Shown here piece after piece: positions 1 through 64,000 of a stretch of DNA of 64,000 bases (positions are counted from its first letter, which is position 1; each line of letters begins with the position of its first letter). The stretch covers positions 1 through 64,000 of the forward strand of contig JAHIUX010000031.1 of the NCBI GenBank assembly GCA_018816765.1, read 5' to 3'. Below the pieces are notes generated by a model, which searched no databases, was not told where the DNA came from, and saw nothing but the letters and a program-made list of their open reading frames with translations. The position numbers were made by a program, and so were the translations under genes. Source of the DNA: Bacteroidota bacterium. GTDB taxonomy: Bacteria > Bacteroidota > Bacteroidia > Bacteroidales > F082.

Positions 1-201
1 GTTGGAATTTCAAGAAAATGATGGAAAAACTAAAAACAGAGTCTAAAAATCTCATTTTTTGGCTCATCGAAAACCTTCAACTTCATTCATGCCAAAAGCT
101 GAAATTAACTTGGTAAGGATCGACTAATTAAAGAAACCATTGGCACACTCGAATCGGCTCTATCTCATGAAATTCTTATCAGTATAATAGTCATCATTGT
201 A

Positions 202-2931
202 TTGGTACTTAATTTAAGAGCATCTATTATTGTTGCCGGATTACTGCCTATTGGCGTATTAATGACGTTCATTCTCATGCACTTTTTTGGCGTTGATGCC
301 AATGTGGTTGCCCTTTCGGGTATTGCCATTGCCATTGGTGTAATGGTCGATATTGGGATTGTGGATGTCGAGAATATTCTCCGGCACCTCGAAATGCCGG
401 AGAACCACGGCATACGTGGCAAAAAATTAATGTCGGTTATTTATCTTGCCACTACCGAAGTCAGGGATGCAGTGGTAACTTCTATTGCTACAACAATTGT
501 GAGTTTCTTGCCTGTTTTTGCAATGGAAGCTTCCGAAGGTAAATTATTCCACCCATTGGCTTTTACCAAAACATTTGCACTGGTAGCTGCCTTTATTTTA
601 GGCATTGTGGTATTGCCAACATTGGTACATATACTTTTCAATATCCGTTTCGATACAAAGAAAATTCGCAAATATTGGAACGGCAGCCTGATTGTGGCGG
701 GTGTTGTGTTCATTATTGTATGGCACACATGGCCTGCTTTGGCTTTAGTAGCAATTGGTATAAATAATTTGCTCGACCATCGCTGGCCAGCTATACGCAA
801 AGAGTTTCCTAATTACATCAACATTGCCATTACGGTATTAGTAGCCGTATATTACCTGTCAATTGAGTGGCTGCCTTTAGGCGCACACAACAGCGTATTA
901 ATAAACTTCATATTTGTAACGGGTATAGTTTCGGTAATCTTATTGGCTCTTATGTCAATGGTGCATTTTTACGAACCTATATTACGCTGGGGCTTACGCA
1001 ACAAATGGAAATTCCTGTTACTTCCAATCTTTACCCTGTTTTTCGGGCTAATGGTATGGCAAGGTTTCGACAAGGTGTTTGGATTTGTGGCAACAGGTTT
1101 TGAAAAGGTAGGTTGGCAAAGTTTCAGGCAAACTGCCGTTTGGCAAGCTCCAACAAAAACGTTTCCCGGCACAGGCAAAGAGTTCATGCCATCGCTCAAC
1201 GAAGGCTCGTTTTTGCTTATGCCAACAAGTATGCCACATTCAAGTATCGAAAAGAATTTAAACTATATCGAAACACTCGACAAACGCCTTTCTTCCATTC
1301 CCGAAATAGAGGTTGCTGTTGGCAAGTGGGGGCGTGTAAATTCAGCTCTCGACCCTGCACCTGTGCAAATGTTCGAGAATACCATCAATTACCGTTCTGA
1401 ATATATTTTAGACGAAAACGGTCACCGTATGCAATTCAAGGTTGATAAAGAGGGTAGTTTTATGCTGAAAAGCGGTACAAAGTACAATCCTGCAAAAGAA
1501 TCATTCAGGGCGATACCTGCCGATAGCCTTATTCCCGACCAGAGCGGCGAATATTTCCGCCAATGGAGACCACAAATTAAAAAACCATTAGATATTTGGA
1601 ACGAGATTGTGAAAGTTACCAATATACCGGGCTTAACCTCTGCGCCCAAACTGCAACCAATCGAAACCCGCTTGGTAATGTTATCTACTGGTATGCGTGC
1701 GCCAATGGGTTTAAAAGTGTATGGCCCCGATTTGGCAACCATCGAAAAGGCAGGTATGCAATTTGAACAAGCTTTGAAGGAGGTTCCTTCAGTTAAAGCT
1801 TCGGCAGTATTTTACGACCGTGCCGTGGGTGCGCCTTACATCGAGATAAAACTCAACCGTGAGGCAATGGCACGGTTCGGAATGAGTGTGAGCGATGTAC
1901 AGGAAATATTACAGGTTGCCGTGGGTGGTATGGTGTTAAGCAGCTCTGTTGAAGGTCGTGAACGTTTCCCGATGCGTGTTCGCTATGCCCGTGAACTCCG
2001 TGACAATCCCGAAGATTTAAAACGCATTCTTATCCCTGCCATGAATGGCGTTCAAATTCCATTGGGTGAAATCGCAGATATTGACTACACTAAGGGAGCA
2101 CAAATGATACGAAGCGAAAACACTTTCCTTGTTGGTTATGTAATATTCGACAAAGTAGAAGGCAAAGCCGAGGTTGATGTGGTGGAAGAAGCGGCAGACA
2201 TACTAAAGAAAAAGATTGATTCAGGAGAAATTAAACTTCAACCCGGAGTTTCATACAAATTTGCCGGAAACTACGAACAACAATTACGTGCAACTAAAAG
2301 GCTTGCTATTGTTATTCCCATTAGCCTAATGATGATATTCATGTTACTATTCTTTCAATTCAAAACGGTAACAGCTTCATTAATACATTTTTCAGGTGTG
2401 TTTGTAGCTTTTGCGGGCGGTTTCATGATGTTGTGGCTTTATGGTCAGGATTGGTTTTTAAACTTTGCCGTTGCCGGAATAAACCTGCGTGATTTGTTTC
2501 AAATGCACCCCATAAACCTGAGTGTAGCCGTATGGGTAGGGTTTATTGCCCTGTTTGGTATTGCTACCAACGATGGGGTAATTATGGGTACTTATATTCA
2601 TCAGGTTTTTGAAGAAAAAAAACCCGCTACAGTCCATGAGGTACGTGAAGCAGTTGTTTCTGCAGGACGGAAGCGTGTACGTCCTGCCATGATGACAACA
2701 GCCGTTGCCGTTATAGCCTTGCTGCCTGTTCTTTCTTCAAATGGCAAAGGTTCGGATATTATGATTCCAATGGCTATTCCCATGTTTGGCGGTATGGTAA
2801 TTCAGGTAATGACTGTTTTTGTAGTGCCATTATTTCAATCAATGTGGCGTGAATGGGCTGTTAGCAGGGTTAATATAAACACTATTGAAGTAACAAATAA
2901 TCACGATGTCAATGAAAACGATAATTTATAA
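202..2931 (+). CDS. CusA/CzcA-type heavy-metal RND efflux pump, N-terminally truncated
   Basis: Inner-membrane RND pump that would export monovalent or divalent metal ions with the adaptor and outer-membrane channel encoded next. Visible are the TM4 proton-relay segment (GVMVDIGIVDVEN), the TM10 segment (GIATNDGVIMGTY) and the C-terminal membrane bundle. Homologous reading continues upstream of 202 to about 109 (LIKETIGTLE and a membrane segment), so the TTG at 202 is only the first possible start in the open frame. A stop lies at 106-108 and no frame of 1-108 gives convincing family sequence. About 310-330 N-terminal residues of the usual 1030-1250 are missing, so this copy is frameshifted, truncated, or at an assembly junction. 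Its 3' end overlaps the next gene by 26 bases. Confidence 0.85.
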   Translation: MVLNLRASIIVAGLLPIGVLMTFILMHFFGVDANVVALSGIAIAIGVMVDIGIVDVENILRHLEMPENHGIRGKKLMSVIYLATTEVRDAVVTSIATTIVSFLPVFAMEASEGKLFHPLAFTKTFALVAAFILGIVVLPTLVHILFNIRFDTKKIRKYWNGSLIVAGVVFIIVWHTWPALALVAIGINNLLDHRWPAIRKEFPNYINIAITVLVAVYYLSIEWLPLGAHNSVLINFIFVTGIVSVILLALMSMVHFYEPILRWGLRNKWKFLLLPIFTLFFGLMVWQGFDKVFGFVATGFEKVGWQSFRQTAVWQAPTKTFPGTGKEFMPSLNEGSFLLMPTSMPHSSIEKNLNYIETLDKRLSSIPEIEVAVGKWGRVNSALDPAPVQMFENTINYRSEYILDENGHRMQFKVDKEGSFMLKSGTKYNPAKESFRAIPADSLIPDQSGEYFRQWRPQIKKPLDIWNEIVKVTNIPGLTSAPKLQPIETRLVMLSTGMRAPMGLKVYGPDLATIEKAGMQFEQALKEVPSVKASAVFYDRAVGAPYIEIKLNREAMARFGMSVSDVQEILQVAVGGMVLSSSVEGRERFPMRVRYARELRDNPEDLKRILIPAMNGVQIPLGEIADIDYTKGAQMIRSENTFLVGYVIFDKVEGKAEVDVVEEAADILKKKIDSGEIKLQPGVSYKFAGNYEQQLRATKRLAIVIPISLMMIFMLLFFQFKTVTASLIHFSGVFVAFAGGFMMLWLYGQDWFLNFAVAGINLRDLFQMHPINLSVAVWVGFIALFGIATNDGVIMGTYIHQVFEEKKPATVHEVREAVVSAGRKRVRPAMMTTAVAVIALLPVLSSNGKGSDIMIPMAIPMFGGMVIQVMTVFVVPLFQSMWREWAVSRVNINTIEVTNNHDVNENDNL

Positions 2932-4363
2932 AACGGCACTACTTACGTTCATTGCGTTTGGTGGTTTTATGACAGCCTTTGGTCAGCAACAACCCGATTC
3001 GCTAATGCAATACCTCGAAATAGCAGCCAAAAACAATCCTGTCCTATTGCAAAAGTTTAGTGAATATCAGGCAGCTATGCAGAAAGTGCCACAGGTGGGC
3101 AGTTTGCCCGACCCTGAGTTAAATGTAGGTGTATTTCTAAGCCCTATGGAATTGTTAAGCGGCAATCAGATGGCCGATATTCGGCTTATGCAAATGTTCC
3201 CTTGGTTTGGTGTGCTTAAAAATGCCAAAGACGAAATGAGCCTGATGGCAAAAGCTAAATTTGAATCGTTCCGTGATGCCAAATTGCAGGTGTTTTACGA
3301 GGTTCAAAGTACATGGTATAGTTTGTATAAAATTCAACAGGATATTCAAATTTCTGAAAAAAATATTGAGATACTTCGAACCCTCGAAAGGCTCACATTG
3401 GTAAAGTTTAAAGCAGTTTCAACTGGTAGTAGTAATGCATCTCCAACAGTGGGCAATATGTCAAACAACAATACTCAAGCCAGTTCTTCCGGCACAATGG
3501 GTTCAAATAATATGGGCGGTAACACAAATAACAACCAATCAAATACCAATAGCCAACCATCTATGGCCAGTACACAATCTTCAATGGGTTCAACTTCTGG
3601 CGGTTCTGGATTGGCAGATTTATACCGTATTCAAATAGAGATTGGCGAACTTGATAACAACATTTCATTACTTAAAAACCAACAAAGTACAATCGTTGCT
3701 CTTTTCAATAGCTATTTAAACCGTCCGGTAAAAACAACGGTAATGTTACCCGATACACTAAAGCCCGATTCTTTAGGAACATCATTATTGGCGGTTTCCG
3801 ATAGTATGTTAGCCAACCATCCTATGCTGAGTATGCTACAATACGAACAGCAATCTTATGATGCCCGTAAACGAATGGTTTCTCGCATGGGCTACCCAAT
3901 GGTGGGTATAGGTGTTAATTATTCGCTAATCAACAAAAGTGATATGTCAACATCGAGCATGAACGGTAAAGACATGATTATGCCAATGGTAACAGTTACG
4001 TTGCCAATATATCGAAAAAAATACAAAGCCATGCAAACCGAAGCCGACTTTATGGAATCGGCCACCGAACAAGGCTATAAGGCAGCATCCAACTCGTTAC
4101 AAACCGAATATTACGAGGCTATGCAATTGTTTCAGGATGCACAACGCCGTATCAAATTGTATGAAAATCAAAGCCGATTAGCCAAACAATCACTCGACAT
4201 AATGATAAAAAGTTTTTCGGCTTCGGGTTCTGGCTTAACCGATATTTTGCGCATACGGCAACAAACACTTGACTATGAATTTAAACAGGTGGAAGCAATG
4301 GTCGATTACAACACTTCAATAGCTTGGTTAAAACGTTTAATGGCTAATTCTCAAATTCAGTAA
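2906..4363 (+). CDS. TolC/CusC-type outer-membrane efflux protein
   Basis: Outer-membrane channel of the tripartite metal efflux system. It has a signal peptide (first ~26 residues, ending near AFG-QQ) and two OEP-type coiled-coil repeats separated by a low-complexity stretch. That stretch, roughly residues 172-235, is built almost only of Asn, Ser, Met, Thr, Gly and Gln with recurring 'NNMGG/SSMGS' units, and lies where one repeat hairpin passes into the next. Such Met/Ser/Asn-rich loops occur in some Bacteroidota copper-efflux channels; soft-metal binding by the Met residues is my inference. The start overlaps the pump gene, indicating translational coupling. Length 485 aa is normal for the family. 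Confidence 0.88.
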   Translation: MSMKTIIYKTALLTFIAFGGFMTAFGQQQPDSLMQYLEIAAKNNPVLLQKFSEYQAAMQKVPQVGSLPDPELNVGVFLSPMELLSGNQMADIRLMQMFPWFGVLKNAKDEMSLMAKAKFESFRDAKLQVFYEVQSTWYSLYKIQQDIQISEKNIEILRTLERLTLVKFKAVSTGSSNASPTVGNMSNNNTQASSSGTMGSNNMGGNTNNNQSNTNSQPSMASTQSSMGSTSGGSGLADLYRIQIEIGELDNNISLLKNQQSTIVALFNSYLNRPVKTTVMLPDTLKPDSLGTSLLAVSDSMLANHPMLSMLQYEQQSYDARKRMVSRMGYPMVGIGVNYSLINKSDMSTSSMNGKDMIMPMVTVTLPIYRKKYKAMQTEADFMESATEQGYKAASNSLQTEYYEAMQLFQDAQRRIKLYENQSRLAKQSLDIMIKSFSASGSGLTDILRIRQQTLDYEFKQVEAMVDYNTSIAWLKRLMANSQIQ

Positions 4364-4382
4364 ACTTGTTAAATTACAAAAT

Positions 4383-6020
4383 ATGAAAAAGATATTCGCA
4401 AATAAATATGTAGTGTACAGTCTGTTAGTTCTGGGCGGGCTTTTTATGGGCTGGCTTTTCTTTCATTCATCACCGGAACAGGAAGAGCAGCATAACCATT
4501 TAGCTGAACAAGCAGGTAAAGCAGCAATCTGGTCGTGTGCTATGCACCCGCAAATACGCATGGATACACCGGGCAAATGCCCCATTTGTGGCATGGATTT
4601 AATCCCGCTAAACCAAAGCACCTTAACGGTTGACCCTGGAGCAATTCACCTTACCAAAGAAGCTGCGGAGCTTTCTAATGTTTTAACATCAGTAGTTACA
4701 AAACAAAAACCGATAAAAGAAGTGCGCCTTTATGGTAAGGTTCAAGCCGACGAACGTTTGTTGCAAAGTCAGGTAGCCCACATACCCGGTCGAATTGAAA
4801 AACTACTGGTAAACTTCACAGGCGAAGGCGTTCGCAAAGGTCAAACGCTGGCACTCATATATTCACCCGAACTGGTTACCGCACAACAGGAACTTCTTGA
4901 AGCTTCTAAAACAAAACAGGCACAGCCCGAAATATACGAAGCATCCAAAGAGAAACTCCGTCAATGGAAATTAACAGAAGAACAGATTACAAAAATTGAA
5001 AGTTCTGGAACTTTACAAAACAATTTTGAAGTTGTTTCAAACACCACAGGAATTGTAACTGCACGGCGGGTAAACAATGGCGACCATATTGCACAAGGCA
5101 CAGTATTATACGACATTGCCGACCTTTCTACCGTTTGGCTTATGTTCGATGCTTACGAAAGCGATTTGCCATTCCTGAACGAAGGCAATAGAATAGTCTT
5201 TACCGTTCAGGCTTTGCCCGGTAGCACCTTTTCGGGTAATATAATATTTATTGACCCTGTTATTGACCCCGTTACCCGTGTATCAAAAGTTAGGGTTGAA
5301 ATCAATAACCAAGCCGGGAAGCTAAAACCCGAAATGTTTGCCACAGGCATTTTAAATGCAAACCTTTCAGAATACAAAAACAATTTTATAATCCCACGTA
5401 CGGCAGTATTATGGACAGGTAAACGCTCTATTGTTTACGTTAAACAAGCGAATGCAGACGAACCCATTTTTAAAATCCGTGAAATAGAACTCGGCCCCAT
5501 GTTGGGCAATAGCTATGTTGTAATAAGCGGCCTTAACGAAGGGGAAGAAGTTGTTACCCAAGGAACATTCAGCGTTGATGCTGCTGCACAACTCGAAGGC
5601 AAACCCAGCATGATGAACTCCGATGGAGGCAAAACTTCCATAGGACATAATCATAGCGATGCTCAAAATACAGAAAAAAATGAAGTTAAAACAGACCATT
5701 CAGCACATCAACTGCAAACAGTTTCAGAACATTCAAACCATAATAGTAAAGATATGGGGCAACACGAAATGTTTAGTGTATCGGGCAATTGTGAAATGTG
5801 TAAAGACCGCATTCAAACGGCTGCACTATCTGTAAAAGGCGTAAGCAGTGCTGTTTGGGATTTAGAGACAAAGAAAATCCATGTTGAATTTAATTCTAAG
5901 GAAACAAATATTGATGATATCCATAAAGCTATTGCTATGGTTGGACATGATACAGAGAAATTTATAGCTGATAATCAGACATATAATGCTTTGCCCGATT
6001 GTTGTAAATATCGTAAATAG
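4383..6020 (+). CDS. CusB-type periplasmic adaptor with N-terminal metal-binding and C-terminal HMA domains
   Basis: Membrane-fusion adaptor joining pump and channel. Order of parts: an N-terminal membrane anchor (residues 10-28); a heavy-metal-binding domain with CAMHP (52-56) and CPICGMD (66-72); barrel-sandwich and beta-barrel regions (about 110-400); a His/Asn-rich linker (about 420-462); and a C-terminal heavy-metal-associated domain with C470-E-M-C473. The HMA domain is normally found in copper chaperones and P-type ATPases, so here the adaptor carries its own ion-capture modules at both ends. It follows the channel gene by 19 bases and closes the operon. Copper or silver is the likeliest substrate by family; the sequence cannot separate these from other soft metals. 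Confidence 0.9.
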   Translation: MKKIFANKYVVYSLLVLGGLFMGWLFFHSSPEQEEQHNHLAEQAGKAAIWSCAMHPQIRMDTPGKCPICGMDLIPLNQSTLTVDPGAIHLTKEAAELSNVLTSVVTKQKPIKEVRLYGKVQADERLLQSQVAHIPGRIEKLLVNFTGEGVRKGQTLALIYSPELVTAQQELLEASKTKQAQPEIYEASKEKLRQWKLTEEQITKIESSGTLQNNFEVVSNTTGIVTARRVNNGDHIAQGTVLYDIADLSTVWLMFDAYESDLPFLNEGNRIVFTVQALPGSTFSGNIIFIDPVIDPVTRVSKVRVEINNQAGKLKPEMFATGILNANLSEYKNNFIIPRTAVLWTGKRSIVYVKQANADEPIFKIREIELGPMLGNSYVVISGLNEGEEVVTQGTFSVDAAAQLEGKPSMMNSDGGKTSIGHNHSDAQNTEKNEVKTDHSAHQLQTVSEHSNHNSKDMGQHEMFSVSGNCEMCKDRIQTAALSVKGVSSAVWDLETKKIHVEFNSKETNIDDIHKAIAMVGHDTEKFIADNQTYNALPDCCKYRK

Positions 6021-6062
6021 TACACTTTTGTTAAAATAATTGACTAAAATAGAAAAATAAAA

Positions 6063-6078
6063 CCCCGCTTTTGCGGGG
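6063..6078. terminator. Bidirectional terminator between converging genes
   Basis: A perfect six-base stem (CCCCGC / GCGGGG) with a TTTT loop lies 43 bases after the adaptor stop and just past the stop of the minus-strand gene 6089-7027. Read on the minus strand it is followed by a T-rich run (TTTTATTTTTC), so it is strongest for that gene; on the plus strand the tail is weaker. Confidence 0.8.
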
Positions 6079-6088
6079 CTTATATTAC

Positions 6089-7027
6089 TTAATTCTTTTC
6101 AAGTTCAATATTCAGGTTCGCAGTTTCACCATTTGCAACAGTAATCGTTATTTCCTGATTCTTGTACCCTATTTTTTCAACTGTTACTTTGTATGTATTT
6201 TCGGGCAACGAAGCACGAAATTTACCTTTGTCGGCACTCTTTTTTACTATCGGTTTTGCCGTTTCGGTTGCAGCAGCTTTCATCATACCATTGGTTTCTG
6301 CAACAAATGTAAAAGATACCCCTTTCAACGGTTCTCCACTTCCTGCAATGGTAACACTACCTAAAACAGAGGTTGCACCGCCCCCTGTCGGGATAATAAT
6401 TCGGGCGGTTTTATATTGACTGTAAAAATCGGGCTTCGTAGTTTTAAACAGTTCAATATCCAAATCCAAACGTTTAACTAAAAGTTCGTCTGCTTCTTTA
6501 AACAGTTTGGTAAGGTTTTCGGTTGCCGTTTTTGTTTGCGATTTCGCAGCCTTAGGTTTGGAAAGCGTTGCAGAATAAGCAGTTATTGCAGCTTGTAATT
6601 CGGTAATCATTGCAGCAGTTACACCATAGGTTGCAATAGCAGCAGCATTGGCATTGGCTTTAGCAAGTACAGTATTACAAATTCCAATAACATCAGTATC
6701 TCTCGATTTTTTCAAATCCGAAGCCGAATACTTTATGCTTTCAAGCAATTCAGGATTATTTACAACATTGGCATACGATTGTAAACGGTTAATCATAAAC
6801 AGCGTTTTTTCTGTCATACTATTGCGTTTCGCTGTTTTATCGGTGGTTATACCCGTCGTCTCTAGGGTTTGTGCATCCCTATTTGTTTCAATCAAAGGAA
6901 TTTTTGCAACCCAAAGATTATACGTTGCTGCAAATACAGCGTTGGTTGTCCAAGTGGTCTGATACTTCTCGCAAGTATTCTTTACCACGTAGTACATACT
7001 TAATTTGTCTTCTTGATTAATGTTCAT
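6089..7027 (-). CDS. Orphan protein: helical domain plus carboxypeptidase-regulatory-like domain, downstream of a 21-bp repeat array
   Basis: 312 aa, no signal peptide or membrane segment. Residues 1-210 look all-helical with two conspicuous blocks, TTGITTDKTAKR (57-68) and SDLKKSRDTD (103-112). After a Gly-rich hinge (IIPTGGGAT), residues 218-312 read as a beta-sandwich of the carboxypeptidase-regulatory/PEGA type (GSVTIAG, PLKGVSFTF, YKVTVEKIGYKNQEITI). I know the N-terminal type only as a hypothetical protein of environmental Bacteroidota and assign no function. It has its own terminator and faces the efflux operon. Upstream on its own strand lie 51 bases and then the 15-unit array, which may form part of its promoter or transcript leader. 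No clear TAnnTTTG box was found just upstream of the start codon. Confidence 0.8.
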   Translation of the reverse strand: MNINQEDKLSMYYVVKNTCEKYQTTWTTNAVFAATYNLWVAKIPLIETNRDAQTLETTGITTDKTAKRNSMTEKTLFMINRLQSYANVVNNPELLESIKYSASDLKKSRDTDVIGICNTVLAKANANAAAIATYGVTAAMITELQAAITAYSATLSKPKAAKSQTKTATENLTKLFKEADELLVKRLDLDIELFKTTKPDFYSQYKTARIIIPTGGGATSVLGSVTIAGSGEPLKGVSFTFVAETNGMMKAAATETAKPIVKKSADKGKFRASLPENTYKVTVEKIGYKNQEITITVANGETANLNIELEKN

Positions 7028-7078
7028 TACGGTAAGATTTAAGAGTTAATATTAAGTGATTAAAGGTAAACTACCTTG

Positions 7079-7393
7079 ATACTAGATTTCTTATATGGAA
7101 TACTGAACTTCCACCCCTCTAATCCTCATTTCTTACCAACAATATTGACTTTCTACACAACAATCGAGGATTTCTTCAATTTGTTATTGAATTTCCATTT
7201 ATAAAATCCGATTTTCATAATGCAAATTATGATTTTCTTTAACACAAACAAATATTTCGACATAAAAAATTTGATTTTCAATATATTAAATATGTACTTC
7301 TTAATAGCAATACCGTTTTTCATTCTTATAATCATTGATTTCTTTGCGATAATTGCACATTTCTTTTCAATAATCATTAATTTCCCTATTATG
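7079..7393 (-). repeat. Array of 15 degenerate 21-bp units in exact register
   Basis: On the plus strand the trinucleotide TTC recurs with its C at 7090, 7111, 7132, 7153, 7174, 7195, 7216, 7237, 7258, 7279, 7300, 7321, 7342, 7363 and 7384: fifteen times at exactly 21 bases with no slip. A T precedes it in 13 of 15 units, an A closes the preceding unit in most, and G lies six bases before the C in 9 of 15. A rough plus-strand consensus is AAT-N3-G-A-W-TTTC followed by about 8 variable bases; on the minus strand the core is GAAA. Most other positions differ between units, unlike a recent tandem duplication. It is AT-rich, has no single frame open throughout, and sits upstream of 6089-7027 on that gene's strand. 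Confidence 0.9.
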
Positions 7394-7641
7394 ACAGTTT
7401 ATTACCAATTTGATAATTCACAAAACCCCGCCACGAAAGACAAAAACAAACAGCATACGTTCAAGCCGCCCTGCCCATCCCTTCGCCGTCAGGCACATTT
7501 GCAAGCCCCCACGAGCCATCGCTCCAGCCAAAGGCTTACAAAAGAGCCTGCCAGCCCATCCCACGCCAACGCACCATGAAATGGTAGTACTTCGTCTGAA
7601 AAGATTGCTTATATTTAACGAAAAAATGACAAAAAACAATA
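7394..7641. other. Non-coding spacer with a GC-rich imperfect hairpin
   Basis: No credible gene. An abrupt GC-rich patch (about 7465-7575) lies between AT-rich flanks. It contains an imperfect hairpin with arms 7490-7507 and 7533-7550 (TTTGCAAGCC against GGCTTACAAA, extended by CAGGC against GCCTG) around a 25-base loop. Overlapping short open frames on both strands are Pro/Ala-rich and look like chance readings of the GC patch. Confidence 0.6.
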
Positions 7642-7782
7642 AAGGCCAGTTGCCAACACGCTGTAAAACCAATGCGGGCTTACGTCGGACAAAAACAGCT
7701 TCCTGCTTTTTTCAAACTCACAGGTGGCTGGACAACGACAGAACATGAAATCCGCACTGGCCTTACAGCACAACGTTACCGC
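7642..7782. repeat. attC-like imperfect inverted repeat (element 1)
   Basis: The left arm (about 7651-7680) and the reverse complement of the right arm (about 7743-7782) share CTGTAA-N2-CCA-N-TGCGG with scattered mismatches. The left arm carries a CCAAC-type box and the right arm ends in CGTTACC, resembling the R boxes of integron attC sites. A separate perfect nine-base pairing exists between AAGGCCAGT (7642-7650) and ACTGGCCTT (7756-7764). Total length (~130 bases) fits the attC range. No integrase is in the window, so 'attC-like' is a structural description only. Confidence 0.5.
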
Positions 7783-7876
7783 CAAGTGTAAAAAGACAGA
7801 AACGAACAGACAATTTGCTACTAAAAGACAAAAAAAAAAGAAAACCAAATAATGAACAGCCAACGCACAAAACAGC

Positions 7877-7941
7877 ATCCCGATGACTATCGGGACAAAT
7901 CGCACAAACCAACGCTCGACCAATCCCGAAAGCTTTCGGGA
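7877..7941. repeat. Two REP-like palindromes
   Basis: Two short near-identical palindromes stand 46 bases apart: TCCCGAT-GACT-ATCGGGA near 7878-7895 and TCCCGAAAGCTTTCGGGA near 7924-7941. Palindromes of this TCCCGAW...WTCGGGA form are dispersed in many Bacteroidota genomes. They lie just upstream of the hsdM promoter; no terminator T-run follows. Confidence 0.65.
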
Positions 7942-7958
7942 GCAAAAGAGTTGTTTTC

Positions 7959-7991
7959 TTGCCGACGCACCCACTGAGTTAAGTATCTTTG
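7959..7991 (+). promoter_or_regulatory. Promoter of the type I restriction locus
   Basis: The Bacteroidota -7 box TATCTTTG (7984-7991) matches TAnnTTTG, with a TTG -33 element at 7959-7961 (22-base spacing). The transcript would begin shortly after 7991 and leave a leader of about 25 bases before hsdM. Confidence 0.65.
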
Positions 7992-8022
7992 GGTTTATTA
8001 ATTAACAGACTGAAAATATAGA

Positions 8023-9594
8023 ATGGCAAAAAAGAACGGAAACGATAAACCGATAGAAGTAACCCTTTGGGATGCAGCAAATAAATTGAGAGGAAGCGTA
8101 GAACCAGCTGAATACAAACACGTAGTTTTAGGACTGATTTTCTTAAAGTTTGCAAGCGACAAATTTGAAGAACACCGGGCCAAACTCATTGCCGATGGCA
8201 AAGAAAAGTACATAGAGATGGCAGACTTCTATAACATGAGCAATGTGTTCTTTTTGGACGAAACAAGCCGTTGGAGTTACCTGATTAAAAAATCAAAACA
8301 AAATGATATTGCATTGCTCATTGACACAGCTTTGCACACCATCGAGAAAAACAACAAAGCCTTAAAAGGCGCATTGCCCGACAATTATTTCTCACGCTTG
8401 GGATTGGATGTTACCAAACTGGCTTCATTGCTTGATACTATCAACGACATTGACACCACAAAAGACCCAAAACAAGACGTGGTTGGAAAAGTTTACGAAT
8501 ACTTCCTTTCAAAATTTGCATTGGCAGAAGGAAAAGGCAAAGGAGAATTTTACACGCCCAAAAGCATTGTAAACCTGATTGCCGAAATGATTGAACCCTA
8601 CAAAGGCATAATTTATGACCCTGCCTGCGGTTCGGGCGGTATGTTTGTGCAATCGGTAAAGTTCATTGAAGCACACCACGGAAACAAAAAAGAGGTTTCC
8701 ATTTATGGACAGGAATACACCAACACCACTTACAAACTGGCAAAGATGAACCTTGCCATTCGTGGCATTTCGGGCAACCTGGGCGAGAAAGCAGCCAATA
8801 CTTTTTTAGACGACCAGCACAAAGACCTGAAAGCTGATTTTATTATGGCAAATCCGCCATTTAACCAAAAAGACTGGCGGGCTGAAAACGAATTGATTGA
8901 CGACCCACGCTGGCGAGGGTACGATGTACCACCAAAGAGCAACGCTAACTACGGCTGGATTTTAAATATGGTTTCCAAACTCAGCGACAACGGAGTGGCG
9001 GGTTTCATTTTGGCAAACGGTGCGTTGAGTGGCGGTGGCGAAGAATACAAAATACGCCGCAAACTCATTGAAAACAATTTGGTGGAAGCCATTTTAGTTT
9101 TACCACAAAATATGTTTTACACCACCAACATCAGCGTTACACTTTGGATAGTAAATAAAAACAAAAAAATACAAACCCGTAAAATAGGTGATGAAACCCG
9201 AAACTTCCGTAATCGCTCAACAGAAATTCTGTTTATAGATTTGCGGCAAATGGGTATTCCGTTTGAGAAAAAATACATTCAGTTCTCCGGGGATGATATA
9301 AAAAAAATTACGGGCACTTACCACCAATGGCAAACCAAGGAAATTGAAAATATTCCTGAGTTCTGTTATTCCGCTTCATTTGAAGAAGTAGCCAAAAAAG
9401 ATTTCTCACTTGTTCCGAGCAAATACATTGAGTTTATAAATCGTGACGAGAACATTGATTTTGATGAAAAAATGCAAAAGCTGCAAAACGAATTTGCCGA
9501 ACTGCTAAAAGCTGAAGCACAATCAAAAACGGATTTGCTGAAAGTTTTTGAAGAATTGGGGTTTCCAATTGACCTTGATTTAAATGCTGAATAA
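8023..9594 (+). CDS. hsdM: Type I restriction-modification system methyltransferase subunit
   Basis: N6-adenine DNA methyltransferase subunit of a type I restriction-modification enzyme. Residues 1-150 form the helical HsdM N-terminal domain (VTLWDAANKLRG; YKHVVLGLIFLKF). The SAM-binding motif DPACGSGGMF starts at residue 199 and the catalytic NPPF at 277. Length (523 aa) is typical. It is first in the locus, 31 bases after a good promoter box, and is followed after three bases by the ORF6N gene, indicating one transcript. Confidence 0.96.
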   Translation: MAKKNGNDKPIEVTLWDAANKLRGSVEPAEYKHVVLGLIFLKFASDKFEEHRAKLIADGKEKYIEMADFYNMSNVFFLDETSRWSYLIKKSKQNDIALLIDTALHTIEKNNKALKGALPDNYFSRLGLDVTKLASLLDTINDIDTTKDPKQDVVGKVYEYFLSKFALAEGKGKGEFYTPKSIVNLIAEMIEPYKGIIYDPACGSGGMFVQSVKFIEAHHGNKKEVSIYGQEYTNTTYKLAKMNLAIRGISGNLGEKAANTFLDDQHKDLKADFIMANPPFNQKDWRAENELIDDPRWRGYDVPPKSNANYGWILNMVSKLSDNGVAGFILANGALSGGGEEYKIRRKLIENNLVEAILVLPQNMFYTTNISVTLWIVNKNKKIQTRKIGDETRNFRNRSTEILFIDLRQMGIPFEKKYIQFSGDDIKKITGTYHQWQTKEIENIPEFCYSASFEEVAKKDFSLVPSKYIEFINRDENIDFDEKMQKLQNEFAELLKAEAQSKTDLLKVFEELGFPIDLDLNAE

Positions 9595-9597
9595 ACG

Positions 9598-10572
9598 ATG
9601 GAAGTGAATAATTTAATATATACGGTAAGAGGAATTCATGTAATGCTTGATAGCGATTTGGCTGAACTATTTCAAGTTGAAACGAAGGTCTTTAATCAAG
9701 CTGTTAAAAGAAATATCAATAGATTTCCTGATAATTTTAGGTTTCAACTTACTAAGGATGAATATGATTATTTGAGGTCTCATCTTGTTACCTCAAGTAG
9801 TGTTGATTTAAGGTCACAAATTGTTACCTTAAAAAATGGAGTTGTTGATGGAGATAATCCAGAAAATATTACAGAAGATATAAGGACACAAAATGTGACC
9901 TTAGAAGATAATAGAGGTAAACATAGAAAATATCTTCCGTATGCTTTTACTGAACATGGAGTTGCAATGCTTACAGGAATCATTAGAAGTGATATTGCAA
10001 TTGAGATGAGTATTAAAATCATGACAGCTTTTGTTGAAATGAGAAAATTCATTTCATTAAATGCCTTATTAATAAACAGGATAGACTCAATAGAAACCAG
10101 GCATTTAATTTTTCAAAACGAAAGCAATGAAAAGTTTAATCAACTATTTAATGCACTTCAGAAGGAGGGTAAAACCAATAAGGAAAACATATTTTTTGAC
10201 GGGCAGATTTATGATGCTTACAGTTTTATCATTAATTTAATTGAAAAGGCGAAAACCGACATTGTTTTAATCGACAACTATCTTGATAAAAGCGTATTGG
10301 ATATGCTTTCGAAAAAACAAATTAATGTAAAAGTGCGCTTAATTACAAATTCAAAAACCAAATTGCTGAAAACGGATATCCAAAAATTCAATCAGCAATA
10401 TCCCCGGCTTAGCCTTGATTATTCTGATAAGATACACGACCGTTTTTTACTGATTGACCAATCCGAACTTTATCACATTGGCGCTTCACTAAAAGACTTG
10501 GGTAAAAAAATGTTTGCCTTTTCATTGATGGAAGACAAGGAATTAATCACCAACTTACTGAAGCGGTTATGA
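9598..10572 (+). CDS. ORF6N-domain DNA-binding protein with PLD-like tail
   Basis: Residues 1-125 are an ORF6N domain (IYTVRGIHVMLDSDLAELF; KYLPYAFTEHGVAML), a phage-type DNA-binding fold often carried inside type I restriction loci of Bacteroidota. A linker follows, then a C-terminal region (about 195-324) with H280-D-R-F-L-L-I-D287 and GASLKD, resembling half of a phospholipase D-type HKD site. Within the ORF6N domain a short motif is repeated three times (LRSHLVTS, LRSQIVTL, IRTQNVTL at about 59, 71 and 95), each encoded by a near-palindrome. The gene lies 3 bases after hsdM and overlaps hsdS by 4 bases. A modulatory role on the locus is inferred from position. Confidence 0.85.
   Translation: MEVNNLIYTVRGIHVMLDSDLAELFQVETKVFNQAVKRNINRFPDNFRFQLTKDEYDYLRSHLVTSSSVDLRSQIVTLKNGVVDGDNPENITEDIRTQNVTLEDNRGKHRKYLPYAFTEHGVAMLTGIIRSDIAIEMSIKIMTAFVEMRKFISLNALLINRIDSIETRHLIFQNESNEKFNQLFNALQKEGKTNKENIFFDGQIYDAYSFIINLIEKAKTDIVLIDNYLDKSVLDMLSKKQINVKVRLITNSKTKLLKTDIQKFNQQYPRLSLDYSDKIHDRFLLIDQSELYHIGASLKDLGKKMFAFSLMEDKELITNLLKRL
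9774..9902. repeat. Three palindromic repeats inside the ORF6N coding sequence
   Basis: Near-palindromes of about 19-21 bases lie at 9774-9794 (GAGGT...ACCTC), 9811-9829 (AGGTCACAAATTGTTACCT) and 9882-9902 (AGG-A-CAC...GTG-A-CCT). They encode the repeated LRSQxVT peptide motif. Each has operator-like twofold symmetry, so they could be repeat expansion, operator sites, or both. Confidence 0.6.
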
Positions 10573-11696
10573 GAAAAGATTATAAACGGATTGGTGAACA
10601 TATTCGGCTTGTAGATGAACGAAATAAAGGCTTGCAAATAAAACAGCTTTTGGGTTTAAGCATTTCAAAACAGTTTATTCCTTCTGTTGCAAATATCGTT
10701 GGAACGGATATGGAGAACTATAAAATCATTCGTAAAAACCAATTTGCTTGCAGCACAATGCAGGTAAGGCGTGATAAAAAAATGCCTGTTGCTTTGTTGC
10801 AGGAAGTTGATGAAGCCATTATTTCACAAGCCTATCCTATTTTTGAGGTAAAAGACGAACAAGAACTTTTGCCTGAATATTTAATGATGTGGTTTGAGCG
10901 TTCAGAGTTTGACCGTGAGGCTTGTTTTCACGCTGTTGGCGGTGTTAGAGGAAGTTTGGAATGGGAAGATTTTGAAAATTTGCAATTACCAATTCCACAC
11001 CCCGACAAACAACGAGAAATCGTAAAAGAATACAACGTAATCCAAAATCGCATAACCCTTAACCAACAACTCATACAAAAACTCGAAGAAACCGCACAGG
11101 CGATTTATAGGGAGTGGTTTGTGGAGTTTGAAAATGAAGAAATTGTATTTCTTAAGGAATATATTGAAACTAACCCAAAACTTGAATTGAAAAAAGGTGT
11201 AATTTCAGCTTACATTGAAATGGCAAACCTTTCGGAATCATCAATGTGTATAAACGGGAAAGTTGAAAGGGAATATCAGGGAGGTTCAAGGTTTCAGAAT
11301 AATGATACACTGCTTGCCCGTATTACACCTTGCTTAGAAAATGGAAAAACTGCCTTTGTCAATATTCTTGAAGAGAGTGAAGTAGCGGCAGGCTCAACAG
11401 AATTTATTGTAATGAGGGCAAGAAAAAAAATAAGTCCATTTTGGGTTTATTGTTTAGCCAAAGACGAAGGTTTTAGGACTTATGCAATTAGCAGTATGAT
11501 TGGTTCTTCTGGTCGCCAAAGAGTTCACGAAAAGTATCTTGAAGAATTTCAATTACCAAAAATCAATGAAGACCAAATGAAAATGTTTGATAAAACAGCA
11601 AAACCAATTTTTGAAACGGTAAAATTGAAATCAATCGAAAACCAAAAGCTGACTGAACTAAAAGATTTGCTTCTTTCGAAATTAGCAAGTGTCTGA
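10569..11696 (+). CDS. hsdS: Type I restriction system specificity subunit
   Basis: DNA-recognition subunit. Two target-recognition domains flank a central helical spacer (about residues 155-195, ending near AIYREWFVEFE), with a second helical segment at the C-terminus (KLTELKDLLLSKLASV). At 375 aa it is slightly short; the first recognition domain (~150 residues) is compact. It starts in ATGA overlap with the ORF6N gene. Its last two codons and stop fall at the left end of the GxxExxY-containing inserted element, so the present C-terminus may have been set by that insertion. Confidence 0.92.
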   Translation: MRKDYKRIGEHIRLVDERNKGLQIKQLLGLSISKQFIPSVANIVGTDMENYKIIRKNQFACSTMQVRRDKKMPVALLQEVDEAIISQAYPIFEVKDEQELLPEYLMMWFERSEFDREACFHAVGGVRGSLEWEDFENLQLPIPHPDKQREIVKEYNVIQNRITLNQQLIQKLEETAQAIYREWFVEFENEEIVFLKEYIETNPKLELKKGVISAYIEMANLSESSMCINGKVEREYQGGSRFQNNDTLLARITPCLENGKTAFVNILEESEVAAGSTEFIVMRARKKISPFWVYCLAKDEGFRTYAISSMIGSSGRQRVHEKYLEEFQLPKINEDQMKMFDKTAKPIFETVKLKSIENQKLTELKDLLLSKLASV

Positions 11697-11712
11697 ACTA
11701 TGATTTTTGTGA

Positions 11713-12000
11713 TTAAATGATTACTATGATTTAGAAAACAGGAAAATGGTAAATTCAACATACAATCAAGGCAATCACACAAGTCAAATGAATCAAAGTT
11801 CAGACAATTAAATGATTACTATGATTTAGAAAAAAAGAAAATGGTAATTCAACATACAATCAAGGCAATCACATAAATCAAACGAATCAAAGTTCAGACA
11901 ATTAAATGATTACTATGATTTAGAAAAAAAAGAAAATGGTAATTCAACATACAATCAAGGCAATCACGCAAGTCAAATGAATCAAAGTTCAGACAATTAA
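11713..12000 (+). repeat. Three ~95-bp tandem repeats plus a partial fourth
   Basis: Units begin at 11713, 11808, 11902 and 11997 (periods 95, 94, 95; differences lie mainly in an A-run). Each begins TTAAATGATTACTATGAT and ends with a block like AATCAAAGTTCAGACAA. The fourth copy runs into the GxxExxY gene, whose start ATGATTACTATGATA is the same motif; in the complete copies it is followed at once by a stop (M-I-T-M-I-stop). So the repeats look like duplicated copies of the gene's own start region. Confidence 0.9.
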
Positions 12001-12411
12001 ATGATTACTATGATAAAACAGGAATACAAATACTCCGAACTTACTTCAAAAATTATCGGTTGCGCAATGACTGTTCACAAAACATTGGGAAATGGCTTTC
12101 AGGAAGTTATTTATCAGCGTGCTTTAGCAATTGAATTGAATCTGGCAGGTATTGAATTTAGCAGGGAATATGAAATGCCGATTTTTTATCGTGAAGAACA
12201 AATAGGCACAAGGCGGGTTGACTTTTTGGTGGAAGGTGTTGTTTCGGTTGAACTGAAAGCCATTACCAAACTGGAAGATGTTCATTTTGCACAGGCTATC
12301 AATTATTTGGAAGCATATAATCTGGAAATTGGATTACTTATTAACTTTGGAGAAACAAGTTTAAACTTTAAACGATTAACCAATAAGAAATTCAAATCAG
12401 AAATCATATAA
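12001..12411 (+). CDS. GxxExxY protein (PD-(D/E)XK-like)
   Basis: Small 136-aa protein of the GxxExxY family. The name motif is G32-F-Q-E35-V-I-Y38, preceded by VHKTLGNG. R72-V-D74-F and V-E84-L-K86 give the D...ExK signature of the PD-(D/E)XK nuclease superfamily. Function is not established; the family is common in Bacteroidota beside repeats of the kind found here. Its 3' end forms part of the right inverted repeat. Two in-frame ATG codons (12001, 12010) could serve as start; no other gene of the locus depends on its frame. Confidence 0.85.
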   Translation: MITMIKQEYKYSELTSKIIGCAMTVHKTLGNGFQEVIYQRALAIELNLAGIEFSREYEMPIFYREEQIGTRRVDFLVEGVVSVELKAITKLEDVHFAQAINYLEAYNLEIGLLINFGETSLNFKRLTNKKFKSEII

Positions 12412-12445
12412 TCACAAAAATCAAATAAATCATAGTTCAGACAAT

Positions 12446-13879
12446 ATGGCTGAAAAACAAAACATAGAATACAAGCAAAGCTGGCACGACGATTACCTGA
12501 AATGGGTATGTGGTTTTGCCAATGCCATCGGAGGAATGATTTACATTGGTATAGATGACAAAGGAAATATTGTCCACCTGCCCGATTATGCCAAACTTTT
12601 GGAAGATATTCCCAACAAAATTCGCAACTCTATGGGGATAATTTGCGATGTGCAGTTGGAAAATAAACAGGGGAAAAAATATATTTCAATCAAAGTCAAT
12701 CCGTATTCTGTGGCTGTTTCGTTGCGGGGCAGATATTATTATCGCACGGGCAGTACAAAAATGGAATTAACAGGTGTTGAGCTTAACGAATTCCTGTTAA
12801 AAAAGGCAGGTAAAACCTGGGATGATGTGGTAGAGGAAGGCGCTGCCATGAAGGACATTGACGAACCGAGCATTACAAAATTCATAGAAGATAGCAAAGA
12901 AAAAGGCAGAATGCCGGAAACAAAAGGCTTGTCTGCTTTTCAAATATTGGAAAAACTTCAACTTACCGAAGGGCGTAAATTAAAACGGGCTGCAATTGTT
13001 CTTTTCGGAAGTGACCCGAACCGGTTTTATCCAAATGTGCAGGTTAAAATTGGTCGTTTCGGAAAAGATTCAACCGATTTAAAATTTCATGAAATTGTTG
13101 AAGGCAATCTGATTCAAATGCTCGATGAAGTTCAGGCACAACTGAATCATAAGTTTTTAACCCGACCGGTAGATTTTATTGGGATGCAACGTGTTGAGAA
13201 AGATGAATATCCTGTAGCAGCTTTACGAGAGATGCTACTTAACGCATTAGTGCACAGAACCTACATGGGAGCTCATATTCAGTTGCGTGTATACGACGAC
13301 AAACTTTCGATATGGAATGAAGGGGGTTTGCCATTTGGGTTAACGCTGGAAGAATTGAAAGGAGAACATAATTCACGACCACGTAATCCTAAAATTGCCA
13401 AAGCTTGTTTTATGGCTGGATATATTGATACATGGGGACGTGGCACCTTAAAAATATACAATTCGTGTAAAGAACATGGGCTTCCTGAACCTGATATTTT
13501 AGAAAAAGATGGTGGTTTTATGGTTGCTCTAAATAAAGCTATAAAAGTTACTGATAAAGGTGGTGCAATTGGTGGTGCAATTGGTGGTGCAATTGGTAGT
13601 CAAACAGGTGGTCCAATAGGTGGTCCAATAGGTGGTCCAATAGGTGGTCCAATAGGTGGTCCAATAGGTGGTCCAATCGAAGATTTAACAGACAGGCAAA
13701 GAGAAGTTTTAAATCTTATTAAAGAGGATAATAAACTTACTAAAAGAAGACTTGCTGAAAAACTTGATATTAATGTTTCTGCTGCTCAGGGTCATTTAGA
13801 TATACTTAAAGAGAAAGGAATAATAGAAAGAATTGGTGGAACGAGAGGTTATTGGAAAATATTAATCAGTCTTATATGA
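12446..13879 (+). CDS. AlbA_2/Schlafen-type ATP-binding protein with Gly-Pro-Ile repeats and winged helix
   Basis: Residues 1-125 are an AlbA_2 (divergent AAA-4/Schlafen-like) domain (IEYKQSWHDDYLKWVCGFANA; GGMIYIGIDDKG). About 235-350 resemble a HATPase_c_4 region (REMLLNALVHRTYMG; GGLPFGLTLEELK; GYIDTWGRGT). Residues 372-411 are a tetrapeptide repeat (GGAI x3, GSQT, GGPI x6), and 417-477 a winged helix (TDRQREVLNLIKED; LDILKEKGIIERIG). Members are annotated as putative transcriptional regulators or RecG-like helicases and often lie between type I genes. The stop overlaps the likely hsdR start (ATGA). A regulatory role is inferred. Confidence 0.88.
   Translation: MAEKQNIEYKQSWHDDYLKWVCGFANAIGGMIYIGIDDKGNIVHLPDYAKLLEDIPNKIRNSMGIICDVQLENKQGKKYISIKVNPYSVAVSLRGRYYYRTGSTKMELTGVELNEFLLKKAGKTWDDVVEEGAAMKDIDEPSITKFIEDSKEKGRMPETKGLSAFQILEKLQLTEGRKLKRAAIVLFGSDPNRFYPNVQVKIGRFGKDSTDLKFHEIVEGNLIQMLDEVQAQLNHKFLTRPVDFIGMQRVEKDEYPVAALREMLLNALVHRTYMGAHIQLRVYDDKLSIWNEGGLPFGLTLEELKGEHNSRPRNPKIAKACFMAGYIDTWGRGTLKIYNSCKEHGLPEPDILEKDGGFMVALNKAIKVTDKGGAIGGAIGGAIGSQTGGPIGGPIGGPIGGPIGGPIGGPIEDLTDRQREVLNLIKEDNKLTKRRLAEKLDINVSAAQGHLDILKEKGIIERIGGTRGYWKILISLI
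13559..13678 (+). repeat. Ten-unit 12-bp in-frame tandem repeat
   Basis: Three copies of GGTGGTGCAATT, one divergent unit (GGTAGTCAAACA) and six copies of GGTGGTCCAATA (the last ending in C) run without interruption inside the ATPase gene. Twelve bases equal four codons, so gain or loss of units keeps the frame and only changes linker length. Confidence 0.95.
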
Positions 13880-16800
13880 AATTAACTGACGTTGAACTTC
13901 GTTTCACAGAAGAAAAATTAGAAAAGGCTTTTGCCGAGTTGTTGGGGCAAGAAGGATTTCCCCATCATTTGGGCATTACAATTACCCACAAGCCCGACGA
14001 AGTTTTGATTGAAGAAGATTTACGCAGTTTTCTTTTAAACCAATACGCACCGCAAGGTATTACAACTAATGAAGTCAATTCAATTATTCTTCAACTTAAA
14101 ACACTACCTGCTTCTGACTTATACGAAAGCAACAAAACATTCTTAAAAATGCTTTCTGACGGTTTTATTCTCAAAAGAGAAGACCGCAGCCAAAAAGACA
14201 TTTACATTCAACTCATTAACTTTGCAGGATTAAACAAACACCGCCAACCTGAGCCTGAACAACTGTTATCAGTTGCAGCCGAACCAAAAGAACAATATCC
14301 ACCCGATACCAATATTTACAAGTTTGTTAATCAACTGGAGATTTATGGAACAGAAAAACGCATTCCTGACGGCATAGTTTACATCAACGGTTTGCCTTTG
14401 GTTGTTTTTGAGTTTAAAAGTGCCATTCGTGAAGAAGCCACAATTTTTGACGCATTCAAACAATTAACGGTTCGTTACCGCAGGGATATTCCCGAACTGT
14501 TTAAATACAATACTTTTTGCGTAATCAGCGATGGAGTAAACAACAAAGCAGGTTCGTTTTTTGCGCCTTACGATTTTTTCTATACCTGGCGTAGAGTGGC
14601 AGGTTTAGCAAAAGACGTGGACGGCATCGACAGTATGTTTACACTCGTTCAGGGTATGTTTAATAAAAACCGCCTGCGTGATATTATCCGAAACTTTATT
14701 TACATTCCTGACAAGAGCAAAAAAGAAGAAAAGATTGTTTGTCGCTATCCGCAATATTATGCTGCAAGAACATTATTTGATACTATCAAAAAAGCCCAAA
14801 AGCCCGAAGGAGACGGAAAAGGCGGAACATATTTCGGAGCAACTGGCTCAGGTAAAAGCTACACAATGCTTTATCTTGCCCGCTTGTTGATGAAAAGCGA
14901 ATACTTTGAAAGTCCAACCATTGTTTTAATTACCGACCGCACCGATTTAGACGACCAACTTGCAGCACAATTTATAAATGCAAAAGGTTTTATCGGCGAC
15001 AATGCAGTGGAAAGTGTTGTAAGCCGTGCCGACCTGAGAACCAAACTGCAAGACAGACAAAGCGGAGGCGTTTTCCTCACTACCATTCACAAGTTTACCG
15101 AAGATACCGAACTACTCACTGAAAGAAATAATGTGATTTGTATTTCAGACGAAGCACACCGCAGTCAGGTAAATCTCGACCAAAAAATAAGAGTAACGGA
15201 AGAAGGAGTCAAAAAGACATTCGGCTTTGCTAAATACTTACACGATTCCTTACCCAACGCAACTTATGTTGGCTTCACCGGAACGCCTATTGATGCAACG
15301 CTTGACGTTTTCGGGAAAGTAGTAGATGCCTACACAATGACCGAATCGGTAAGAGATGAAATCACCGTGCGGATTGTGTATGAAGGCAGGGCGGCAAAAG
15401 TAGCTTTGAAAAATGGTGAGTTAGAGAAAATTGAAAAATACTACGAAGAAGTTGCCGAATTAGGCGCTAATGAATATCAAATTGACAAGAGCAAACAGGA
15501 AACGGCAAATATGTACGCCATTCTTGGCGACCCCGACCGCTTGCAAGCCGTTGCAATAGATTTTGTAAACCACTACGAAAACCGAATTTCAGAAGGAGCA
15601 ACAGTAAAAGGAAAAGCAATGTTTGTAAGCAGCAGCCGTGAAATTGCGTATGAGCTTTACAAAAACATTATTGCTCTCCGTCCTGAATGGAATGAAATCA
15701 GAGAAGCGGAAGAAGGTGCAGAACTTACCGACAAAGACAAACGGGAATTAAAACCGATTGAACGAGTTAAATTGGTAATGACCAGAGGCAAAGACGACCC
15801 GAAAGAACTTTGGGATATGTTAGGCACTTCTGATGACAGAAAAGAACTTGACCGCCAGTTTAAAAACCCAAAATCGAATTTCAAAATTGCCATTGTAGTT
15901 GATATGTGGCTTACCGGTTTTGATGTTCCTTTCCTGGATAGCATTTACATTGACAAGCCAATTCAGCAACATAATTTGATTCAAACAATTTCACGGGTTA
16001 ACCGCAAGTTTGAAGGTAAAAACAAAGGTTTGGCAGTAGATTATATCGGCATCAAAAAACAAATGAATCTGGCTCTCGCCAAATACAACAAAGGCGACAA
16101 GGATAATTTTGAAGATATTGCAGAATCCATCATCATTGTTCGTAATCATTTAGACCTTTTAGCGAAACTGTTTCACAAGTTTGACAACTCTAAATATTTC
16201 AAAGGCACAACTATTCAACAGTTAAACACATTGAATCTGGCTGCTGAATATGTGCAACAATCCAAAGACTTTGAAACCCGTTTTATGGGTTTGGTTAAAA
16301 GACTAAAAGCTGCTTATGATATTTGTGCGGGGAGTGAACAATTAACACAATTAGAAAGAGATTATACACATTTTTATTTGGCTGTTCGTTCCATCGTTTT
16401 TAAACTTACCAAAGGCAATGCACCCGACACGGCTCAGATGAACGCTAAAGTTCGGGAAATGATAAAAGATGCTTTGCAAAGTGACGGAGTTGAAGAAATT
16501 TTCAAATTGGGGGAAGAAGTAGAAACCGAACAGGATATTTTTGATGAAGATTACTTGGCAAAGATTGATAAAATCAAATTGCCAAACACAAAAATTAAAT
16601 TGCTTCAACAGCTATTAGCCAAAGTAATCGGAGAAATCAGAAAAGTTAACCGAGTAAAAGGAATCGACTTTTCAAGAAAAATGCAAGCCATTGTTGACAG
16701 ATACAACAACCGAGATGCAAACGACATTTTAAGAAGTGAAGTTTACGAAGAAATGGCAAACGCATTGACAGACTTAATTTGGGAAGTTCACAAAGAATTT

Positions 16801-17109
16801 AATGCAGGCGATGAATTAGGTATTGACTTTGAAGAAAAAGCCTTTTACGACATCCTGAAAGAACTCTGCAAAAAGTACGACTTCACTTATCCTGACGACA
16901 AACTCATTGACTTATCAAAAGCAGTTAAAATCATCGTTGATAACCAAGCCAAATTCCCCGACTGGAACAAACGAGATGATATAAAATCGGCATTGAAAGT
17001 TGAGTTGATTTTGATTTTAGATGAGTTTGGTTATCCACCTGTGGAGAGAGACGAAGTGTATGTTGAGATATTTGAGCAGGCAGAAAACTTTAAGAAAAAT
17101 AGACAATAA
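13876..17109 (+). CDS. hsdR: Type I restriction endonuclease motor/nuclease subunit
   Basis: Restriction subunit that translocates DNA and cuts it. I use ATG 13876, in ATGA overlap with the upstream stop, instead of the TTG at 13852. An N-terminal PD-(D/E)XK nuclease site is visible (D165 ... E179-F-K181), then the helicase motor: Walker A GATGSGKS (321-328), DEAH (425-428), GFTGTP, and the late helicase motif QTISRVNR. The C-terminal ~300 residues form the HsdM-contacting helical region. At 1077 aa it is full length, with no frameshift seen, so the restriction system appears intact. Confidence 0.95.
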   Translation: MKLTDVELRFTEEKLEKAFAELLGQEGFPHHLGITITHKPDEVLIEEDLRSFLLNQYAPQGITTNEVNSIILQLKTLPASDLYESNKTFLKMLSDGFILKREDRSQKDIYIQLINFAGLNKHRQPEPEQLLSVAAEPKEQYPPDTNIYKFVNQLEIYGTEKRIPDGIVYINGLPLVVFEFKSAIREEATIFDAFKQLTVRYRRDIPELFKYNTFCVISDGVNNKAGSFFAPYDFFYTWRRVAGLAKDVDGIDSMFTLVQGMFNKNRLRDIIRNFIYIPDKSKKEEKIVCRYPQYYAARTLFDTIKKAQKPEGDGKGGTYFGATGSGKSYTMLYLARLLMKSEYFESPTIVLITDRTDLDDQLAAQFINAKGFIGDNAVESVVSRADLRTKLQDRQSGGVFLTTIHKFTEDTELLTERNNVICISDEAHRSQVNLDQKIRVTEEGVKKTFGFAKYLHDSLPNATYVGFTGTPIDATLDVFGKVVDAYTMTESVRDEITVRIVYEGRAAKVALKNGELEKIEKYYEEVAELGANEYQIDKSKQETANMYAILGDPDRLQAVAIDFVNHYENRISEGATVKGKAMFVSSSREIAYELYKNIIALRPEWNEIREAEEGAELTDKDKRELKPIERVKLVMTRGKDDPKELWDMLGTSDDRKELDRQFKNPKSNFKIAIVVDMWLTGFDVPFLDSIYIDKPIQQHNLIQTISRVNRKFEGKNKGLAVDYIGIKKQMNLALAKYNKGDKDNFEDIAESIIIVRNHLDLLAKLFHKFDNSKYFKGTTIQQLNTLNLAAEYVQQSKDFETRFMGLVKRLKAAYDICAGSEQLTQLERDYTHFYLAVRSIVFKLTKGNAPDTAQMNAKVREMIKDALQSDGVEEIFKLGEEVETEQDIFDEDYLAKIDKIKLPNTKIKLLQQLLAKVIGEIRKVNRVKGIDFSRKMQAIVDRYNNRDANDILRSEVYEEMANALTDLIWEVHKEFNAGDELGIDFEEKAFYDILKELCKKYDFTYPDDKLIDLSKAVKIIVDNQAKFPDWNKRDDIKSALKVELILILDEFGYPPVERDEVYVEIFEQAENFKKNRQ

Positions 17110-17220
17110 TGTGCCTACGCAACAGTCACACACATTGCCAAGTCGCACAAGTCGACACACGACCAAAACTTGCCAAAGAGTATGGCTGCCCAACCGCACG
17201 GACGAAAAGAAATCACGGGC

Positions 17221-17351
17221 ATACAACAATGTATATAAAAAATAGGCGAAACAGTGGTGAAATCAAAGGTGTTAGCTTGTGTCAAAGTTTGTTCTTAACC
17301 GAAAGTTTAGTGCTTCGATACCGCCTACTTTTCATATACTAACCGTTAGCG
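17221..17351. repeat. attC-like imperfect inverted repeat (element 2)
   Basis: GTATATAAAAAATAGGCG (17231-17248) pairs with the reverse complement of 17322-17339 at 16 of 18 positions, the two mismatches lying inside the stem. The loop is about 73 bases. The right end is followed by GTTAGCG (17345-17351), resembling an attC core box; the left end has ATACAAC (17221-17227). It lies between hsdR and the serine hydrolase gene. The remaining ~110 bases after hsdR (17110-17220) contain nothing I recognise. Confidence 0.55.
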
Positions 17352-17375
17352 TTTATTATACTTGATGACACGAAA

Positions 17376-18821
17376 ATGATAGCAAAACTGAAATTACTGA
17401 TTCTTTTCTCTCTTCTTACAAGTGGTTTAAGTGCACAGAATTCCATTAAACATTATACTGAAATAATAGATAGTCTATATTCTGTGTTTAATGAGTCGGA
17501 AAGACCTGGTTGTGCAATTGCTGTTGTAAAGGAGGAAAAGATTGTTTACCAGAAATGTTTTGGATTATCAGACTTAGAGCATAAGATACCAATCACTAAC
17601 TCAACTCTTTTTGGTTTGGCATCAGTATCGAAACAATTTACAGGTTATGGGATTGCTAAATTAATCAAAGAAAAAAGGGTTAATCCAAATTTCGAAATTG
17701 CTAAATATCTTCGAAATCAGAATAAACTTTGGGATTCTATTCAGGTTAGAAATTTAATCCATCATACGAGTGGAATTTGGGAATGGCCTTACCTGTTTCT
17801 TGCATCAGGGCATACTTTCAACGATGTTATTACACATCAGTACATCTACAAAATCATTAAAAGTCAATCGAAACTGAATTTCAAGACAGGTAGTGAATTT
17901 CAATATGGTTCATCGAATTATGTTTTGCTTGGTCAATTAATAACCAATGTGACTGACACGAGTTATTTTGACTGGATAAACCAAAATGTATTTAAGCCAG
18001 CTGGCATGACTGAAACTGTTTTCCAAAGAAGCAGTGCAGACTTGATAAACAATAGAGTTTACGGATATCTTTATGAAAATCATAGGTATAACCGTACCAC
18101 TGATAACATAAGCCCTCAAGGAACAGGTTCAGTTTACGCTAACCTTACCGATATGATTACCTGGACAAAATATTTATTGTCAGAATACGCTAGAAAAAAT
18201 CCATTAATCATTCAAATGCTAGAAACAGACACCCTGAATACAGGAAAAGAAGTGCCTTACGCTTATGGTTTAATGAAAAGAGGAAGTAGTTGTTACTGGC
18301 ACGATGGTGTATTTCAGGGTTTTAGAAATTTAATAATTTTGTATCCTGAACACAATGTTGGGTTGGTATTACTGAGCAATTCAGGTTCAAATTATATTAT
18401 GCGCTCCGCATTTTCCGTTGCTGAAATGTTTGTAAAAGACTCTGTACCTAGAGAACAAATAAATAATTACAAGAAGTTATTCAGAGAAGAATCCGAAAAA
18501 AAAGAGGATAATACAAAGTTGGTTTATCAACAAGGCTTATATGATTTCAATGGAATATATTTAAATACGGAGCTTTTAATAACCTACCTGATCCACGAAC
18601 AAAAAGATTCTTTGTTTGCAGAAAATTCAATTGAGAAAATACTGCTTAAACCAATTGAAGGTAAACCTGACGAATTTAATTCTTCAAAACTACTTTTAGG
18701 AGAATTCATTTTTGAAAGGAATGAAAGCGGAGAAGTTAAAGAACTCTTGATAAAACAAAAGAGAGGAAATATCATTAGATTTATAAAGATTGAAGGCGAA
18801 CAAATAAATAACAACCGCTAA
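17376..18821 (+). CDS. Beta-lactamase-family serine hydrolase, exported
   Basis: 481 aa with a signal peptide (about 1-20, ending LSAQ). It has the three marks of the class C beta-lactamase/DD-peptidase fold: S83-V-S-K86 (SxxK), a YGSSNY motif in the YxN position, and W-H-D-G in the KTG/HxG position. The C-terminal ~130 residues are an additional domain. Substrate cannot be read from sequence; family members include esterases, peptidases and penicillin-binding proteins as well as beta-lactamases. The start lies 24 bases after a GTTAGCG box and the stop codon lies inside a CGCTAAC box (18816-18822), an arrangement like an integron gene cassette. Confidence 0.88.
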   Translation: MIAKLKLLILFSLLTSGLSAQNSIKHYTEIIDSLYSVFNESERPGCAIAVVKEEKIVYQKCFGLSDLEHKIPITNSTLFGLASVSKQFTGYGIAKLIKEKRVNPNFEIAKYLRNQNKLWDSIQVRNLIHHTSGIWEWPYLFLASGHTFNDVITHQYIYKIIKSQSKLNFKTGSEFQYGSSNYVLLGQLITNVTDTSYFDWINQNVFKPAGMTETVFQRSSADLINNRVYGYLYENHRYNRTTDNISPQGTGSVYANLTDMITWTKYLLSEYARKNPLIIQMLETDTLNTGKEVPYAYGLMKRGSSCYWHDGVFQGFRNLIILYPEHNVGLVLLSNSGSNYIMRSAFSVAEMFVKDSVPREQINNYKKLFREESEKKEDNTKLVYQQGLYDFNGIYLNTELLITYLIHEQKDSLFAENSIEKILLKPIEGKPDEFNSSKLLLGEFIFERNESGEVKELLIKQKRGNIIRFIKIEGEQINNNR

Positions 18822-18822
18822 C
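18816..18822. repeat. CGCTAAC box at the end of the hydrolase gene
   Basis: Exact reverse complement of GTTAGCG at 17345-17351 and overlapping the hydrolase stop codon. In attC sites the first box of the next site commonly abuts the gene end. I could not find a matching right arm in 18823-19002, so the following site, if it was one, is incomplete. Confidence 0.4.
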
Positions 18823-19002
18823 CACATGCTTATTTTATCTTGACTGAGACGAGTTTGGGAAATTCGCTGCCTTTTGGTAGATTTACATCGAGTGGACGAA
18901 CAAGTAGTTCACATCCCCCAAACAAAAAAAACACGCAATCGGTAAGTTCTTTTATACTCCTGAAAATTAGGTGAAATGAAACACAATGAAAATTAAGATA
19001 TT

Positions 19003-19437
19003 ATGGAATCAAACAATGAAACATTACTTCTTCGAGAGAAAGAAATAGAACCTTCGAATGAAGTTTTGGAAAACGTTCTTGGTAAAGAACTTTTCATTAT
19101 CTATCAAGAATTAATTAAACTTTTTACCGATGAATTTAATCTGGTACCTCAATGGCAGTTTTACAAAGATGGAAATGCTTGGCTGTGTAAAGTAGTTTTT
19201 AAGAAAAAAACGATTCTTTGGCTCTCTATTTGGAAGGACTATATAAAAACAGGTTTTTATTTCACAGATGAAACAGGAATAGGGGTTTTAGAATTAGGGA
19301 TCGATAATAAAATAAAAGAGGCATTTGAGGTGGCAAAACCTATTGGTAAACTTATCCCATTGGTTCTTGATATTAACCAACAAGAACAGATAAAAGACTT
19401 AAAGGAGGTTGTAAGATATAAGAAAGGATTAAAGTAA
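19003..19437 (+). CDS. DUF3788 family protein
   Basis: 144 aa, cytosolic, no signal peptide. Matches the DUF3788 pattern from memory: a short N-terminal strand region, a conserved central block (WQFYKDGNAWLCKVVFKKK; ILWLSIWKDYIKTGFYF) and a short C-terminal helix. Function unknown; members are usually solitary small genes in Bacteroidota and Firmicutes. It stands alone between the cassette-like unit and a non-coding stretch, and is the last convincing gene of the AT-rich accessory part. Confidence 0.8.
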   Translation: MESNNETLLLREKEIEPSNEVLENVLGKELFIIYQELIKLFTDEFNLVPQWQFYKDGNAWLCKVVFKKKTILWLSIWKDYIKTGFYFTDETGIGVLELGIDNKIKEAFEVAKPIGKLIPLVLDINQQEQIKDLKEVVRYKKGLK

Positions 19438-19993
19438 AGCGCATCGATGGAAAACAAAAACAACCTTTTGAGGGCCTATACCAAAGACTTCAATTTTTGA
19501 AATTAACAAGAGTGAAAACTGTTTCAGGCGGGAAGTCTTTTGGGTTCGCCCGGTTTCAGGCATGACCATATGAATAACAATCGTCCGGCCTGTCATTCCA
19601 AAAATTTAACAAAGTTTTGTTTTTACGGGTATATGAACCGCCTGCGCTCCTCCCGGGAGCAGGAGAAAGAAACAAAGCACAATAACCTGGAGCATCCGTA
19701 TGGAACAAAAAAGTGGCCAAGTGGATTCAGCTACAACATGACAAAGAAAGCAATCAAACAGGCCTCAGCCGATACAGGAAGGAGTTTTTTTTTGGACGGA
19801 CTGAGGCTGGCACACATGAAAAACAAGATAACACGAAAGCATGGTGATTCAAATTAAAAAGTAGCCAATAGAGATTAGTGAGAAGTAAGCGTCAGAAATT
19901 AAGTCTATTGGCAGATTTGTTTTCAGAATAAATCACGAAATCAATGCATAAGTAACATTCAAAACGCGTAAATGGATCCTTTATGGATGGTAA
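19438..19993. other. Non-coding stretch
   Basis: No gene supported. A 105-codon open frame at 19540-19857 has biased, basic, unpatterned composition and no recognisable family, so it is not called. No RNA gene or repeat seen. The AT-rich island composition gives way to a more balanced one around here. Confidence 0.5.
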
Positions 19994-20340
19994 TTGGCAT
20001 TCCGGAATTGGACTGTCGCTAAAGGTAAGTTGTTAAGAAATGATTCAGTAAATGCGACCAATGTGAAAATCACTTTTAATCAACACTTTTTTATAAGGTT
20101 GATATTATCCACGCTTAGCATTTTAGCAAGTGGCTTTCTTATTGCTTTATTTCCAGGAATAAACGTACTGGCTTTCATGTAAATTCTTGCAGAAATGCTA
20201 TTATTATTGGGAATAGTTTTATGGCTGGCGATGCAGCGGAAATTTGAAAAAGATAGTCAAAAATACAAATCGTTAATTACTGATATATTTGAAATCCAAC
20301 AGAATAACATTTGCCAGCTAAAATTTTCAATTACCTGAAA
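19994..20340 (+). pseudogene. Possible decayed membrane-protein gene
   Basis: An open frame from a TTG or earlier codon encodes a hydrophobic segment (LILSTLSILASGFLIALFPG), is stopped at 20180-20182, and continues in the same frame with a second membrane-like segment (MLLLLGIVLWLAMQRKF) and a charged helix to a stop at 20338-20340. The join looks like a gene with one in-frame stop. No family was recognised, so this may also be chance; it lies just before the DUF4386 gene. Confidence 0.3.
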
Positions 20341-20461
20341 TCTTCCGGGACCAGAATCTCTTTATTACTATCATATCAGTAATTAATTGAACAATTGCAT
20401 TGACATGTTGTTACAATTAGCTATAGGTAATTAAAGATATTAACTTAAAAAGTGAACAATT

Positions 20462-21073
20462 ATGAAGCCAAGAACACTATCGATAATTGCAGGTGTCAGC
20501 TACCTGATTATTTTCTTTGCTGCAATATTTGCTAATTTCTTCGTACTCGAATCAATTCTAAAAGATCCCCTAACCACTATCCAGGAGAATCATGTGATTG
20601 TAAGATTTGGAATTTTGGCTTTTCTGATTACTGTTGTTTTTGATGTGGTTGTTGCATGGGCTTTATTTGAATTATATAAAAAAAATATTTTATCAGGTCT
20701 GAGCACACTGTTCAGAATGATGCATGCTGCCATAATGGGAGTCGCTATATTTGCACTTCCGATTGCAATAGGCTCAAATACTGGTCAAGAAATTCTGAAA
20801 CAAGTCGACAATTTTAACATCATATGGCTAATCGGCCTATTCTTTTTTGGAATTCACCTTATACTTTTAGGAATAATCATTGGAAAGCCAAAAATAATTG
20901 CAGTTTTTTTAGTAATTGCAGGAATTATGTATATGGTTGATACAAGTGCTCACTTCTTACTCCAAAACTATGATGAATATGGTTCAATCTTTTTGGCATT
21001 AGTAGCAATCCCAAGTATTGTTGGTGAAATGTCGTTAGCGATTTGGCTTCTCATAAAAGGAGGTAAGGCATAA
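20462..21073 (+). CDS. DUF4386 family membrane protein
   Basis: 203 aa, about six hydrophobic segments and almost no extramembrane domain. Matches the DUF4386 pattern (start with PRTLSIIAGVSYLIIFF; VRFGILAFLITVVFDVVVAW; DTSAHFLLQNY). Function unknown; an integral inner-membrane protein. Monocistronic here, with no recognisable neighbours sharing a pathway. Confidence 0.82.
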   Translation: MKPRTLSIIAGVSYLIIFFAAIFANFFVLESILKDPLTTIQENHVIVRFGILAFLITVVFDVVVAWALFELYKKNILSGLSTLFRMMHAAIMGVAIFALPIAIGSNTGQEILKQVDNFNIIWLIGLFFFGIHLILLGIIIGKPKIIAVFLVIAGIMYMVDTSAHFLLQNYDEYGSIFLALVAIPSIVGEMSLAIWLLIKGGKA

Positions 21074-21413
21074 TATTAAATGATCATTTGCATTTATTGC
21101 ATCAGATAGCACGTGGCTTAACCTGAAAAGCGCCAGGAAATAAGTTACATATGCCTTACAACCAAAATAACACATAGACCTGCAGTTGGCACGATTGAGA
21201 TGAATACAGCCTGTGTTTTAAACTTTGCTTATCAAAAAAAGTTTGATGCAAAGCTTTAACGTCATAGGGCGGACCATCAAACTGTCAAAAAACCCTTTTA
21301 TCTCAACAGAAATAAATACTACGGTTTTCAGTAATCATTGCATTAATAATCCATATATTTATTGCGTAAACAACGCAATCAATGACCAGTCAAGGACCTG
21401 AACCGATTCACGC
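21074..21413. other. Intergenic region without recognised content
   Basis: 340 bases between the DUF4386 and DUF2200 genes. No open frame of substance, no clear TAnnTTTG promoter, no strong hairpin, no RNA gene recognised. Confidence 0.5.
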
Positions 21414-21773
21414 ATGAACAACAACGACAGCCAGCGCCAACGCATCGCCAAAATATCCTTCGCCACCGTTTACCCGATGTATGTCAGCAAGGTGGAGAAA
21501 AAAGGCCGGACCAAAGCAGAACTGCACCAGTTGATCACGTGGCTGACCGGCTTCAGCGATGAAATGATTAACGTGCTGATCGATGAAAACGTAAGCTTTG
21601 AAACATTCTTCGAACGCGCTACACTCAACGCCAATGCCAGCCTCATCACCGGAGTGATTTGCGGCTATCGTATCGAAGAAATTTCTGACCCCTTGATCCG
21701 GCAGGTCAGGTACCTGGATAAACTGGTTGATGAGTTGGCAAAAGGCCGAAAGCTGGAGAAAATCATGCGCTGA
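21414..21773 (+). CDS. DUF2200 family protein
   Basis: 119 aa, cytosolic. Matches DUF2200: IAKISFATVYPMYVSKVEKKGRTK, then LHQLITWLTGF and a C-terminal block YRIEEISDPLIRQVRYLDKLVDELAKG. Known members are single small domains with no assigned biochemical role, often in environmental and host-associated Bacteroidota and Firmicutes. Start ATG is the first in frame after a stop; about 45% GC, unlike the island to its left. Confidence 0.85.
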   Translation: MNNNDSQRQRIAKISFATVYPMYVSKVEKKGRTKAELHQLITWLTGFSDEMINVLIDENVSFETFFERATLNANASLITGVICGYRIEEISDPLIRQVRYLDKLVDELAKGRKLEKIMR

Positions 21774-21863
21774 TATCCACGTTTATATAGGAATATTTGG
21801 TAAATTTTTCCTTGATATTCCTTCTGAAAAGCACTAATTTTATTCCCTTAATGTCGTCAGTCC

Positions 21864-23066
21864 ATGAAAAGACTTATCCTTCTCCTGGTGCTTTCAATGT
21901 GTATTTCGGCCGTGTACTCACAATGGGTGCAACTAAGCACCGATTTTGAACCCAACTATTCAGTCATTGCCTATGATTCAATGGTCATAGTTGATGTGTA
22001 CTCATCTGACAATTACGACCTTGCGATATCAGGTGATGCAGGAGTCACCTGGAATGGAAGCAATCCATTTGAGGGGAGCAGTGGCATCATCCCGCTTTTT
22101 GCAGGCAAGGACTGGGTATATGCCTGCACCCGGAATGGTGTTTTTCGTTCCGGCAAAGCAAGCCTGAGCTGGAGCAGCTACAACGAGGGTTTGCCCTCAA
22201 ACATCATACGCCTTGTCGGAAAGGACAGCACCTTGCTTGCTTATAACAGCCACAACCTGTTCATCAGGCACCTGGCCGATACTTCCTGGCTGGCCTTACC
22301 CGATAATATTCCGCAAGACTTTATCTCAGGCCTTGCCTATGATGGAAGCACCATTGCACTGGCCGGCTCGAACGGGGTATGCGATAGCGACGATTTGGGC
22401 GCAAGCTGGAACGTTTGGCAAGGACTTCAATTCACCACAGGTATTGTCATGATCAAGGGCGATACCATTATCCATGCTTCGCCTGGCGGTGTCACAAGTA
22501 AACTCATTTCGAGCGGAACAATCGCAAATGTTTCTTCCGGACTGACCAAGTTATGGACGCCACCGCCAGGATGGGATTATTACGGCACTTTCGAAGCCTT
22601 TCATCCCATTGGTGATAACATATTTTTGTGCGGAGAAACAGGCGTATACAAACTAAATGACCAGGTTTGGCATTGGGGACAAACAGGACTTGGTTACGCT
22701 TCTGCACTTACCGATAACGGGACCAGCCTTTTTGCAGCAACAGGAGGTAGTGGAATATGGGGCAGGCCGCTTGATCAGCTGATTCTTTCTGCCACTGAGC
22801 TTTACCATGAAAGCGGTTCAATCAGGGTTTATCCAAATCCGGCTTCAGGCAATGCACGGATTGATATCGTTCTTAGTGAAAAGCAGGCAATGAGCCTTTC
22901 TATGCTAACTCTGAATGGACAGCTGGTAAGGATTGTGGGTGCAGGCACTTTGGACAAAGGGCCTCACTCATTTGAGGTGAATTGTGCTGAATTATCTGCA
23001 GGAGTTTATGCACTGATCCTTCGGTCGGTGAGCGAATTCACAGCCATGAAGCTTGTTGTTCAATAA
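21864..23066 (+). CDS. Secreted beta-propeller-like protein with T9SS sorting domain
   Basis: 400 aa. Signal peptide (1-19, ending AVYSQ). The middle has repeated sialidase/BNR-like stretches (SGDAGVTWNGSNPF; SDDLGASWNVWQGL), suggesting a YCF48-like propeller. The last ~75 residues are a type IX secretion type A sorting domain (IRVYPNPASGNARI ... LSAGVYALILRS ... KLVVQ). The product is predicted to cross the outer membrane by T9SS and be released or attached at the surface. Ligand unknown. Confidence 0.88.
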   Translation: MKRLILLLVLSMCISAVYSQWVQLSTDFEPNYSVIAYDSMVIVDVYSSDNYDLAISGDAGVTWNGSNPFEGSSGIIPLFAGKDWVYACTRNGVFRSGKASLSWSSYNEGLPSNIIRLVGKDSTLLAYNSHNLFIRHLADTSWLALPDNIPQDFISGLAYDGSTIALAGSNGVCDSDDLGASWNVWQGLQFTTGIVMIKGDTIIHASPGGVTSKLISSGTIANVSSGLTKLWTPPPGWDYYGTFEAFHPIGDNIFLCGETGVYKLNDQVWHWGQTGLGYASALTDNGTSLFAATGGSGIWGRPLDQLILSATELYHESGSIRVYPNPASGNARIDIVLSEKQAMSLSMLTLNGQLVRIVGAGTLDKGPHSFEVNCAELSAGVYALILRSVSEFTAMKLVVQ

Positions 23067-23092
23067 GCTGGTCATTCCGGTGCCAGCCGGAT

Positions 23093-23626
23093 TTACTTCA
23101 CCCCTTCGTATTGTAGTTGTACAAGGCCGGTTTCATAATTCCTGCAGTTGATCAGTTTGAGTTGCCTGGCCGGAAACCCAGCATCGAAAAGCCGTGTTCC
23201 TTTGCCAAGCAAAATGGGAATAATGGAAATAGTGATTGCATCAATCAGCTGTTCTTTCAACAACAGCTGCACAATTTCAGCGCCACCGTCAACGAAGATA
23301 TTTTTTCCCTCGTGTGCGCGTATCCTTTCCACCAGCGCCGACACAGGTCCGGAATAAAACCGGACATTCCCATGGCCCGGCCTCTCCTTCCTCGTGATAA
23401 CCCAGGTCTCCATGTCTTCATGAGGAAAAACACCCACCTGTTTCATCACCCAATCGTAAGTCTTCCGACCGATGATAACTGTGTCAACAGTCGATAAAAA
23501 GGCTTCGTAGCCATAATCTTCACCTTCCTTTGAAACAAGCGATAAAAAATCCAGGTTGTCGTCTGGCGCGGCTATATAGCCATCGAGGCTCATCGCGATA
23601 TAAAGACATAGTTTTCGGTCCGCCAT
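23093..23626 (-). CDS. Dihydrofolate reductase family protein (RibD C-terminal fold)
   Basis: 177 aa with the DHFR/RibD_C fold pattern: CLYIAMSLDGYIAAPDDNLDFL at the N-terminus, TVIIGRKTYDWV for the cofactor region, and FVDGGAEIVQLLLKEQLIDAI plus PILLGKGTRLF near the end. NADPH-dependent reduction is expected, but this YwjB/YyaP-type branch is not the folate enzyme and its substrate is unknown. Minus strand, 43 bases downstream of the SPOR-like gene. Confidence 0.85.
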   Translation of the reverse strand: MADRKLCLYIAMSLDGYIAAPDDNLDFLSLVSKEGEDYGYEAFLSTVDTVIIGRKTYDWVMKQVGVFPHEDMETWVITRKERPGHGNVRFYSGPVSALVERIRAHEGKNIFVDGGAEIVQLLLKEQLIDAITISIIPILLGKGTRLFDAGFPARQLKLINCRNYETGLVQLQYEGVK

Positions 23627-23669
23627 TTTTGTTAAGATTATTTACGAATAAGCTGAGTAAGGGCCATCA

Positions 23670-24410
23670 TCAGTGCAGGATTTCCCTGATTTTTTCCCAA
23701 TGCAGTCCTTCGCCAGTCTGCCCGGCTTCGAACCATCCCCTGAAAATCATCAATCCGACATCGGAGTTGATACAATAAAAATAGTCGTCAGAACCGTCAC
23801 CATGCGCTTCACAAGCGGAAACGGCATCAGCGGGGATCCCCAATTTGGTAAAATTTGCCTTATCGATCAGGTGTGCATCACCCGGAACATTGGCGATGAA
23901 GACCTGCCCTTTTTTTCCGAAGACACTGATGTCAGTCGATGGCCTGGCTGCAGCCGTGTTTTTTGCCTGACTACTGTTGTCAGCAGCTTTGGCCCGAAGC
24001 ACGAAACCCGTTTGTTGTGATGTTCTCGGATACATAATCACCACCTTACCCTTGCCATTGATTTGCACCCTTTTTACTTCCTGCGACACCAGCAACCCAT
24101 AGGCAGCTGGATAACTTTTCTTGAGGCGTTCCACAGCAGTTTCGCATTCATTCTGTGTTGAATAAGGACCAATATACACACAATACAAGCGTGCCCCACC
24201 CAGGGATGCATAATCAGGAATCCACAGGTAGGCTGCCTTTTCACCAGCCTTCACCAGGGCTTCGGTTTTTGATATGGCTTCTTTTTCAGTGTGAGCCGAT
24301 TCGACGTTCACAACATAAAAAGCATCCGTTTGCTGGTGCTGTGCCTCGGCCTCGGGTGCTCCCTGCAGCAAGGCGCTCACAAAAAAGAAGCAGATCAGGA
24401 ATTTTTCCAT
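23670..24410 (-). CDS. Exported SPOR-like domain protein
   Basis: 246 aa with a signal peptide (1-23). Residues about 30-110 look like a SPOR domain (FYVVNVESAHTEKEAISKTEALVKAG ... YCVYIGPYSTQNECETAVERLKKSYP), which in other proteins binds denuded peptidoglycan. The C-terminal half has no recognisable family but ends in a compact region (FEAGQTGEGLHWEKIREIL). Starts 14 bases after the preceding gene's stop on the same strand, so probably co-transcribed with it. Confidence 0.65.
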   Translation of the reverse strand: MEKFLICFFFVSALLQGAPEAEAQHQQTDAFYVVNVESAHTEKEAISKTEALVKAGEKAAYLWIPDYASLGGARLYCVYIGPYSTQNECETAVERLKKSYPAAYGLLVSQEVKRVQINGKGKVVIMYPRTSQQTGFVLRAKAADNSSQAKNTAAARPSTDISVFGKKGQVFIANVPGDAHLIDKANFTKLGIPADAVSACEAHGDGSDDYFYCINSDVGLMIFRGWFEAGQTGEGLHWEKIREILH

Positions 24411-24423
24411 GGCGATGAATGCT

Positions 24424-24960
24424 TTATTTTACGGTTAACTTTATTTCCTCAATCAGCTTCGTTTCGATGCCTGATTTCAGGCTTACCACTGTATCTGTCA
24501 GGCTATTGGGAATCGTCATCGAAAGCACATACTGGGTGATTTTCCAGCCGTTTTCGTCCTTTTCAAGCACCCCTGATCCACGACACAGCTTCATCTGGGT
24601 TTCGAGCAATTCATCAAACCAGGCCATTTCTCCTGATTTGCTGAAGCTGATGTGCCGCTCGATGGATGTAAAATCCCAGGCTTTTCCCCTGTCAAAATAG
24701 GGTTTCGACCACTGCATGAAATCCTTCTTGTTCCAACGTTCGGTGCCGTCAGTGCCAATAAAGATTGCATCAGCTGCGAAGAAGCCAAAATATGCCTCAA
24801 AGTTACCAGCAGCAGCGGCCTGGTTAAACTGATCGAGTAAGGTTGCAATTTGTTCTTCCTCTTGTTGTTGTGCTCTATCCCTGGTCTGGCAGCCTGGCAG
24901 GGCCATACTGATCAGAAGAAACGTGCTGAAAAACAGCTGTTTTAACCGCATAACTTGCAT
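24424..24960 (-). CDS. Lipoprotein of the SnoaL/NTF2-like (DUF4440) superfamily
   Basis: 178 aa. A lipobox-like signal (LLISMALPGC) gives a predicted lipoprotein; translation may start at 24951 instead, giving a tighter signal peptide. The mature part has the cone-like NTF2 pattern (IATLLDQFNQAAAAGNFEAYFGFFAADAIFIGTDG ... WNKKDFMQWSKPYF ... WKITQYVLSM). Binding or catalytic role unknown. Confidence 0.78.
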   Translation of the reverse strand: MQVMRLKQLFFSTFLLISMALPGCQTRDRAQQQEEEQIATLLDQFNQAAAAGNFEAYFGFFAADAIFIGTDGTERWNKKDFMQWSKPYFDRGKAWDFTSIERHISFSKSGEMAWFDELLETQMKLCRGSGVLEKDENGWKITQYVLSMTIPNSLTDTVVSLKSGIETKLIEEIKLTVK

Positions 24961-25111
24961 AAGTGTGTTAATTTGTGTATTACAATCGCATCCTGCACCA
25001 ATGAATGTGCAAGCTTACTAAAAATGCAGCAATGGAGCCCTCTGGCAGAAACGAAAAAATGTTTGCCAGCGTAAATTCAGTCAGAAAGAAATAACTTATC
25101 AGGCTGTGGAA

Positions 25112-25810
25112 TCAATCCTTGACACAGCGGACCGAGTAGCCGTAGTTTTTGTTGTAAAGCTGGTTGGTAACGTCCACATCGTCATTGCCGATATAACGGA
25201 TCCAGGCCTGTTGCACATCATATTCGGTCGAAGACCACCAGCAGGCATATTCGCCAAGATAAATATACTGCCCTGTTGCCCTGCGTTCACCTGCCGGAAG
25301 CGCCTTGAAACCAACTTCGTCAGTAGCCCCTGTGTTGGGACTGAGCCAGTGGGCCGTACCAGTTTCCTTCAGTTTTCCACCTGCAACGCTTTCGCCACCC
25401 AGAAAGCCCGTAAGGGTAGCCCAGTCGGCATCGGTTGGGACGTGCCAGCCACTCGGACATATGTTGCGGCTATCGTGAACGGCGTACCAGTTATACAGGT
25501 GTCCATAAGTTGCACCGTTGGCTGCGCTGTTGTCATAATCGCAGTAAGCTGCGGTTGACAGGGCGCTCCATGCCGTGGCATCTGTTTCATTTACAATGGC
25601 GGAGCCGTCGCGGAACTTTGTGGTTTTCAAGTCTTCGGCCAACCAGACCTGTGTGCCAATGGTGATTGTGTGATACACATTGCCATCAGCATCGGTCACG
25701 GTGCCCGGTGTAGGATTTGAATCACTGCTTTTCTTGCAGCCGCTGTTCAGCAGCAGAATCATCCCGGTCAATGGGATGAGGAACATCAAAAAACCCGTTT
25801 TCGTTTTCAT
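25112..25810 (-). CDS. FISUMP-domain lipoprotein
   Basis: 232 aa. Lipobox at LLNSGC, then a Ser/Asn/Pro spacer and a Fibrobacter succinogenes major paralogous (FISUMP) domain: DADGNVYHTITIGTQVWLAEDLKTT, YGHLYNWYAV, CPSGWHVPTDADW, WWSSTEY, GYSVRCVKD. Surface lipoprotein of unknown role, common in Bacteroidota and Fibrobacter. Monocistronic. Confidence 0.9.
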   Translation of the reverse strand: MKTKTGFLMFLIPLTGMILLLNSGCKKSSDSNPTPGTVTDADGNVYHTITIGTQVWLAEDLKTTKFRDGSAIVNETDATAWSALSTAAYCDYDNSAANGATYGHLYNWYAVHDSRNICPSGWHVPTDADWATLTGFLGGESVAGGKLKETGTAHWLSPNTGATDEVGFKALPAGERRATGQYIYLGEYACWWSSTEYDVQQAWIRYIGNDDVDVTNQLYNKNYGYSVRCVKD

Positions 25811-26181
25811 GAATAATTGCTTTTTAGGAATAAATATGGGAAGGTTAACAGTGAATATTCACGTTCATTTGCTTTCATCCGGACCCGAAACAAGCAACAA
25901 ACCAAGCATTCCAGAAGATCTTACCCGGAACGAAAACAACTCAATGTCAGATTTTTGAAGTAAATTTATGGCAACTGAACAAGCAAAAGCAAGGAATCTG
26001 TGAAATATTTTTTCTCCATTATTTAAAACCTTGCTTTCAGGTAAAAAAACAATGCTAAAACTGGAATCGGATTAGGCTGGACGCGCATACACGAAACCCA
26101 TTCCTGCCGAAAAGCAATGAGCCATGCCTGGAAATGAAAAGGACAACCCAAACAGCGCCGAATTATGACAAAAGTCCTGGC
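25811..26181. other. Intergenic region without recognised content
   Basis: 370 bases between the FISUMP gene start and the end of ppc, both on the minus strand. It must hold the FISUMP promoter, but no good minus-strand TAnnTTTG box was identified, and no terminator hairpin with a T-run was seen after ppc. Confidence 0.45.
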
Positions 26182-28728
26182 TTAGACTGAGTTTCGGCTT
26201 GCATTGATGTTTCCATACAATGACCTGATGACAATTTTCTCGTAGGTGTCTTTTCTGGCATCTTCATCCCCTATTTTCTGCAATGCATATTGCTGAATCA
26301 CAAGCAGTGGCAGCACTATTTTCTCACGAATCTTAATTGATTCCCGCGAAACAGGTTCTTCCTCCATCAGGGCTTTGTAGCCTGAGATCAGCAGCAACAT
26401 TTCCTGCGAAAGCATAAACTCATCATATAGGATCTTCCAGAAGCCACCAAACTGAGCATCGTCGCGCATATAGGCCGTCAGGGCAAAATTCGATTTTGAA
26501 AGCGACATCATGCTATTAAGTATCAATGTCTTAAAATAAGGAACCTGGTTGAACAGTTTTTTCAGCCCGGCCAGTTTTCCCTGATTCACCAGGGTATTGA
26601 GGGCTGTGCCGGTTCCAAAATATCCTGGTACGTTTTGTTTCAGCTGGCTCCATGAACCCACAAAAGAAATGGCCCGCAAGTCACTTAATTCAAGCTTTTG
26701 CTTGTTGCTTCGCTTGCCGGGTCGGCTGCCAATATTGGTTTTTCCATAGTACCGCAGCGTACTTTTTTGCTCGAGGTAGGGAATAAATTTAGGGTGGGCT
26801 TTGAGCGCCTTGTATTTTTCGTAGCTCAGCTGCGCAAGTTCATCGAGGAGTGCACGGTCTTCAGCAGAAATCAGGTTTTCTTTTTCATGAATCTCGCGCG
26901 AAAGGCCAGCTGTGAGCAATTGCTCGCAGTTGTGGCGGAATTGCTCATTTGTGCCATAGCGGCTTGTAATTGTCTGTCCCTGAATGGTCAACTGGATTTC
27001 GTGATTGGCAATGGCATTGGTGTGTGCGGCATAAAAACGGTGAGCCTTGCCTCCTCCGCGTGCCGGAGGGCCACCTCGGCCATCGAAAAAGACAGCCTTA
27101 ATGCCGTTCTTATCGCATATGGCTGACAGACGCTCCTTTGTATTAAAGATTGACCAGTTTGCCATCAGGTAGCCACCGTCCTTGGTGCCATCGGAAAAGC
27201 CAAGCATGATGGTTTGTTTGTTGCCTCGCCTTATGAGGTGTTTCCTATATTCCTCAACGGCAAATAACGCTGTCATACAAGCTGAAGACCCGCTCATGCC
27301 TTCCATGGTTTCAAATAAAGGAATGATATCGAAGCTGATGTCCTCTTCGCGATAACCACACCACCTGAACAGGGCGAACACAAACAACACCGAAAAAGCG
27401 TCTTCAGCATTACTGATGATATACCTGTTGCAACCTTCTTCACCATTTTTTTGCTGTATCTCCTTCAGCTGCCTGACATTGCGTATGGTGTCTTTCACCA
27501 GGTCATCCGTCAACAGCTCATCATCGATGGCCGGACTGGTCGAGAGCAGCAGCTTCATCAGTTCAGGCTTTTCAAGCTCATTAAGCGATTGCGTGATATG
27601 GCCCGACTGCATCAAAACGGCTTCCACCGTGCGATAGTGGATGCTGTGATCCTGCCTGATGTCAAGGCTCGCAAAATGGGTTTTGAAAATATTCACCTTG
27701 TCAATCAACAGGTCAAGGTCCTTTAGGTACAGCCCGTGATAATGATCGACAACTGCTTCTCTAACCGCTAGCAAGGCTTGCAGAATTTCACCTGCTGTCA
27801 TCAGCACTTCCGGATCGAACATGGTGTTGTACAAGGCGTTGCCTAAGGCATTGAGCGTGTTTTCTGTTTCCTTGAAAGAAAGTTTCAGCTTCAGGATTTT
27901 TACATCATCATAATAGCATTTCATGAGTGTCATTCGCAGTTCGTCGGCCACCAAACGGGTGGTTTCAGCTGTCACAAACGGGTTGCCGTCACGGTCGCCA
28001 CCGGGCCAGAATCCCAGCTTGATGATGTCGGTATTGTTGAAGTGAATCCGCCTTACACTTTTCTTAATGGTTGTATACAACTCACCAATGGCCTGGTAAT
28101 ACACATAACGCAAAAAATAGATGATGTTTTTTGCTTCATCGAGCGGGGTTGGTTTTTTTGAGTTGATCAGTGAGGTTAATCCAAGCTGCTGCAGCGTCAT
28201 ATCGATCTGATCGATGTTGTTGCCACCGATATGCGCCCTCAGGGTCTGCATGATGTGCAGCACCGATTGGGGGTAGAATTGTGTTGGATGGGCCGTAAAC
28301 ACAATCCTTGCACTGAAAGTTGACAGTTTCTCCCCGATTCTTTCGTGCTCGCTGCGCCTGTCAAGCAATTGAAACAGTTCCTTTACTGACAGGCTATTGC
28401 TTTGTCGGTGTAAATCTGCGAAGGCGGCATCTTCAACACTGTCAAACAAAACAACCTGACGTTCAACATATTGAATTACCCTGAACATAAAATCAATCTT
28501 TTCCTGCTCGTTGTTAATATGGGCATACGTTTGAAAAAATGTTTCCAGGATATCGCGCGGGTTCTGGCCGGCATCAAGACCCTGTTTGCTCAGGTGAGCC
28601 AAGATCGGGATCAGCAGCCCAATATTGCTTTCCTTGCTGTAAGGAAGTTTCAGAAAAAGGCTGTTGTAGATGTCAAACTTGTTGTTGACCAGTTTATTGA
28701 AAACACCGATACGTGTTGATTGCGTCAT
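26182..28728 (-). CDS. ppc: Phosphoenolpyruvate carboxylase
   Basis: Converts phosphoenolpyruvate and bicarbonate to oxaloacetate, refilling the TCA cycle. All family signatures are present: FTAHPTQ with catalytic H147, GGDRDGNP (243-250), the mobile-loop region GFSDGTKDGGYLMANW, and FDGRGGPPARGGG. The C-terminus ends in NINASRNSV, close to the usual NTG-type end. At 848 aa it is slightly shorter than the E. coli enzyme, as in many Bacteroidota. Single gene; the upstream gap to 28860 contains the terminator of the next gene. Confidence 0.96.
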   Translation of the reverse strand: MTQSTRIGVFNKLVNNKFDIYNSLFLKLPYSKESNIGLLIPILAHLSKQGLDAGQNPRDILETFFQTYAHINNEQEKIDFMFRVIQYVERQVVLFDSVEDAAFADLHRQSNSLSVKELFQLLDRRSEHERIGEKLSTFSARIVFTAHPTQFYPQSVLHIMQTLRAHIGGNNIDQIDMTLQQLGLTSLINSKKPTPLDEAKNIIYFLRYVYYQAIGELYTTIKKSVRRIHFNNTDIIKLGFWPGGDRDGNPFVTAETTRLVADELRMTLMKCYYDDVKILKLKLSFKETENTLNALGNALYNTMFDPEVLMTAGEILQALLAVREAVVDHYHGLYLKDLDLLIDKVNIFKTHFASLDIRQDHSIHYRTVEAVLMQSGHITQSLNELEKPELMKLLLSTSPAIDDELLTDDLVKDTIRNVRQLKEIQQKNGEEGCNRYIISNAEDAFSVLFVFALFRWCGYREEDISFDIIPLFETMEGMSGSSACMTALFAVEEYRKHLIRRGNKQTIMLGFSDGTKDGGYLMANWSIFNTKERLSAICDKNGIKAVFFDGRGGPPARGGGKAHRFYAAHTNAIANHEIQLTIQGQTITSRYGTNEQFRHNCEQLLTAGLSREIHEKENLISAEDRALLDELAQLSYEKYKALKAHPKFIPYLEQKSTLRYYGKTNIGSRPGKRSNKQKLELSDLRAISFVGSWSQLKQNVPGYFGTGTALNTLVNQGKLAGLKKLFNQVPYFKTLILNSMMSLSKSNFALTAYMRDDAQFGGFWKILYDEFMLSQEMLLLISGYKALMEEEPVSRESIKIREKIVLPLLVIQQYALQKIGDEDARKDTYEKIVIRSLYGNINASRNSV

Positions 28729-28859
28729 GGGTAATGGGTGTTAGCAGACCATATTCACATCAATGGAGAAATGATTGGTTAATACATAAACATCAAAACG
28801 AACTCAATTGTTGACAGCGCCTGCATTTTCAGCGCAACTTACCAGACAGCATAAAAAAA

Positions 28860-28884
28860 GGCGCTTTCTGTTGCAGAAAGCGCC
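28860..28884 (-). terminator. Rho-independent terminator
   Basis: Perfect 11-base stem (GGCGCTTTCTG / CAGAAAGCGCC) with a 3-base loop, followed on the minus strand by seven T. It lies eight bases past the stop of the T9SS protein gene. Confidence 0.92.
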
Positions 28885-28892
28885 TGTAGGGC

Positions 28893-30980
28893 TTATTTCT
28901 TCATGAACCTTTGAACGACCCTTTCGCCCTGGGCTTCGCAGCTCAGCAGATACACTCCTTTGGCCAGGTCATGGGTATTGATCTCAACGTTCTGTTGTCC
29001 GAACAATTGCCTTTCTGAAGCCATCAACACCCTGCCGCTCAGGTCAGAAACCACAAACCGCAGCGTGGTGGGCTTGTTGAGGTTAAAGGCAACATTGAGC
29101 TGATCGCTTGCCGGATTTGGGAAAATTGCCGGTCCTGAAGCAAATAGGCCTGTTTCGGGCATACCCAGGAATACAATTTCACCATCCATGATGAGCATAT
29201 CCACACCGCTTACACTGGGGTTAGCTTCACTGAGAACAATGGTTTGAGGAATGGTGGCTTTACCCGGTATCTCAGCAAAGAGTTCATAGGTTCCGTATGG
29301 AAGTCCATTGAATGCGTAGGTTCCGTTGGCAGCTGATGTCGTCATGGTCACCGTTCCCTGATCGGCAGCGCGCAAGATGATGGGCACATCAGCAGACCTG
29401 TCTCCGCTGTTGATGCTACCGCTGATGCTTCCGGGTCCCAGCGGGGCATTGCTCACCGGCACCAGGTGAATGTGTTTGTTGTCGGTTCCCTGTGTGAGGT
29501 TGATCACTGTGGCTTCCTCCCAATGGAGCACATCGCCGTAGTATGTTGGCAGATAATCGCCATAGTATTGTGAGTTCGGACTGGGTTCAGCCTTAACGAT
29601 ATACTGTGCAGCAGACATTCCCGAAAACTCGTACCATCCTTCCTGGCCAACCATTTCCGCAAAAATATCCACCACATTGCCTTCGTGCATTTTGTAGTTG
29701 TAGGCAAATCCGGTTTCGATGGGGTTTTCGCCTGCATACACCCTTCCGGCAAGCAGATAAAATCCGCTTAACGCCACATTCAGTTCCGAAAATCCAGCTA
29801 CCGCCGTTGTATCTTCAATAACGCGGGTTTGATAACCGGGCCTGGAAAATGTAACATTGTAGCTTCCCAGCTCGAGTGGCAACTCATAAAATCCACTTGC
29901 ATTGGTAAACACCTGATGATCGCCCACCTGTACCCTTGCTTCGGCTATCGGGTTTCCTGTGCCGGCATCGGTTACATGGCCCATGAATCCACCGAGGTTC
30001 GGGTTCACCACATGCATCACATTGTGCAAATAGAGCGAAGGCAGTTCACCAAGGTTTGTTACACACTGCAATTCCTGCTCATAAGCTCCTGTGGTATAGC
30101 CTGTGGCATCATAAGTCACCCATATGGTTTCCTGCTGGCCAGGCTGAAGCACACCACTGGCAGGACTGACAGCGGTAATGAAATTTCTGTTCAAATCATA
30201 GCGAAGTGCCATCTGTGAATGCAGGTATTCGGCATTGTAGTTCACCTGAAGTCCCATTTCGGCATCGGATGACTGGATCCCCACTGTGCCATTGGTTGTT
30301 TCAAATGTTTCACTGATTTGCTTGTAGCGTACAACGATGGTCCCGTTCGACATCATAACGACCTGTGCACTGATGGTAGATTCCGAACCCGGGAAATGGG
30401 GGATTCGCCAAAACTCGACGATGGTGCGGTCTTCATAATTTTTGTAATACACCCTAGAAATGGCTGGGTCCATGGTCAGGTCGTCCCAAAACCAGGCTAT
30501 GAAGTCATTGTTGTCGTTGTTGGTGGGAATGGGTCCGTTAAAAAATGGCATCACCGCTTCATTAAAGCTGATGCATCCATTCGAGTTGATCCAGAAATGA
30601 TTCTTTGACTGACCATAGAAGGGAAAATTGAAGGCCATTTCGAAAGGGCCAACCACATTGTCGTCGCTTAAGCCCTCCACAGGTACGCCTGTTTCGGCAA
30701 TCTCGTTCCATTCGTAGTTCGGACCACCTTCTTCATCGCTGTCAATCCAGGTATATCCGTAGTCATCGGGCCCACCCTGACCTTTGGTCACATAGCCCGG
30801 AAAGGAAAATTCAACAGGTTGCTCTGTTGCATTGCGCAGCACACTGTGAACCGTTGCTGTTTGTCCGATATTTACCGTGGCCGAGACAGCCTGCGGATCG
30901 AAGTAAAATGGCACCTGAGCATTCAGACTGGCTGAAGCAAGCAGGACGACCAGCAACAATGGAAGATAAAGATTTTTCAT
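28893..30980 (-). CDS. Secreted protein with carboxypeptidase-regulatory domains and T9SS sorting domain
   Basis: About 695 aa from the ATG at 30980, chosen because the signal peptide MKNLYLPLLLVVLLASASLNAQ begins there; an upstream in-frame ATG at 31025 would add 15 residues in front of it. Contains an N-terminal region with a 'FNFPFYGQSKNHFWINSNGCI'-type fold, at least two carboxypeptidase-regulatory/SdrD B-like repeats (GHVTDAGTGNPIAEARVQV; GSINSGDRSADVPIILRA), and a C-terminal T9SS type A tail (IFPNPASDQLNVAF ... LAKGVYLLSC ... RFMKK). Predicted surface or extracellular; ligand unknown. Confidence 0.86.
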   Translation of the reverse strand: MKNLYLPLLLVVLLASASLNAQVPFYFDPQAVSATVNIGQTATVHSVLRNATEQPVEFSFPGYVTKGQGGPDDYGYTWIDSDEEGGPNYEWNEIAETGVPVEGLSDDNVVGPFEMAFNFPFYGQSKNHFWINSNGCISFNEAVMPFFNGPIPTNNDNNDFIAWFWDDLTMDPAISRVYYKNYEDRTIVEFWRIPHFPGSESTISAQVVMMSNGTIVVRYKQISETFETTNGTVGIQSSDAEMGLQVNYNAEYLHSQMALRYDLNRNFITAVSPASGVLQPGQQETIWVTYDATGYTTGAYEQELQCVTNLGELPSLYLHNVMHVVNPNLGGFMGHVTDAGTGNPIAEARVQVGDHQVFTNASGFYELPLELGSYNVTFSRPGYQTRVIEDTTAVAGFSELNVALSGFYLLAGRVYAGENPIETGFAYNYKMHEGNVVDIFAEMVGQEGWYEFSGMSAAQYIVKAEPSPNSQYYGDYLPTYYGDVLHWEEATVINLTQGTDNKHIHLVPVSNAPLGPGSISGSINSGDRSADVPIILRAADQGTVTMTTSAANGTYAFNGLPYGTYELFAEIPGKATIPQTIVLSEANPSVSGVDMLIMDGEIVFLGMPETGLFASGPAIFPNPASDQLNVAFNLNKPTTLRFVVSDLSGRVLMASERQLFGQQNVEINTHDLAKGVYLLSCEAQGERVVQRFMKK

Positions 30981-31127
30981 GGTTTTAAGGCTGATGTTGA
31001 TATGGATAAACATATTATTTCTCACAAATGTAAGTAATTTTATTCCTTGTTGTAAAGCAAGCCTTTATGCAATAAATGTGTAAGCCTTTTTCAGAATCAC
31101 TATGTAGCTGAAAAATGCATATATGCC

Positions 31128-32657
31128 TTAATGCGTGCTGATGATAAAGGTGCTGCCCTTACCCGGGCTTGACTCAACCCTGATAGAAAAATGATGGGCT
31201 TCAACAATTTTAGAGACGATGCCCAGGCCGAGTCCGGTGCCTTTTTCTCCCAGTGTTCCGGTGGTGCTTGTGCGTGTGAAACCTTGAAACAACGCATCGA
31301 CAACGCTTTTCGACATACCAATCCCATTATCTTTCACATAAATTTCTATCCCACCATCAACAATCCTGCTTCCAAGGGTAATTTCACCACCTTCGGGCGT
31401 GAATTTCACGGCATTTCCTACCAGGTTATTCAGCGCCTGACCAAACAGGGTTTCGTCGACCATCACCGGAAAAACCTCCATGCCATCCTGTTCGAAGGCC
31501 CTAACAAAGTGAATGCGCTTATTCAACATCTTCAAATGTTGCATACGTCCCACATAATCAGCCATCTGGTTCAGGTCAAGACGCTTCAGGTTGAGCTTGA
31601 AATTGCCCAGCTCCAGGTTCGACCAGTTGAACAGCTTGTCGTTATAGTCGAGCAGGCGATGCATTTCTTCATGGATCAGCGTCAGAAGTTCGTAATTGTA
31701 TTGCGATAACTTTTCCTTGACTTCAGCGTCGTCCATCAATATTTCCGATAAACCAATCACCGCGCCGATGGGTGAGCGCAAGTCGTGTGAAACAATGCTT
31801 ACAAACTGATCCTTAAACTGCAGCAGGCGTTTGAGTTGTTTTTCGGCCCTGGCAAGTTGATCGAGCGTCAGGCGCTGTTCGCGTGCCTTCTGAATCATCT
31901 CGTTGCCTATTTTTCCTTCTTTATTCACAGGTCTGAATATCAAATAATTGACCTGTTTGTGCCGGATGGCTGTCGCCTGCAGGTACATCCGGCGTCCGGT
32001 GAGTGTTTCTTCCTCCCAGATGCCCGACTCCACCTTGCTTTCGACGGACGTTTCCCAACATTCGGCTGCTTCGTACTGAAACACTTCGATAAATGGGAAT
32101 AATTCGGTAAGGTTAATTCGCTCAGGATCATTGAAAAGGCCTGTCTTTAATTCTTTATACCAAACTGGTATATTTCCAATCAACTGATAATGATCGCCTT
32201 GCTTTACAAAACTCACATAGTCGAGCAGGTGGAGTGCCGAAAACGCACCTTGTCCGACCGAATCATGTTTGGCCCTCTTAATCCTAAGGCGTTCATCGTT
32301 GACTTCCTGCAACAGCTGCTGCAGTTTTTCGGCTGAGCGTGTCTGATCAACAAAAAACATCCATGTGTGCATCAACTCATCTTCCACTATATGAATCTCC
32401 GCATAATGTCCGGTATTTGTCTGCACATGAGGCAAAACCATCGGGTTAATCAGCGGGGGCACCATGCCCATCAGATAAGGAGTCACTTCCTCGATGTGCA
32501 TTGATCGGTCCGGCCTTTTCTCGAGGTATTTTTCAACCGGTCCAAACCAGTTCAACAGCATGCCAGCTTCATCCAGTTGTAACATAACCAGGCCAATATA
32601 TGGCGGAATCTTGCTGATGATATAATCGGTTATGGCATCAGAAAAGCTTGTCTTCAT
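31128..32657 (-). CDS. Sensor histidine kinase (PAS-type N-terminus)
   Basis: 509 aa, no membrane segment seen. Residues 1-110 and 135-245 resemble PAS-type sensory folds with a helix between. The HisKA box is FVSIVSHDLRSPIG with phospho-acceptor H291; the ATPase part has NNLVGNAVKF (N box), KDNGIGM (G1) and GTGLGLGI (G2). No receiver domain and no response regulator nearby. Last gene of a four-gene minus-strand operon, 14 bases after the GTPase gene, which suggests its input or output is linked to that GTPase. Confidence 0.9.
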   Translation of the reverse strand: MKTSFSDAITDYIISKIPPYIGLVMLQLDEAGMLLNWFGPVEKYLEKRPDRSMHIEEVTPYLMGMVPPLINPMVLPHVQTNTGHYAEIHIVEDELMHTWMFFVDQTRSAEKLQQLLQEVNDERLRIKRAKHDSVGQGAFSALHLLDYVSFVKQGDHYQLIGNIPVWYKELKTGLFNDPERINLTELFPFIEVFQYEAAECWETSVESKVESGIWEEETLTGRRMYLQATAIRHKQVNYLIFRPVNKEGKIGNEMIQKAREQRLTLDQLARAEKQLKRLLQFKDQFVSIVSHDLRSPIGAVIGLSEILMDDAEVKEKLSQYNYELLTLIHEEMHRLLDYNDKLFNWSNLELGNFKLNLKRLDLNQMADYVGRMQHLKMLNKRIHFVRAFEQDGMEVFPVMVDETLFGQALNNLVGNAVKFTPEGGEITLGSRIVDGGIEIYVKDNGIGMSKSVVDALFQGFTRTSTTGTLGEKGTGLGLGIVSKIVEAHHFSIRVESSPGKGSTFIISTH

Positions 32658-32671
32658 CAGAAATTCGAGTA

Positions 32672-33169
32672 TTATTGGTTAAGCATCATGCGGGTAAGTT
32701 GTTCAAAGGCATCTTCAACGGCAAAATTGTCGCGGGCGCTGGTTAAAATTACCTGCCAGCCTCTTTTGCGGATCGATTCAATATCGTCGTTGTTGATTTC
32801 CCAATCCTGCCTAAGGTCCGATTTATTGATCAGCACGATAAAGGGCACATCCTTGGTCACTGTTGATGCCATTTCCTGCAGCTGTAGTGCTGTTTGCAAG
32901 GTTTCGTAACGGGTTCCGTCAACCACAATGAAATAGCCCGAGGATCCGATCAGATAGGTGGGCTTCACCTTCATAAAATCATCTTCGCCATGAATATCCC
33001 ACAGCAACAATGTAACGTCTTTGCCATCGATGACGAGGTTCTTCTGGTCGATTTTAACCCCGATGGTTGTTTGGTATTTCTCGCTGTAGATGCTGTTGAC
33101 AAACCGCTGAACCAGGCTAGTTTTACCAACAGCAAAGGCGCCTACCATGGTTATTTTTTTCTTGATCAT
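32672..33169 (-). CDS. Ras/Rab-like small GTPase
   Basis: 165 aa with all G motifs: G1 GAFAVGKTS, a G2 Thr in YQTTIGVK, G3 WDIHGE, G4 NKSD and G5 TSA. Like other prokaryotic small GTPases of the MglA/Rab type it lacks a C-terminal lipidation motif. It lies six bases after a gene for a membrane protein with a roadblock/longin-like region; roadblock proteins such as MglB are the known activating partners of such GTPases, so a functional pair is likely by inference. Confidence 0.92.
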   Translation of the reverse strand: MIKKKITMVGAFAVGKTSLVQRFVNSIYSEKYQTTIGVKIDQKNLVIDGKDVTLLLWDIHGEDDFMKVKPTYLIGSSGYFIVVDGTRYETLQTALQLQEMASTVTKDVPFIVLINKSDLRQDWEINNDDIESIRKRGWQVILTSARDNFAVEDAFEQLTRMMLNQ

Positions 33170-33175
33170 GCTTGT

Positions 33176-34894
33176 TTATTCTTCAAAAACATTAAAACTG
33201 ACCGATCGCACAGGCTGAGGCACAGGAAGGTCTTCATTAAATACGACTTCAGCCTTAAGCAGGCTCTCCGAAACACCGGCCTGACCAAGCAGTTTGATAA
33301 ATGCCCTGGCTCGCTCGAGGGCCACTTTTTCATTGGCTTGTTTATTCACCGCCTTCGATGAATACGACCTGACATGGATGAGCATATTCCGGTGGTTGAC
33401 AATGTTGAAGTTACCGATCTGAACTGCAGCCATGGTGAGTGAATCGAACTTCTTTTTCTGCACTGCATCCATTTCCACATCGTTGATATCGAATGAAAAC
33501 CTGTGTTTTTCGATGGCCTGGATGATCATGTTCAGATCAGGCAAATTGTTCATTATGGTAAGCGCAGCTACATCGAGCTTGTTCACTCCAACCACCCGCA
33601 CATAATCAAGCTTCAGCCGGTTAATCCAGACGGCGTCCGCCTCGCCGGAAACAATCAGCACACCCTCCTTGAATGATATTAAAACCCCTTGCGGAGGTTC
33701 GAGCAGGCGAATGGCTCGCTTAACAACCATTTCCTGTTCGAGCGAGATGAACGGGGTGAAAATGAGCCGGGCATTGCTGCTATCGAAGCCAAAGCTATGC
33801 AACATTGAATCCGTGTTTAATGCTTCCGCATCACGCAGGCCGTTCAACACAAACACTCCTCCTGACATATTATTTCCTGTGATGTGAATTCCTTGTTTTT
33901 CGTCGACATGTGTCACGAACTTGTTCCAGCGATGTCGGGTTTCAAGGTTTCGGTATATGAAAAATCCGGCAACACCTAAAACCAGCACAAGGAGTGCTAT
34001 TGCAAACACCGGATTGGATTTCTGCTGCTCTTTTTTCTGTTTCTGAAGGCAGCGCTGCAAAAATTTTCCTGACAACGCAAAAGCCGAAACATCACCATTG
34101 AATTTCTCAAAATCATACACATGGTTAAAGTGCACTGCTTCAATGGCTTCTTTCATCACTGTACGCAATTCATGTGGCGGGTTACCTTCGACAATGGCTG
34201 CAATTACCGCATGCGGACCCTGTTCGATCCAGATATTCAGTTCGCCCACATGAATGGTATCGAGTGCATCGTTGGTACCCGACTGGAAAGAATCCTTCAC
34301 GAAGTCGCCAATGGCCGACAGCATCGATGCCACCATATCGCCTGCGCATGCGCCTGTTTCGCTGTCGGTTTCATGGTGCAGCAACAGGCCGGTGTTCCGG
34401 TGAATAAGAAATACTTGTTTCACCTGATAAACATAGGCTTGTGAAAGCAGCATTTCGGCGTAGGACTTCCCGGTAACCCTGGCGCTCAGGCGCATTTTCA
34501 GGTGCCTTGGCGAAAGACCGCTTTCGAGGGTTTGGTTCAGGGAGTCGATCAACTTCTTAAGGTCTTCGGCAACCGCTTTCCTGATTGCCGGCCCCATGAC
34601 AGGAAACAGAATATCGGCCAGCTTTTGCGGGTTTTTCTGGATGCTTGTCTGGATGACTTCCTCGAAAAATGGCAGGAGTTCTTCTTTCGAAATTTCACCG
34701 TTCTCGATGAGTTTCCTGATGGAGAAGGGCAAAAACTCACTGATTTCGATGGCAAACTCATGCGGATCGCTCATCAGGCGATGCAGCCGTTCGAGCTCTT
34801 CCTTGTCAAGTCCGGTTAATATTTTCCGAAGCTCGTTGAGTTTTCCCCCATCGTGCATTTGTTCAAACCCCTGGCTGCGTTGGTCTCCCTCCAT
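33176..34894 (-). CDS. Membrane protein with roadblock/longin-like region and OmpA-like tail
   Basis: 572 aa. Residues 1-150 are helical and charged. Residues about 153-265 (YQVKQVFLIHRNTGLLLHHE ... DTIHVGELNIWIEQGP ... VIAAIVEGNPP) resemble a roadblock/longin-type sensor fold. One membrane segment lies at 295-314. The periplasmic part has BON-like repeats (PPQGVLISFKEGVLIVSGEAD) and ends in an OmpA-like arrangement (ALERARAFIKLLGQAGV). So the protein appears to link a cytosolic GTPase-facing domain to the cell wall. The domain assignments are from pattern memory. Confidence 0.65.
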   Translation of the reverse strand: MEGDQRSQGFEQMHDGGKLNELRKILTGLDKEELERLHRLMSDPHEFAIEISEFLPFSIRKLIENGEISKEELLPFFEEVIQTSIQKNPQKLADILFPVMGPAIRKAVAEDLKKLIDSLNQTLESGLSPRHLKMRLSARVTGKSYAEMLLSQAYVYQVKQVFLIHRNTGLLLHHETDSETGACAGDMVASMLSAIGDFVKDSFQSGTNDALDTIHVGELNIWIEQGPHAVIAAIVEGNPPHELRTVMKEAIEAVHFNHVYDFEKFNGDVSAFALSGKFLQRCLQKQKKEQQKSNPVFAIALLVLVLGVAGFFIYRNLETRHRWNKFVTHVDEKQGIHITGNNMSGGVFVLNGLRDAEALNTDSMLHSFGFDSSNARLIFTPFISLEQEMVVKRAIRLLEPPQGVLISFKEGVLIVSGEADAVWINRLKLDYVRVVGVNKLDVAALTIMNNLPDLNMIIQAIEKHRFSFDINDVEMDAVQKKKFDSLTMAAVQIGNFNIVNHRNMLIHVRSYSSKAVNKQANEKVALERARAFIKLLGQAGVSESLLKAEVVFNEDLPVPQPVRSVSFNVFEE

Positions 34895-34901
34895 AACTCA
34901 G

Positions 34902-35432
34902 TTATTGTGCGTCGGCTTGTGAAGTTGGTTCAGTGTGGTCAGCTTCGTCGGACACCTGCAGGGCCAGTTGCGAAAACAACACGGCCAGCGATGAGCGGTC
35001 TATCTTGGAAACCTGCACTTCGGCAAGGCGCTGAATAAACGTATCTTTAACTTCGTTGATGGCTTTCTGAAGGGCTTCAGTGGTGTCATGATAGTGGTCG
35101 TGCAACAGCTTTCGCAGGGCATCAAACTCATTCCGGGTCTGGTCGCGGTGTTCCTGCAATCGGGCTTTTAAAAACTGCAAATCTTCCGAAAGTTGTTCCA
35201 GCTTACGTTGCTGCTCGCGCAATTCGTTTCCGGTGTTTTCGCTGATATTGCCCAGTCCGGTATGGGTATACTGCGACAATTTTTCATGCTGTTCATGCCA
35301 TTTGCGGTCGGCAGCATGCAATTCATGCCTGAACTGGTCCTCGATACGCACAAATCGCTTCTCCATTTCAGTGATGTTGTTACCGATCAGAATATCCCTG
35401 ATCTTCGAAATGTTTTCTGTTTCTTTCGACAT
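34902..35432 (-). CDS. Coiled-coil protein, first gene of the GTPase operon
   Basis: 176 aa, highly charged, with long heptad-like helix (about residues 15-150: LREQQRKLEQLSEDLQFLKA; FIQRLAEVQVSKIDRSSLA). No signal peptide or membrane segment. No family recognised. Seven bases separate it from the following membrane-protein gene, indicating co-transcription with the GTPase and kinase genes. A scaffold or effector role is possible but unproven. Confidence 0.75.
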   Translation of the reverse strand: MSKETENISKIRDILIGNNITEMEKRFVRIEDQFRHELHAADRKWHEQHEKLSQYTHTGLGNISENTGNELREQQRKLEQLSEDLQFLKARLQEHRDQTRNEFDALRKLLHDHYHDTTEALQKAINEVKDTFIQRLAEVQVSKIDRSSLAVLFSQLALQVSDEADHTEPTSQADAQ

Positions 35433-35541
35433 GGCAGATTGCGGCTAAGGGTTTTGCTTTTTATAAAAAAAGATCATGTAAATATAACAATGATCGCCTC
35501 AGTTTGTTAGCTAAAGAGGTATAAAAGTACATAAAAAATGG

Positions 35542-35549
35542 TATTTTTG
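35542..35549 (+). promoter_or_regulatory. Promoter -7 box of the reductase gene
   Basis: TATTTTTG matches the Bacteroidota -7 consensus TAnnTTTG, 64 bases before the start codon. A convincing -33 TTG at the usual spacing was not found. Confidence 0.55.
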
Positions 35550-35613
35550 CAGCCCGAAAGATTTTTTTGTTATAATTTACTATTATTCAAATATTTATTG
35601 ACTAAAGAACCTC

Positions 35614-36267
35614 ATGTCAACCGATAATATACACCCCCTGATCGGCATCCGGCACCTGACCGAATCGGCCTATGTTTTGCGCATGGAAAGGCGCGGGCTC
35701 AGCTTCAGGGCGGGCCAGCACATCCTGCTTGGGAAAGCAGGAAGCATCCATAACAGGGAATATTCAGTGTACAGCGGCGAAAAGGATGATTTCTTCGAAG
35801 TACTGATCCGTGAGGTAGATGAGGGGTTGGTGAGCAAACAGCTGAAGAAATCGATTCCGGGTGATCAGCTGCAGCTCGAAGGTCCGTTGGGATTTTTCAC
35901 CATTGAACCTGAACTGATTGCCTCCGCGAAATTTCTGTTTGTGGCCACAGGGACGGGCATCGCCCCGTTTCATAGTATGGCCGGCAGTTATCCGCAACTG
36001 AATTACACCTTGCTCCATGGCGTCCGCTGCGCGAGTGAAGCCTATGAACGTTCATTTTATGCCCCTAAACGCCACAGGCTGTGTGCTTCGGCTGAAAAGA
36101 CCGGTGATTTTCATGGCCGCGTGACAGATTATTTACGCAGGCATCCGGCAACGGCCGATATGCACATTTACCTGTGTGGAAACTTCGACATGATCAAGGA
36201 AGTGTTCGACATTCTTGAACAACAGGGTGTTCCATCAGAACAGGTGCATGCAGAAGTGTATTTTTAA
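35614..36267 (+). CDS. Ferredoxin--NADP reductase-like flavoprotein
   Basis: 217 aa. FAD-binding part with the R-x-Y-S-x motif (NREYSVYSG) and GPLGFF; NAD(P)-binding part with VATGTGIAPF, the last-domain CGN motif (YLCGNFDMIKEV) and a short C-terminus ending in an aromatic residue (EVYF). Transfers electrons between NAD(P)H and a ferredoxin- or flavodoxin-type partner by family; partner not shown. It diverges from the GTPase operon. The next gene, miaB, follows after 92 bases. Confidence 0.87.
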   Translation: MSTDNIHPLIGIRHLTESAYVLRMERRGLSFRAGQHILLGKAGSIHNREYSVYSGEKDDFFEVLIREVDEGLVSKQLKKSIPGDQLQLEGPLGFFTIEPELIASAKFLFVATGTGIAPFHSMAGSYPQLNYTLLHGVRCASEAYERSFYAPKRHRLCASAEKTGDFHGRVTDYLRRHPATADMHIYLCGNFDMIKEVFDILEQQGVPSEQVHAEVYF

Positions 36268-36359
36268 TTGATCTAGCGGAACATAACAAGGATTAAAAAG
36301 TGGGCTTGCGGCATGCGAAAACCATTGCAACACGCAGAATCCACAAACGACTTAAACTA

Positions 36360-37805
36360 ATGAAATATCATATCATATCGTTGGGTTGTCAGATGAACCA
36401 ATCGGATACCGAAAGGGTTAAAACCGTGCTTCACAGCATGGGTTACAGCCCCACTGACGACGAGCACGAGGCAAGCATACTGGGTGTTATTGCCTGCTCA
36501 GTTCGCCAGAAAGCCATCGACAAGGTTTACAGCCGCATCGCTAAATGGAACAGGCTGAAAAACCGCAAAAACCTGATCACCTTTGTTTCGGGTTGCATTT
36601 TACCATCTGATGGCGAAAAATTCCTGAAGCTCTTCGATCTCGTTTTTCCCATGAGTGAACTGCCCGACCTGCCGCAGATGGTGAGCCAGTATGGCATTGT
36701 CACACCTTCTTCATTGCAGTTTTTCAGCGGAGAAATTGTAAAGCCCCAGCCTGTGACAAAGGACTCCGGAGCACAAGCAGGTATACTGCAGCCTGTCAGC
36801 ATCAAGGGCATGCCTGCATCGCTTAAGCTCAATCCCGGAGTCGACATTGACCGTTTCTGGCATGTTGATCCAACCTACAGTTCCGATTTCGAAGCCTTCA
36901 TACCGATACAAAACGGATGCGACAAGTTTTGCAGTTTCTGTGCGGTTCCATACACACGCGGACGTGAAGTGTCGCGGCCTTCAGCCGAAATCATCGGCGA
37001 ATTGAAGCAACTTGTCGAAAACGGATGCAAATCGATTACCCTGCTGGGCCAGAATGTGAACTCCTATGGCCTCGATAAAAAAGGACAGGAAGTCAGTTTC
37101 ACTGAGTTGCTTCGCCTAGTTGGACAATACGGCGATGCATCGGGGCATGAGTTCTGGGTATATTTCACCTCACCGCATCCACGTGATATGACCGATGATG
37201 TGATTGAGGTGATCGCCCAATACCGCTGCCTTGCGAAACAGATTCACCTGCCGGTGCAGTCGGGCGACGACCATGTGTTGTTGCGGATGAACCGAAAGCA
37301 TTCTATGGAAAAATACAGGCATATCATGCACACCATCAGAACCTTATTGCCTGACGCCACCGTGTTTACCGACATCATTGTCGGCTTCACCGGAGAAACT
37401 GATGAGCAATTCGAAAATACGCGAAAGGCCATGGAAGTGTTTAAATACAATATGGCATACATCGCACAATACAGCGTGCGGCCGGGAGCAGCCAGTTCGC
37501 GGTGGGAAGATGATGTGCCGGCAGATGTGAAAAAAGCACGTTATCATATCCTGTCGCAGGAACTGTTGAAGCACAGCCTGCCTTTCAACAGGCAGCTTGT
37601 TGGCAAAACTGTCAGGGTGCTGGTGCGTGGCAACGACCGCAAGCAAGGCTATCTGTCGGCCCATACCGAAGGCCGCATCGTAGTTCGCTTTGCCGCTGAT
37701 GACAACAGCCTGATCGGGCAGTTTATTGACCTCAGAATAACATCGGCCACTCCCCTTTCCGTGGAAGGCGAAATGGTGGCTGTTGATGTGGAAAAGTTGA
37801 TTTGA
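36360..37805 (+). CDS. miaB: tRNA-2-methylthio-N6-dimethylallyladenosine synthase
   Basis: Radical-SAM methylthiotransferase that adds the 2-methylthio group to i6A37 in tRNA. Start ATG 36360 gives MKYHIISLGCQMNQSD; the longer frame from GTG 36300 has no family support. The auxiliary-cluster cysteines are C10, C46 and C79, and the radical-SAM CxxxCxxC is C187/C191/C194. A TRAM domain closes the protein. 481 aa, slightly long for the family because of a loop at about 125-160. Its stop lies two bases before the start of the mtaB gene, so the two modification genes form an operon. Confidence 0.93.
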   Translation: MKYHIISLGCQMNQSDTERVKTVLHSMGYSPTDDEHEASILGVIACSVRQKAIDKVYSRIAKWNRLKNRKNLITFVSGCILPSDGEKFLKLFDLVFPMSELPDLPQMVSQYGIVTPSSLQFFSGEIVKPQPVTKDSGAQAGILQPVSIKGMPASLKLNPGVDIDRFWHVDPTYSSDFEAFIPIQNGCDKFCSFCAVPYTRGREVSRPSAEIIGELKQLVENGCKSITLLGQNVNSYGLDKKGQEVSFTELLRLVGQYGDASGHEFWVYFTSPHPRDMTDDVIEVIAQYRCLAKQIHLPVQSGDDHVLLRMNRKHSMEKYRHIMHTIRTLLPDATVFTDIIVGFTGETDEQFENTRKAMEVFKYNMAYIAQYSVRPGAASSRWEDDVPADVKKARYHILSQELLKHSLPFNRQLVGKTVRVLVRGNDRKQGYLSAHTEGRIVVRFAADDNSLIGQFIDLRITSATPLSVEGEMVAVDVEKLI

Positions 37806-37807
37806 CG

Positions 37808-39097
37808 ATGAAAAAAATTGCATTCAAAACACTGGGCTGTCGCCTAAACCAGTATGAAACTGATGCGTTGGCATCGCGTTTTCACACAGGCAGCTACGAG
37901 CTTGTCGACTTCAACGAAGCCGCTGACATCTATATCGTGAACACCTGCACCGTGACCAACCAAAGCGACCAGAAATCGCGGCAGACCATCAGCCAGGCCC
38001 GAAAAGCCAACCAGGATGCCGTGGTGGTGGTGACTGGTTGTATGGCCAACAACCACAAGCAGTCGCTGCTCGAAAACAGCAACATCAATTATGTGGTCGA
38101 CAATGAGCGCAAATCATCACTTTTCAGTATCATCGAGTCCCATTTCAGGGGCGAAGTGGCTGATCCGGAAGGATTCGACAAAGACCTCTTCAGCTACGAT
38201 GCAGCTTACAAGACGTTTCACACCCGCAGCATGATCAAGATTCAGGATGGCTGCGACAACTTTTGTACCTTCTGCATCATTCCGAAGGTACGCGGGCGGG
38301 CAACCAGCCGGCCGGCAAAGGCCATATACGACAACATCAGGGAAGTAATTGATTATGGTTTTAAGGAAGTGGTGCTCACCGGCGTAAACATTGGGCGTTA
38401 TGGCGACGGCGCCATGAACTTTGAGCGTTTGGTTGAAAACATCCTTGATATTCCGGGCGATTTCAGGCTGCGTATTTCGTCCATCGAGCCCGATGGGTTC
38501 TCGGAACGCTTTTTCGAGCTGTTCGATCATCCCAAATTAAGTCCACACCTGCACCTTTGCCTGCAAAGTGGTTCTGAAGATACTCTGTTAAAAATGAGGC
38601 GTATGTACACTGCCCGCCAGTTCAGGGAGATGGCCGAACAGTTGCGTAAACGCTATCCCGATTTCAATCTCACCACCGACATCATCGTTGGTTTCCCAGG
38701 CGAAAGCGAAGCAGACTTCGCACAAACGGTTCATATGGCCCGCGACCTTGCTTTCAGCCATATACACACCTTCAAATACTCAGTCAGGAGTGGAACGCGC
38801 GCCGAACGTATGCCTGAACAGCTCAACGAGAAAATAAAAAACCAACGCAGCGAAGTGATCCGCAAAATTTCGGACGAAAACAAGCGTGCATACCTTGAAC
38901 AAATGGCCGGAAAACAAGAGCGCCTGCTCATCGAACGCATTGGTTCCGATGGCATCGCACGTGGCTATGGCGAACATTATTTTCCTATCAGGTTGAAGAA
39001 CAAAACATTGGCAAGAAATCAATTTGTCGATGTGGTGGTGGGCACAGTGCATGAAGGCAAGGAACTATCCGTCATTGGAAATATGAAAACGCAATAA
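37808..39097 (+). CDS. mtaB: tRNA (ms2t6A37) methylthiotransferase
   Basis: Radical-SAM methylthiotransferase of the MtaB type, converting t6A37 to ms2t6A37. Auxiliary-cluster cysteines are C11, C47 and C78; radical-SAM cysteines are C149, C153 and C156 in CDNFCTFC. The MtaB-type N-terminus FKTLGCRLNQYETDAL distinguishes it from MiaB. A short TRAM-like C-terminus follows. Start ATG 37808 is preferred over the TTG at 37802. Confidence 0.92.
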   Translation: MKKIAFKTLGCRLNQYETDALASRFHTGSYELVDFNEAADIYIVNTCTVTNQSDQKSRQTISQARKANQDAVVVVTGCMANNHKQSLLENSNINYVVDNERKSSLFSIIESHFRGEVADPEGFDKDLFSYDAAYKTFHTRSMIKIQDGCDNFCTFCIIPKVRGRATSRPAKAIYDNIREVIDYGFKEVVLTGVNIGRYGDGAMNFERLVENILDIPGDFRLRISSIEPDGFSERFFELFDHPKLSPHLHLCLQSGSEDTLLKMRRMYTARQFREMAEQLRKRYPDFNLTTDIIVGFPGESEADFAQTVHMARDLAFSHIHTFKYSVRSGTRAERMPEQLNEKIKNQRSEVIRKISDENKRAYLEQMAGKQERLLIERIGSDGIARGYGEHYFPIRLKNKTLARNQFVDVVVGTVHEGKELSVIGNMKTQ

Positions 39098-39117
39098 AAG
39101 TTTTTTCAAAGATTGAT

Positions 39118-39147
39118 TTTGTTGTAAATGAAATTTTTGTATTTTTG
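39118..39147 (+). promoter_or_regulatory. Promoter of rpsT
   Basis: -33 TTTG (39118-39121) and -7 TATTTTTG (39140-39147) with an 18-base spacer, a close match to the Bacteroidota promoter. The leader to the rpsT ATG is about 33 bases. Confidence 0.8.
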
Positions 39148-39186
39148 CAGCCCAAAATTGATTGAGAACCCCTATAAGTAAACAAT

Positions 39187-39441
39187 ATGGCAAATCACAA
39201 ATCGTCCATCAAAAGAATCCGTCAGAACAATACCAAAAGGTTGCATAATCGCTATTATGCCAAGACCATGCGTACTAACCTGAAACGGTTCAGGAGTTTA
39301 ACAGAGAAATCAGAAGCAACAGCCATGCTTCCTAAACTTCAGGCAATGATTGACAAATTGGCCAAGCGTAAGATCATTCACAAGAACAAAGCCAGTAACC
39401 TGATCTCAAAGATCAACAAGTTCACTGCAAAACTCGCATAA
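39187..39441 (+). CDS. rpsT: 30S ribosomal protein S20
   Basis: 84 aa, strongly basic, [21 protein letters not shown] start and two long helices typical of S20. Binds 16S rRNA in early 30S assembly. Flanked by a good promoter and terminator, so monocistronic. Confidence 0.96.
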
Positions 39442-39466
39442 ACGTTTTCTTTAGTATATCTACTTT

Positions 39467-39492
39467 GCCTCTTCTGTACCAACAGAAGGGGC
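39467..39492 (+). terminator. Rho-independent terminator of rpsT
   Basis: Ten-base stem (GCCTCTTCTG / CAGAAGGGGC, one G-T pair) with a six-base loop and a TTTTT tail, 25 bases after the rpsT stop. Confidence 0.9.
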
Positions 39493-39632
39493 TTTTTAGT
39501 TTATCACATTTCCTCAGCAGAAAGTCGCATTGGTCAAGCAACCCGGCAGGGGCTCCGGTTTAAAACCAAACCTTATCAGATTATCACGCCATGAATCAGG
39601 CATTTTCATTAATTTCGCATCAAACAAGCGTT

Positions 39633-40331
39633 ATGGAGAATTATCAGAAACGAACCCCAATCACCCAATGGGCCGAAGACGATAAGCCCAGAGAGAAGCT
39701 TCTGCTCAAAGGGAAGGCAAGCCTGAGCGATGCTGAATTGCTGGCCATCCTGATCAGGTCGGGCAGCGCGCGCGAATCGGCCGTAGACCTGTCGAAAAGC
39801 ATCCTGCATGAAAGCAGCGACAACCTGATCGAGCTTTCGCGGAAGAGTGTGCACGAGCTGATGAAATTCAGTGGTGTAGGCGAAGCCAAGGCCCTGAGTA
39901 TTGTGGCGGCCCTTGAGCTGGGGAAAAGGCGCCGCAATGCCGAAGCCCTCGAAAAACCGGTGATCACCACAAGCAAAGATGCCTTTGAACGCTTTTATGC
40001 CGGCGCTTCGGACCTGAATTATGAGCAGTTTTGGGTGATGATGCTCGATCAAGCCAACAAGGTGCTCCGTGTGATTTCGGTCAGCGAGGGCGGCCTGACA
40101 GGAACTGTTGCCGACCCAAAAAAGATTTTCAAACAGGCCATCGAATACGGTGCCTGCAACATCATCCTGTGTCATAACCATCCATCGGGCCAGCTCAAAC
40201 CCAGCGATGCCGACATCCGGCTCACAAAAAAAATGGTCCAATCGGGTGAGCTGATCGAAATCAAGGTGCTCGATCACCTCATCATCGGAGGCGATAGTTA
40301 TTACAGCTTTGCCGACAATGGCCTGATATAA
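39633..40331 (+). CDS. radC: RadC family protein
   Basis: 232 aa from ATG 39633 (MENYQKRTPITQW), the usual family start; an upstream ATG at 39591 would add 14 unsupported residues. N-terminal helix-hairpin-helix region (KFSGVGEAKALSIVAALELGKRR) and C-terminal JAB1/MPN metalloprotease-like fold with the metal site HNHPSG...SDAD. Historically linked to DNA repair, but the biochemical role of RadC is unsettled. Confidence 0.94.
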   Translation: MENYQKRTPITQWAEDDKPREKLLLKGKASLSDAELLAILIRSGSARESAVDLSKSILHESSDNLIELSRKSVHELMKFSGVGEAKALSIVAALELGKRRRNAEALEKPVITTSKDAFERFYAGASDLNYEQFWVMMLDQANKVLRVISVSEGGLTGTVADPKKIFKQAIEYGACNIILCHNHPSGQLKPSDADIRLTKKMVQSGELIEIKVLDHLIIGGDSYYSFADNGLI

Positions 40332-40376
40332 AATTAATTTTACGAACCAACACCACACAAACACATTCCAGATTCT

Positions 40377-41540
40377 ATGGCCATAAATATTGTCACCATC
40401 ATCGGAGCCCGTCCGCAAATCATTAAGGCAGCAGCCATCAGCCGCGCAATAAGCAGGGTGTTTTCCGGCCAGATCAATGAAATCATCGTGCATACCGGGC
40501 AACATTACGACGACAATATGTCGGCTGTGTTCTTCGAAGAATTGTCCATTCCAAGGCCACAATACAACCTCAACGTCGGATCGGCTTCGCATGGCCTGCA
40601 GACGGCCCGCATGATCGAAGGCATTGAGGACATACTGCTTAAAGAAAAACCCGATTTTCTTGTGTTGTACGGCGACACAAATTCGACCCTTGCGGGAGCC
40701 ATCGCTGCTTCGAAAATCCATGTGCCGGTTGTACATATTGAAGCCGGGCTGCGGTCGTTCAACAAGTCAATGCCCGAAGAAATCAACCGGGTGATGTGCG
40801 ACCATTGCTCAAGCCTGCTCTTTTCGCCCACCCTCACCGGATATCAAAACCTGATCCGCGAAGGGTTTAATCCTGCAAACAAGGCGCCTTTTTCGGCCGA
40901 TAACCCAAAAATTGTGCATTGCGGCGATGTGATGTACGACAACAGCCTGCATTTTTCGGTCCTCGCAGAAAAGCGCTCAAACATCTTAAACACTCATGGA
41001 CTGGAGGAAAATGAGTTCATCCTGAGCACCATTCACCGCGACAATAACACAGATCAGCCAGACAGGCTCAACGCCATTTTCAGTGCGTTGATGCGCATCA
41101 GCAGCATGAGCCGAAAGAAAATTGTACTGCCCTTGCACCCACGAACAGCCAAGCTGCTGGAGTCGAACCTTAGCCAGGCACTTTATGAAAAGCTTAAGCA
41201 GCACAAAGAATTCATCCTGATACCACCGGTTTCGTTTCTCGATATGATCAGGCTCGAGCAACAGGCCTCGATGGTGATCACCGATTCGGGCGGTGTGCAG
41301 AAAGAGGCCTATTTCTTCCGCAAACCCTGCATTATCCTCAGGCCTGAAACCGAATGGAAAGAGATTGTTGAAACGGGTGCCGCCATCATTGGCGATGCCA
41401 GCGAAACACTGATCATCAACGCTTATGAGCAACTTATGCAAAAGAGAACACTCTCTTATCCACCGATATTTGGTGATGGAAAGGCAGCCGAATTTATCTG
41501 TAGCGAAATGCTCGCAAACGCAACTGCAAAAACCAGGTAA
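40377..41540 (+). CDS. wecB: UDP-N-acetylglucosamine 2-epimerase (non-hydrolysing)
   Basis: 387 aa. Interconverts UDP-GlcNAc and UDP-ManNAc for surface polysaccharide synthesis. Family marks: GARPQIIKAAAI at the N-terminus, HTGQHYDDNMS, YGDTNSTLAGA, HIEAGLRSFN, PEEINR and TDSGGVQKEAY. Converges with kup; only 8 bases separate the stops. No other polysaccharide genes adjoin it, so its pathway is not fixed by context. Confidence 0.93.
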   Translation: MAINIVTIIGARPQIIKAAAISRAISRVFSGQINEIIVHTGQHYDDNMSAVFFEELSIPRPQYNLNVGSASHGLQTARMIEGIEDILLKEKPDFLVLYGDTNSTLAGAIAASKIHVPVVHIEAGLRSFNKSMPEEINRVMCDHCSSLLFSPTLTGYQNLIREGFNPANKAPFSADNPKIVHCGDVMYDNSLHFSVLAEKRSNILNTHGLEENEFILSTIHRDNNTDQPDRLNAIFSALMRISSMSRKKIVLPLHPRTAKLLESNLSQALYEKLKQHKEFILIPPVSFLDMIRLEQQASMVITDSGGVQKEAYFFRKPCIILRPETEWKEIVETGAAIIGDASETLIINAYEQLMQKRTLSYPPIFGDGKAAEFICSEMLANATAKTR

Positions 41541-41548
41541 TTAGCTGC

Positions 41549-43489
41549 TTAATCGACTCGTTGTATGCGTGCTTTTACGTCAGGTGTAATAATGATTGGC
41601 ACCTTTTCATCAATCACGTTGCTCGACTCCAGGCCAAGTGCTTTCACATCGGTGATACCCAGGCGACGGATGAAGTTGTGTAGCTTCATAATAAAGCTTT
41701 CCATGGGCGGCAGTTTGTAGTCGATCGTCAACACCCTGTCGAGGTTCACAAACAGAAAGTCGGCCGGAATGGCATGTTTCTTCAGCGATTCGTACTGACT
41801 CACCATGCTGATCTCGCTGTTTTTTTCAAGGTCTTCGAGCACCTGACGGAAATAGCGGTTGACCTTTCGTTCAATTTTAAATCCAAGCCTGAAGTCAATT
41901 TTAATCAGTACACCGGGAACGATATGGTGCACCTTGTATTCGAATGTGTTGGGTGTTTCAAGGTTTTCGACATGCAACAACCAATAGGTGTTTGCGCGTT
42001 TGGGATGCTTGTTGAAAATCGAATACAGTATCTTCGATTCAATCTGATCGATTTTGTTTGCTTTGGTCATATACACCAGGTTTGTAGCGATCTTGGCCAC
42101 TGAGCTGTCTTCGCTGAGGTCTTTGAAAATCCCAAGGTTCTTGCGGTAATTTACAAACGTGATATACTGGTTCTTGATTTTACGTCCAAAATACCAACCG
42201 TACATTACCGTAAAAAACAATAGCCCGAGCACAATGGTAAGCCAGCCGCCATTGGCAAACTTATGCAGGTTGGCATACAAAAAGGTACCCTCGATGGTCA
42301 GGAAGACTGACATCATGACGATGACAAGCAACAGGTTGAGTTTCCTTTTCCACAGGTGATACGACAACAGAGAGGTGGTCATGATCATGGTGATGGTGAT
42401 CGAAAGGCCATAGGCTGCTTCCATGCTGGAAGATTCACCAAAATAGATCACTACAAAAGAACAGGCAAGCCACAGGAACCAGTTGACAAAGGGAATATAC
42501 ACCTGACCCATCACATTGGTGGGATATGCAATCCTGATTTTAGGCCAGATATTAAGCGATACCGCCTCACTGATAAGGGTATAGGAACCGCTGATGAGTG
42601 CCTGGCTTGCAATGATGGCTGCAATGGTGGCAATGATGATTCCGGGAAACAAAAACCAGTGTGGCATGATGGCATAAAAAGGATTGCTATCTCCCAGGGT
42701 GTCAATGTGAGCCAACATATAGGAACCCTGTCCGAAATAGTTGATCAGCAAGGCAGCTTTCACGAAAATCCATGAAATGCGGATGTTTTTTATGCCACAA
42801 TGCCCCAGATCGGAATAGAGTGCTTCGGCCCCGGTTGTTGCCAGAAAGACAGCGCCCAGCAGGATAATTGCACCAGGATATATCGAAAGAAAACGGAAGG
42901 CATATATGGGGTTTATAGCTGCCAGCACATGGGGGTCAATCATCAGGTATCGCATTCCCAGCGCGGCAAGCATGCTAAACCAGATAAGCATCAGCGGGCC
43001 GAATGCCTTTCCCATAAAACCCGTGCCGAACTGCTGAAAAAAGAACAGCACCAGCAAAATAGATAACACAAGCGGTACCACGGGAATATCGGGGTTGATC
43101 AGTTTCAAGCCTTCGATAGAGGATGTTACTGTGATGGCAGGGGTTATAATGCCATCGGCCAGCAAGGTGCTGCCACCAACCATTGTGGCTATGGCAACCC
43201 AGTTGTTCTTGCGCTTGATCAACGCAAACAAGGCGAAAATCCCCCCTTCACCATGGTTATCAGCACGGAGGGTGATAATCACATATTTGATGGTAGTCTG
43301 CATGGTGAGTGTCCAAAAAATGCAGGACAAGGCACCGTAAATGAGTGTTTCATTAATAGCAGAAGCATTGGAAATAATGGCACTCATCACATATAGGGGG
43401 CTCGTGCCAATATCACCGAAAACAATGCCCATTGTAACAATTAGTCCGGTGAATGTGACTTTACTTATCCCCCTCGTATGCTTATTCAT
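41549..43489 (-). CDS. kup: Kup-type potassium transporter
   Basis: 646 aa. Low-affinity K+ uptake, probably K+/H+ symport. About twelve membrane segments in the first 430 residues, including the family-typical FGDIGTSPLYV near the N-terminus and GGIFALFALIKR. A ~200-residue cytosolic C-terminal domain ends in VDEKVPIIITPDVKARIQRV. A minus-strand TACTTTTG box at 43538-43545 is its likely -7 element. Confidence 0.95.
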   Translation of the reverse strand: MNKHTRGISKVTFTGLIVTMGIVFGDIGTSPLYVMSAIISNASAINETLIYGALSCIFWTLTMQTTIKYVIITLRADNHGEGGIFALFALIKRKNNWVAIATMVGGSTLLADGIITPAITVTSSIEGLKLINPDIPVVPLVLSILLVLFFFQQFGTGFMGKAFGPLMLIWFSMLAALGMRYLMIDPHVLAAINPIYAFRFLSIYPGAIILLGAVFLATTGAEALYSDLGHCGIKNIRISWIFVKAALLINYFGQGSYMLAHIDTLGDSNPFYAIMPHWFLFPGIIIATIAAIIASQALISGSYTLISEAVSLNIWPKIRIAYPTNVMGQVYIPFVNWFLWLACSFVVIYFGESSSMEAAYGLSITITMIMTTSLLSYHLWKRKLNLLLVIVMMSVFLTIEGTFLYANLHKFANGGWLTIVLGLLFFTVMYGWYFGRKIKNQYITFVNYRKNLGIFKDLSEDSSVAKIATNLVYMTKANKIDQIESKILYSIFNKHPKRANTYWLLHVENLETPNTFEYKVHHIVPGVLIKIDFRLGFKIERKVNRYFRQVLEDLEKNSEISMVSQYESLKKHAIPADFLFVNLDRVLTIDYKLPPMESFIMKLHNFIRRLGITDVKALGLESSNVIDEKVPIIITPDVKARIQRVD

Positions 43490-43537
43490 GGCGTTAACCG
43501 CATTAAGTCAAGTACTTCTGTTTTGAAAAACAAGGCG

Positions 43538-43545
43538 CAAAAGTA
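43538..43545 (-). promoter_or_regulatory. Promoter -7 box of kup
   Basis: Reads TACTTTTG on the minus strand, matching TAnnTTTG, about 49 bases before the kup start codon. No clear -33 TTG partner. Confidence 0.5.
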
Positions 43546-43629
43546 AATCAATTTATTACCATCTAAATGAAACTGAAAAACTATTTTTGTTGATCGAACT
43601 GCTTATTGTATTATTTTTTAGCACATTAG

Positions 43630-43660
43630 TTGTATAACCAAAAAAGTATTCCTACTTTTG
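43630..43660 (+). promoter_or_regulatory. Promoter of the rpsF-rpsR-rplI operon
   Basis: -33 TTG (43630-43632) and -7 TACTTTTG (43653-43660), 20-base spacer, leader about 40 bases. Confidence 0.75.
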
Positions 43661-43701
43661 CACTCCATTTTTATTAATCATTAATAATTAACAAATTCAT
43701 T

Positions 43702-44058
43702 ATGAACCAGTACGAAACCGTTTTCATACTAACTCCCGTTTTGTCTGAAGAACAGATGAAGGAAGCGGTAAAAAAGTATCAGGATTACCTGAAAGACAAT
43801 GGTGCTGAAATTGTGCACGAAGAACATTGGGGCATGCGTAAGCTGGCCTATCCTATCCAGAAGAAATCGACCGGGTTTTATCACCTGATTGAGTTCAAGG
43901 CTGAAGGAACACTTATTGCTGACCTCGAAGTTCAGTTTAAACGCGATGAACGCCTCCTCCGATTCCTGACCGTAAGGCTCGACAAGCATTCAATTGCTTA
44001 CAACGAGAAGAAACGCAAAAAAGCACAGGACGCCGGTAAAGAAAAGGTTGAAGCTTAA
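43702..44058 (+). CDS. rpsF: 30S ribosomal protein S6
   Basis: 118 aa, [18 protein letters not shown] start, [13 protein letters not shown] and [12 protein letters not shown] blocks. Forms a heterodimer with S18 on the 30S platform. First gene of the conserved S6-S18-L9 operon; the usual ssb gene between S6 and S18 is absent, as is normal in Bacteroidota. The Lys/Glu-rich C-terminal tail is ordinary. Confidence 0.96.
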
Positions 44059-44091
44059 TCAACAATCAGTTAACCATTAAAAGTTTACACA

Positions 44092-44361
44092 ATGGCACAA
44101 GGAAATTCAGAAATCAAATATTTGACCCCGATTGCAGTCGACACCAAGAAGAAAAAGTACTGCAGGTTCAAAAAAAATCGCATCAAGTATATCGACTATA
44201 AAGATGCCGATTTCCTCTTAAAGTTCGTGAATGAGCAAGGCAAATTGCTGCCTCGCCGCATTACCGGTACTTCAACCAAATATCAGAAAAAAGTGGCTCA
44301 AGCCGTCAAAAGGGCCCGTCATTTGTCACTCATGCCTTACGTGGCTGATTTACTTAAATAA
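44092..44361 (+). CDS. rpsR: 30S ribosomal protein S18
   Basis: 89 aa. [35 protein letters not shown] and [14 protein letters not shown] match S18. The N-terminal Cys is retained (C in KYCRF). Partner of S6, encoded 33 bases upstream. Confidence 0.96.
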
Positions 44362-44378
44362 CAGAGGAGGAAAACGAC

Positions 44379-44828
44379 ATGAAAGTAATTCTTAAACAAG
44401 ACATCAATAACCTCGGATTCATCAATGACGTGGTTACCGTAAAAGACGGTTATGCCCGTAACTACCTGATTCCAAGAGGCGCGGCCATCATTGCCAACGA
44501 CACCAACATGAAAATTCTCGCTGAATTGAAAAAACAGCAGGCTTTCAAGGAAGAAAAAGTGAAAAACGAAGCCCTTACCATTGCCAAAGCCCTCGAGGGA
44601 CTCAGCTTGCGCATCGCTGCCAAAGCCGGTACTTCTGGTAAGATTTTCGGTTCAGTTAACTCAGTGCAGATTGTTAACGCCATCAAGGATGCCAAAAACA
44701 TCGAAATTGACAGAAAACGCATTCACATGAATGAAGATTCGATCAAGGAAGTTGGGCAGTACAAGGCAAAAATCAAATTGCACAAGGAAGTTCAGTTCGA
44801 AATCGAATTTGAAGTATTCGCTGAATAG
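44379..44828 (+). CDS. rplI: 50S ribosomal protein L9
   Basis: 149 aa. N-terminal rRNA-binding domain (MKVILKQDINNLGFINDVVTVKDGYARNYL-type, with the PRGAA loop), a connecting helix, and the C-terminal domain (GKIFGSVNSVQIVNAI). Preceded by an unusually good AGGAGG sequence (44364-44369) for this phylum. Closed by a terminator. Confidence 0.96.
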   Translation: MKVILKQDINNLGFINDVVTVKDGYARNYLIPRGAAIIANDTNMKILAELKKQQAFKEEKVKNEALTIAKALEGLSLRIAAKAGTSGKIFGSVNSVQIVNAIKDAKNIEIDRKRIHMNEDSIKEVGQYKAKIKLHKEVQFEIEFEVFAE

Positions 44829-44850
44829 CGCTTGAAAATATGCTATCTTT

Positions 44851-44884
44851 AAAACCTGGTTCAACCAATGAATCAGGTTTTTTT
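44851..44884 (+). terminator. Terminator of the rpsF operon
   Basis: AAACCTG (44852-44858) pairs with CAGGTTT (44874-44880), with further partial pairing inside, followed by a run of T. It sits directly before the start of the methyltransferase gene and supports placing that start at 44885. Confidence 0.8.
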
Positions 44885-45661
44885 ATGCTCTCGAAAAACA
44901 GGATAAAATTCATTACAAGCCTCAGGCTTGGCAAGTTCAGGGAACAACACAGGCAGTTTGTTGTTGAAGGAACAAAAATGGTAGCTGAGTTGCTGCACAG
45001 TAGTTTCCATTGCGAACAGCTATATGCCACGCAAGGCTGGCTCGACGAAAATGAACTGCTGCTCAAATCAGCAAAACCACCCATTGAGCCTGTCTCCGAC
45101 AGGGAAATGAACCAGATCAGCAACCTGTCAACACCACCCGGGGTCCTCGCTGTTGCCGGCTTGCCGGAATGGACCATCGATGATGCCTCACCTGCTGACT
45201 CGCTTGTTCTGGCCCTCGATGGAATCAGCGACCCCGGTAACCTGGGCACCATGATCCGAACAGCAGATTGGTTTGGCATCAGCAGCGTTGTTTGCAGCCA
45301 CGACACTGTTGATGCATACCACCCGAAGGTTGTTCAGGCAACCATGGGCTCTGTTTTCAGGATTAAGGTCATCGAAACTGACCTGGCGGAGTACCTGGGC
45401 CGAATCAGTCAACAGCAATTGCCTGTTTATGGCGCACTGATGCATGGAAAAAGTATTTATGAACCCGGATTGAACGCATCCAGGGGAGTGCTGGTGATTG
45501 GAAGTGAATCACATGGCATCAGGTCCAGCATCCTGCCCTTGATTTCGCAGGCGCTTACCATTCCACGGGTGAACCCTGATGAAACTGCGGCCCCCGAATC
45601 ATTGAATGCATCCATTGCCACGGCCATCATACTCTCGGCGTTGACCCTGGGAAAGGCATAA
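44885..45661 (+). CDS. TrmH/SpoU-family RNA 2'-O-methyltransferase
   Basis: 259 aa from ATG 44885 (MLSKNRIKFITSLRLGKFR); the ATG at 44840 would translate through the terminator. N-terminal substrate-binding domain (QFVVEGTKMVAELL) and SPOUT fold with ALDGISDPGNLGTMIRTADWFG, VIGSESHGI and the C-terminal knot IPRVNPDETAAPESLNASIATAI. Methylates a ribose in rRNA or tRNA; the exact target cannot be read from sequence. Confidence 0.88.
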   Translation: MLSKNRIKFITSLRLGKFREQHRQFVVEGTKMVAELLHSSFHCEQLYATQGWLDENELLLKSAKPPIEPVSDREMNQISNLSTPPGVLAVAGLPEWTIDDASPADSLVLALDGISDPGNLGTMIRTADWFGISSVVCSHDTVDAYHPKVVQATMGSVFRIKVIETDLAEYLGRISQQQLPVYGALMHGKSIYEPGLNASRGVLVIGSESHGIRSSILPLISQALTIPRVNPDETAAPESLNASIATAIILSALTLGKA

Positions 45662-45698
45662 TTTCTTTGACCTGGACTTAGTCACAGCTGCAATTTCG

Positions 45699-45706
45699 TA
45701 TCTTTG
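45699..45706 (+). promoter_or_regulatory. Promoter -7 box of the small Cys-rich membrane protein
   Basis: TATCTTTG matches TAnnTTTG, 40 bases before the ATG. No -33 TTG at the usual distance. Confidence 0.55.
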
Positions 45707-45746
45707 CAAGCTGAAAATGAACAAATAATCTAAAATATCCATTCAG

Positions 45747-45941
45747 ATGTATCTCAAGCTTATCATACTGGCTATCATACTTGTTGGTTTGGCTGTTGCC
45801 GGCATCGCCATCAAAATGTTCGTCTTTAAAGGTGGTGAATTTAAAAAACAGTGTAGCAGTGTTGATCCCAATACCGGACGAAGGATGGGATGCTCATGTG
45901 GAAGCAATGAAAGCAGCTGTGAAAATAAACTTGCTGATTAG
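45747..45941 (+). CDS. Small Cys-rich membrane protein, NqrM-like
   Basis: 64 aa: one membrane helix (residues 4-26) and a short tail with four cysteines C36, C49, C51 and C58 (C-x12-C-x-C-x6-C). It converges with apbE (11 bases between stops), beside the nqr operon. In Vibrio and relatives nqr-apbE clusters carry nqrM, a one-helix protein with four Cys in a similar order, needed for Nqr maturation. The similarity is in size, topology, Cys pattern and place, not in clear sequence identity; the NqrM role is my inference. Confidence 0.6.
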   Translation: MYLKLIILAIILVGLAVAGIAIKMFVFKGGEFKKQCSSVDPNTGRRMGCSCGSNESSCENKLAD

Positions 45942-45952
45942 CAAACCTGTGC

Positions 45953-46963
45953 TTAATCCCGGAGCAGGTCTTCAAAGCCCGGGGTCATATGCAGGTCGAA
46001 TCCTCCATCGTCCTTTGCTGAAATGAACAAGGCCTCAATATCGGGTAGCGTTTTAATGAGTTCGAGCGATTGTTCCATACCCAGCACCATGAATGCTGTA
46101 CTATAGCCGTCAGCAATAGCAGCATTGTCGGCAAGCACGGTAACACTCAGGAGGTTATGACTCACCGGATAACCGGTTTTCGGATCGATGGCATGTGAGT
46201 ATCGCTTCCCGTCGATGACATAATATTTCCGGTAACTTCCAGAAGTGGCCAATCCCTTGTTTTTCAAGGCAACCACCAACTGGACTTCGCGCTCATCCAT
46301 TTTTTCAGCGGCTGGTTTCTCAACCCCAACGCGCCAATTGCTGCCATCGGGTTTCACATTGCTGGCAAACACCTCACCGCCCACATCAACCACATAGCTT
46401 TTAATCCCGTTTGCATTGAGAAAACGGCAGATCAGGTCGACCGAATGTCCCTGTGCAATGGCATTAAAATCAAACTTAATGCGTGGATCATCCCGTACAA
46501 TTTTTCCATTCTCAAGCCGTACCTTTCTGTAATCGACAAATTGCCTGAGGCTATCAATCAGGTGTGGGGTAATATTTTCACGTTCCCTGAGGCCAAAACC
46601 CCAGGCCGTGACCAGGGGCGATATGGTGAAATCAAACGCGCCTCCCGTTGAGGCAGCTATTTCTTTCGATAGCAAAAAATTATATTTGAAAATCTCATCC
46701 GGCACAGCAGTTGAATCATCATTGTTGATGCGCGATATAATTGAATTATCCACCCACAGCGACACAGACAGGTCAAAAGCAAGCAGCATGGAGTCTATCT
46801 GCGGTTGAAGGTTACGGTTGTTGGCATCATAGTAGGTGATGGCGTAATAGGTTCCCTGTGCCTCACCGTTAAAACTCACTTTGGCCAATTCAGGTTTGTG
46901 CTGGCAGGCCATTGCAAAAAGGAGAGGTATCAATACTAAGTACTTAAAGATATCAAGTTTCAT
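45953..46963 (-). CDS. apbE: FAD:protein FMN transferase
   Basis: 336 aa from ATG 46963, where a lipoprotein signal begins (MKLDIFKYLVLIPLLFAMAC); the frame opens at 46996. ApbE attaches FMN through a phosphoester to Thr in target proteins such as NqrB and NqrC. Signatures: SRIN, GGAFDFTISPLV, FDFNAIAQGHSVDLI, VVDVGGEV, SYRKYYVIDGKRYSHAIDPKTGYP and ADGYSTAFMVLG. Located 173 bases downstream of nqrF on the same strand but behind a terminator, so transcribed weakly with nqr or on its own. Confidence 0.92.
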   Translation of the reverse strand: MKLDIFKYLVLIPLLFAMACQHKPELAKVSFNGEAQGTYYAITYYDANNRNLQPQIDSMLLAFDLSVSLWVDNSIISRINNDDSTAVPDEIFKYNFLLSKEIAASTGGAFDFTISPLVTAWGFGLRERENITPHLIDSLRQFVDYRKVRLENGKIVRDDPRIKFDFNAIAQGHSVDLICRFLNANGIKSYVVDVGGEVFASNVKPDGSNWRVGVEKPAAEKMDEREVQLVVALKNKGLATSGSYRKYYVIDGKRYSHAIDPKTGYPVSHNLLSVTVLADNAAIADGYSTAFMVLGMEQSLELIKTLPDIEALFISAKDDGGFDLHMTPGFEDLLRD

Positions 46964-47100
46964 GGGCTTTTTGCTTTTATTGCTGATGATGTACACTCCA
47001 AAAAGGATTGTTGGTTCCTTGCCACCATATCAGTTAATCAGTACTATGGCAGGCATCCTGATTGCTTCTTAAAGGAATGATTTGGCACAAAAATAAAAAA

Positions 47101-47123
47101 ACCCTGACAAATATTGCCAGGGT
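47101..47123 (-). terminator. Terminator of the nqr operon
   Basis: ACCCTGACAA pairs with TTGCCAGGGT (one mismatch) around a 3-base loop; on the minus strand it is followed by a T-rich tail. It lies 13 bases past the nqrF stop. Confidence 0.88.
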
Positions 47124-47136
47124 GTTTTGTGCCTTG

Positions 47137-48399
47137 TTAGCCCCCAAAGTCATCGAAGGCGATCATTTCGTTGGGCACCCCTAACTCATCGAGCATTTTA
47201 AATATGGCGGCATTCATCATTGGCGGTCCACAGAGGTAATATTCAATTTCCTCAGGTTCCGGATGTTGTTTCAGATAATTATCGAGAATAACCTGGTGAA
47301 TAAATCCGGTATAGCCTTTCCAGTTGTCAACCGGCATTGGTTCTGACAAGGCAATTTCGAAGCGGAAATTCGGGAAATTCTTTTGGATTTCTTCGAATTC
47401 TTCCATATAAAACAGCTCGCGCTTCGAACGGCCGCCGTACCAGAAAGTGGTTTTGCGGTCGGTTTTCTCGGTATGGAACAGATGGAAGAGGTGCGAGCGC
47501 ATAGGAGCCATGCCGGCGCCACCGCCAATAAACATCATTTCGCGTTTGGTTGGTTTGATATGGAATTCACCATAAGGACCCGAAACCATGACTTTGTCGC
47601 CGGGTTTGCGTGAGAAAATATAGGAAGAACAAACACCGGGGTTCACCTTCATAAACCCATTGGTCTTCCGGTCCCATGGTGGGGTGGCAATACGGATGTT
47701 CAGCATCACGATATTGCCTTCGGCCGGGTGGTTGGCCATTGAGTAAGCCCTGAACTGTTCTTCGGGGTTCTTCATTTTCAAATCCCACATCTTGAACTTA
47801 TCCCAATCTTCGCGGTATTCTTCATCGATTTCGATATCCTTCGAGAAATCCACTTCAACCTTGGGCACATCTATCTGAATATAGCCCCCGGAAAGGAAGC
47901 CGAGGCGTTCGCCTTCAGGAAGTTTCACCACAAATTCCTTGATGAAAGTAGCCACATTCTTGTTTGAAACCACTTCGCATTCCCATTTCTTGATCCCAAA
48001 TATCTCAGGAGCAACATGAATTTTAAGGTCTTCGCGCACCTTCACCTGGCAACCAAGGCGCCAGTGATTTTGTTGCTCTTTGCGCGAAAAATAGCCCTTT
48101 TCGGTCGGCAATATGCTGCCACCGCCTTCGAGTACCTGGCATTTACACATGGCACAGGTTCCGCCGCCTCCGCAAGCCGAAGGAAGAAATATTTTGCTGT
48201 TTGCAAGGGTCGACAATAAGGTTGAGCCCGGAGCCACCTCCAGTTCTTTATCGCCATTGATGGTGATTTTCACCTGCCCCTGGGGCGACAGCTTGGTCCG
48301 GGCATAGAGCAAGACTCCCACAAGGAGAAGTGTCACCAGAAGGAAGACAATGATGCTGATCAGGATAACGCTGCCGGTTGAAGCTACTAACAAAGTCAT
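47137..48399 (-). CDS. nqrF: Na+-translocating NADH:quinone reductase subunit F
   Basis: 420 aa. NADH entry subunit: one N-terminal membrane helix, a 2Fe-2S domain with C76, C82, C85 and C117, an FAD domain ([10 protein letters not shown]), and an NADH domain ([13 protein letters not shown] ... [13 protein letters not shown]). Ends in AFDDFGG as in the family. Last gene of the six-gene nqr operon. Confidence 0.96.
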
Positions 48400-48430
48400 T
48401 GTGTCGATGGTTTATGTTTTTTACTTGTGT

Positions 48431-49048
48431 TTACAGTTTAATTCCCAGGAAGCTCATAAAGGCAATGCCCATCAGTCCGGTGAGAATAAAGGTGATTCCC
48501 AGTCCGCGCAAAGGGGCCGGAATGTTTGAGTAACGCATCTTTTCGCGAATAGCTGCAATGCCGACGATGGCCAGAAACCAGCCGATACCAGAGCCGATGC
48601 CAAAGACAGTGGCCTGAGCCACCGTTTGATATTCACGCTCCTGCATAAACAATGATCCACCCAGGATGGCACAGTTCACCGCGATTAGCGGAAGGAAAAT
48701 ACCCAGGGAAGAATAGAGCGCAGGGCTGAATTTTTCGACTACCATTTCGACAAGTTGCACCATTGATGCGATGATGGCGATAAACATGATAAAACTCAAA
48801 AAGCTCAGATCCATGTCGGCAAGGCTTTCGTCGAGCCAGGCCAGCGCACCTGCTTTAAGCACGTATTCGTTGAGTAGATAATCGACTGGCACGGTAATTC
48901 CCAACACGAAAACCACAGCGATACCAAGTCCGACAGAGGTATTTACAGTTTTCGAAACGGCAAGGAAAGAGCACATGCCGAGAAAATACGCAAACACCAT
49001 ATTGTCGATGAAGATGGACCTGATGAATATGTTAAAAAGTTCTTGCAT
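48431..49048 (-). CDS. nqrE: Na+-NQR subunit E
   Basis: 205 aa, six membrane helices, homologous and inverted relative to NqrD. Contains the conserved Cys region FLGMCSFLAVS that helps hold the intramembrane iron centre, and LPLIAVNCAILGGSL. Part of the sodium channel. Confidence 0.95.
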   Translation of the reverse strand: MQELFNIFIRSIFIDNMVFAYFLGMCSFLAVSKTVNTSVGLGIAVVFVLGITVPVDYLLNEYVLKAGALAWLDESLADMDLSFLSFIMFIAIIASMVQLVEMVVEKFSPALYSSLGIFLPLIAVNCAILGGSLFMQEREYQTVAQATVFGIGSGIGWFLAIVGIAAIREKMRYSNIPAPLRGLGITFILTGLMGIAFMSFLGIKL

Positions 49049-49075
49049 TATCGTTAAGTTTTGATGTTGTCAATT

Positions 49076-49732
49076 CTAATTTTCTTCGAGCAGTTCCTTG
49101 TTGCGTGACCGCTGCACCCAGATGATGATTCCCACGAGGATGAGCGCCATAGGAGGCAGAATCATAAATCCATTGTTCTTATATCCCATTTCGTAGAAAC
49201 TCTGTGGAATCACGGGGAATCCCCATAGTGATCCTGACCCGAAAAGCTCGCGGAAGAAGCCAATAATCATCAGAATCATGCCGTAGCCTAGTCCGTTGCC
49301 AATACCATCAAGCAGGCTGGGCCAGGGTTTGTTGCTCATAGCAAATGCTTCAAGACGTCCCATCACAATACAGTTGGTGATGATCAGCCCGACAAATACC
49401 GACAATTGCTTGCTCACATCATACACATAAGCTTTGAGTAATTGGTCGACCACAATCACAAGGAGTGCGATGATGACCAGTTGAACGATGATCCTGATGC
49501 GTGGCGGAATACCATTGCGAAGAAGGGATATGATGTAGTTTGATAAGGCAGTAACCACCACAACCGAAATGGCCATTACAAAGGCCGGCTTCAGTTTGGC
49601 TGTAACTGCAAGGGCCGAACAAACACCCAATACCTGTACCGTAATCGGGTTGTTCAGGTTCAGGGGAGAGGTAAGCAGCTTACGGTTTTTCGATGAGAAC
49701 AAGGGTTCCCTTTCATGTTTAGCAGTGCTCAT
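49076..49732 (-). CDS. nqrD: Na+-NQR subunit D
   Basis: 218 aa, six membrane helices. [13 protein letters not shown] and [18 protein letters not shown] carry the conserved Cys positions that pair with NqrE around the intramembrane iron. 27 bases before nqrE. Confidence 0.95.
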
Positions 49733-49737
49733 AGTAA

Positions 49738-50475
49738 TTATCCTTGTTTTTTGAAATAGGGTACATAACTTTCTAATACATTCTTCAGCATTTCGCTGGT
49801 GCCATTGCTGGTAATTGTTCCGCCAGAAACAGCATCAACAGCGTGAATCTGATTGGCAACCGGAATATTGGCGATGCCGCCTTTGACCACCCTTACAGAG
49901 GTGAAATTGCCGTTTTCGTCAAAAATCAGCTTTCCCGGGAATTGATTCTGGAAATTAATGGTTTCGATTTCAGCACCGAGACCCGGAGTTTCCGATTTGT
50001 GGCCAAAGGTCACGCCAATCACGGTTTTGAAATCGCTTTTCAGCGCGATATTGCCCCAGATTGGTCCCCAAAGGCCAACGCCACGCAAAGGAACGATGTA
50101 AATCTTTTCGCCATCATTTTCGATCACATACAAGGCCAGCTCGTAATCTTTACCGATCGATTTTTTATAGAGTTCATCTTTCAGGTTGATTTTGAAAGCT
50201 CTACTCTGTTGTTTGTTGTCGTCTTTGTAATCATCCACCACGCTTCCGTTTTTATCGATCACGATCATGTCCGTGACGCTTTTATTGAACACCTGGATGG
50301 CATCTTTGACAGGAACATCGCGCAGTCCGGCCGCAGCCAGGATACTCTGCATCTTATCAACATCCTCGTTGCGTTGCTGGGCCGGTTTCAGCAACATGGC
50401 TGCTGCCGACAATATTGCCGCAACAAGGATAACCATGATTGAGGCATATCTGAAAATGTAACCGTTACTATACAT
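49738..50475 (-). CDS. nqrC: Na+-NQR subunit C
   Basis: 245 aa: one membrane helix and a periplasmic FMN domain. The FMN-attachment site reads D214-A-V-S-G-G-T220; the usual family form is SGAT, so Gly replaces Ala before the acceptor Thr. FMN is attached by ApbE, encoded nearby. Five bases before nqrD. Confidence 0.94.
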
Positions 50476-50501
50476 GTTGTTTAAATTTCTGATGTTAGTG
50501 A

Positions 50502-51650
50502 TTAAGCCTTTGCAAGCACTTTGGCCCTTTTGAGGCGTTTTGAAATGTTCGATTGCACCACATAATGGTCGATGAGCGGTGCAAATACATTGAGCAGCAA
50601 GATCGACAGCATCATTCCTTCGGGGTAAGCCGGGTTAAACACCCTGATCAGCACAGCAATCATCCCGATGAGAAAACCATAGATGTACTTTCCGCGTTTT
50701 GTCTGTGAAGCTGAAACAGGATCTGTGGCCATAAACACCGTGCCAAAGGCAAAACCGCCCATAATGAGGTGCTGGTAGGCGGGAATATTCATATAGGCAT
50801 TGGCTCCCCAGAGGTTAAACAGCAATCCCATTGCCAATCCGCCACCGACAACTGACACCATGATACGCCAGCTTCCTATGCCTGTTGCGATGAGCAACAC
50901 AGCACCAAGCAGGATGGCAAGCGTTGAGGTTTCACCGACGCTGCCTGGGATGGTACCCAAAAACATTGACATATCGGAGGGCAGTTTGTCCACTTCGCCA
51001 ACAAGCAAATGTCCGAGCGGGGTGGCGCCTGAATACGCATCCGCTTTTTCAGCAATCCAAACCTTGTCGCCCGACATCTCCGAAGGATAGGCAAAAAACA
51101 GGAATGCCCTTGCAGTGAGGGCAGGATTCAGGATGTTCATGCCGGTTCCGCCAAAAACTTCTTTTCCTATAATGACAGCAAAGGCTGTGGCAATGGCAAC
51201 CATCCACAAAGGCACATTCGGGGGCATCACCAGCGGAATAAGCATCCCCGACACCAGGAAGCCTTCGTTAACTTCGTGGTGGCGGTATTGTGCAAAAGCA
51301 AATTCAATGGCCAGACCCACCACATAAGAAACAATGATCACAGGCAGTACCTTGAGTAGTCCGTATCCAAACATGGGCCAGAAATCGTAGGCCATCCCCT
51401 GTGAAAGATAATGCTGGTAGCCCACATTCCATATACCAAACACCAGCGCCGGCATTAATGCGATGACCACAACAATCATGGTGCGTTTCATGTCGATGGC
51501 GTCGCGGATGTGCGCTCCTTTTGTGGTCACCCGGTTCGAAACAAACAGAAAAGTCTCGAAAGCATCGAAAGTGGAGTGGAGCTTTTCGAATCTGCCCCCT
51601 TTTTCAAAATGAGGTTTTTGCTTGTCTAAAAAATTCCTTAGAAATTTCAT
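50502..51650 (-). CDS. nqrB: Na+-NQR subunit B
   Basis: 382 aa, about ten membrane helices; binds riboflavin and a covalent FMN and contains the sodium path. The FMN-attachment motif SGAT is at 207-210 (acceptor T210). GKEVFGGTGMNILNPAL and GATPLGHLL are family signatures. Confidence 0.96.
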   Translation of the reverse strand: MKFLRNFLDKQKPHFEKGGRFEKLHSTFDAFETFLFVSNRVTTKGAHIRDAIDMKRTMIVVVIALMPALVFGIWNVGYQHYLSQGMAYDFWPMFGYGLLKVLPVIIVSYVVGLAIEFAFAQYRHHEVNEGFLVSGMLIPLVMPPNVPLWMVAIATAFAVIIGKEVFGGTGMNILNPALTARAFLFFAYPSEMSGDKVWIAEKADAYSGATPLGHLLVGEVDKLPSDMSMFLGTIPGSVGETSTLAILLGAVLLIATGIGSWRIMVSVVGGGLAMGLLFNLWGANAYMNIPAYQHLIMGGFAFGTVFMATDPVSASQTKRGKYIYGFLIGMIAVLIRVFNPAYPEGMMLSILLLNVFAPLIDHYVVQSNISKRLKRAKVLAKA

Positions 51651-51675
51651 TGTAAATCGTATGATTGGTATGTGA

Positions 51676-53037
51676 TTAACTCATTTCCTTCCGCATCAGG
51701 TCGAGGCCATTCCGGACGATTTCCTGAATATTGGTTTTTGATGTATCAATGACTTCACACAAGGCGAAATCTTCCTCATCAACTTCATAGATACCCAGGT
51801 TTTCCATCAGGTCAATGTCTTCTACCATGATCGCCTTCAGCAATTGCATCGGATAAATGTCGAACGGAAACACCTTTTCAAACTGTCCGGTCATCACCAA
51901 AGCTCTGTCACCACCATGCATATTGGTGTCGAGTCTGTATTTTTTGTTGCGGAATAAAAATGATGGAAATGTACGCGAAAGACTGAATTTATTGAAACCG
52001 GGGAGTCCCCAGCCAAGGAATTCGTAATAATCACCTTCGGGTATCACGGTAAGCTGCGTGTGGTAGAAACCAGCATAACCGGAGGGCTCAACCTTTTGTC
52101 CGGTAAGCACATTGCCGCTGATAAACCGTTTGTTGCCTTCTTTCACATTGCCTTTGAACAGACAATCAACAGAGGCCCCGATTTGTGTTTTAACATACAA
52201 CGGATTAGTCACTTCTGATCCGGTGAGTGCCAACACGCGTGTGGCATCGAAAATACCTTTATTAAACAAACGGCCTATGGTCAGGACATCCTGTGGGTAG
52301 CAATACCATACGACTTCACCCTTGTTGATTGGGTCTATCCTATTGATCTGCACACCGACATTTCCGGCAGGATGCGGCCCTGAAAACTGGTTAAACTGAA
52401 CGCCTTTTGAGTTGGTAAACACCTTTGAATGAGAGGTGTCAGCTTCCAGATTAAGGTGAATCTTACCTTTTGTAAGCCGCGCCAATGCGTTCAGGCCAAC
52501 CTGGAAATCTTCACCGCAGCCATGCACGATCAGGTCGTTATCAGGTGCCAGGGGCGAGGAGTCGAAGGCAGAGATGAATATTGATTTAGGCTCAGCCAGC
52601 GGATCGGCAATAACGCCATAAGGCCTTTGCCGGATAAACGGCCAGATACCACTGTTTATCAACTTTTCAATTACTTCTTCCCTGCTTAGTGTTTTTGGGT
52701 CGGCCGCCTTGAAATCAATGGCCGATTGTTGCTCATCAGCTTCTATGCGGATATCGAGCAATAAGCGTTTGGGTCCCCTTCTGATTTCGCTGATGGTGCC
52801 GCTGACAGGTGAAGTGAACATAATGTTATCGCGGTTTTTATCCACGAACAAGGGCGTTCCGGCCTTCACCAAATCGCCCTCTTTCACCATGAGTTTCGGA
52901 AAAACACCAATGAAATCTGTAGGTTTAATTGCAAATTGTTTGCAATTCAAATCTTTAATCACTTTTTCGGCCTCGCCTACCAGATTGATATTGAGTCCCT
53001 TTTTAATTTTCGTGATGGTTGACATATCTACCTTCAT
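51676..53037 (-). CDS. nqrA: Na+-NQR subunit A
   Basis: About 450 aa, peripheral subunit involved in ubiquinone/menaquinone reduction. IKKGLNINLVGEAEK at the start, VKEGDLVKAGTPLF and GGDRALVMTGQFEKVFPFDIYP are typical. Two in-frame starts exist, 53037 and 53025; homologues usually begin near the second. First gene of the nqr operon; no clear minus-strand promoter box was seen in 53038-53160. Confidence 0.94.
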   Translation of the reverse strand: MKVDMSTITKIKKGLNINLVGEAEKVIKDLNCKQFAIKPTDFIGVFPKLMVKEGDLVKAGTPLFVDKNRDNIMFTSPVSGTISEIRRGPKRLLLDIRIEADEQQSAIDFKAADPKTLSREEVIEKLINSGIWPFIRQRPYGVIADPLAEPKSIFISAFDSSPLAPDNDLIVHGCGEDFQVGLNALARLTKGKIHLNLEADTSHSKVFTNSKGVQFNQFSGPHPAGNVGVQINRIDPINKGEVVWYCYPQDVLTIGRLFNKGIFDATRVLALTGSEVTNPLYVKTQIGASVDCLFKGNVKEGNKRFISGNVLTGQKVEPSGYAGFYHTQLTVIPEGDYYEFLGWGLPGFNKFSLSRTFPSFLFRNKKYRLDTNMHGGDRALVMTGQFEKVFPFDIYPMQLLKAIMVEDIDLMENLGIYEVDEEDFALCEVIDTSKTNIQEIVRNGLDLMRKEMS

Positions 53038-53213
53038 TCATATTTAAATAAGTTGCAAAGAAACAAATTAATTTGTGTTCAGGAAAGAACAAATCTGTTG
53101 AAATTAGGGTAATAAAAGTACAATAATTATGAGTGAAATTCAAAGATGCAAATCTTACACAATAAATTTCCCTTGTTACGGGCCAACATGAGCTAATTCT
53201 GATGCAATCATGG

Positions 53214-53221
53214 TATCTTTG
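53214..53221 (+). promoter_or_regulatory. Promoter -7 box of the T9SS plug gene
   Basis: TATCTTTG matches TAnnTTTG, 46 bases before the start codon. No convincing -33 element. Confidence 0.5.
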
Positions 53222-53267
53222 AAAAACAAATGCAAAAGAATTCCCTTTCTTTAATACATCCCTGACT

Positions 53268-54548
53268 ATGAAAAAACACAGCCGATCCGTGGTCTTGATT
53301 GTTTTGCTGCTGCTGGCTAAAATTCCGTTTGCACAGCTTCCATATGCGTATGTTGACAAATCCTATTCTGATGATGTACAAACAGTGTTGCTGAATCCGA
53401 TCAATGAGCCACTTGCCGGGCCTGTGATTAAGCTGGGCGACCAAAAAAAACTGTCACTGGCTTTCGATTTGCTTGGCAACTACAGCAATGCACTCAAATA
53501 CACCATCGTACATTGTAACTACAATTGGGAGCCATCAGATCTTATGCCTACTGAATTCATCAATGGTTTCACAGAAGACGACATCAGGGACACCCGTTTT
53601 TCGCTCAACACCCTGACAGCATATGTGCATTATACATTGGATTTCCCGACGGAATATCTCCAGCCAAAATTATCCGGAAATTACCTGCTTGTAGTGTATG
53701 ATCAGGAATTATCTGCTGAACACCTGTTGTTTACCAAACGATTCTATGTGGTTGATCCTCAGGTTAACCTGAGCATTACTTTTCCACAAAACCCGCGAAA
53801 CCTGGCCTACAGCGGCAAGAAACAGCAATTGGATGTGTCGGTTAATCACCGGGGAGTTTTCACAGTGAACCCACAAGAATCGGTAAAACTGGTGATCAAG
53901 CAGGATGGCCGCTGGGACAATGCGGTAAAAGGCATCGCTCCGAATTTCGTTTACAGCGATAAAATTTCTTTTGAGTATACCGAAGAAATGGTGTTTGATG
54001 GTGGCAATTGCTACAGGCAATTCGATATGAAGAGCTTCAAGTATCAATCGGAGCGCATTCAGCAGATATTTCAGGAGCCGGAGTATTTTCTGGTAAGGCT
54101 GTGGCCCGATGAGAAAAGGGCGAACAAGCCGTTTATCAACGAAAAGGACTTGCGCGGCAGGAAACTGATCAAAGGTCGCGACGACCAGGATACAGATGTG
54201 GAAGCTGATTACGCCTGGGTTGAATTTACACTTCCCTATGCTGCTCCGCTTACCCATGAGGACATCTATATTATAGGTGCATTGAACAACTGGAACCTTG
54301 ACGAGAAAAGCAAAATGACCTATAACTATGGACTGAAAGCTTACACTTGCTCCATGTTTCTGAAGCAAGGTTACTATAATTATACCTATGGCATGCTTGA
54401 ACGCGGCCAAACAAAAGCCGATGTTACCACCATTGAAGGCGATTTTTGGGAAACACAGCATGATTATGCGGTATTGATTTACTACCGCAGGCCAGGTACT
54501 GTGTATGACCAATTGTTGGCATATCAGGTAGTTCTGTCCCACAAATAA
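53268..54548 (+). CDS. Type IX secretion system plug protein (DUF5103)
   Basis: 426 aa with a signal peptide (1-24). Matches the DUF5103 family, now named T9SS plug protein: KTVQTVLLNPINEPLAGPVIKLG-type start, LSFDLLGNYSNALKYTIVHCNYNW, a beta-rich middle, and a C-terminal block ending in a starch-binding-like strand set (YIIGALNNWNLDEKSKM). The plug is thought to seal the large Sov/SprA translocon pore when idle. Consistent with the two T9SS cargo proteins in this window. Confidence 0.82.
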   Translation: MKKHSRSVVLIVLLLLAKIPFAQLPYAYVDKSYSDDVQTVLLNPINEPLAGPVIKLGDQKKLSLAFDLLGNYSNALKYTIVHCNYNWEPSDLMPTEFINGFTEDDIRDTRFSLNTLTAYVHYTLDFPTEYLQPKLSGNYLLVVYDQELSAEHLLFTKRFYVVDPQVNLSITFPQNPRNLAYSGKKQQLDVSVNHRGVFTVNPQESVKLVIKQDGRWDNAVKGIAPNFVYSDKISFEYTEEMVFDGGNCYRQFDMKSFKYQSERIQQIFQEPEYFLVRLWPDEKRANKPFINEKDLRGRKLIKGRDDQDTDVEADYAWVEFTLPYAAPLTHEDIYIIGALNNWNLDEKSKMTYNYGLKAYTCSMFLKQGYYNYTYGMLERGQTKADVTTIEGDFWETQHDYAVLIYYRRPGTVYDQLLAYQVVLSHK

Positions 54549-54668
54549 TATTATTTCTCATTTTTGGAAATATTTTACTGCAATAACGCAGGCAATTATT
54601 TAATAAACAGCGATTTGATATATTGGCATAAATATTGAAAAAAAACCTTCTAACGATACACAATCACC

Positions 54669-56690
54669 ATGAAATGTTTACATAACCTGGGCATCGCCAT
54701 CTTTTTGGCATTGATGGCGTCCTCCTGTAACAAAGACCCGAAAGATCCCATCGGGCAACTCACGATGGAAAAATTGCAGGTTCCTGCAAGCTTTAACTGG
54801 TCAACAACCCTCAATGCCAGGTTCTCAATCACGGCGCTCGACAATATGAACAACCCCATAATAGGAGCAAAATTCACAATTCTGACCGATGATCCGGGAA
54901 ATGGCGGGAAACCCATTGTAAGTGGCATGACCGATGCACAGGGAAAATATGTGGTTGATTATGCTGTACCAGCATATTACACAAAACTGTATGTGGCCAC
55001 CGATTATGTAGGTCTGCCGAATTTATTGCCTGTTGACCTCACCGAAGGCAGTTTTGATCTGGTTATCGGCGGGCAACAGCCGGTGATGAATATGAAATCA
55101 GTATTGGACCCACGGTCGGTGAACACCGTGTATAAGTACCTGGGCGCATACAACAGCAATGGTGTTCCTGCATACCTGATGCCAGTGAACGATCCCATTA
55201 CCGCTGATTTTCTTGCCGACGTTAACAACACCCTGCCCGAAAGAGTGAGGCTGGATGTTTCGCACCCGAATTATTTTTCCGATGTGTATGACCACAATGT
55301 GAAGCTTGTTGAAACCTGCGACGTATGGGTTACTTTTGTGACTGAAGGAGCAGGTTATCGCAATGTGCTGGGATTTTACACCTACCCTACCGGCAATCCG
55401 CCGGCCACCCCCAGCGCCATCGATTCCATCACCATCGTATTTCCGAATGCGTCAATGTCAGGCAGCGGTGGCGGACTCAATCCGGGAAACAAGGTCTACA
55501 TTGGTCGCTATAATGCGAATGTAACCATCGGATGGGTGCTTATTGCCGATGGCTGGAATGGTAGCCAGGTTACAGAAGGCAGGTGGAAAGTGTATTCCGA
55601 CAAACACCTGAACCCTGCGCCAACACCTGCTTTGAAACAGCAAACCGTTTTACTGTACGATCCTGGTCGTGAAAAGCTGTTGCTGGGTATGGAAGATATT
55701 CGCCGCACAGAAAGCGGCTGCGACCACGATTTCAATGATGCCATTTTTTATGTGACCGCTAATCCAATACAAGCCATTAACCTCACCGGCCTTCCGATTG
55801 TTGATTACACCGGGCAGGATGGCGACAATGACGGTGTTCCGGACAATTTTGACGATTATCCGACAGATCCCACAAGGGCCTTTAACAACTATTTCTTCAA
55901 TCAGGGCAGCTTTGGCACCCTGGCATTCGAAGATTTGTGGCCTTTCAGGGGAGACTACGATTTCAATGATGCCGTCATTGATTACAATTTCAATCAGGTG
56001 ACCAATGGCCTCAATCAGGTGGTTGAATTGCAATCGACCTTTATTTTAAGGGCGCATGGCGCATACTACCACAACGGCTTTGGCTTTGAGCTTCCTGTTG
56101 CACCCAGCCAGGTTACCTCCATTACCGGCACAGATGTCACCAATGAGTTTATTATCAGGAACAGCAACGGCACCGAATCCAATCAAAACAAAGCGGTGAT
56201 CATTGCCTGGGATGATGCTTACCGGATTTTACCCACCAGCGGAAACGGCATCGGTGTGAACACCACTCCAGGCATACCGTTTGTAGTCCCCGACACGATG
56301 AATGTTACGGTAAGGTTTACCCAGCCAATTGCTTTGAATTTGCTTGGTGTACCGCCCTACAACCCCTTTATTTTTGTCGATAAACAACGTGGTGTTGAAG
56401 TGCATCTGCCCAATAAAGCCCCCACCACACTTGCCGATGCCCAATTGCTTGGCACCGACCACGACAACAGCATTCCGGCCGAAGGTCGCTATTACAAAAC
56501 ACAAAACAACCTGCCCTGGGCAATCAACATCATTGAGCGTTTTGCCTATCCGAACGAGAAAGTTGAAGTGTTGCAGGCTCATTTGAAATTTGCCGAATGG
56601 GCTCAAAGCGGCGGATCCCTGTCGAGCGACTGGTTCCGAGAGCTTTCAGGCTATCGCAATTCCACAAAGATTTATACACCACAAAATTAA
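54669..56690 (+). CDS. LruC domain lipoprotein
   Basis: 673 aa. Lipobox LMASSC gives a predicted lipoprotein. An N-terminal Ig-like region (about 35-110) is followed by a DUF4114-like repeat with CDHDFNDAIFY and a C-terminal LruC domain with RGDYDFNDAVIDYNFNQVTNG; the two DFND motifs and the calcium-like DGDNDGVPDNFDDYP segment (about 377-395) suggest metal binding. LruC proteins were described as Leptospira uveitis-associated outer-membrane lipoproteins; role unknown. Confidence 0.85.
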   Translation: MKCLHNLGIAIFLALMASSCNKDPKDPIGQLTMEKLQVPASFNWSTTLNARFSITALDNMNNPIIGAKFTILTDDPGNGGKPIVSGMTDAQGKYVVDYAVPAYYTKLYVATDYVGLPNLLPVDLTEGSFDLVIGGQQPVMNMKSVLDPRSVNTVYKYLGAYNSNGVPAYLMPVNDPITADFLADVNNTLPERVRLDVSHPNYFSDVYDHNVKLVETCDVWVTFVTEGAGYRNVLGFYTYPTGNPPATPSAIDSITIVFPNASMSGSGGGLNPGNKVYIGRYNANVTIGWVLIADGWNGSQVTEGRWKVYSDKHLNPAPTPALKQQTVLLYDPGREKLLLGMEDIRRTESGCDHDFNDAIFYVTANPIQAINLTGLPIVDYTGQDGDNDGVPDNFDDYPTDPTRAFNNYFFNQGSFGTLAFEDLWPFRGDYDFNDAVIDYNFNQVTNGLNQVVELQSTFILRAHGAYYHNGFGFELPVAPSQVTSITGTDVTNEFIIRNSNGTESNQNKAVIIAWDDAYRILPTSGNGIGVNTTPGIPFVVPDTMNVTVRFTQPIALNLLGVPPYNPFIFVDKQRGVEVHLPNKAPTTLADAQLLGTDHDNSIPAEGRYYKTQNNLPWAINIIERFAYPNEKVEVLQAHLKFAEWAQSGGSLSSDWFRELSGYRNSTKIYTPQN

Positions 56691-56717
56691 TTTTCAGACT
56701 TTAGTGTGTTTCGTTCG

Positions 56718-56740
56718 CCGCCGCTGGAATCCAGCGGCGG
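56718..56740 (+). terminator. Rho-independent terminator
   Basis: Perfect ten-base GC-rich stem (CCGCCGCTGG / CCAGCGGCGG), three-base loop, nine T. Ends the LruC gene. Confidence 0.95.
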
Positions 56741-56845
56741 TTTTTTTTTGTTATTCATGACCGTCATCACTCACCCTGCTGATCTTTGGTATTCTGTCAA
56801 TCAAAGCATCATCGAAGCCACAATTTCCGCTAACTTTGCCCCGTT

Positions 56846-59350
56846 ATGCCAATCCAAACTGAACGCATTACCCTGTTTGCCGACGTCATTGTGCCCGTGC
56901 CTGTGCCCGGCTTGTTCACTTACCGTGTTCCTTATGAACTCAACAGCGAGATACAAACAGGGAAAAGGGTGGTTGTTCAGTTCGGTAAAAAAAAGGTCTA
57001 TGCCGGTATCGTTCGAAGGGTTCATCAGGATGTACCAAATCTGTACGCACCAAAGTACATCCTCGGGATTCTCGACGCCCTGCCCATAGTGTATGCCTTG
57101 CAACTTGATTTCTGGGATTGGATGACTTCATATTATATGTGCCACACAGGCGAAGTGGTTCAGGCAGCCCTGCCCACAGCGCTGCGCCTGGCCAGTGAAA
57201 CAAAAATTGTACTCGCCGATGGCTTTGTGCCTGATGCTGAACAGTTAAACGAAAGCGAATTCCTGGTAACCGAAGCCCTGATTGTTCAACAAAACCTGAC
57301 GATCAGTGAAGTAAGTAAAATTGTCGGCTTCCAGAAGGTCATGCCCCTGATAAAAGGACTGATCGACAGGCATATCGTCCTGCTCGAAGAAGAACTGGCT
57401 GAAAAATTCAAAGCCCGTACCGAACAATTTGTGCGCCTTTCTGAGGCGTACCACAGCGAAGATGCCTTAAAACCGCTGATGGATGATTTGTCGAAACGGG
57501 CCTTCAAACAACTTGAAATCGTGATGTCGTTTCTGGCACTGACAAGGTTTCCGGTGGTTGAGGAAGCGGAAGTGCAGAGGAAACTTTTGCTTAATAAGGC
57601 AGGAGCCAGCCATGTTCAACTCAAAAGCCTGGTCGATAAAGGTGTGTTTGTTTTGATGGATAAAGTCGTCAGCCGTTTACCCGATTTTGAGGCCGACAGC
57701 AAGCCCGAAAACATTGTGTTCAGTGATGTTCAGCAAGCGGCATACGACAGCATCAATTTAAAGTTCCTCGATAAAGATGTTGTTCTGCTGCATGGAGTGA
57801 CTTCAAGTGGAAAAACAGAAATCTACATCAAACAGATCCATGAAGCCATCGAAGCAGGAAAACAGGTGCTGTATCTGTTGCCTGAAATCGCACTGACTAC
57901 CCAGATCATTCAGCGCCTGAAAAAATACTTTGGTAACAAGGTTGGTGTGTATCACTCACGTTATAACCCGTTCGAGAAAGTTGAAATCTGGAACAAGGTG
58001 CTTCAGTTTGCCCATACCCGTTCATCAGACCATCAGGTCATTCTGGGTCCAAGGTCGGCTATTTTTCTGCCTTTTTCGAACCTTGGGCTGATCATCGTTG
58101 ACGAGGAACATGACCAATCGTTCAAGCAATTTGAGCCTGCACCCCGCTACCATGCCCGCGATGCGGCCATCATGCTTGCGAAAATGTCAGGCGCCAAAAT
58201 AATTCTCGGATCAGCCACGCCTGCAGTGGAATCCTATTTCAATGCTGAAAGTGACAAATACGGACTGGTGAAACTCACTGAACGCTTTGGCGGCATGGAA
58301 CTGCCCGAAGTGAACATTGTCAACCTGAAGGAAGAAGTGAGGCGAAAAACCATCCGGTCGCACTTCAGCGAGCCGCTCCTCAATGCCATAACCGATGCGC
58401 TGAAAAACAACGAACAGGCCATACTTTTTCAGAACCGCAGGGGATTTTCACTCAGGCTCGAATGCGACCAGTGCAACTATGTCCCACAATGTAAGAACTG
58501 TGATGTAAGCCTGATATACCATAAGAAACAGCAGCTACTACGCTGCCATTATTGCGGATACAGCACCATAGTGCCTTCTGAGTGCCCCGATTGCAGAAGC
58601 ACCGCTATCAAAATGCACGGCTTTGGCACCGAAAAGGTGGAAGAGGAGTTGGGTCTGTTGTTGCCAAAAGCGCGTATTGCCCGGCTCGACCTTGACACCA
58701 CCCGCAGCAAATTTGCCTTCCAAACAATACTAGAGGAGTTTGAAGCAGGCAAAATTGACATTCTTGCCGGCACACAAATGGTTACCAAAGGCCTTGATTT
58801 CGGCCACGTGCGGGTTGTCGGTGTGCTGAATGCCGACAATATGTTGTCGTATCCTGATTTCAGGGCTTTCGAGCGCAGTTTTCAGCTGATGGCTCAGGTG
58901 AGTGGTCGTGCCGGACGTAAAAATCAGCGTGGACAGGTCTTTATCCAGACATTTCAGCCCGGTCACCCTCTTCTGCAAGATGTTGTGGCTCACAGATACG
59001 AAAACATGTATACCAATCAGCTGGGCATCAGGCATCATTATCACTATCCGCCTTATTACAGGCTGATACTGATCAGGCTGAAACACCGCGACGAACAACT
59101 GTTAAACCTGGCCGCTGCAGAATTGGCCCTAACCTTAAAAAAGGAATTCCCTCGCGAGGTGCTGGGCCCGGAATACCCCATGGTTTCACGCATTAAAAAC
59201 CTGTATATTAAACAGATTATCATTAAAATTCATCGGAATGCATCTGCTGCTGCAGCCAAGTCAAAGCTTAATCTGATTACCGCTGCTTTCTTTAGCAAGC
59301 CCGCCTTTAAATCAGTGCTCATGCAAATTGATGTTGATCCTTATACTTAA
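56846..59350 (+). CDS. priA: Primosomal protein N' (replication restart helicase)
   Basis: 834 aa. 3'-to-5' helicase that reloads the replisome at stalled forks. N-terminal DNA-binding domain, Walker A GVTSSGKT (317-324), DEEH (419-422), GSATPAVES, and the zinc-binding Cys set from C540 (CDQCNYVPQCKNCD ... CHYCGYS ... CPDC). QVSGRAGRKNQRGQV is the last helicase motif. Full length. Start ATG chosen as first in frame with the FADVIVPVPVPGLFTY signature. Confidence 0.95.
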   Translation: MPIQTERITLFADVIVPVPVPGLFTYRVPYELNSEIQTGKRVVVQFGKKKVYAGIVRRVHQDVPNLYAPKYILGILDALPIVYALQLDFWDWMTSYYMCHTGEVVQAALPTALRLASETKIVLADGFVPDAEQLNESEFLVTEALIVQQNLTISEVSKIVGFQKVMPLIKGLIDRHIVLLEEELAEKFKARTEQFVRLSEAYHSEDALKPLMDDLSKRAFKQLEIVMSFLALTRFPVVEEAEVQRKLLLNKAGASHVQLKSLVDKGVFVLMDKVVSRLPDFEADSKPENIVFSDVQQAAYDSINLKFLDKDVVLLHGVTSSGKTEIYIKQIHEAIEAGKQVLYLLPEIALTTQIIQRLKKYFGNKVGVYHSRYNPFEKVEIWNKVLQFAHTRSSDHQVILGPRSAIFLPFSNLGLIIVDEEHDQSFKQFEPAPRYHARDAAIMLAKMSGAKIILGSATPAVESYFNAESDKYGLVKLTERFGGMELPEVNIVNLKEEVRRKTIRSHFSEPLLNAITDALKNNEQAILFQNRRGFSLRLECDQCNYVPQCKNCDVSLIYHKKQQLLRCHYCGYSTIVPSECPDCRSTAIKMHGFGTEKVEEELGLLLPKARIARLDLDTTRSKFAFQTILEEFEAGKIDILAGTQMVTKGLDFGHVRVVGVLNADNMLSYPDFRAFERSFQLMAQVSGRAGRKNQRGQVFIQTFQPGHPLLQDVVAHRYENMYTNQLGIRHHYHYPPYYRLILIRLKHRDEQLLNLAAAELALTLKKEFPREVLGPEYPMVSRIKNLYIKQIIIKIHRNASAAAAKSKLNLITAAFFSKPAFKSVLMQIDVDPYT

Positions 59351-59428
59351 ATTCATCTACTGCAACTTTATTGGGAATAAGCCTTACGCTATCGTTGTTT
59401 AATCAGAAATTAACTCTTAACACCGCAA

Positions 59429-61894
59429 ATGCACTCTTCACTTTTCAAGCCACTCTTCAGGACTTTCCTGCAGTTTACAATTCTGTTTTTCGTTTTCATC
59501 TCACAATCCGCCTTCGCAGAAACATCTCCTTCACCCGTCGATACTGGCATCAAGGGTAAAGTGATCGACAAAAGCAGCAGCCGTGTACTGGAATACGCCA
59601 CCGTAATGATTTTTCAAAGCAGCGATTCGAGTTTTGTAACCGGTGGGATTACAGGAGCAAATGGCAGCTTCGAGATCAAGTTAAAACCTGGCCAATATGA
59701 TGTGGCCGTGCAGTTTTTGGCCTATGGCACAATCAGGGTTTCCAATATAGCTGTTGAAAGGGGGCAACAACTGTTGGACCTGGGCGAGTTGACGATTGCA
59801 CCTGATGCCACCAACCTCAATGAAATAGAGGTGATTGCAGAAAAAAGCCAGGTCGAGATGAGCCTTGACAAACGGGTGTTCAACGTAGGTAAAGACATCA
59901 GCTCCAAAGCCGGCAATGCCATGGAAGTGCTGCAAAATATCCCATCTGTCACCGTTGATATCGAAGGCAACATCAGCCTTAGAGGCGATGAAGGGGTACG
60001 GGTACTCATCGATGGACGCATGTCGGGACTTGCCGGAATCAATAGCCGCGACGCCTTGCGCAGCCTGCAGGCCGACATGATCGAACGGGTCGAAATCGTC
60101 ACCAACCCTTCTGTGCGCTACGACGCCTCAGGCACTTCCGGTATCATCAATATCGTGCTGCGTAAAGACAGGCGGCAAGGGTTCAACGGGTCTGTTGACG
60201 CATCAACGGGTTATCCGTTGCAAGCCGGAATAGGCCTGAGTGCGAACTATCGTAAAAACAAGTGGAATGTATTTGCCAATTATGCCCTGAATTACAATGA
60301 GCGCATCGGCTCAGGCGATCTGCTGAAAGAACTCAACACCAGCGCGTTCTACACCACCAAGCAAGCGCGTGATCGTCACCGCAATGGTTATTCAAACACC
60401 ATCCGTCTGGGTGCCGATTACAACATTAATCCACTCAACATACTCACCTTTAGTTTGATGTACAGGTATTCGGACCAGACAAATACTTCCACAATTACCT
60501 ACCATGATTTTACCGACAACGTGCTGGCCGGAAATAGCGAACGTGTTGACAATGAACAGGAAACTGATCCAAACCTGGAATATGCCCTGAATTATAAAAA
60601 GCAATTTAAACGCAAGGACCAGTTGTTAACGGCGAGCCTGCAGTATTTCGACAACAGCGAAGTGGAACAATCGAAGATTACCGAAACCTTCTATCTTAGC
60701 CCGGCCCCTATCTTGCCTGAACCGTTGTACCAGAAAAGTAAAAACAATGAAGCGGAGAACAATGTGCAGCTTCAGGCTGATTATTTTCATCCGTTTACCG
60801 GAAAAGCAAAGCTGGAAACCGGTTTGAAACTCGAATCACGGACTATCGGGAATGATTATGCCGTGAGTGAACGCGACAGCCTGGGCGATTATGTGCCCAT
60901 TGCCGAGTTTACAAACCGATTCGAGTACACCGAAAACATCCTGGCCGCATACCTGCTTTTTGGCAATGATGCCGGAAGGTACTCATACCAGGTGGGCCTA
61001 AGGACTGAATATTCCGATATCAACACATTGCTGAAAGAAACAAGTGAGTCGAACAACCAAAATTACTTCGACTTTTTTCCCAGTGCACATTTTACATGGA
61101 AACTCACTGAAAAAGACAACCTGCAACTCAGTTACAGCCGCCGCATTCGCCGTCCCGACTTTGGTCAACTGAACCCTTTCAGGTCATATACTGACAACCG
61201 ATATATCTGGACTGGCAATCCCGGACTAAAGCCAGTATATACTGACTCATACGAATTGGGCTATCTGAGGTATTGGGATAAGTCGAGTTTTAATACCACA
61301 GCATATTATCGATATAGTACCGATGTGTTCCAACGAATCGAAACACTCGACAGCACAGGTATTACCTATGTAAGACCGGAGAATTTTGCTTCGAGTGACG
61401 CCTATGGCCTCGAACTCATAGGCGCTGTTTTCCCCTTTAAATGGTGGTCGCTTAATGCCAACCTGAATTTCTTCAGGACCATCACCGATGGCGAAGCCAA
61501 GGACATCGTGTATCACACCGATTACTATAGCTGGACCGGTCGCATCAACAACAGGATAACGATAAAAAAAGGCTTTGACCTGCAACTGGCAGGCAATTAT
61601 CAGGCCAGCATGGATACACCTCAGGGAAAGCGGCTGCCCTCATGGTTTATTGACCTGGGTCTGAGTAAAGAGGTGCTGAAAGGCAAGGGCACACTCACCC
61701 TGAACGTGAAGGACCTGTTTGGCACACGCACCCATTCGTTCGAGACCTTTGGAGAAAACTATTACACCCGTTCTGAGTTCAGGTGGAACGCGACCGTGGT
61801 CACCCTAAACCTCAACTACCGGATCAACCAGGCAAAAAAACGCCAGAACGAAAGGCGTGAACAGATGGAAGACAGTGGAGGAATGGAATTCTGA
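59429..61894 (+). CDS. TonB-dependent receptor-like outer-membrane barrel
   Basis: 821 aa. Signal peptide (about 1-30), a carboxypeptidase-regulatory-like domain (KGKVIDKSSSRVLEYATVMIF), a plug domain (GKDISSKAGNAMEVLQNIPSV; LIDGRMSGLAG; IERVEIVTNPSVRYDASG) and a 22-strand-type barrel of the OMP_b-brl_3 family. No SusD partner adjoins, so it is not a glycan-uptake SusC. The C-terminus (QNERREQMEDSGGMEF) is typical of this subgroup. Ligand unknown. Confidence 0.9.
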   Translation: MHSSLFKPLFRTFLQFTILFFVFISQSAFAETSPSPVDTGIKGKVIDKSSSRVLEYATVMIFQSSDSSFVTGGITGANGSFEIKLKPGQYDVAVQFLAYGTIRVSNIAVERGQQLLDLGELTIAPDATNLNEIEVIAEKSQVEMSLDKRVFNVGKDISSKAGNAMEVLQNIPSVTVDIEGNISLRGDEGVRVLIDGRMSGLAGINSRDALRSLQADMIERVEIVTNPSVRYDASGTSGIINIVLRKDRRQGFNGSVDASTGYPLQAGIGLSANYRKNKWNVFANYALNYNERIGSGDLLKELNTSAFYTTKQARDRHRNGYSNTIRLGADYNINPLNILTFSLMYRYSDQTNTSTITYHDFTDNVLAGNSERVDNEQETDPNLEYALNYKKQFKRKDQLLTASLQYFDNSEVEQSKITETFYLSPAPILPEPLYQKSKNNEAENNVQLQADYFHPFTGKAKLETGLKLESRTIGNDYAVSERDSLGDYVPIAEFTNRFEYTENILAAYLLFGNDAGRYSYQVGLRTEYSDINTLLKETSESNNQNYFDFFPSAHFTWKLTEKDNLQLSYSRRIRRPDFGQLNPFRSYTDNRYIWTGNPGLKPVYTDSYELGYLRYWDKSSFNTTAYYRYSTDVFQRIETLDSTGITYVRPENFASSDAYGLELIGAVFPFKWWSLNANLNFFRTITDGEAKDIVYHTDYYSWTGRINNRITIKKGFDLQLAGNYQASMDTPQGKRLPSWFIDLGLSKEVLKGKGTLTLNVKDLFGTRTHSFETFGENYYTRSEFRWNATVVTLNLNYRINQAKKRQNERREQMEDSGGMEF

Positions 61895-61916
61895 TCCGCT
61901 AAGCTGGTCCGTTGGA

Positions 61917-62603
61917 TTACTTGATGGTGTCGTTTTCTGTAAAAATGGCATCCGCTATCTGCCGGTTGATGATAAAGTTGCTGTAGCGCAATGTCACATT
62001 ACCCGATGAACGTTTACCAGCCTTCTTTTTGTCGACCTTCAGGCTCCCGATGAATTTCATGGGAATATCAATCTGACCAATTTCAAAATGCACCCTCGTG
62101 CTGACGGGAAGATCAAAACTGAGGTTGCCATATTCAAAATACAAGCTGTAGTTTCCCTGTCCCTTGGTAGTTACATCGAGCCTGTTAACCCTTGAACGCA
62201 TTTTATCGATCCAGGCCGTGACCAGGGCAAAATCAGCGTCTTCACCCAAAGGCACAATTTTCACAATGTGGTTCAGTGAATCAGCGCCTGCATATATGGC
62301 AGCATGCTCCGAAGACAGCATCTCATTAAAGGTGAAATTCAATCCCTTTTTTGGCACCAGCACGAAGCCCGTCGCCCTGAATTTGAACTTGTCGGGGGCC
62401 TTGTAAAAAACCCTTCCCTTTTTAACCGGTATGCGGATAAAGTCAACGTCAACCTGAATGTCTACATCAGCTTCAAAACTCTGCACAGCCTTGCTGTTTT
62501 CGAGCAGCTTTCCGATGAGTGAAGAGGCATCAACCTGGCCAAAAGCCGTATGGGAACCGACGGACATGAGTCCAATGAACAACAGGATACTAAGGGTCTT
62601 CAT
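61917..62603 (-). CDS. Exported LolA-like protein
   Basis: 228 aa, signal peptide (1-22). The mature part has an alternating beta pattern that resembles LolA/outer-membrane lipoprotein-sorting folds (KAVQSFEADVDIQVD; FYKAPDKFKFRATGF; NYSLYFEYGNLSFDLPV). Overlaps the permease gene by one base, so it belongs to the ABC operon. A carrier role for a lipid-like substrate of that exporter is possible, not shown. Confidence 0.6.
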   Translation of the reverse strand: MKTLSILLFIGLMSVGSHTAFGQVDASSLIGKLLENSKAVQSFEADVDIQVDVDFIRIPVKKGRVFYKAPDKFKFRATGFVLVPKKGLNFTFNEMLSSEHAAIYAGADSLNHIVKIVPLGEDADFALVTAWIDKMRSRVNRLDVTTKGQGNYSLYFEYGNLSFDLPVSTRVHFEIGQIDIPMKFIGSLKVDKKKAGKRSSGNVTLRYSNFIINRQIADAIFTENDTIK

Positions 62604-63439
62604 TACGAGGTGATGTCTTTTTTTACAAACATAATCAGTGAAGCCAGGTAGAAAACACTGATGTGAACGACTAACACGAACAGCGAAACAGCTACCTGAT
62701 CAAGATCAACCGGATCGGCAAAAAACAATTGCCAGCCGTTGAGGTAAGAGGTGAACAAGAAGGGCTTGACGGATTCAAAAATCCCGATGCTGAAGTTGGA
62801 AATGATGGTGAACAAAATCAACAGGGCCATGCTCGAAATCACCGGACCAAGGGAGTTTGAAGCCTTGACCGAAAACAGAAACGCCAGTGCAGCTACAACC
62901 CACATGCTGATGATTCCATAGCCAAAGGCGGCCAGAAACCGCCACAGCACATCCTGTTCGCTGAAAATGTTAATGGTGTCCATCAGCACGATCAGGTCGC
63001 CCGACTCAAAAAACAGGCGTCCGAAACCCAGGCTCATGCCCATCAGTAACAGCACCAGCAAAGCCGCATACACCTGCATGGTGATAAACTTGGCGGCAAG
63101 CAGTTTAGCGCGGCTCACAGGTCGGGTAAGGAGCAGCCTGAAGGTTCCCCTGCCGGCTTCGCCCGACACCATATCGCCGGCAACAATGGCCACAAGTATC
63201 GGTATGTGTATCCACAAGCTGTTCAGGATAATGTAGGTAACCGTATAAATATTGATCAGCTTGCCCTCAAGAAGAAACACCTCTGAGAGGCTTTTAATTA
63301 AAAAATCGAGCAACTTCTGCCCTTCGGCAAACATGCCGATTTCGATCACAAGCACAATCAGAAAGATGGCTACAAATCCGATATAGGAAAGGCCCCTGCT
63401 GTATAATTTCAGCATTTCGATGCGGATCAGCTTTATCAT
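62603..63439 (-). CDS. ABC-2 type transporter permease
   Basis: 278 aa with six membrane segments and the ABC-2 pattern (GDMVSGEAGRGTFRLLLTRPVSRAKLLAAKF between helices 2 and 3). Two bases separate it from the ATPase gene. Exports an unknown substrate with the ATPase. Confidence 0.88.
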   Translation of the reverse strand: MIKLIRIEMLKLYSRGLSYIGFVAIFLIVLVIEIGMFAEGQKLLDFLIKSLSEVFLLEGKLINIYTVTYIILNSLWIHIPILVAIVAGDMVSGEAGRGTFRLLLTRPVSRAKLLAAKFITMQVYAALLVLLLMGMSLGFGRLFFESGDLIVLMDTINIFSEQDVLWRFLAAFGYGIISMWVVAALAFLFSVKASNSLGPVISSMALLILFTIISNFSIGIFESVKPFLFTSYLNGWQLFFADPVDLDQVAVSLFVLVVHISVFYLASLIMFVKKDITS

Positions 63440-63441
63440 CT

Positions 63442-64000
63442 TCAGGTGATCTGTAAAAAATAGTCTTCCAGGCTGTTCAGCGATTGCAGCTGCCTGACTC
63501 CAATGCCGTGATTCACCAGCGTGCTGTTGATGGCAGGAATTGTCATGGCTTCCACATCTGCATGAATTTCGTTCAACCTGTTCGTCTCAAAAACAACTTC
63601 GGGGAAAGCGCTGTTCAGCAGCTGAAGTGCCCTGGCTGCCTCATCGACAACAAGGATAAGTTTCTGACGACCCGACGAGAGCAGCACTTTCACCTCGCCC
63701 TCGACCACCACCTTGCCTTTGTTGATGACCACCATCCGGTTCGCGATCAATTCCATTTCGCGCAGGATATGGCTTGAGATGATGAGGGTTTTACCAAAGC
63801 ATCCGTTCAGCAACAAAATAAGTTCCCTGATGTCCTTTATCCCTTGCGGATCAAGTCCGTTGACTGGTTCATCGAGGATAATCAGCTCAGGCTCATGGAT
63901 TAGCGTCTGTGCGATGCCAAGCCTTTGTTTCATCCCATGGCTGAAGGTGCCCACCTTGCTATGGGCCCTTGAGGCAAGACCAACGATGTCAAGCTTTTCC
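63442..64000 (-). CDS. ABC transporter ATP-binding protein, cut by the window end
   Basis: Partial: the frame is open to the window edge, so the Walker A end lies outside. Visible are the signature-like FSHGMKQRL, Walker B LIILDEPVNGLDPQG, the H-loop LIISSH and a C-terminal regulatory region (EVKVLLSSGRQKLILVV). Pairs with the downstream permease. Confidence 0.93.
   Translation of the reverse strand, partial: EKLDIVGLASRAHSKVGTFSHGMKQRLGIAQTLIHEPELIILDEPVNGLDPQGIKDIRELILLLNGCFGKTLIISSHILREMELIANRMVVINKGKVVVEGEVKVLLSSGRQKLILVVDEAARALQLLNSAFPEVVFETNRLNEIHADVEAMTIPAINSTLVNHGIGVRQLQSLNSLEDYFLQIT

Follow-up and report, generated by a model that had tools for sequence, protein, structure and literature searches.

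A gene family scattered over Bacteroidota and the arrays of 21-bp units that lie in cis beside it point to an undescribed module of this phylum. Its reference copy lies in a window of 64,000 nucleotides, by which we mean the whole stretch of DNA analysed (Bacteroidota bacterium, contig JAHIUX010000031.1, positions 1 to 64,000). There, a minus-strand family gene of 312 amino acids (6089-7027) has on its 5' side an array of fifteen units of exactly 21 bp each (7079-7393, minus strand). We tentatively favour the reading, held at a little below even probability, that the array is a platform of double-stranded DNA on which a protein, most likely the product of the adjacent gene, assembles at one subunit per two helical turns. 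A helically phased platform is favoured because the step is 21 at any GC content, conserved columns tend to form two patches one turn apart, arrays can stand 5' or 3' of the gene and the repeat sequence is specific to each locus. The preliminary description of the window had listed a phased protein-binding site, an intrinsic bend and a transcript cut into equal pieces as options, of which putative phased protein binding is best supported by the sequences.

The register of the array is exact, and its fifteen 21-base units were confirmed by column counts. T, T and C occupy columns 9-11 in 15/15 units, with the C at 7090, 7111 and so on to 7384, just as initially described. Further columns are biased, with T at column 8 in 13/15 units, A at column 0 in 14/15 and A at column 20 in 12/15. 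Written on the gene strand, the unit has a GAAA core in columns 0-3 and a second, ATT-like patch in columns 10-12. The initial picture was right about the fixed TTC, but the other columns are not all free, given the ATT-like patch one turn from GAAA. Column information sums to 12.55 bits over the 21 columns, and 315-base stretches of the window taken at 21-base offsets (array included) have a mean of 4.0 bits (sd 0.9). The ten top-scoring stretches of this length all overlap the array. The comparison with shuffled sequence that had been proposed places the array far above 2000 dinucleotide shuffles: with all periods between 15 and 30 tried, shuffles reached at most 0.382 bits per column against 0.598 for the array, and every shuffle had zero invariant columns against three. 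Autocorrelation peaks at lags 21, 42, 63 and 84, with 42 and 84 slightly above the others, and two-unit alternation reaches z 2.2. Tandem Repeats Finder recovers 2.7 copies only, since adjoining units are only about half alike (identity 0.49 at lag 21). Four exact GAAA cores at a 21-bp step occur in the window's genome at the array and in one other match, with 2 in the backward control. Just past the array, a GC-richer block spans 7420-7830, and a similar-looking block was seen by eye past the arrays of the relatives L001 and L003. A 55-bp piece of this block has two more copies in the genome at 87-91% identity.

The family gene starts 51 bp from the array, and the leader between them (7028-7078, minus strand) is largely conserved in alignments with the relatives L001 and L004, less so with L002. 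Promoter signals were at chance level, with 7 matches in 52 leaders to the -7 motif TANNTTTG, a Bacteroidetes promoter element, against 5.8 expected, and 7 sigma-70-like sites against 6.0. Directly 3' of the gene stands a terminator-like hairpin with a T-rich tail (6060-6081, minus strand). Residues 221-310, the C-terminal third of the product, form a CarboxypepD_reg domain in Pfam. The remainder, about residues 1-215, is a predicted helical domain, its secondary structure taken from a low-confidence AlphaFold model built on four sequences, which with a mean pLDDT of 48 was too poor for a fold comparison. Pfam gave no match to this N-terminal domain in the window protein or in ten diverse relatives. 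None of NCBIfam, PHROGs, PADLOC and PDB sequences puts a name to the domain either, as their matches were isolated or absent. The best of these was a tail-spike PHROG (E 2e-5, 1/20 members), followed by a PADLOC nuclease model (E 0.001, 1/20) and a PDB coiled-coil chain (E 0.007). Two properties of the protein count against a DNA platform. No DNA-binding domain was recognised, and the isoelectric point of the N-terminal region ranges from 4.7 to 9.5 across 25 members.

Close relatives show how the array changes over short evolutionary distances. One scan of genome contigs yielded four, L001 (the MAG GWF2_33_16), L002, L003 (Breznakibacter xylanolyticus DSM 6779) and L004, which are 95%, 78%, 72% and 95% identical, respectively. 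The 21-bp period is found upstream of the gene in all four. The array of L004 is shortened, and 21 wins there only in a shorter 8-unit scan. A transposase-looking ORF (L004 1153-1680, by eye) lies directly upstream of the shortened array. Each unit of the window array has its counterpart in L001, and the alignment needs no internal gaps despite 61 differences in 315 bases, which bears out the claim that spacing is kept while sequence drifts. The stronger claim that the step never slips holds for the window array and L001, but not for L002, with one-base gaps relative to L001, or L003, with one 20-base unit. Between the window and L001, substitutions fell on 4/60 positions in the GAAA columns and on 57/255 in the others (Fisher p 0.006). 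Columns 0-2 and 11-12, picked after looking, had 2/75 against 59/240 (p 3e-6). In the gene itself, 53/135 four-fold degenerate sites differ between the same two loci, hence the free columns of the array evolve no faster than neutral sites.

The gene had been regarded as an orphan, which was not borne out, as it belongs to a family with a patchy distribution over Bacteroidota. Profile searches with the N-terminal domain matched 17/395 genomes drawn from the phylum, 30/245 of one class, 26/164 of one order, 12/117 in one family and 5/5 in another; these genome sets overlap and the E-value limits differ between searches. Single genomes contain up to 17 matches. The loci examined are a subset of all matches, consisting of a default set and hand-picked regions (14 and 40) that are mostly full-length. 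The count of distinct family genes excludes the repeated loci L027-L033 and L157-L194, ORFs shorter than 60 aa, genes identical to ones already counted, and matches above E 1e-8 or covering fewer than 150 model positions. This leaves 168 genes including the window's. Within 1 kb on the 5' side, 104 of them carry a 21-bp array, while nine have one on the 3' side only and 55 none that was called. The preliminary description would have been refuted by homologous loci lacking any 21-bp period, but 104/168 carry it on the 5' side. By strength of match, a 5' array was found at 55/68 genes below E 1e-50, at 14/25, 16/28 and 16/35 in the successive ten-decade steps to 1e-20, and at 3/12 weaker ones. 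Nineteen loci reached only via the C-terminal domain in the first phylum search had no 21-bp score above 0.46 (12-unit score), and in the same run nearly all N-terminal-domain loci scored 0.59-1.74 at 21, L064 and L073 being the exceptions.

The 55 genes without a called array count against a DNA platform. When 18 periods were compared on their 5' side, 21 nonetheless came first at 17 genes where 3.1 are expected, and on the 3' side of genes without a called array at 7/52 (2.9 expected). As 21 comes first beyond expectation, some of these genes carry degenerate arrays. Among the nine 3'-only arrays, two score close to the threshold (0.67 and 0.68). For the 3' arrays L177, L180 and L191, kilobases of flank beyond the array contain no second family gene at E 1e-4. 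Two clear 21-bp arrays have no recognised family gene beside them (L189 1986-2258, score 0.81; L173 1241-1623, score 1.73). These lone arrays count against a platform linked to the gene, and they are possibly the arrays of lost or very diverged family members.

Specificity for 21 bp bears on whether the arrays could be neutral minisatellites that persist beside genes and owe their register to slippage and homogenisation alone. Across all 104 loci with a 5' array, 21 is the best period between 16 and 33. Other 5' periods in this range reach the threshold at three loci or fewer each; the exception is 28, which is a harmonic of 84 and does so at 19 loci. The surroundings of 18 family genes, about 245 kb in all and mostly chosen because no array or a 3' one was known, held zero arrays of period 19, 20, 22 and 23, against five of period 18 and one of period 24; half of these genes have an array that scores 0.62 or more in their region. 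A further 20 family genes (274 kb), in regions mostly chosen for a known array, had an adjacent array in 20/20. The same regions held nine further 21-bp stretches, eight of them at 0.62-0.69, along with one array of period 22, nine of period 18 and six of period 24. A neutral repeat would fit the fast turnover of arrays, since only three pairs among the 104 5' arrays pass unit-by-unit orthology criteria, and higher-order repeats reflect block duplication. However, neutrality does not account for the same step in unrelated sequences beside one family, for the empty neighbouring periods in the 245 kb, for diverged arrays that remain in register with units about half alike, or for the constraint on core columns between the window and L001. 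We regard a purely neutral origin as very improbable.

The arrays share their step rather than their sequence. A total of 115 arrays have 7-23 units (median 9) and a GC content between 0.16 and 0.76; the median distance from the end of a 5' array to the gene is 171 bp. The same 21-bp step at up to 76% GC speaks against an A/T-tract bend as the general purpose of the arrays, one of the options raised at the outset. Repeat sequence mostly differs from locus to locus, also between many paralogues of one genome, and only a weak signal of a common motif (GAAATG-N4-TTT-like) was found. Close paralogues share a recognisable repeat (L034/L063, L066/L069 and L132/L141). Arrays expand in whole units. 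Two-unit alternation exceeds z 2 in 10/52 arrays, the window's included, with one below -2, and L131 and L042 have five-unit blocks. This set of 52 arrays stems from 93 loci at a score of at least 0.62, with L105 skipped for having no array and L148 for having just 4 upstream bases. In the alternating arrays L137, L145 and L007 the two unit types have just a core in common, so the kept unit appears to be 21 bp rather than 42. The 5' arrays are oriented, with same-strand similarity to other 5' arrays exceeding reverse similarity in 86/104 (related loci included).

Part of the evidence for action as DNA comes from the placement of conserved columns, which tend toward two patches about one helical turn apart (one of the sets analysed comprised 48 of the 52 arrays). 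The spectrum of conserved columns was computed for the 104 of 115 arrays with a mean column identity below 0.86, which are not the same 104 as in the 5' count. Power was high at both 21 bp (z 6.7) and 10.5 bp (z 6.4), and 55 arrays outside the first test gave z 6.2 and 4.8, respectively. Shuffling columns in blocks of three as a stricter null lowers the 10.5-bp signal to z 3.3 (p 0.0008, 104 arrays). Under this block null, the 10.5-bp excess over neighbouring frequencies has p 0.017 in the 104 arrays, and the 10.5-bp p is 0.015 in the 55 new arrays and 0.06 in 55 made non-redundant by PWM similarity. The signal is weak both in AT-rich arrays alone (z 1.4) and in arrays where each of the six frames contains stops (z 1.9).

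A repeat of 21 bp could also be translated, as seven residues of three bases each would give a heptad-repeat peptide, for example a coiled coil, upstream of the gene. The distinction between DNA and peptide rests on codon tests, because a heptad-repeat peptide also gives 10.5 bp. Stop-free sense frames are common in 5' arrays (e.g. L035, L070, L233 and L255). Among 109 of the 115 arrays (mean column identity below 0.90), 60 have a stop-free sense frame, whereas column shuffles give 41 +- 2.8. Compared with other triplet sets (45 in total), the real stops come first by raw count and second by z (5.6; median 2.1). Antisense frames were stop-free in 52 arrays against 47 +- 3.8 in column shuffles, rank 18 of the triplet sets. 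Where a 5' array has a single open sense frame (41 arrays), an in-frame ATG lies upstream of the array or within its first three units in 30. The excess of stop-free sense frames is a hint of translation that stands against the DNA reading and is not fully explained. Perhaps the leader must be translated, with no visible constraint at the amino-acid level. The codon tests argue against a selected peptide, however. Diversity at codon positions 1-3 is 0.427, 0.422 and 0.418 in 46 arrays of the same identity class, with no third-position excess, and amino-acid identity in the open frame minus that in other frames is 0.000 +- 0.007 (43 arrays, from the set below 0.86). The column spectrum has no 3-bp power (z -1.6), and 49/109 arrays have stops in every sense frame. 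The 10.5-bp signal is kept in 25 arrays with at least two stops per sense frame (z 2.5). Substitutions at positions 1, 2 and 3 number 27, 29 and 33 in three pairs of orthologous arrays, of which two include the window's. An earlier coding-heptad test on 52 arrays gave little signal. In the window itself, the minus-strand frame noted at 7153-7377 exists and covers most of the array with 74 codons, and it is judged not to be a selected protein. Between the window and L001, the most open frame (189 array bases) has 17, 18 and 11 substitutions at codon positions 1, 2 and 3, so the third position changes least. Together with the negative codon tests, this supports the initial claim that the constraint is not at the protein level. 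We consider a translated array improbable.

Alternatively, the array might act as a transcribed RNA, perhaps cut into 21-nt pieces that bind or guide the neighbouring protein. A cis array with a single protein gene, 5' or 3', matches the locus layout of TIGR systems in the available part of PMC12045711, and a 5' array beside a gene matches that of type III toxin-antitoxin loci in the available part of PMC4627078. The preferred orientation of 5' arrays to the gene would also fit a transcript. Structure is less supportive, as minimum-free-energy folding of 19 arrays, with a program that does not predict pseudoknots, found no consistent structure relative to shuffles, and single arrays deviated either way. 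The unit is 21 at every locus instead of changing in length from one to another. Unlike guides, the variable segments are reused within an array, and single-base changes separate those of the window from those of L001. Window positions 5900-8100 have no Rfam match at gathering score, and no RNA-binding or nuclease family was assigned to the family protein. The initial suggestion of a transcript cut into equal pieces thus gained no positive evidence, and we rate an RNA role as unlikely. A DNA site also fits better than a leader, because the array may stand 3' of the gene.

We suggest the following mechanism for a DNA platform. A two-part locus would consist of a family gene and a cis array of 21-bp units. 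As 21 bp correspond to two turns of B-DNA, matching bases of each unit would lie on one face of the helix. The candidate binder is the product of the neighbouring gene, as its linkage to the arrays suggests. Its helical N-terminal domain might bind the double-stranded array cooperatively, with one subunit or dimer per 21 bp touching two patches one turn apart. The resulting regular nucleoprotein assembly could regulate or mark its own locus. A more speculative extension, which we find rather doubtful, is that each gene of the multi-copy family has a private DNA address. Sequence differences between many paralogues of a genome would then let copies coexist, each acting at its own locus, through nucleoprotein assemblies that recognise themselves and have roles akin to partition, silencing or recombination. 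Should the arrays prove to be binding platforms, nature would provide many pairs of a protein and its DNA array. Action as RNA or peptides would instead make them repeat-based elements of a new class. Both the family and the arrays are easily found in genomes, and the cultured Breznakibacter xylanolyticus DSM 6779 carries one, which makes the locus testable.

The genomic surroundings of the family are diverse. A conserved operon partner was sought by all-against-all BLAST of 20 neighbourhoods of up to 14.8 kb each, and no neighbour group was common to more than four of the 20 loci. The group common to four loci sits directly downstream of the family gene, and its members presumably share a type IX secretion tail. 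In the window, an apparent type I restriction-modification cluster spans 8023-17109, with HsdM at 8023-9594 assigned by Pfam and later ORFs by eye. It contains extra inserted genes including an ORF6N-domain gene and an AlbA_2 gene. A 95-bp tandem unit (11712-12014; 3.2 copies, 94% matches) lies between two ORFs of the restriction-modification region, and a 12-bp unit repeated ten times (13558-13677) lies within an AlbA_2/Schlafen-type gene, where it encodes a GGPI repeat. At L025, a methylase-like ORF was seen by eye near the family gene.

A fixed 21-bp step in more than 100 mostly unrelated arrays beside one family is unexplained by the libraries and papers searched. Narrow literature searches of open-licence papers found no paper on 21-bp arrays or on such a family. 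CRISPR arrays are likewise regularly spaced repeats beside a gene. The array had been described as distinct from CRISPR, which is upheld: it has neither a long identical repeat nor unique spacers, family arrays lack near-identical repeats, and Pfam assigned no Cas protein. One of 20 members had a weak Csn2 match in PADLOC (E 0.017). Plasmid iterons, bound by Rep, and plasmid centromeres (ParR/parC) are direct repeats near two turns beside the gene of their binder. They resemble the arrays here in repeat length and the adjoining gene. No replication initiator or partition NTPase was seen by eye in 20 neighbourhoods, the latter among the nearest neighbours listed, and Pfam assigned no Rep family to the family protein. 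Phage or plasmid origin found no support in searches of 72,556 plasmid and 50,697 phage records with two family proteins each, or of IMG/VR contigs for close relatives with three proteins, all weak negatives as the family is diverse.

Type III toxin-antitoxin loci (ToxIN, CptIN and TenpIN) have diverse tandem repeats upstream of one protein gene. As far as the available text of PMC4627078 describes them, the repeats in the examples give pseudoknot RNAs of 36 and 45 nt, their length differs between loci and the toxin is a Kid-like ribonuclease. Compared with that account, the arrays here have one unit length, no consistent fold and a predicted helical protein, and are sometimes 3'. Neither Pfam (11 members) nor NCBIfam and PADLOC (20 members) assigned a ToxN, CptN or TenpN toxin. 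TIGR arrays, in the part of PMC12045711 available, lie on either side of a single protein gene and usually comprise 5-15 units. Their repeats are constant within and different between loci, and each unit has two constant blocks and two variable ones. The TIGR-Tas unit of that account is 36 nt, with two spacers set between edge and loop repeats and spacer sizes varying between loci, whereas the arrays here have 21 bp and variable blocks that are short and reiterated. A scan of periods 34-47 upstream of 168 genes found period 36 at threshold at 0/168, with 42 at 86, 35 at 10 and 41 at 5. Pfam found no Nop domain in the N-terminal domain, although Tas proteins were themselves found by structure- and profile-based mining.

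The closest described behaviour found appears to be the two-turn binding of BvgA. According to the available part of PMC7250471, BvgA~P dimers bind one face of the DNA at a spacing of two turns (22 bp), also where the sequence matches weakly, and deletions in BvgA promoters were made in two-turn steps that preserved phase. BvgA nevertheless is one trans-acting regulator at a few promoter sites. The arrays here, mostly unrelated in sequence from locus to locus, stand as 7-23 units beside one gene family, either 5' or 3' of the gene.
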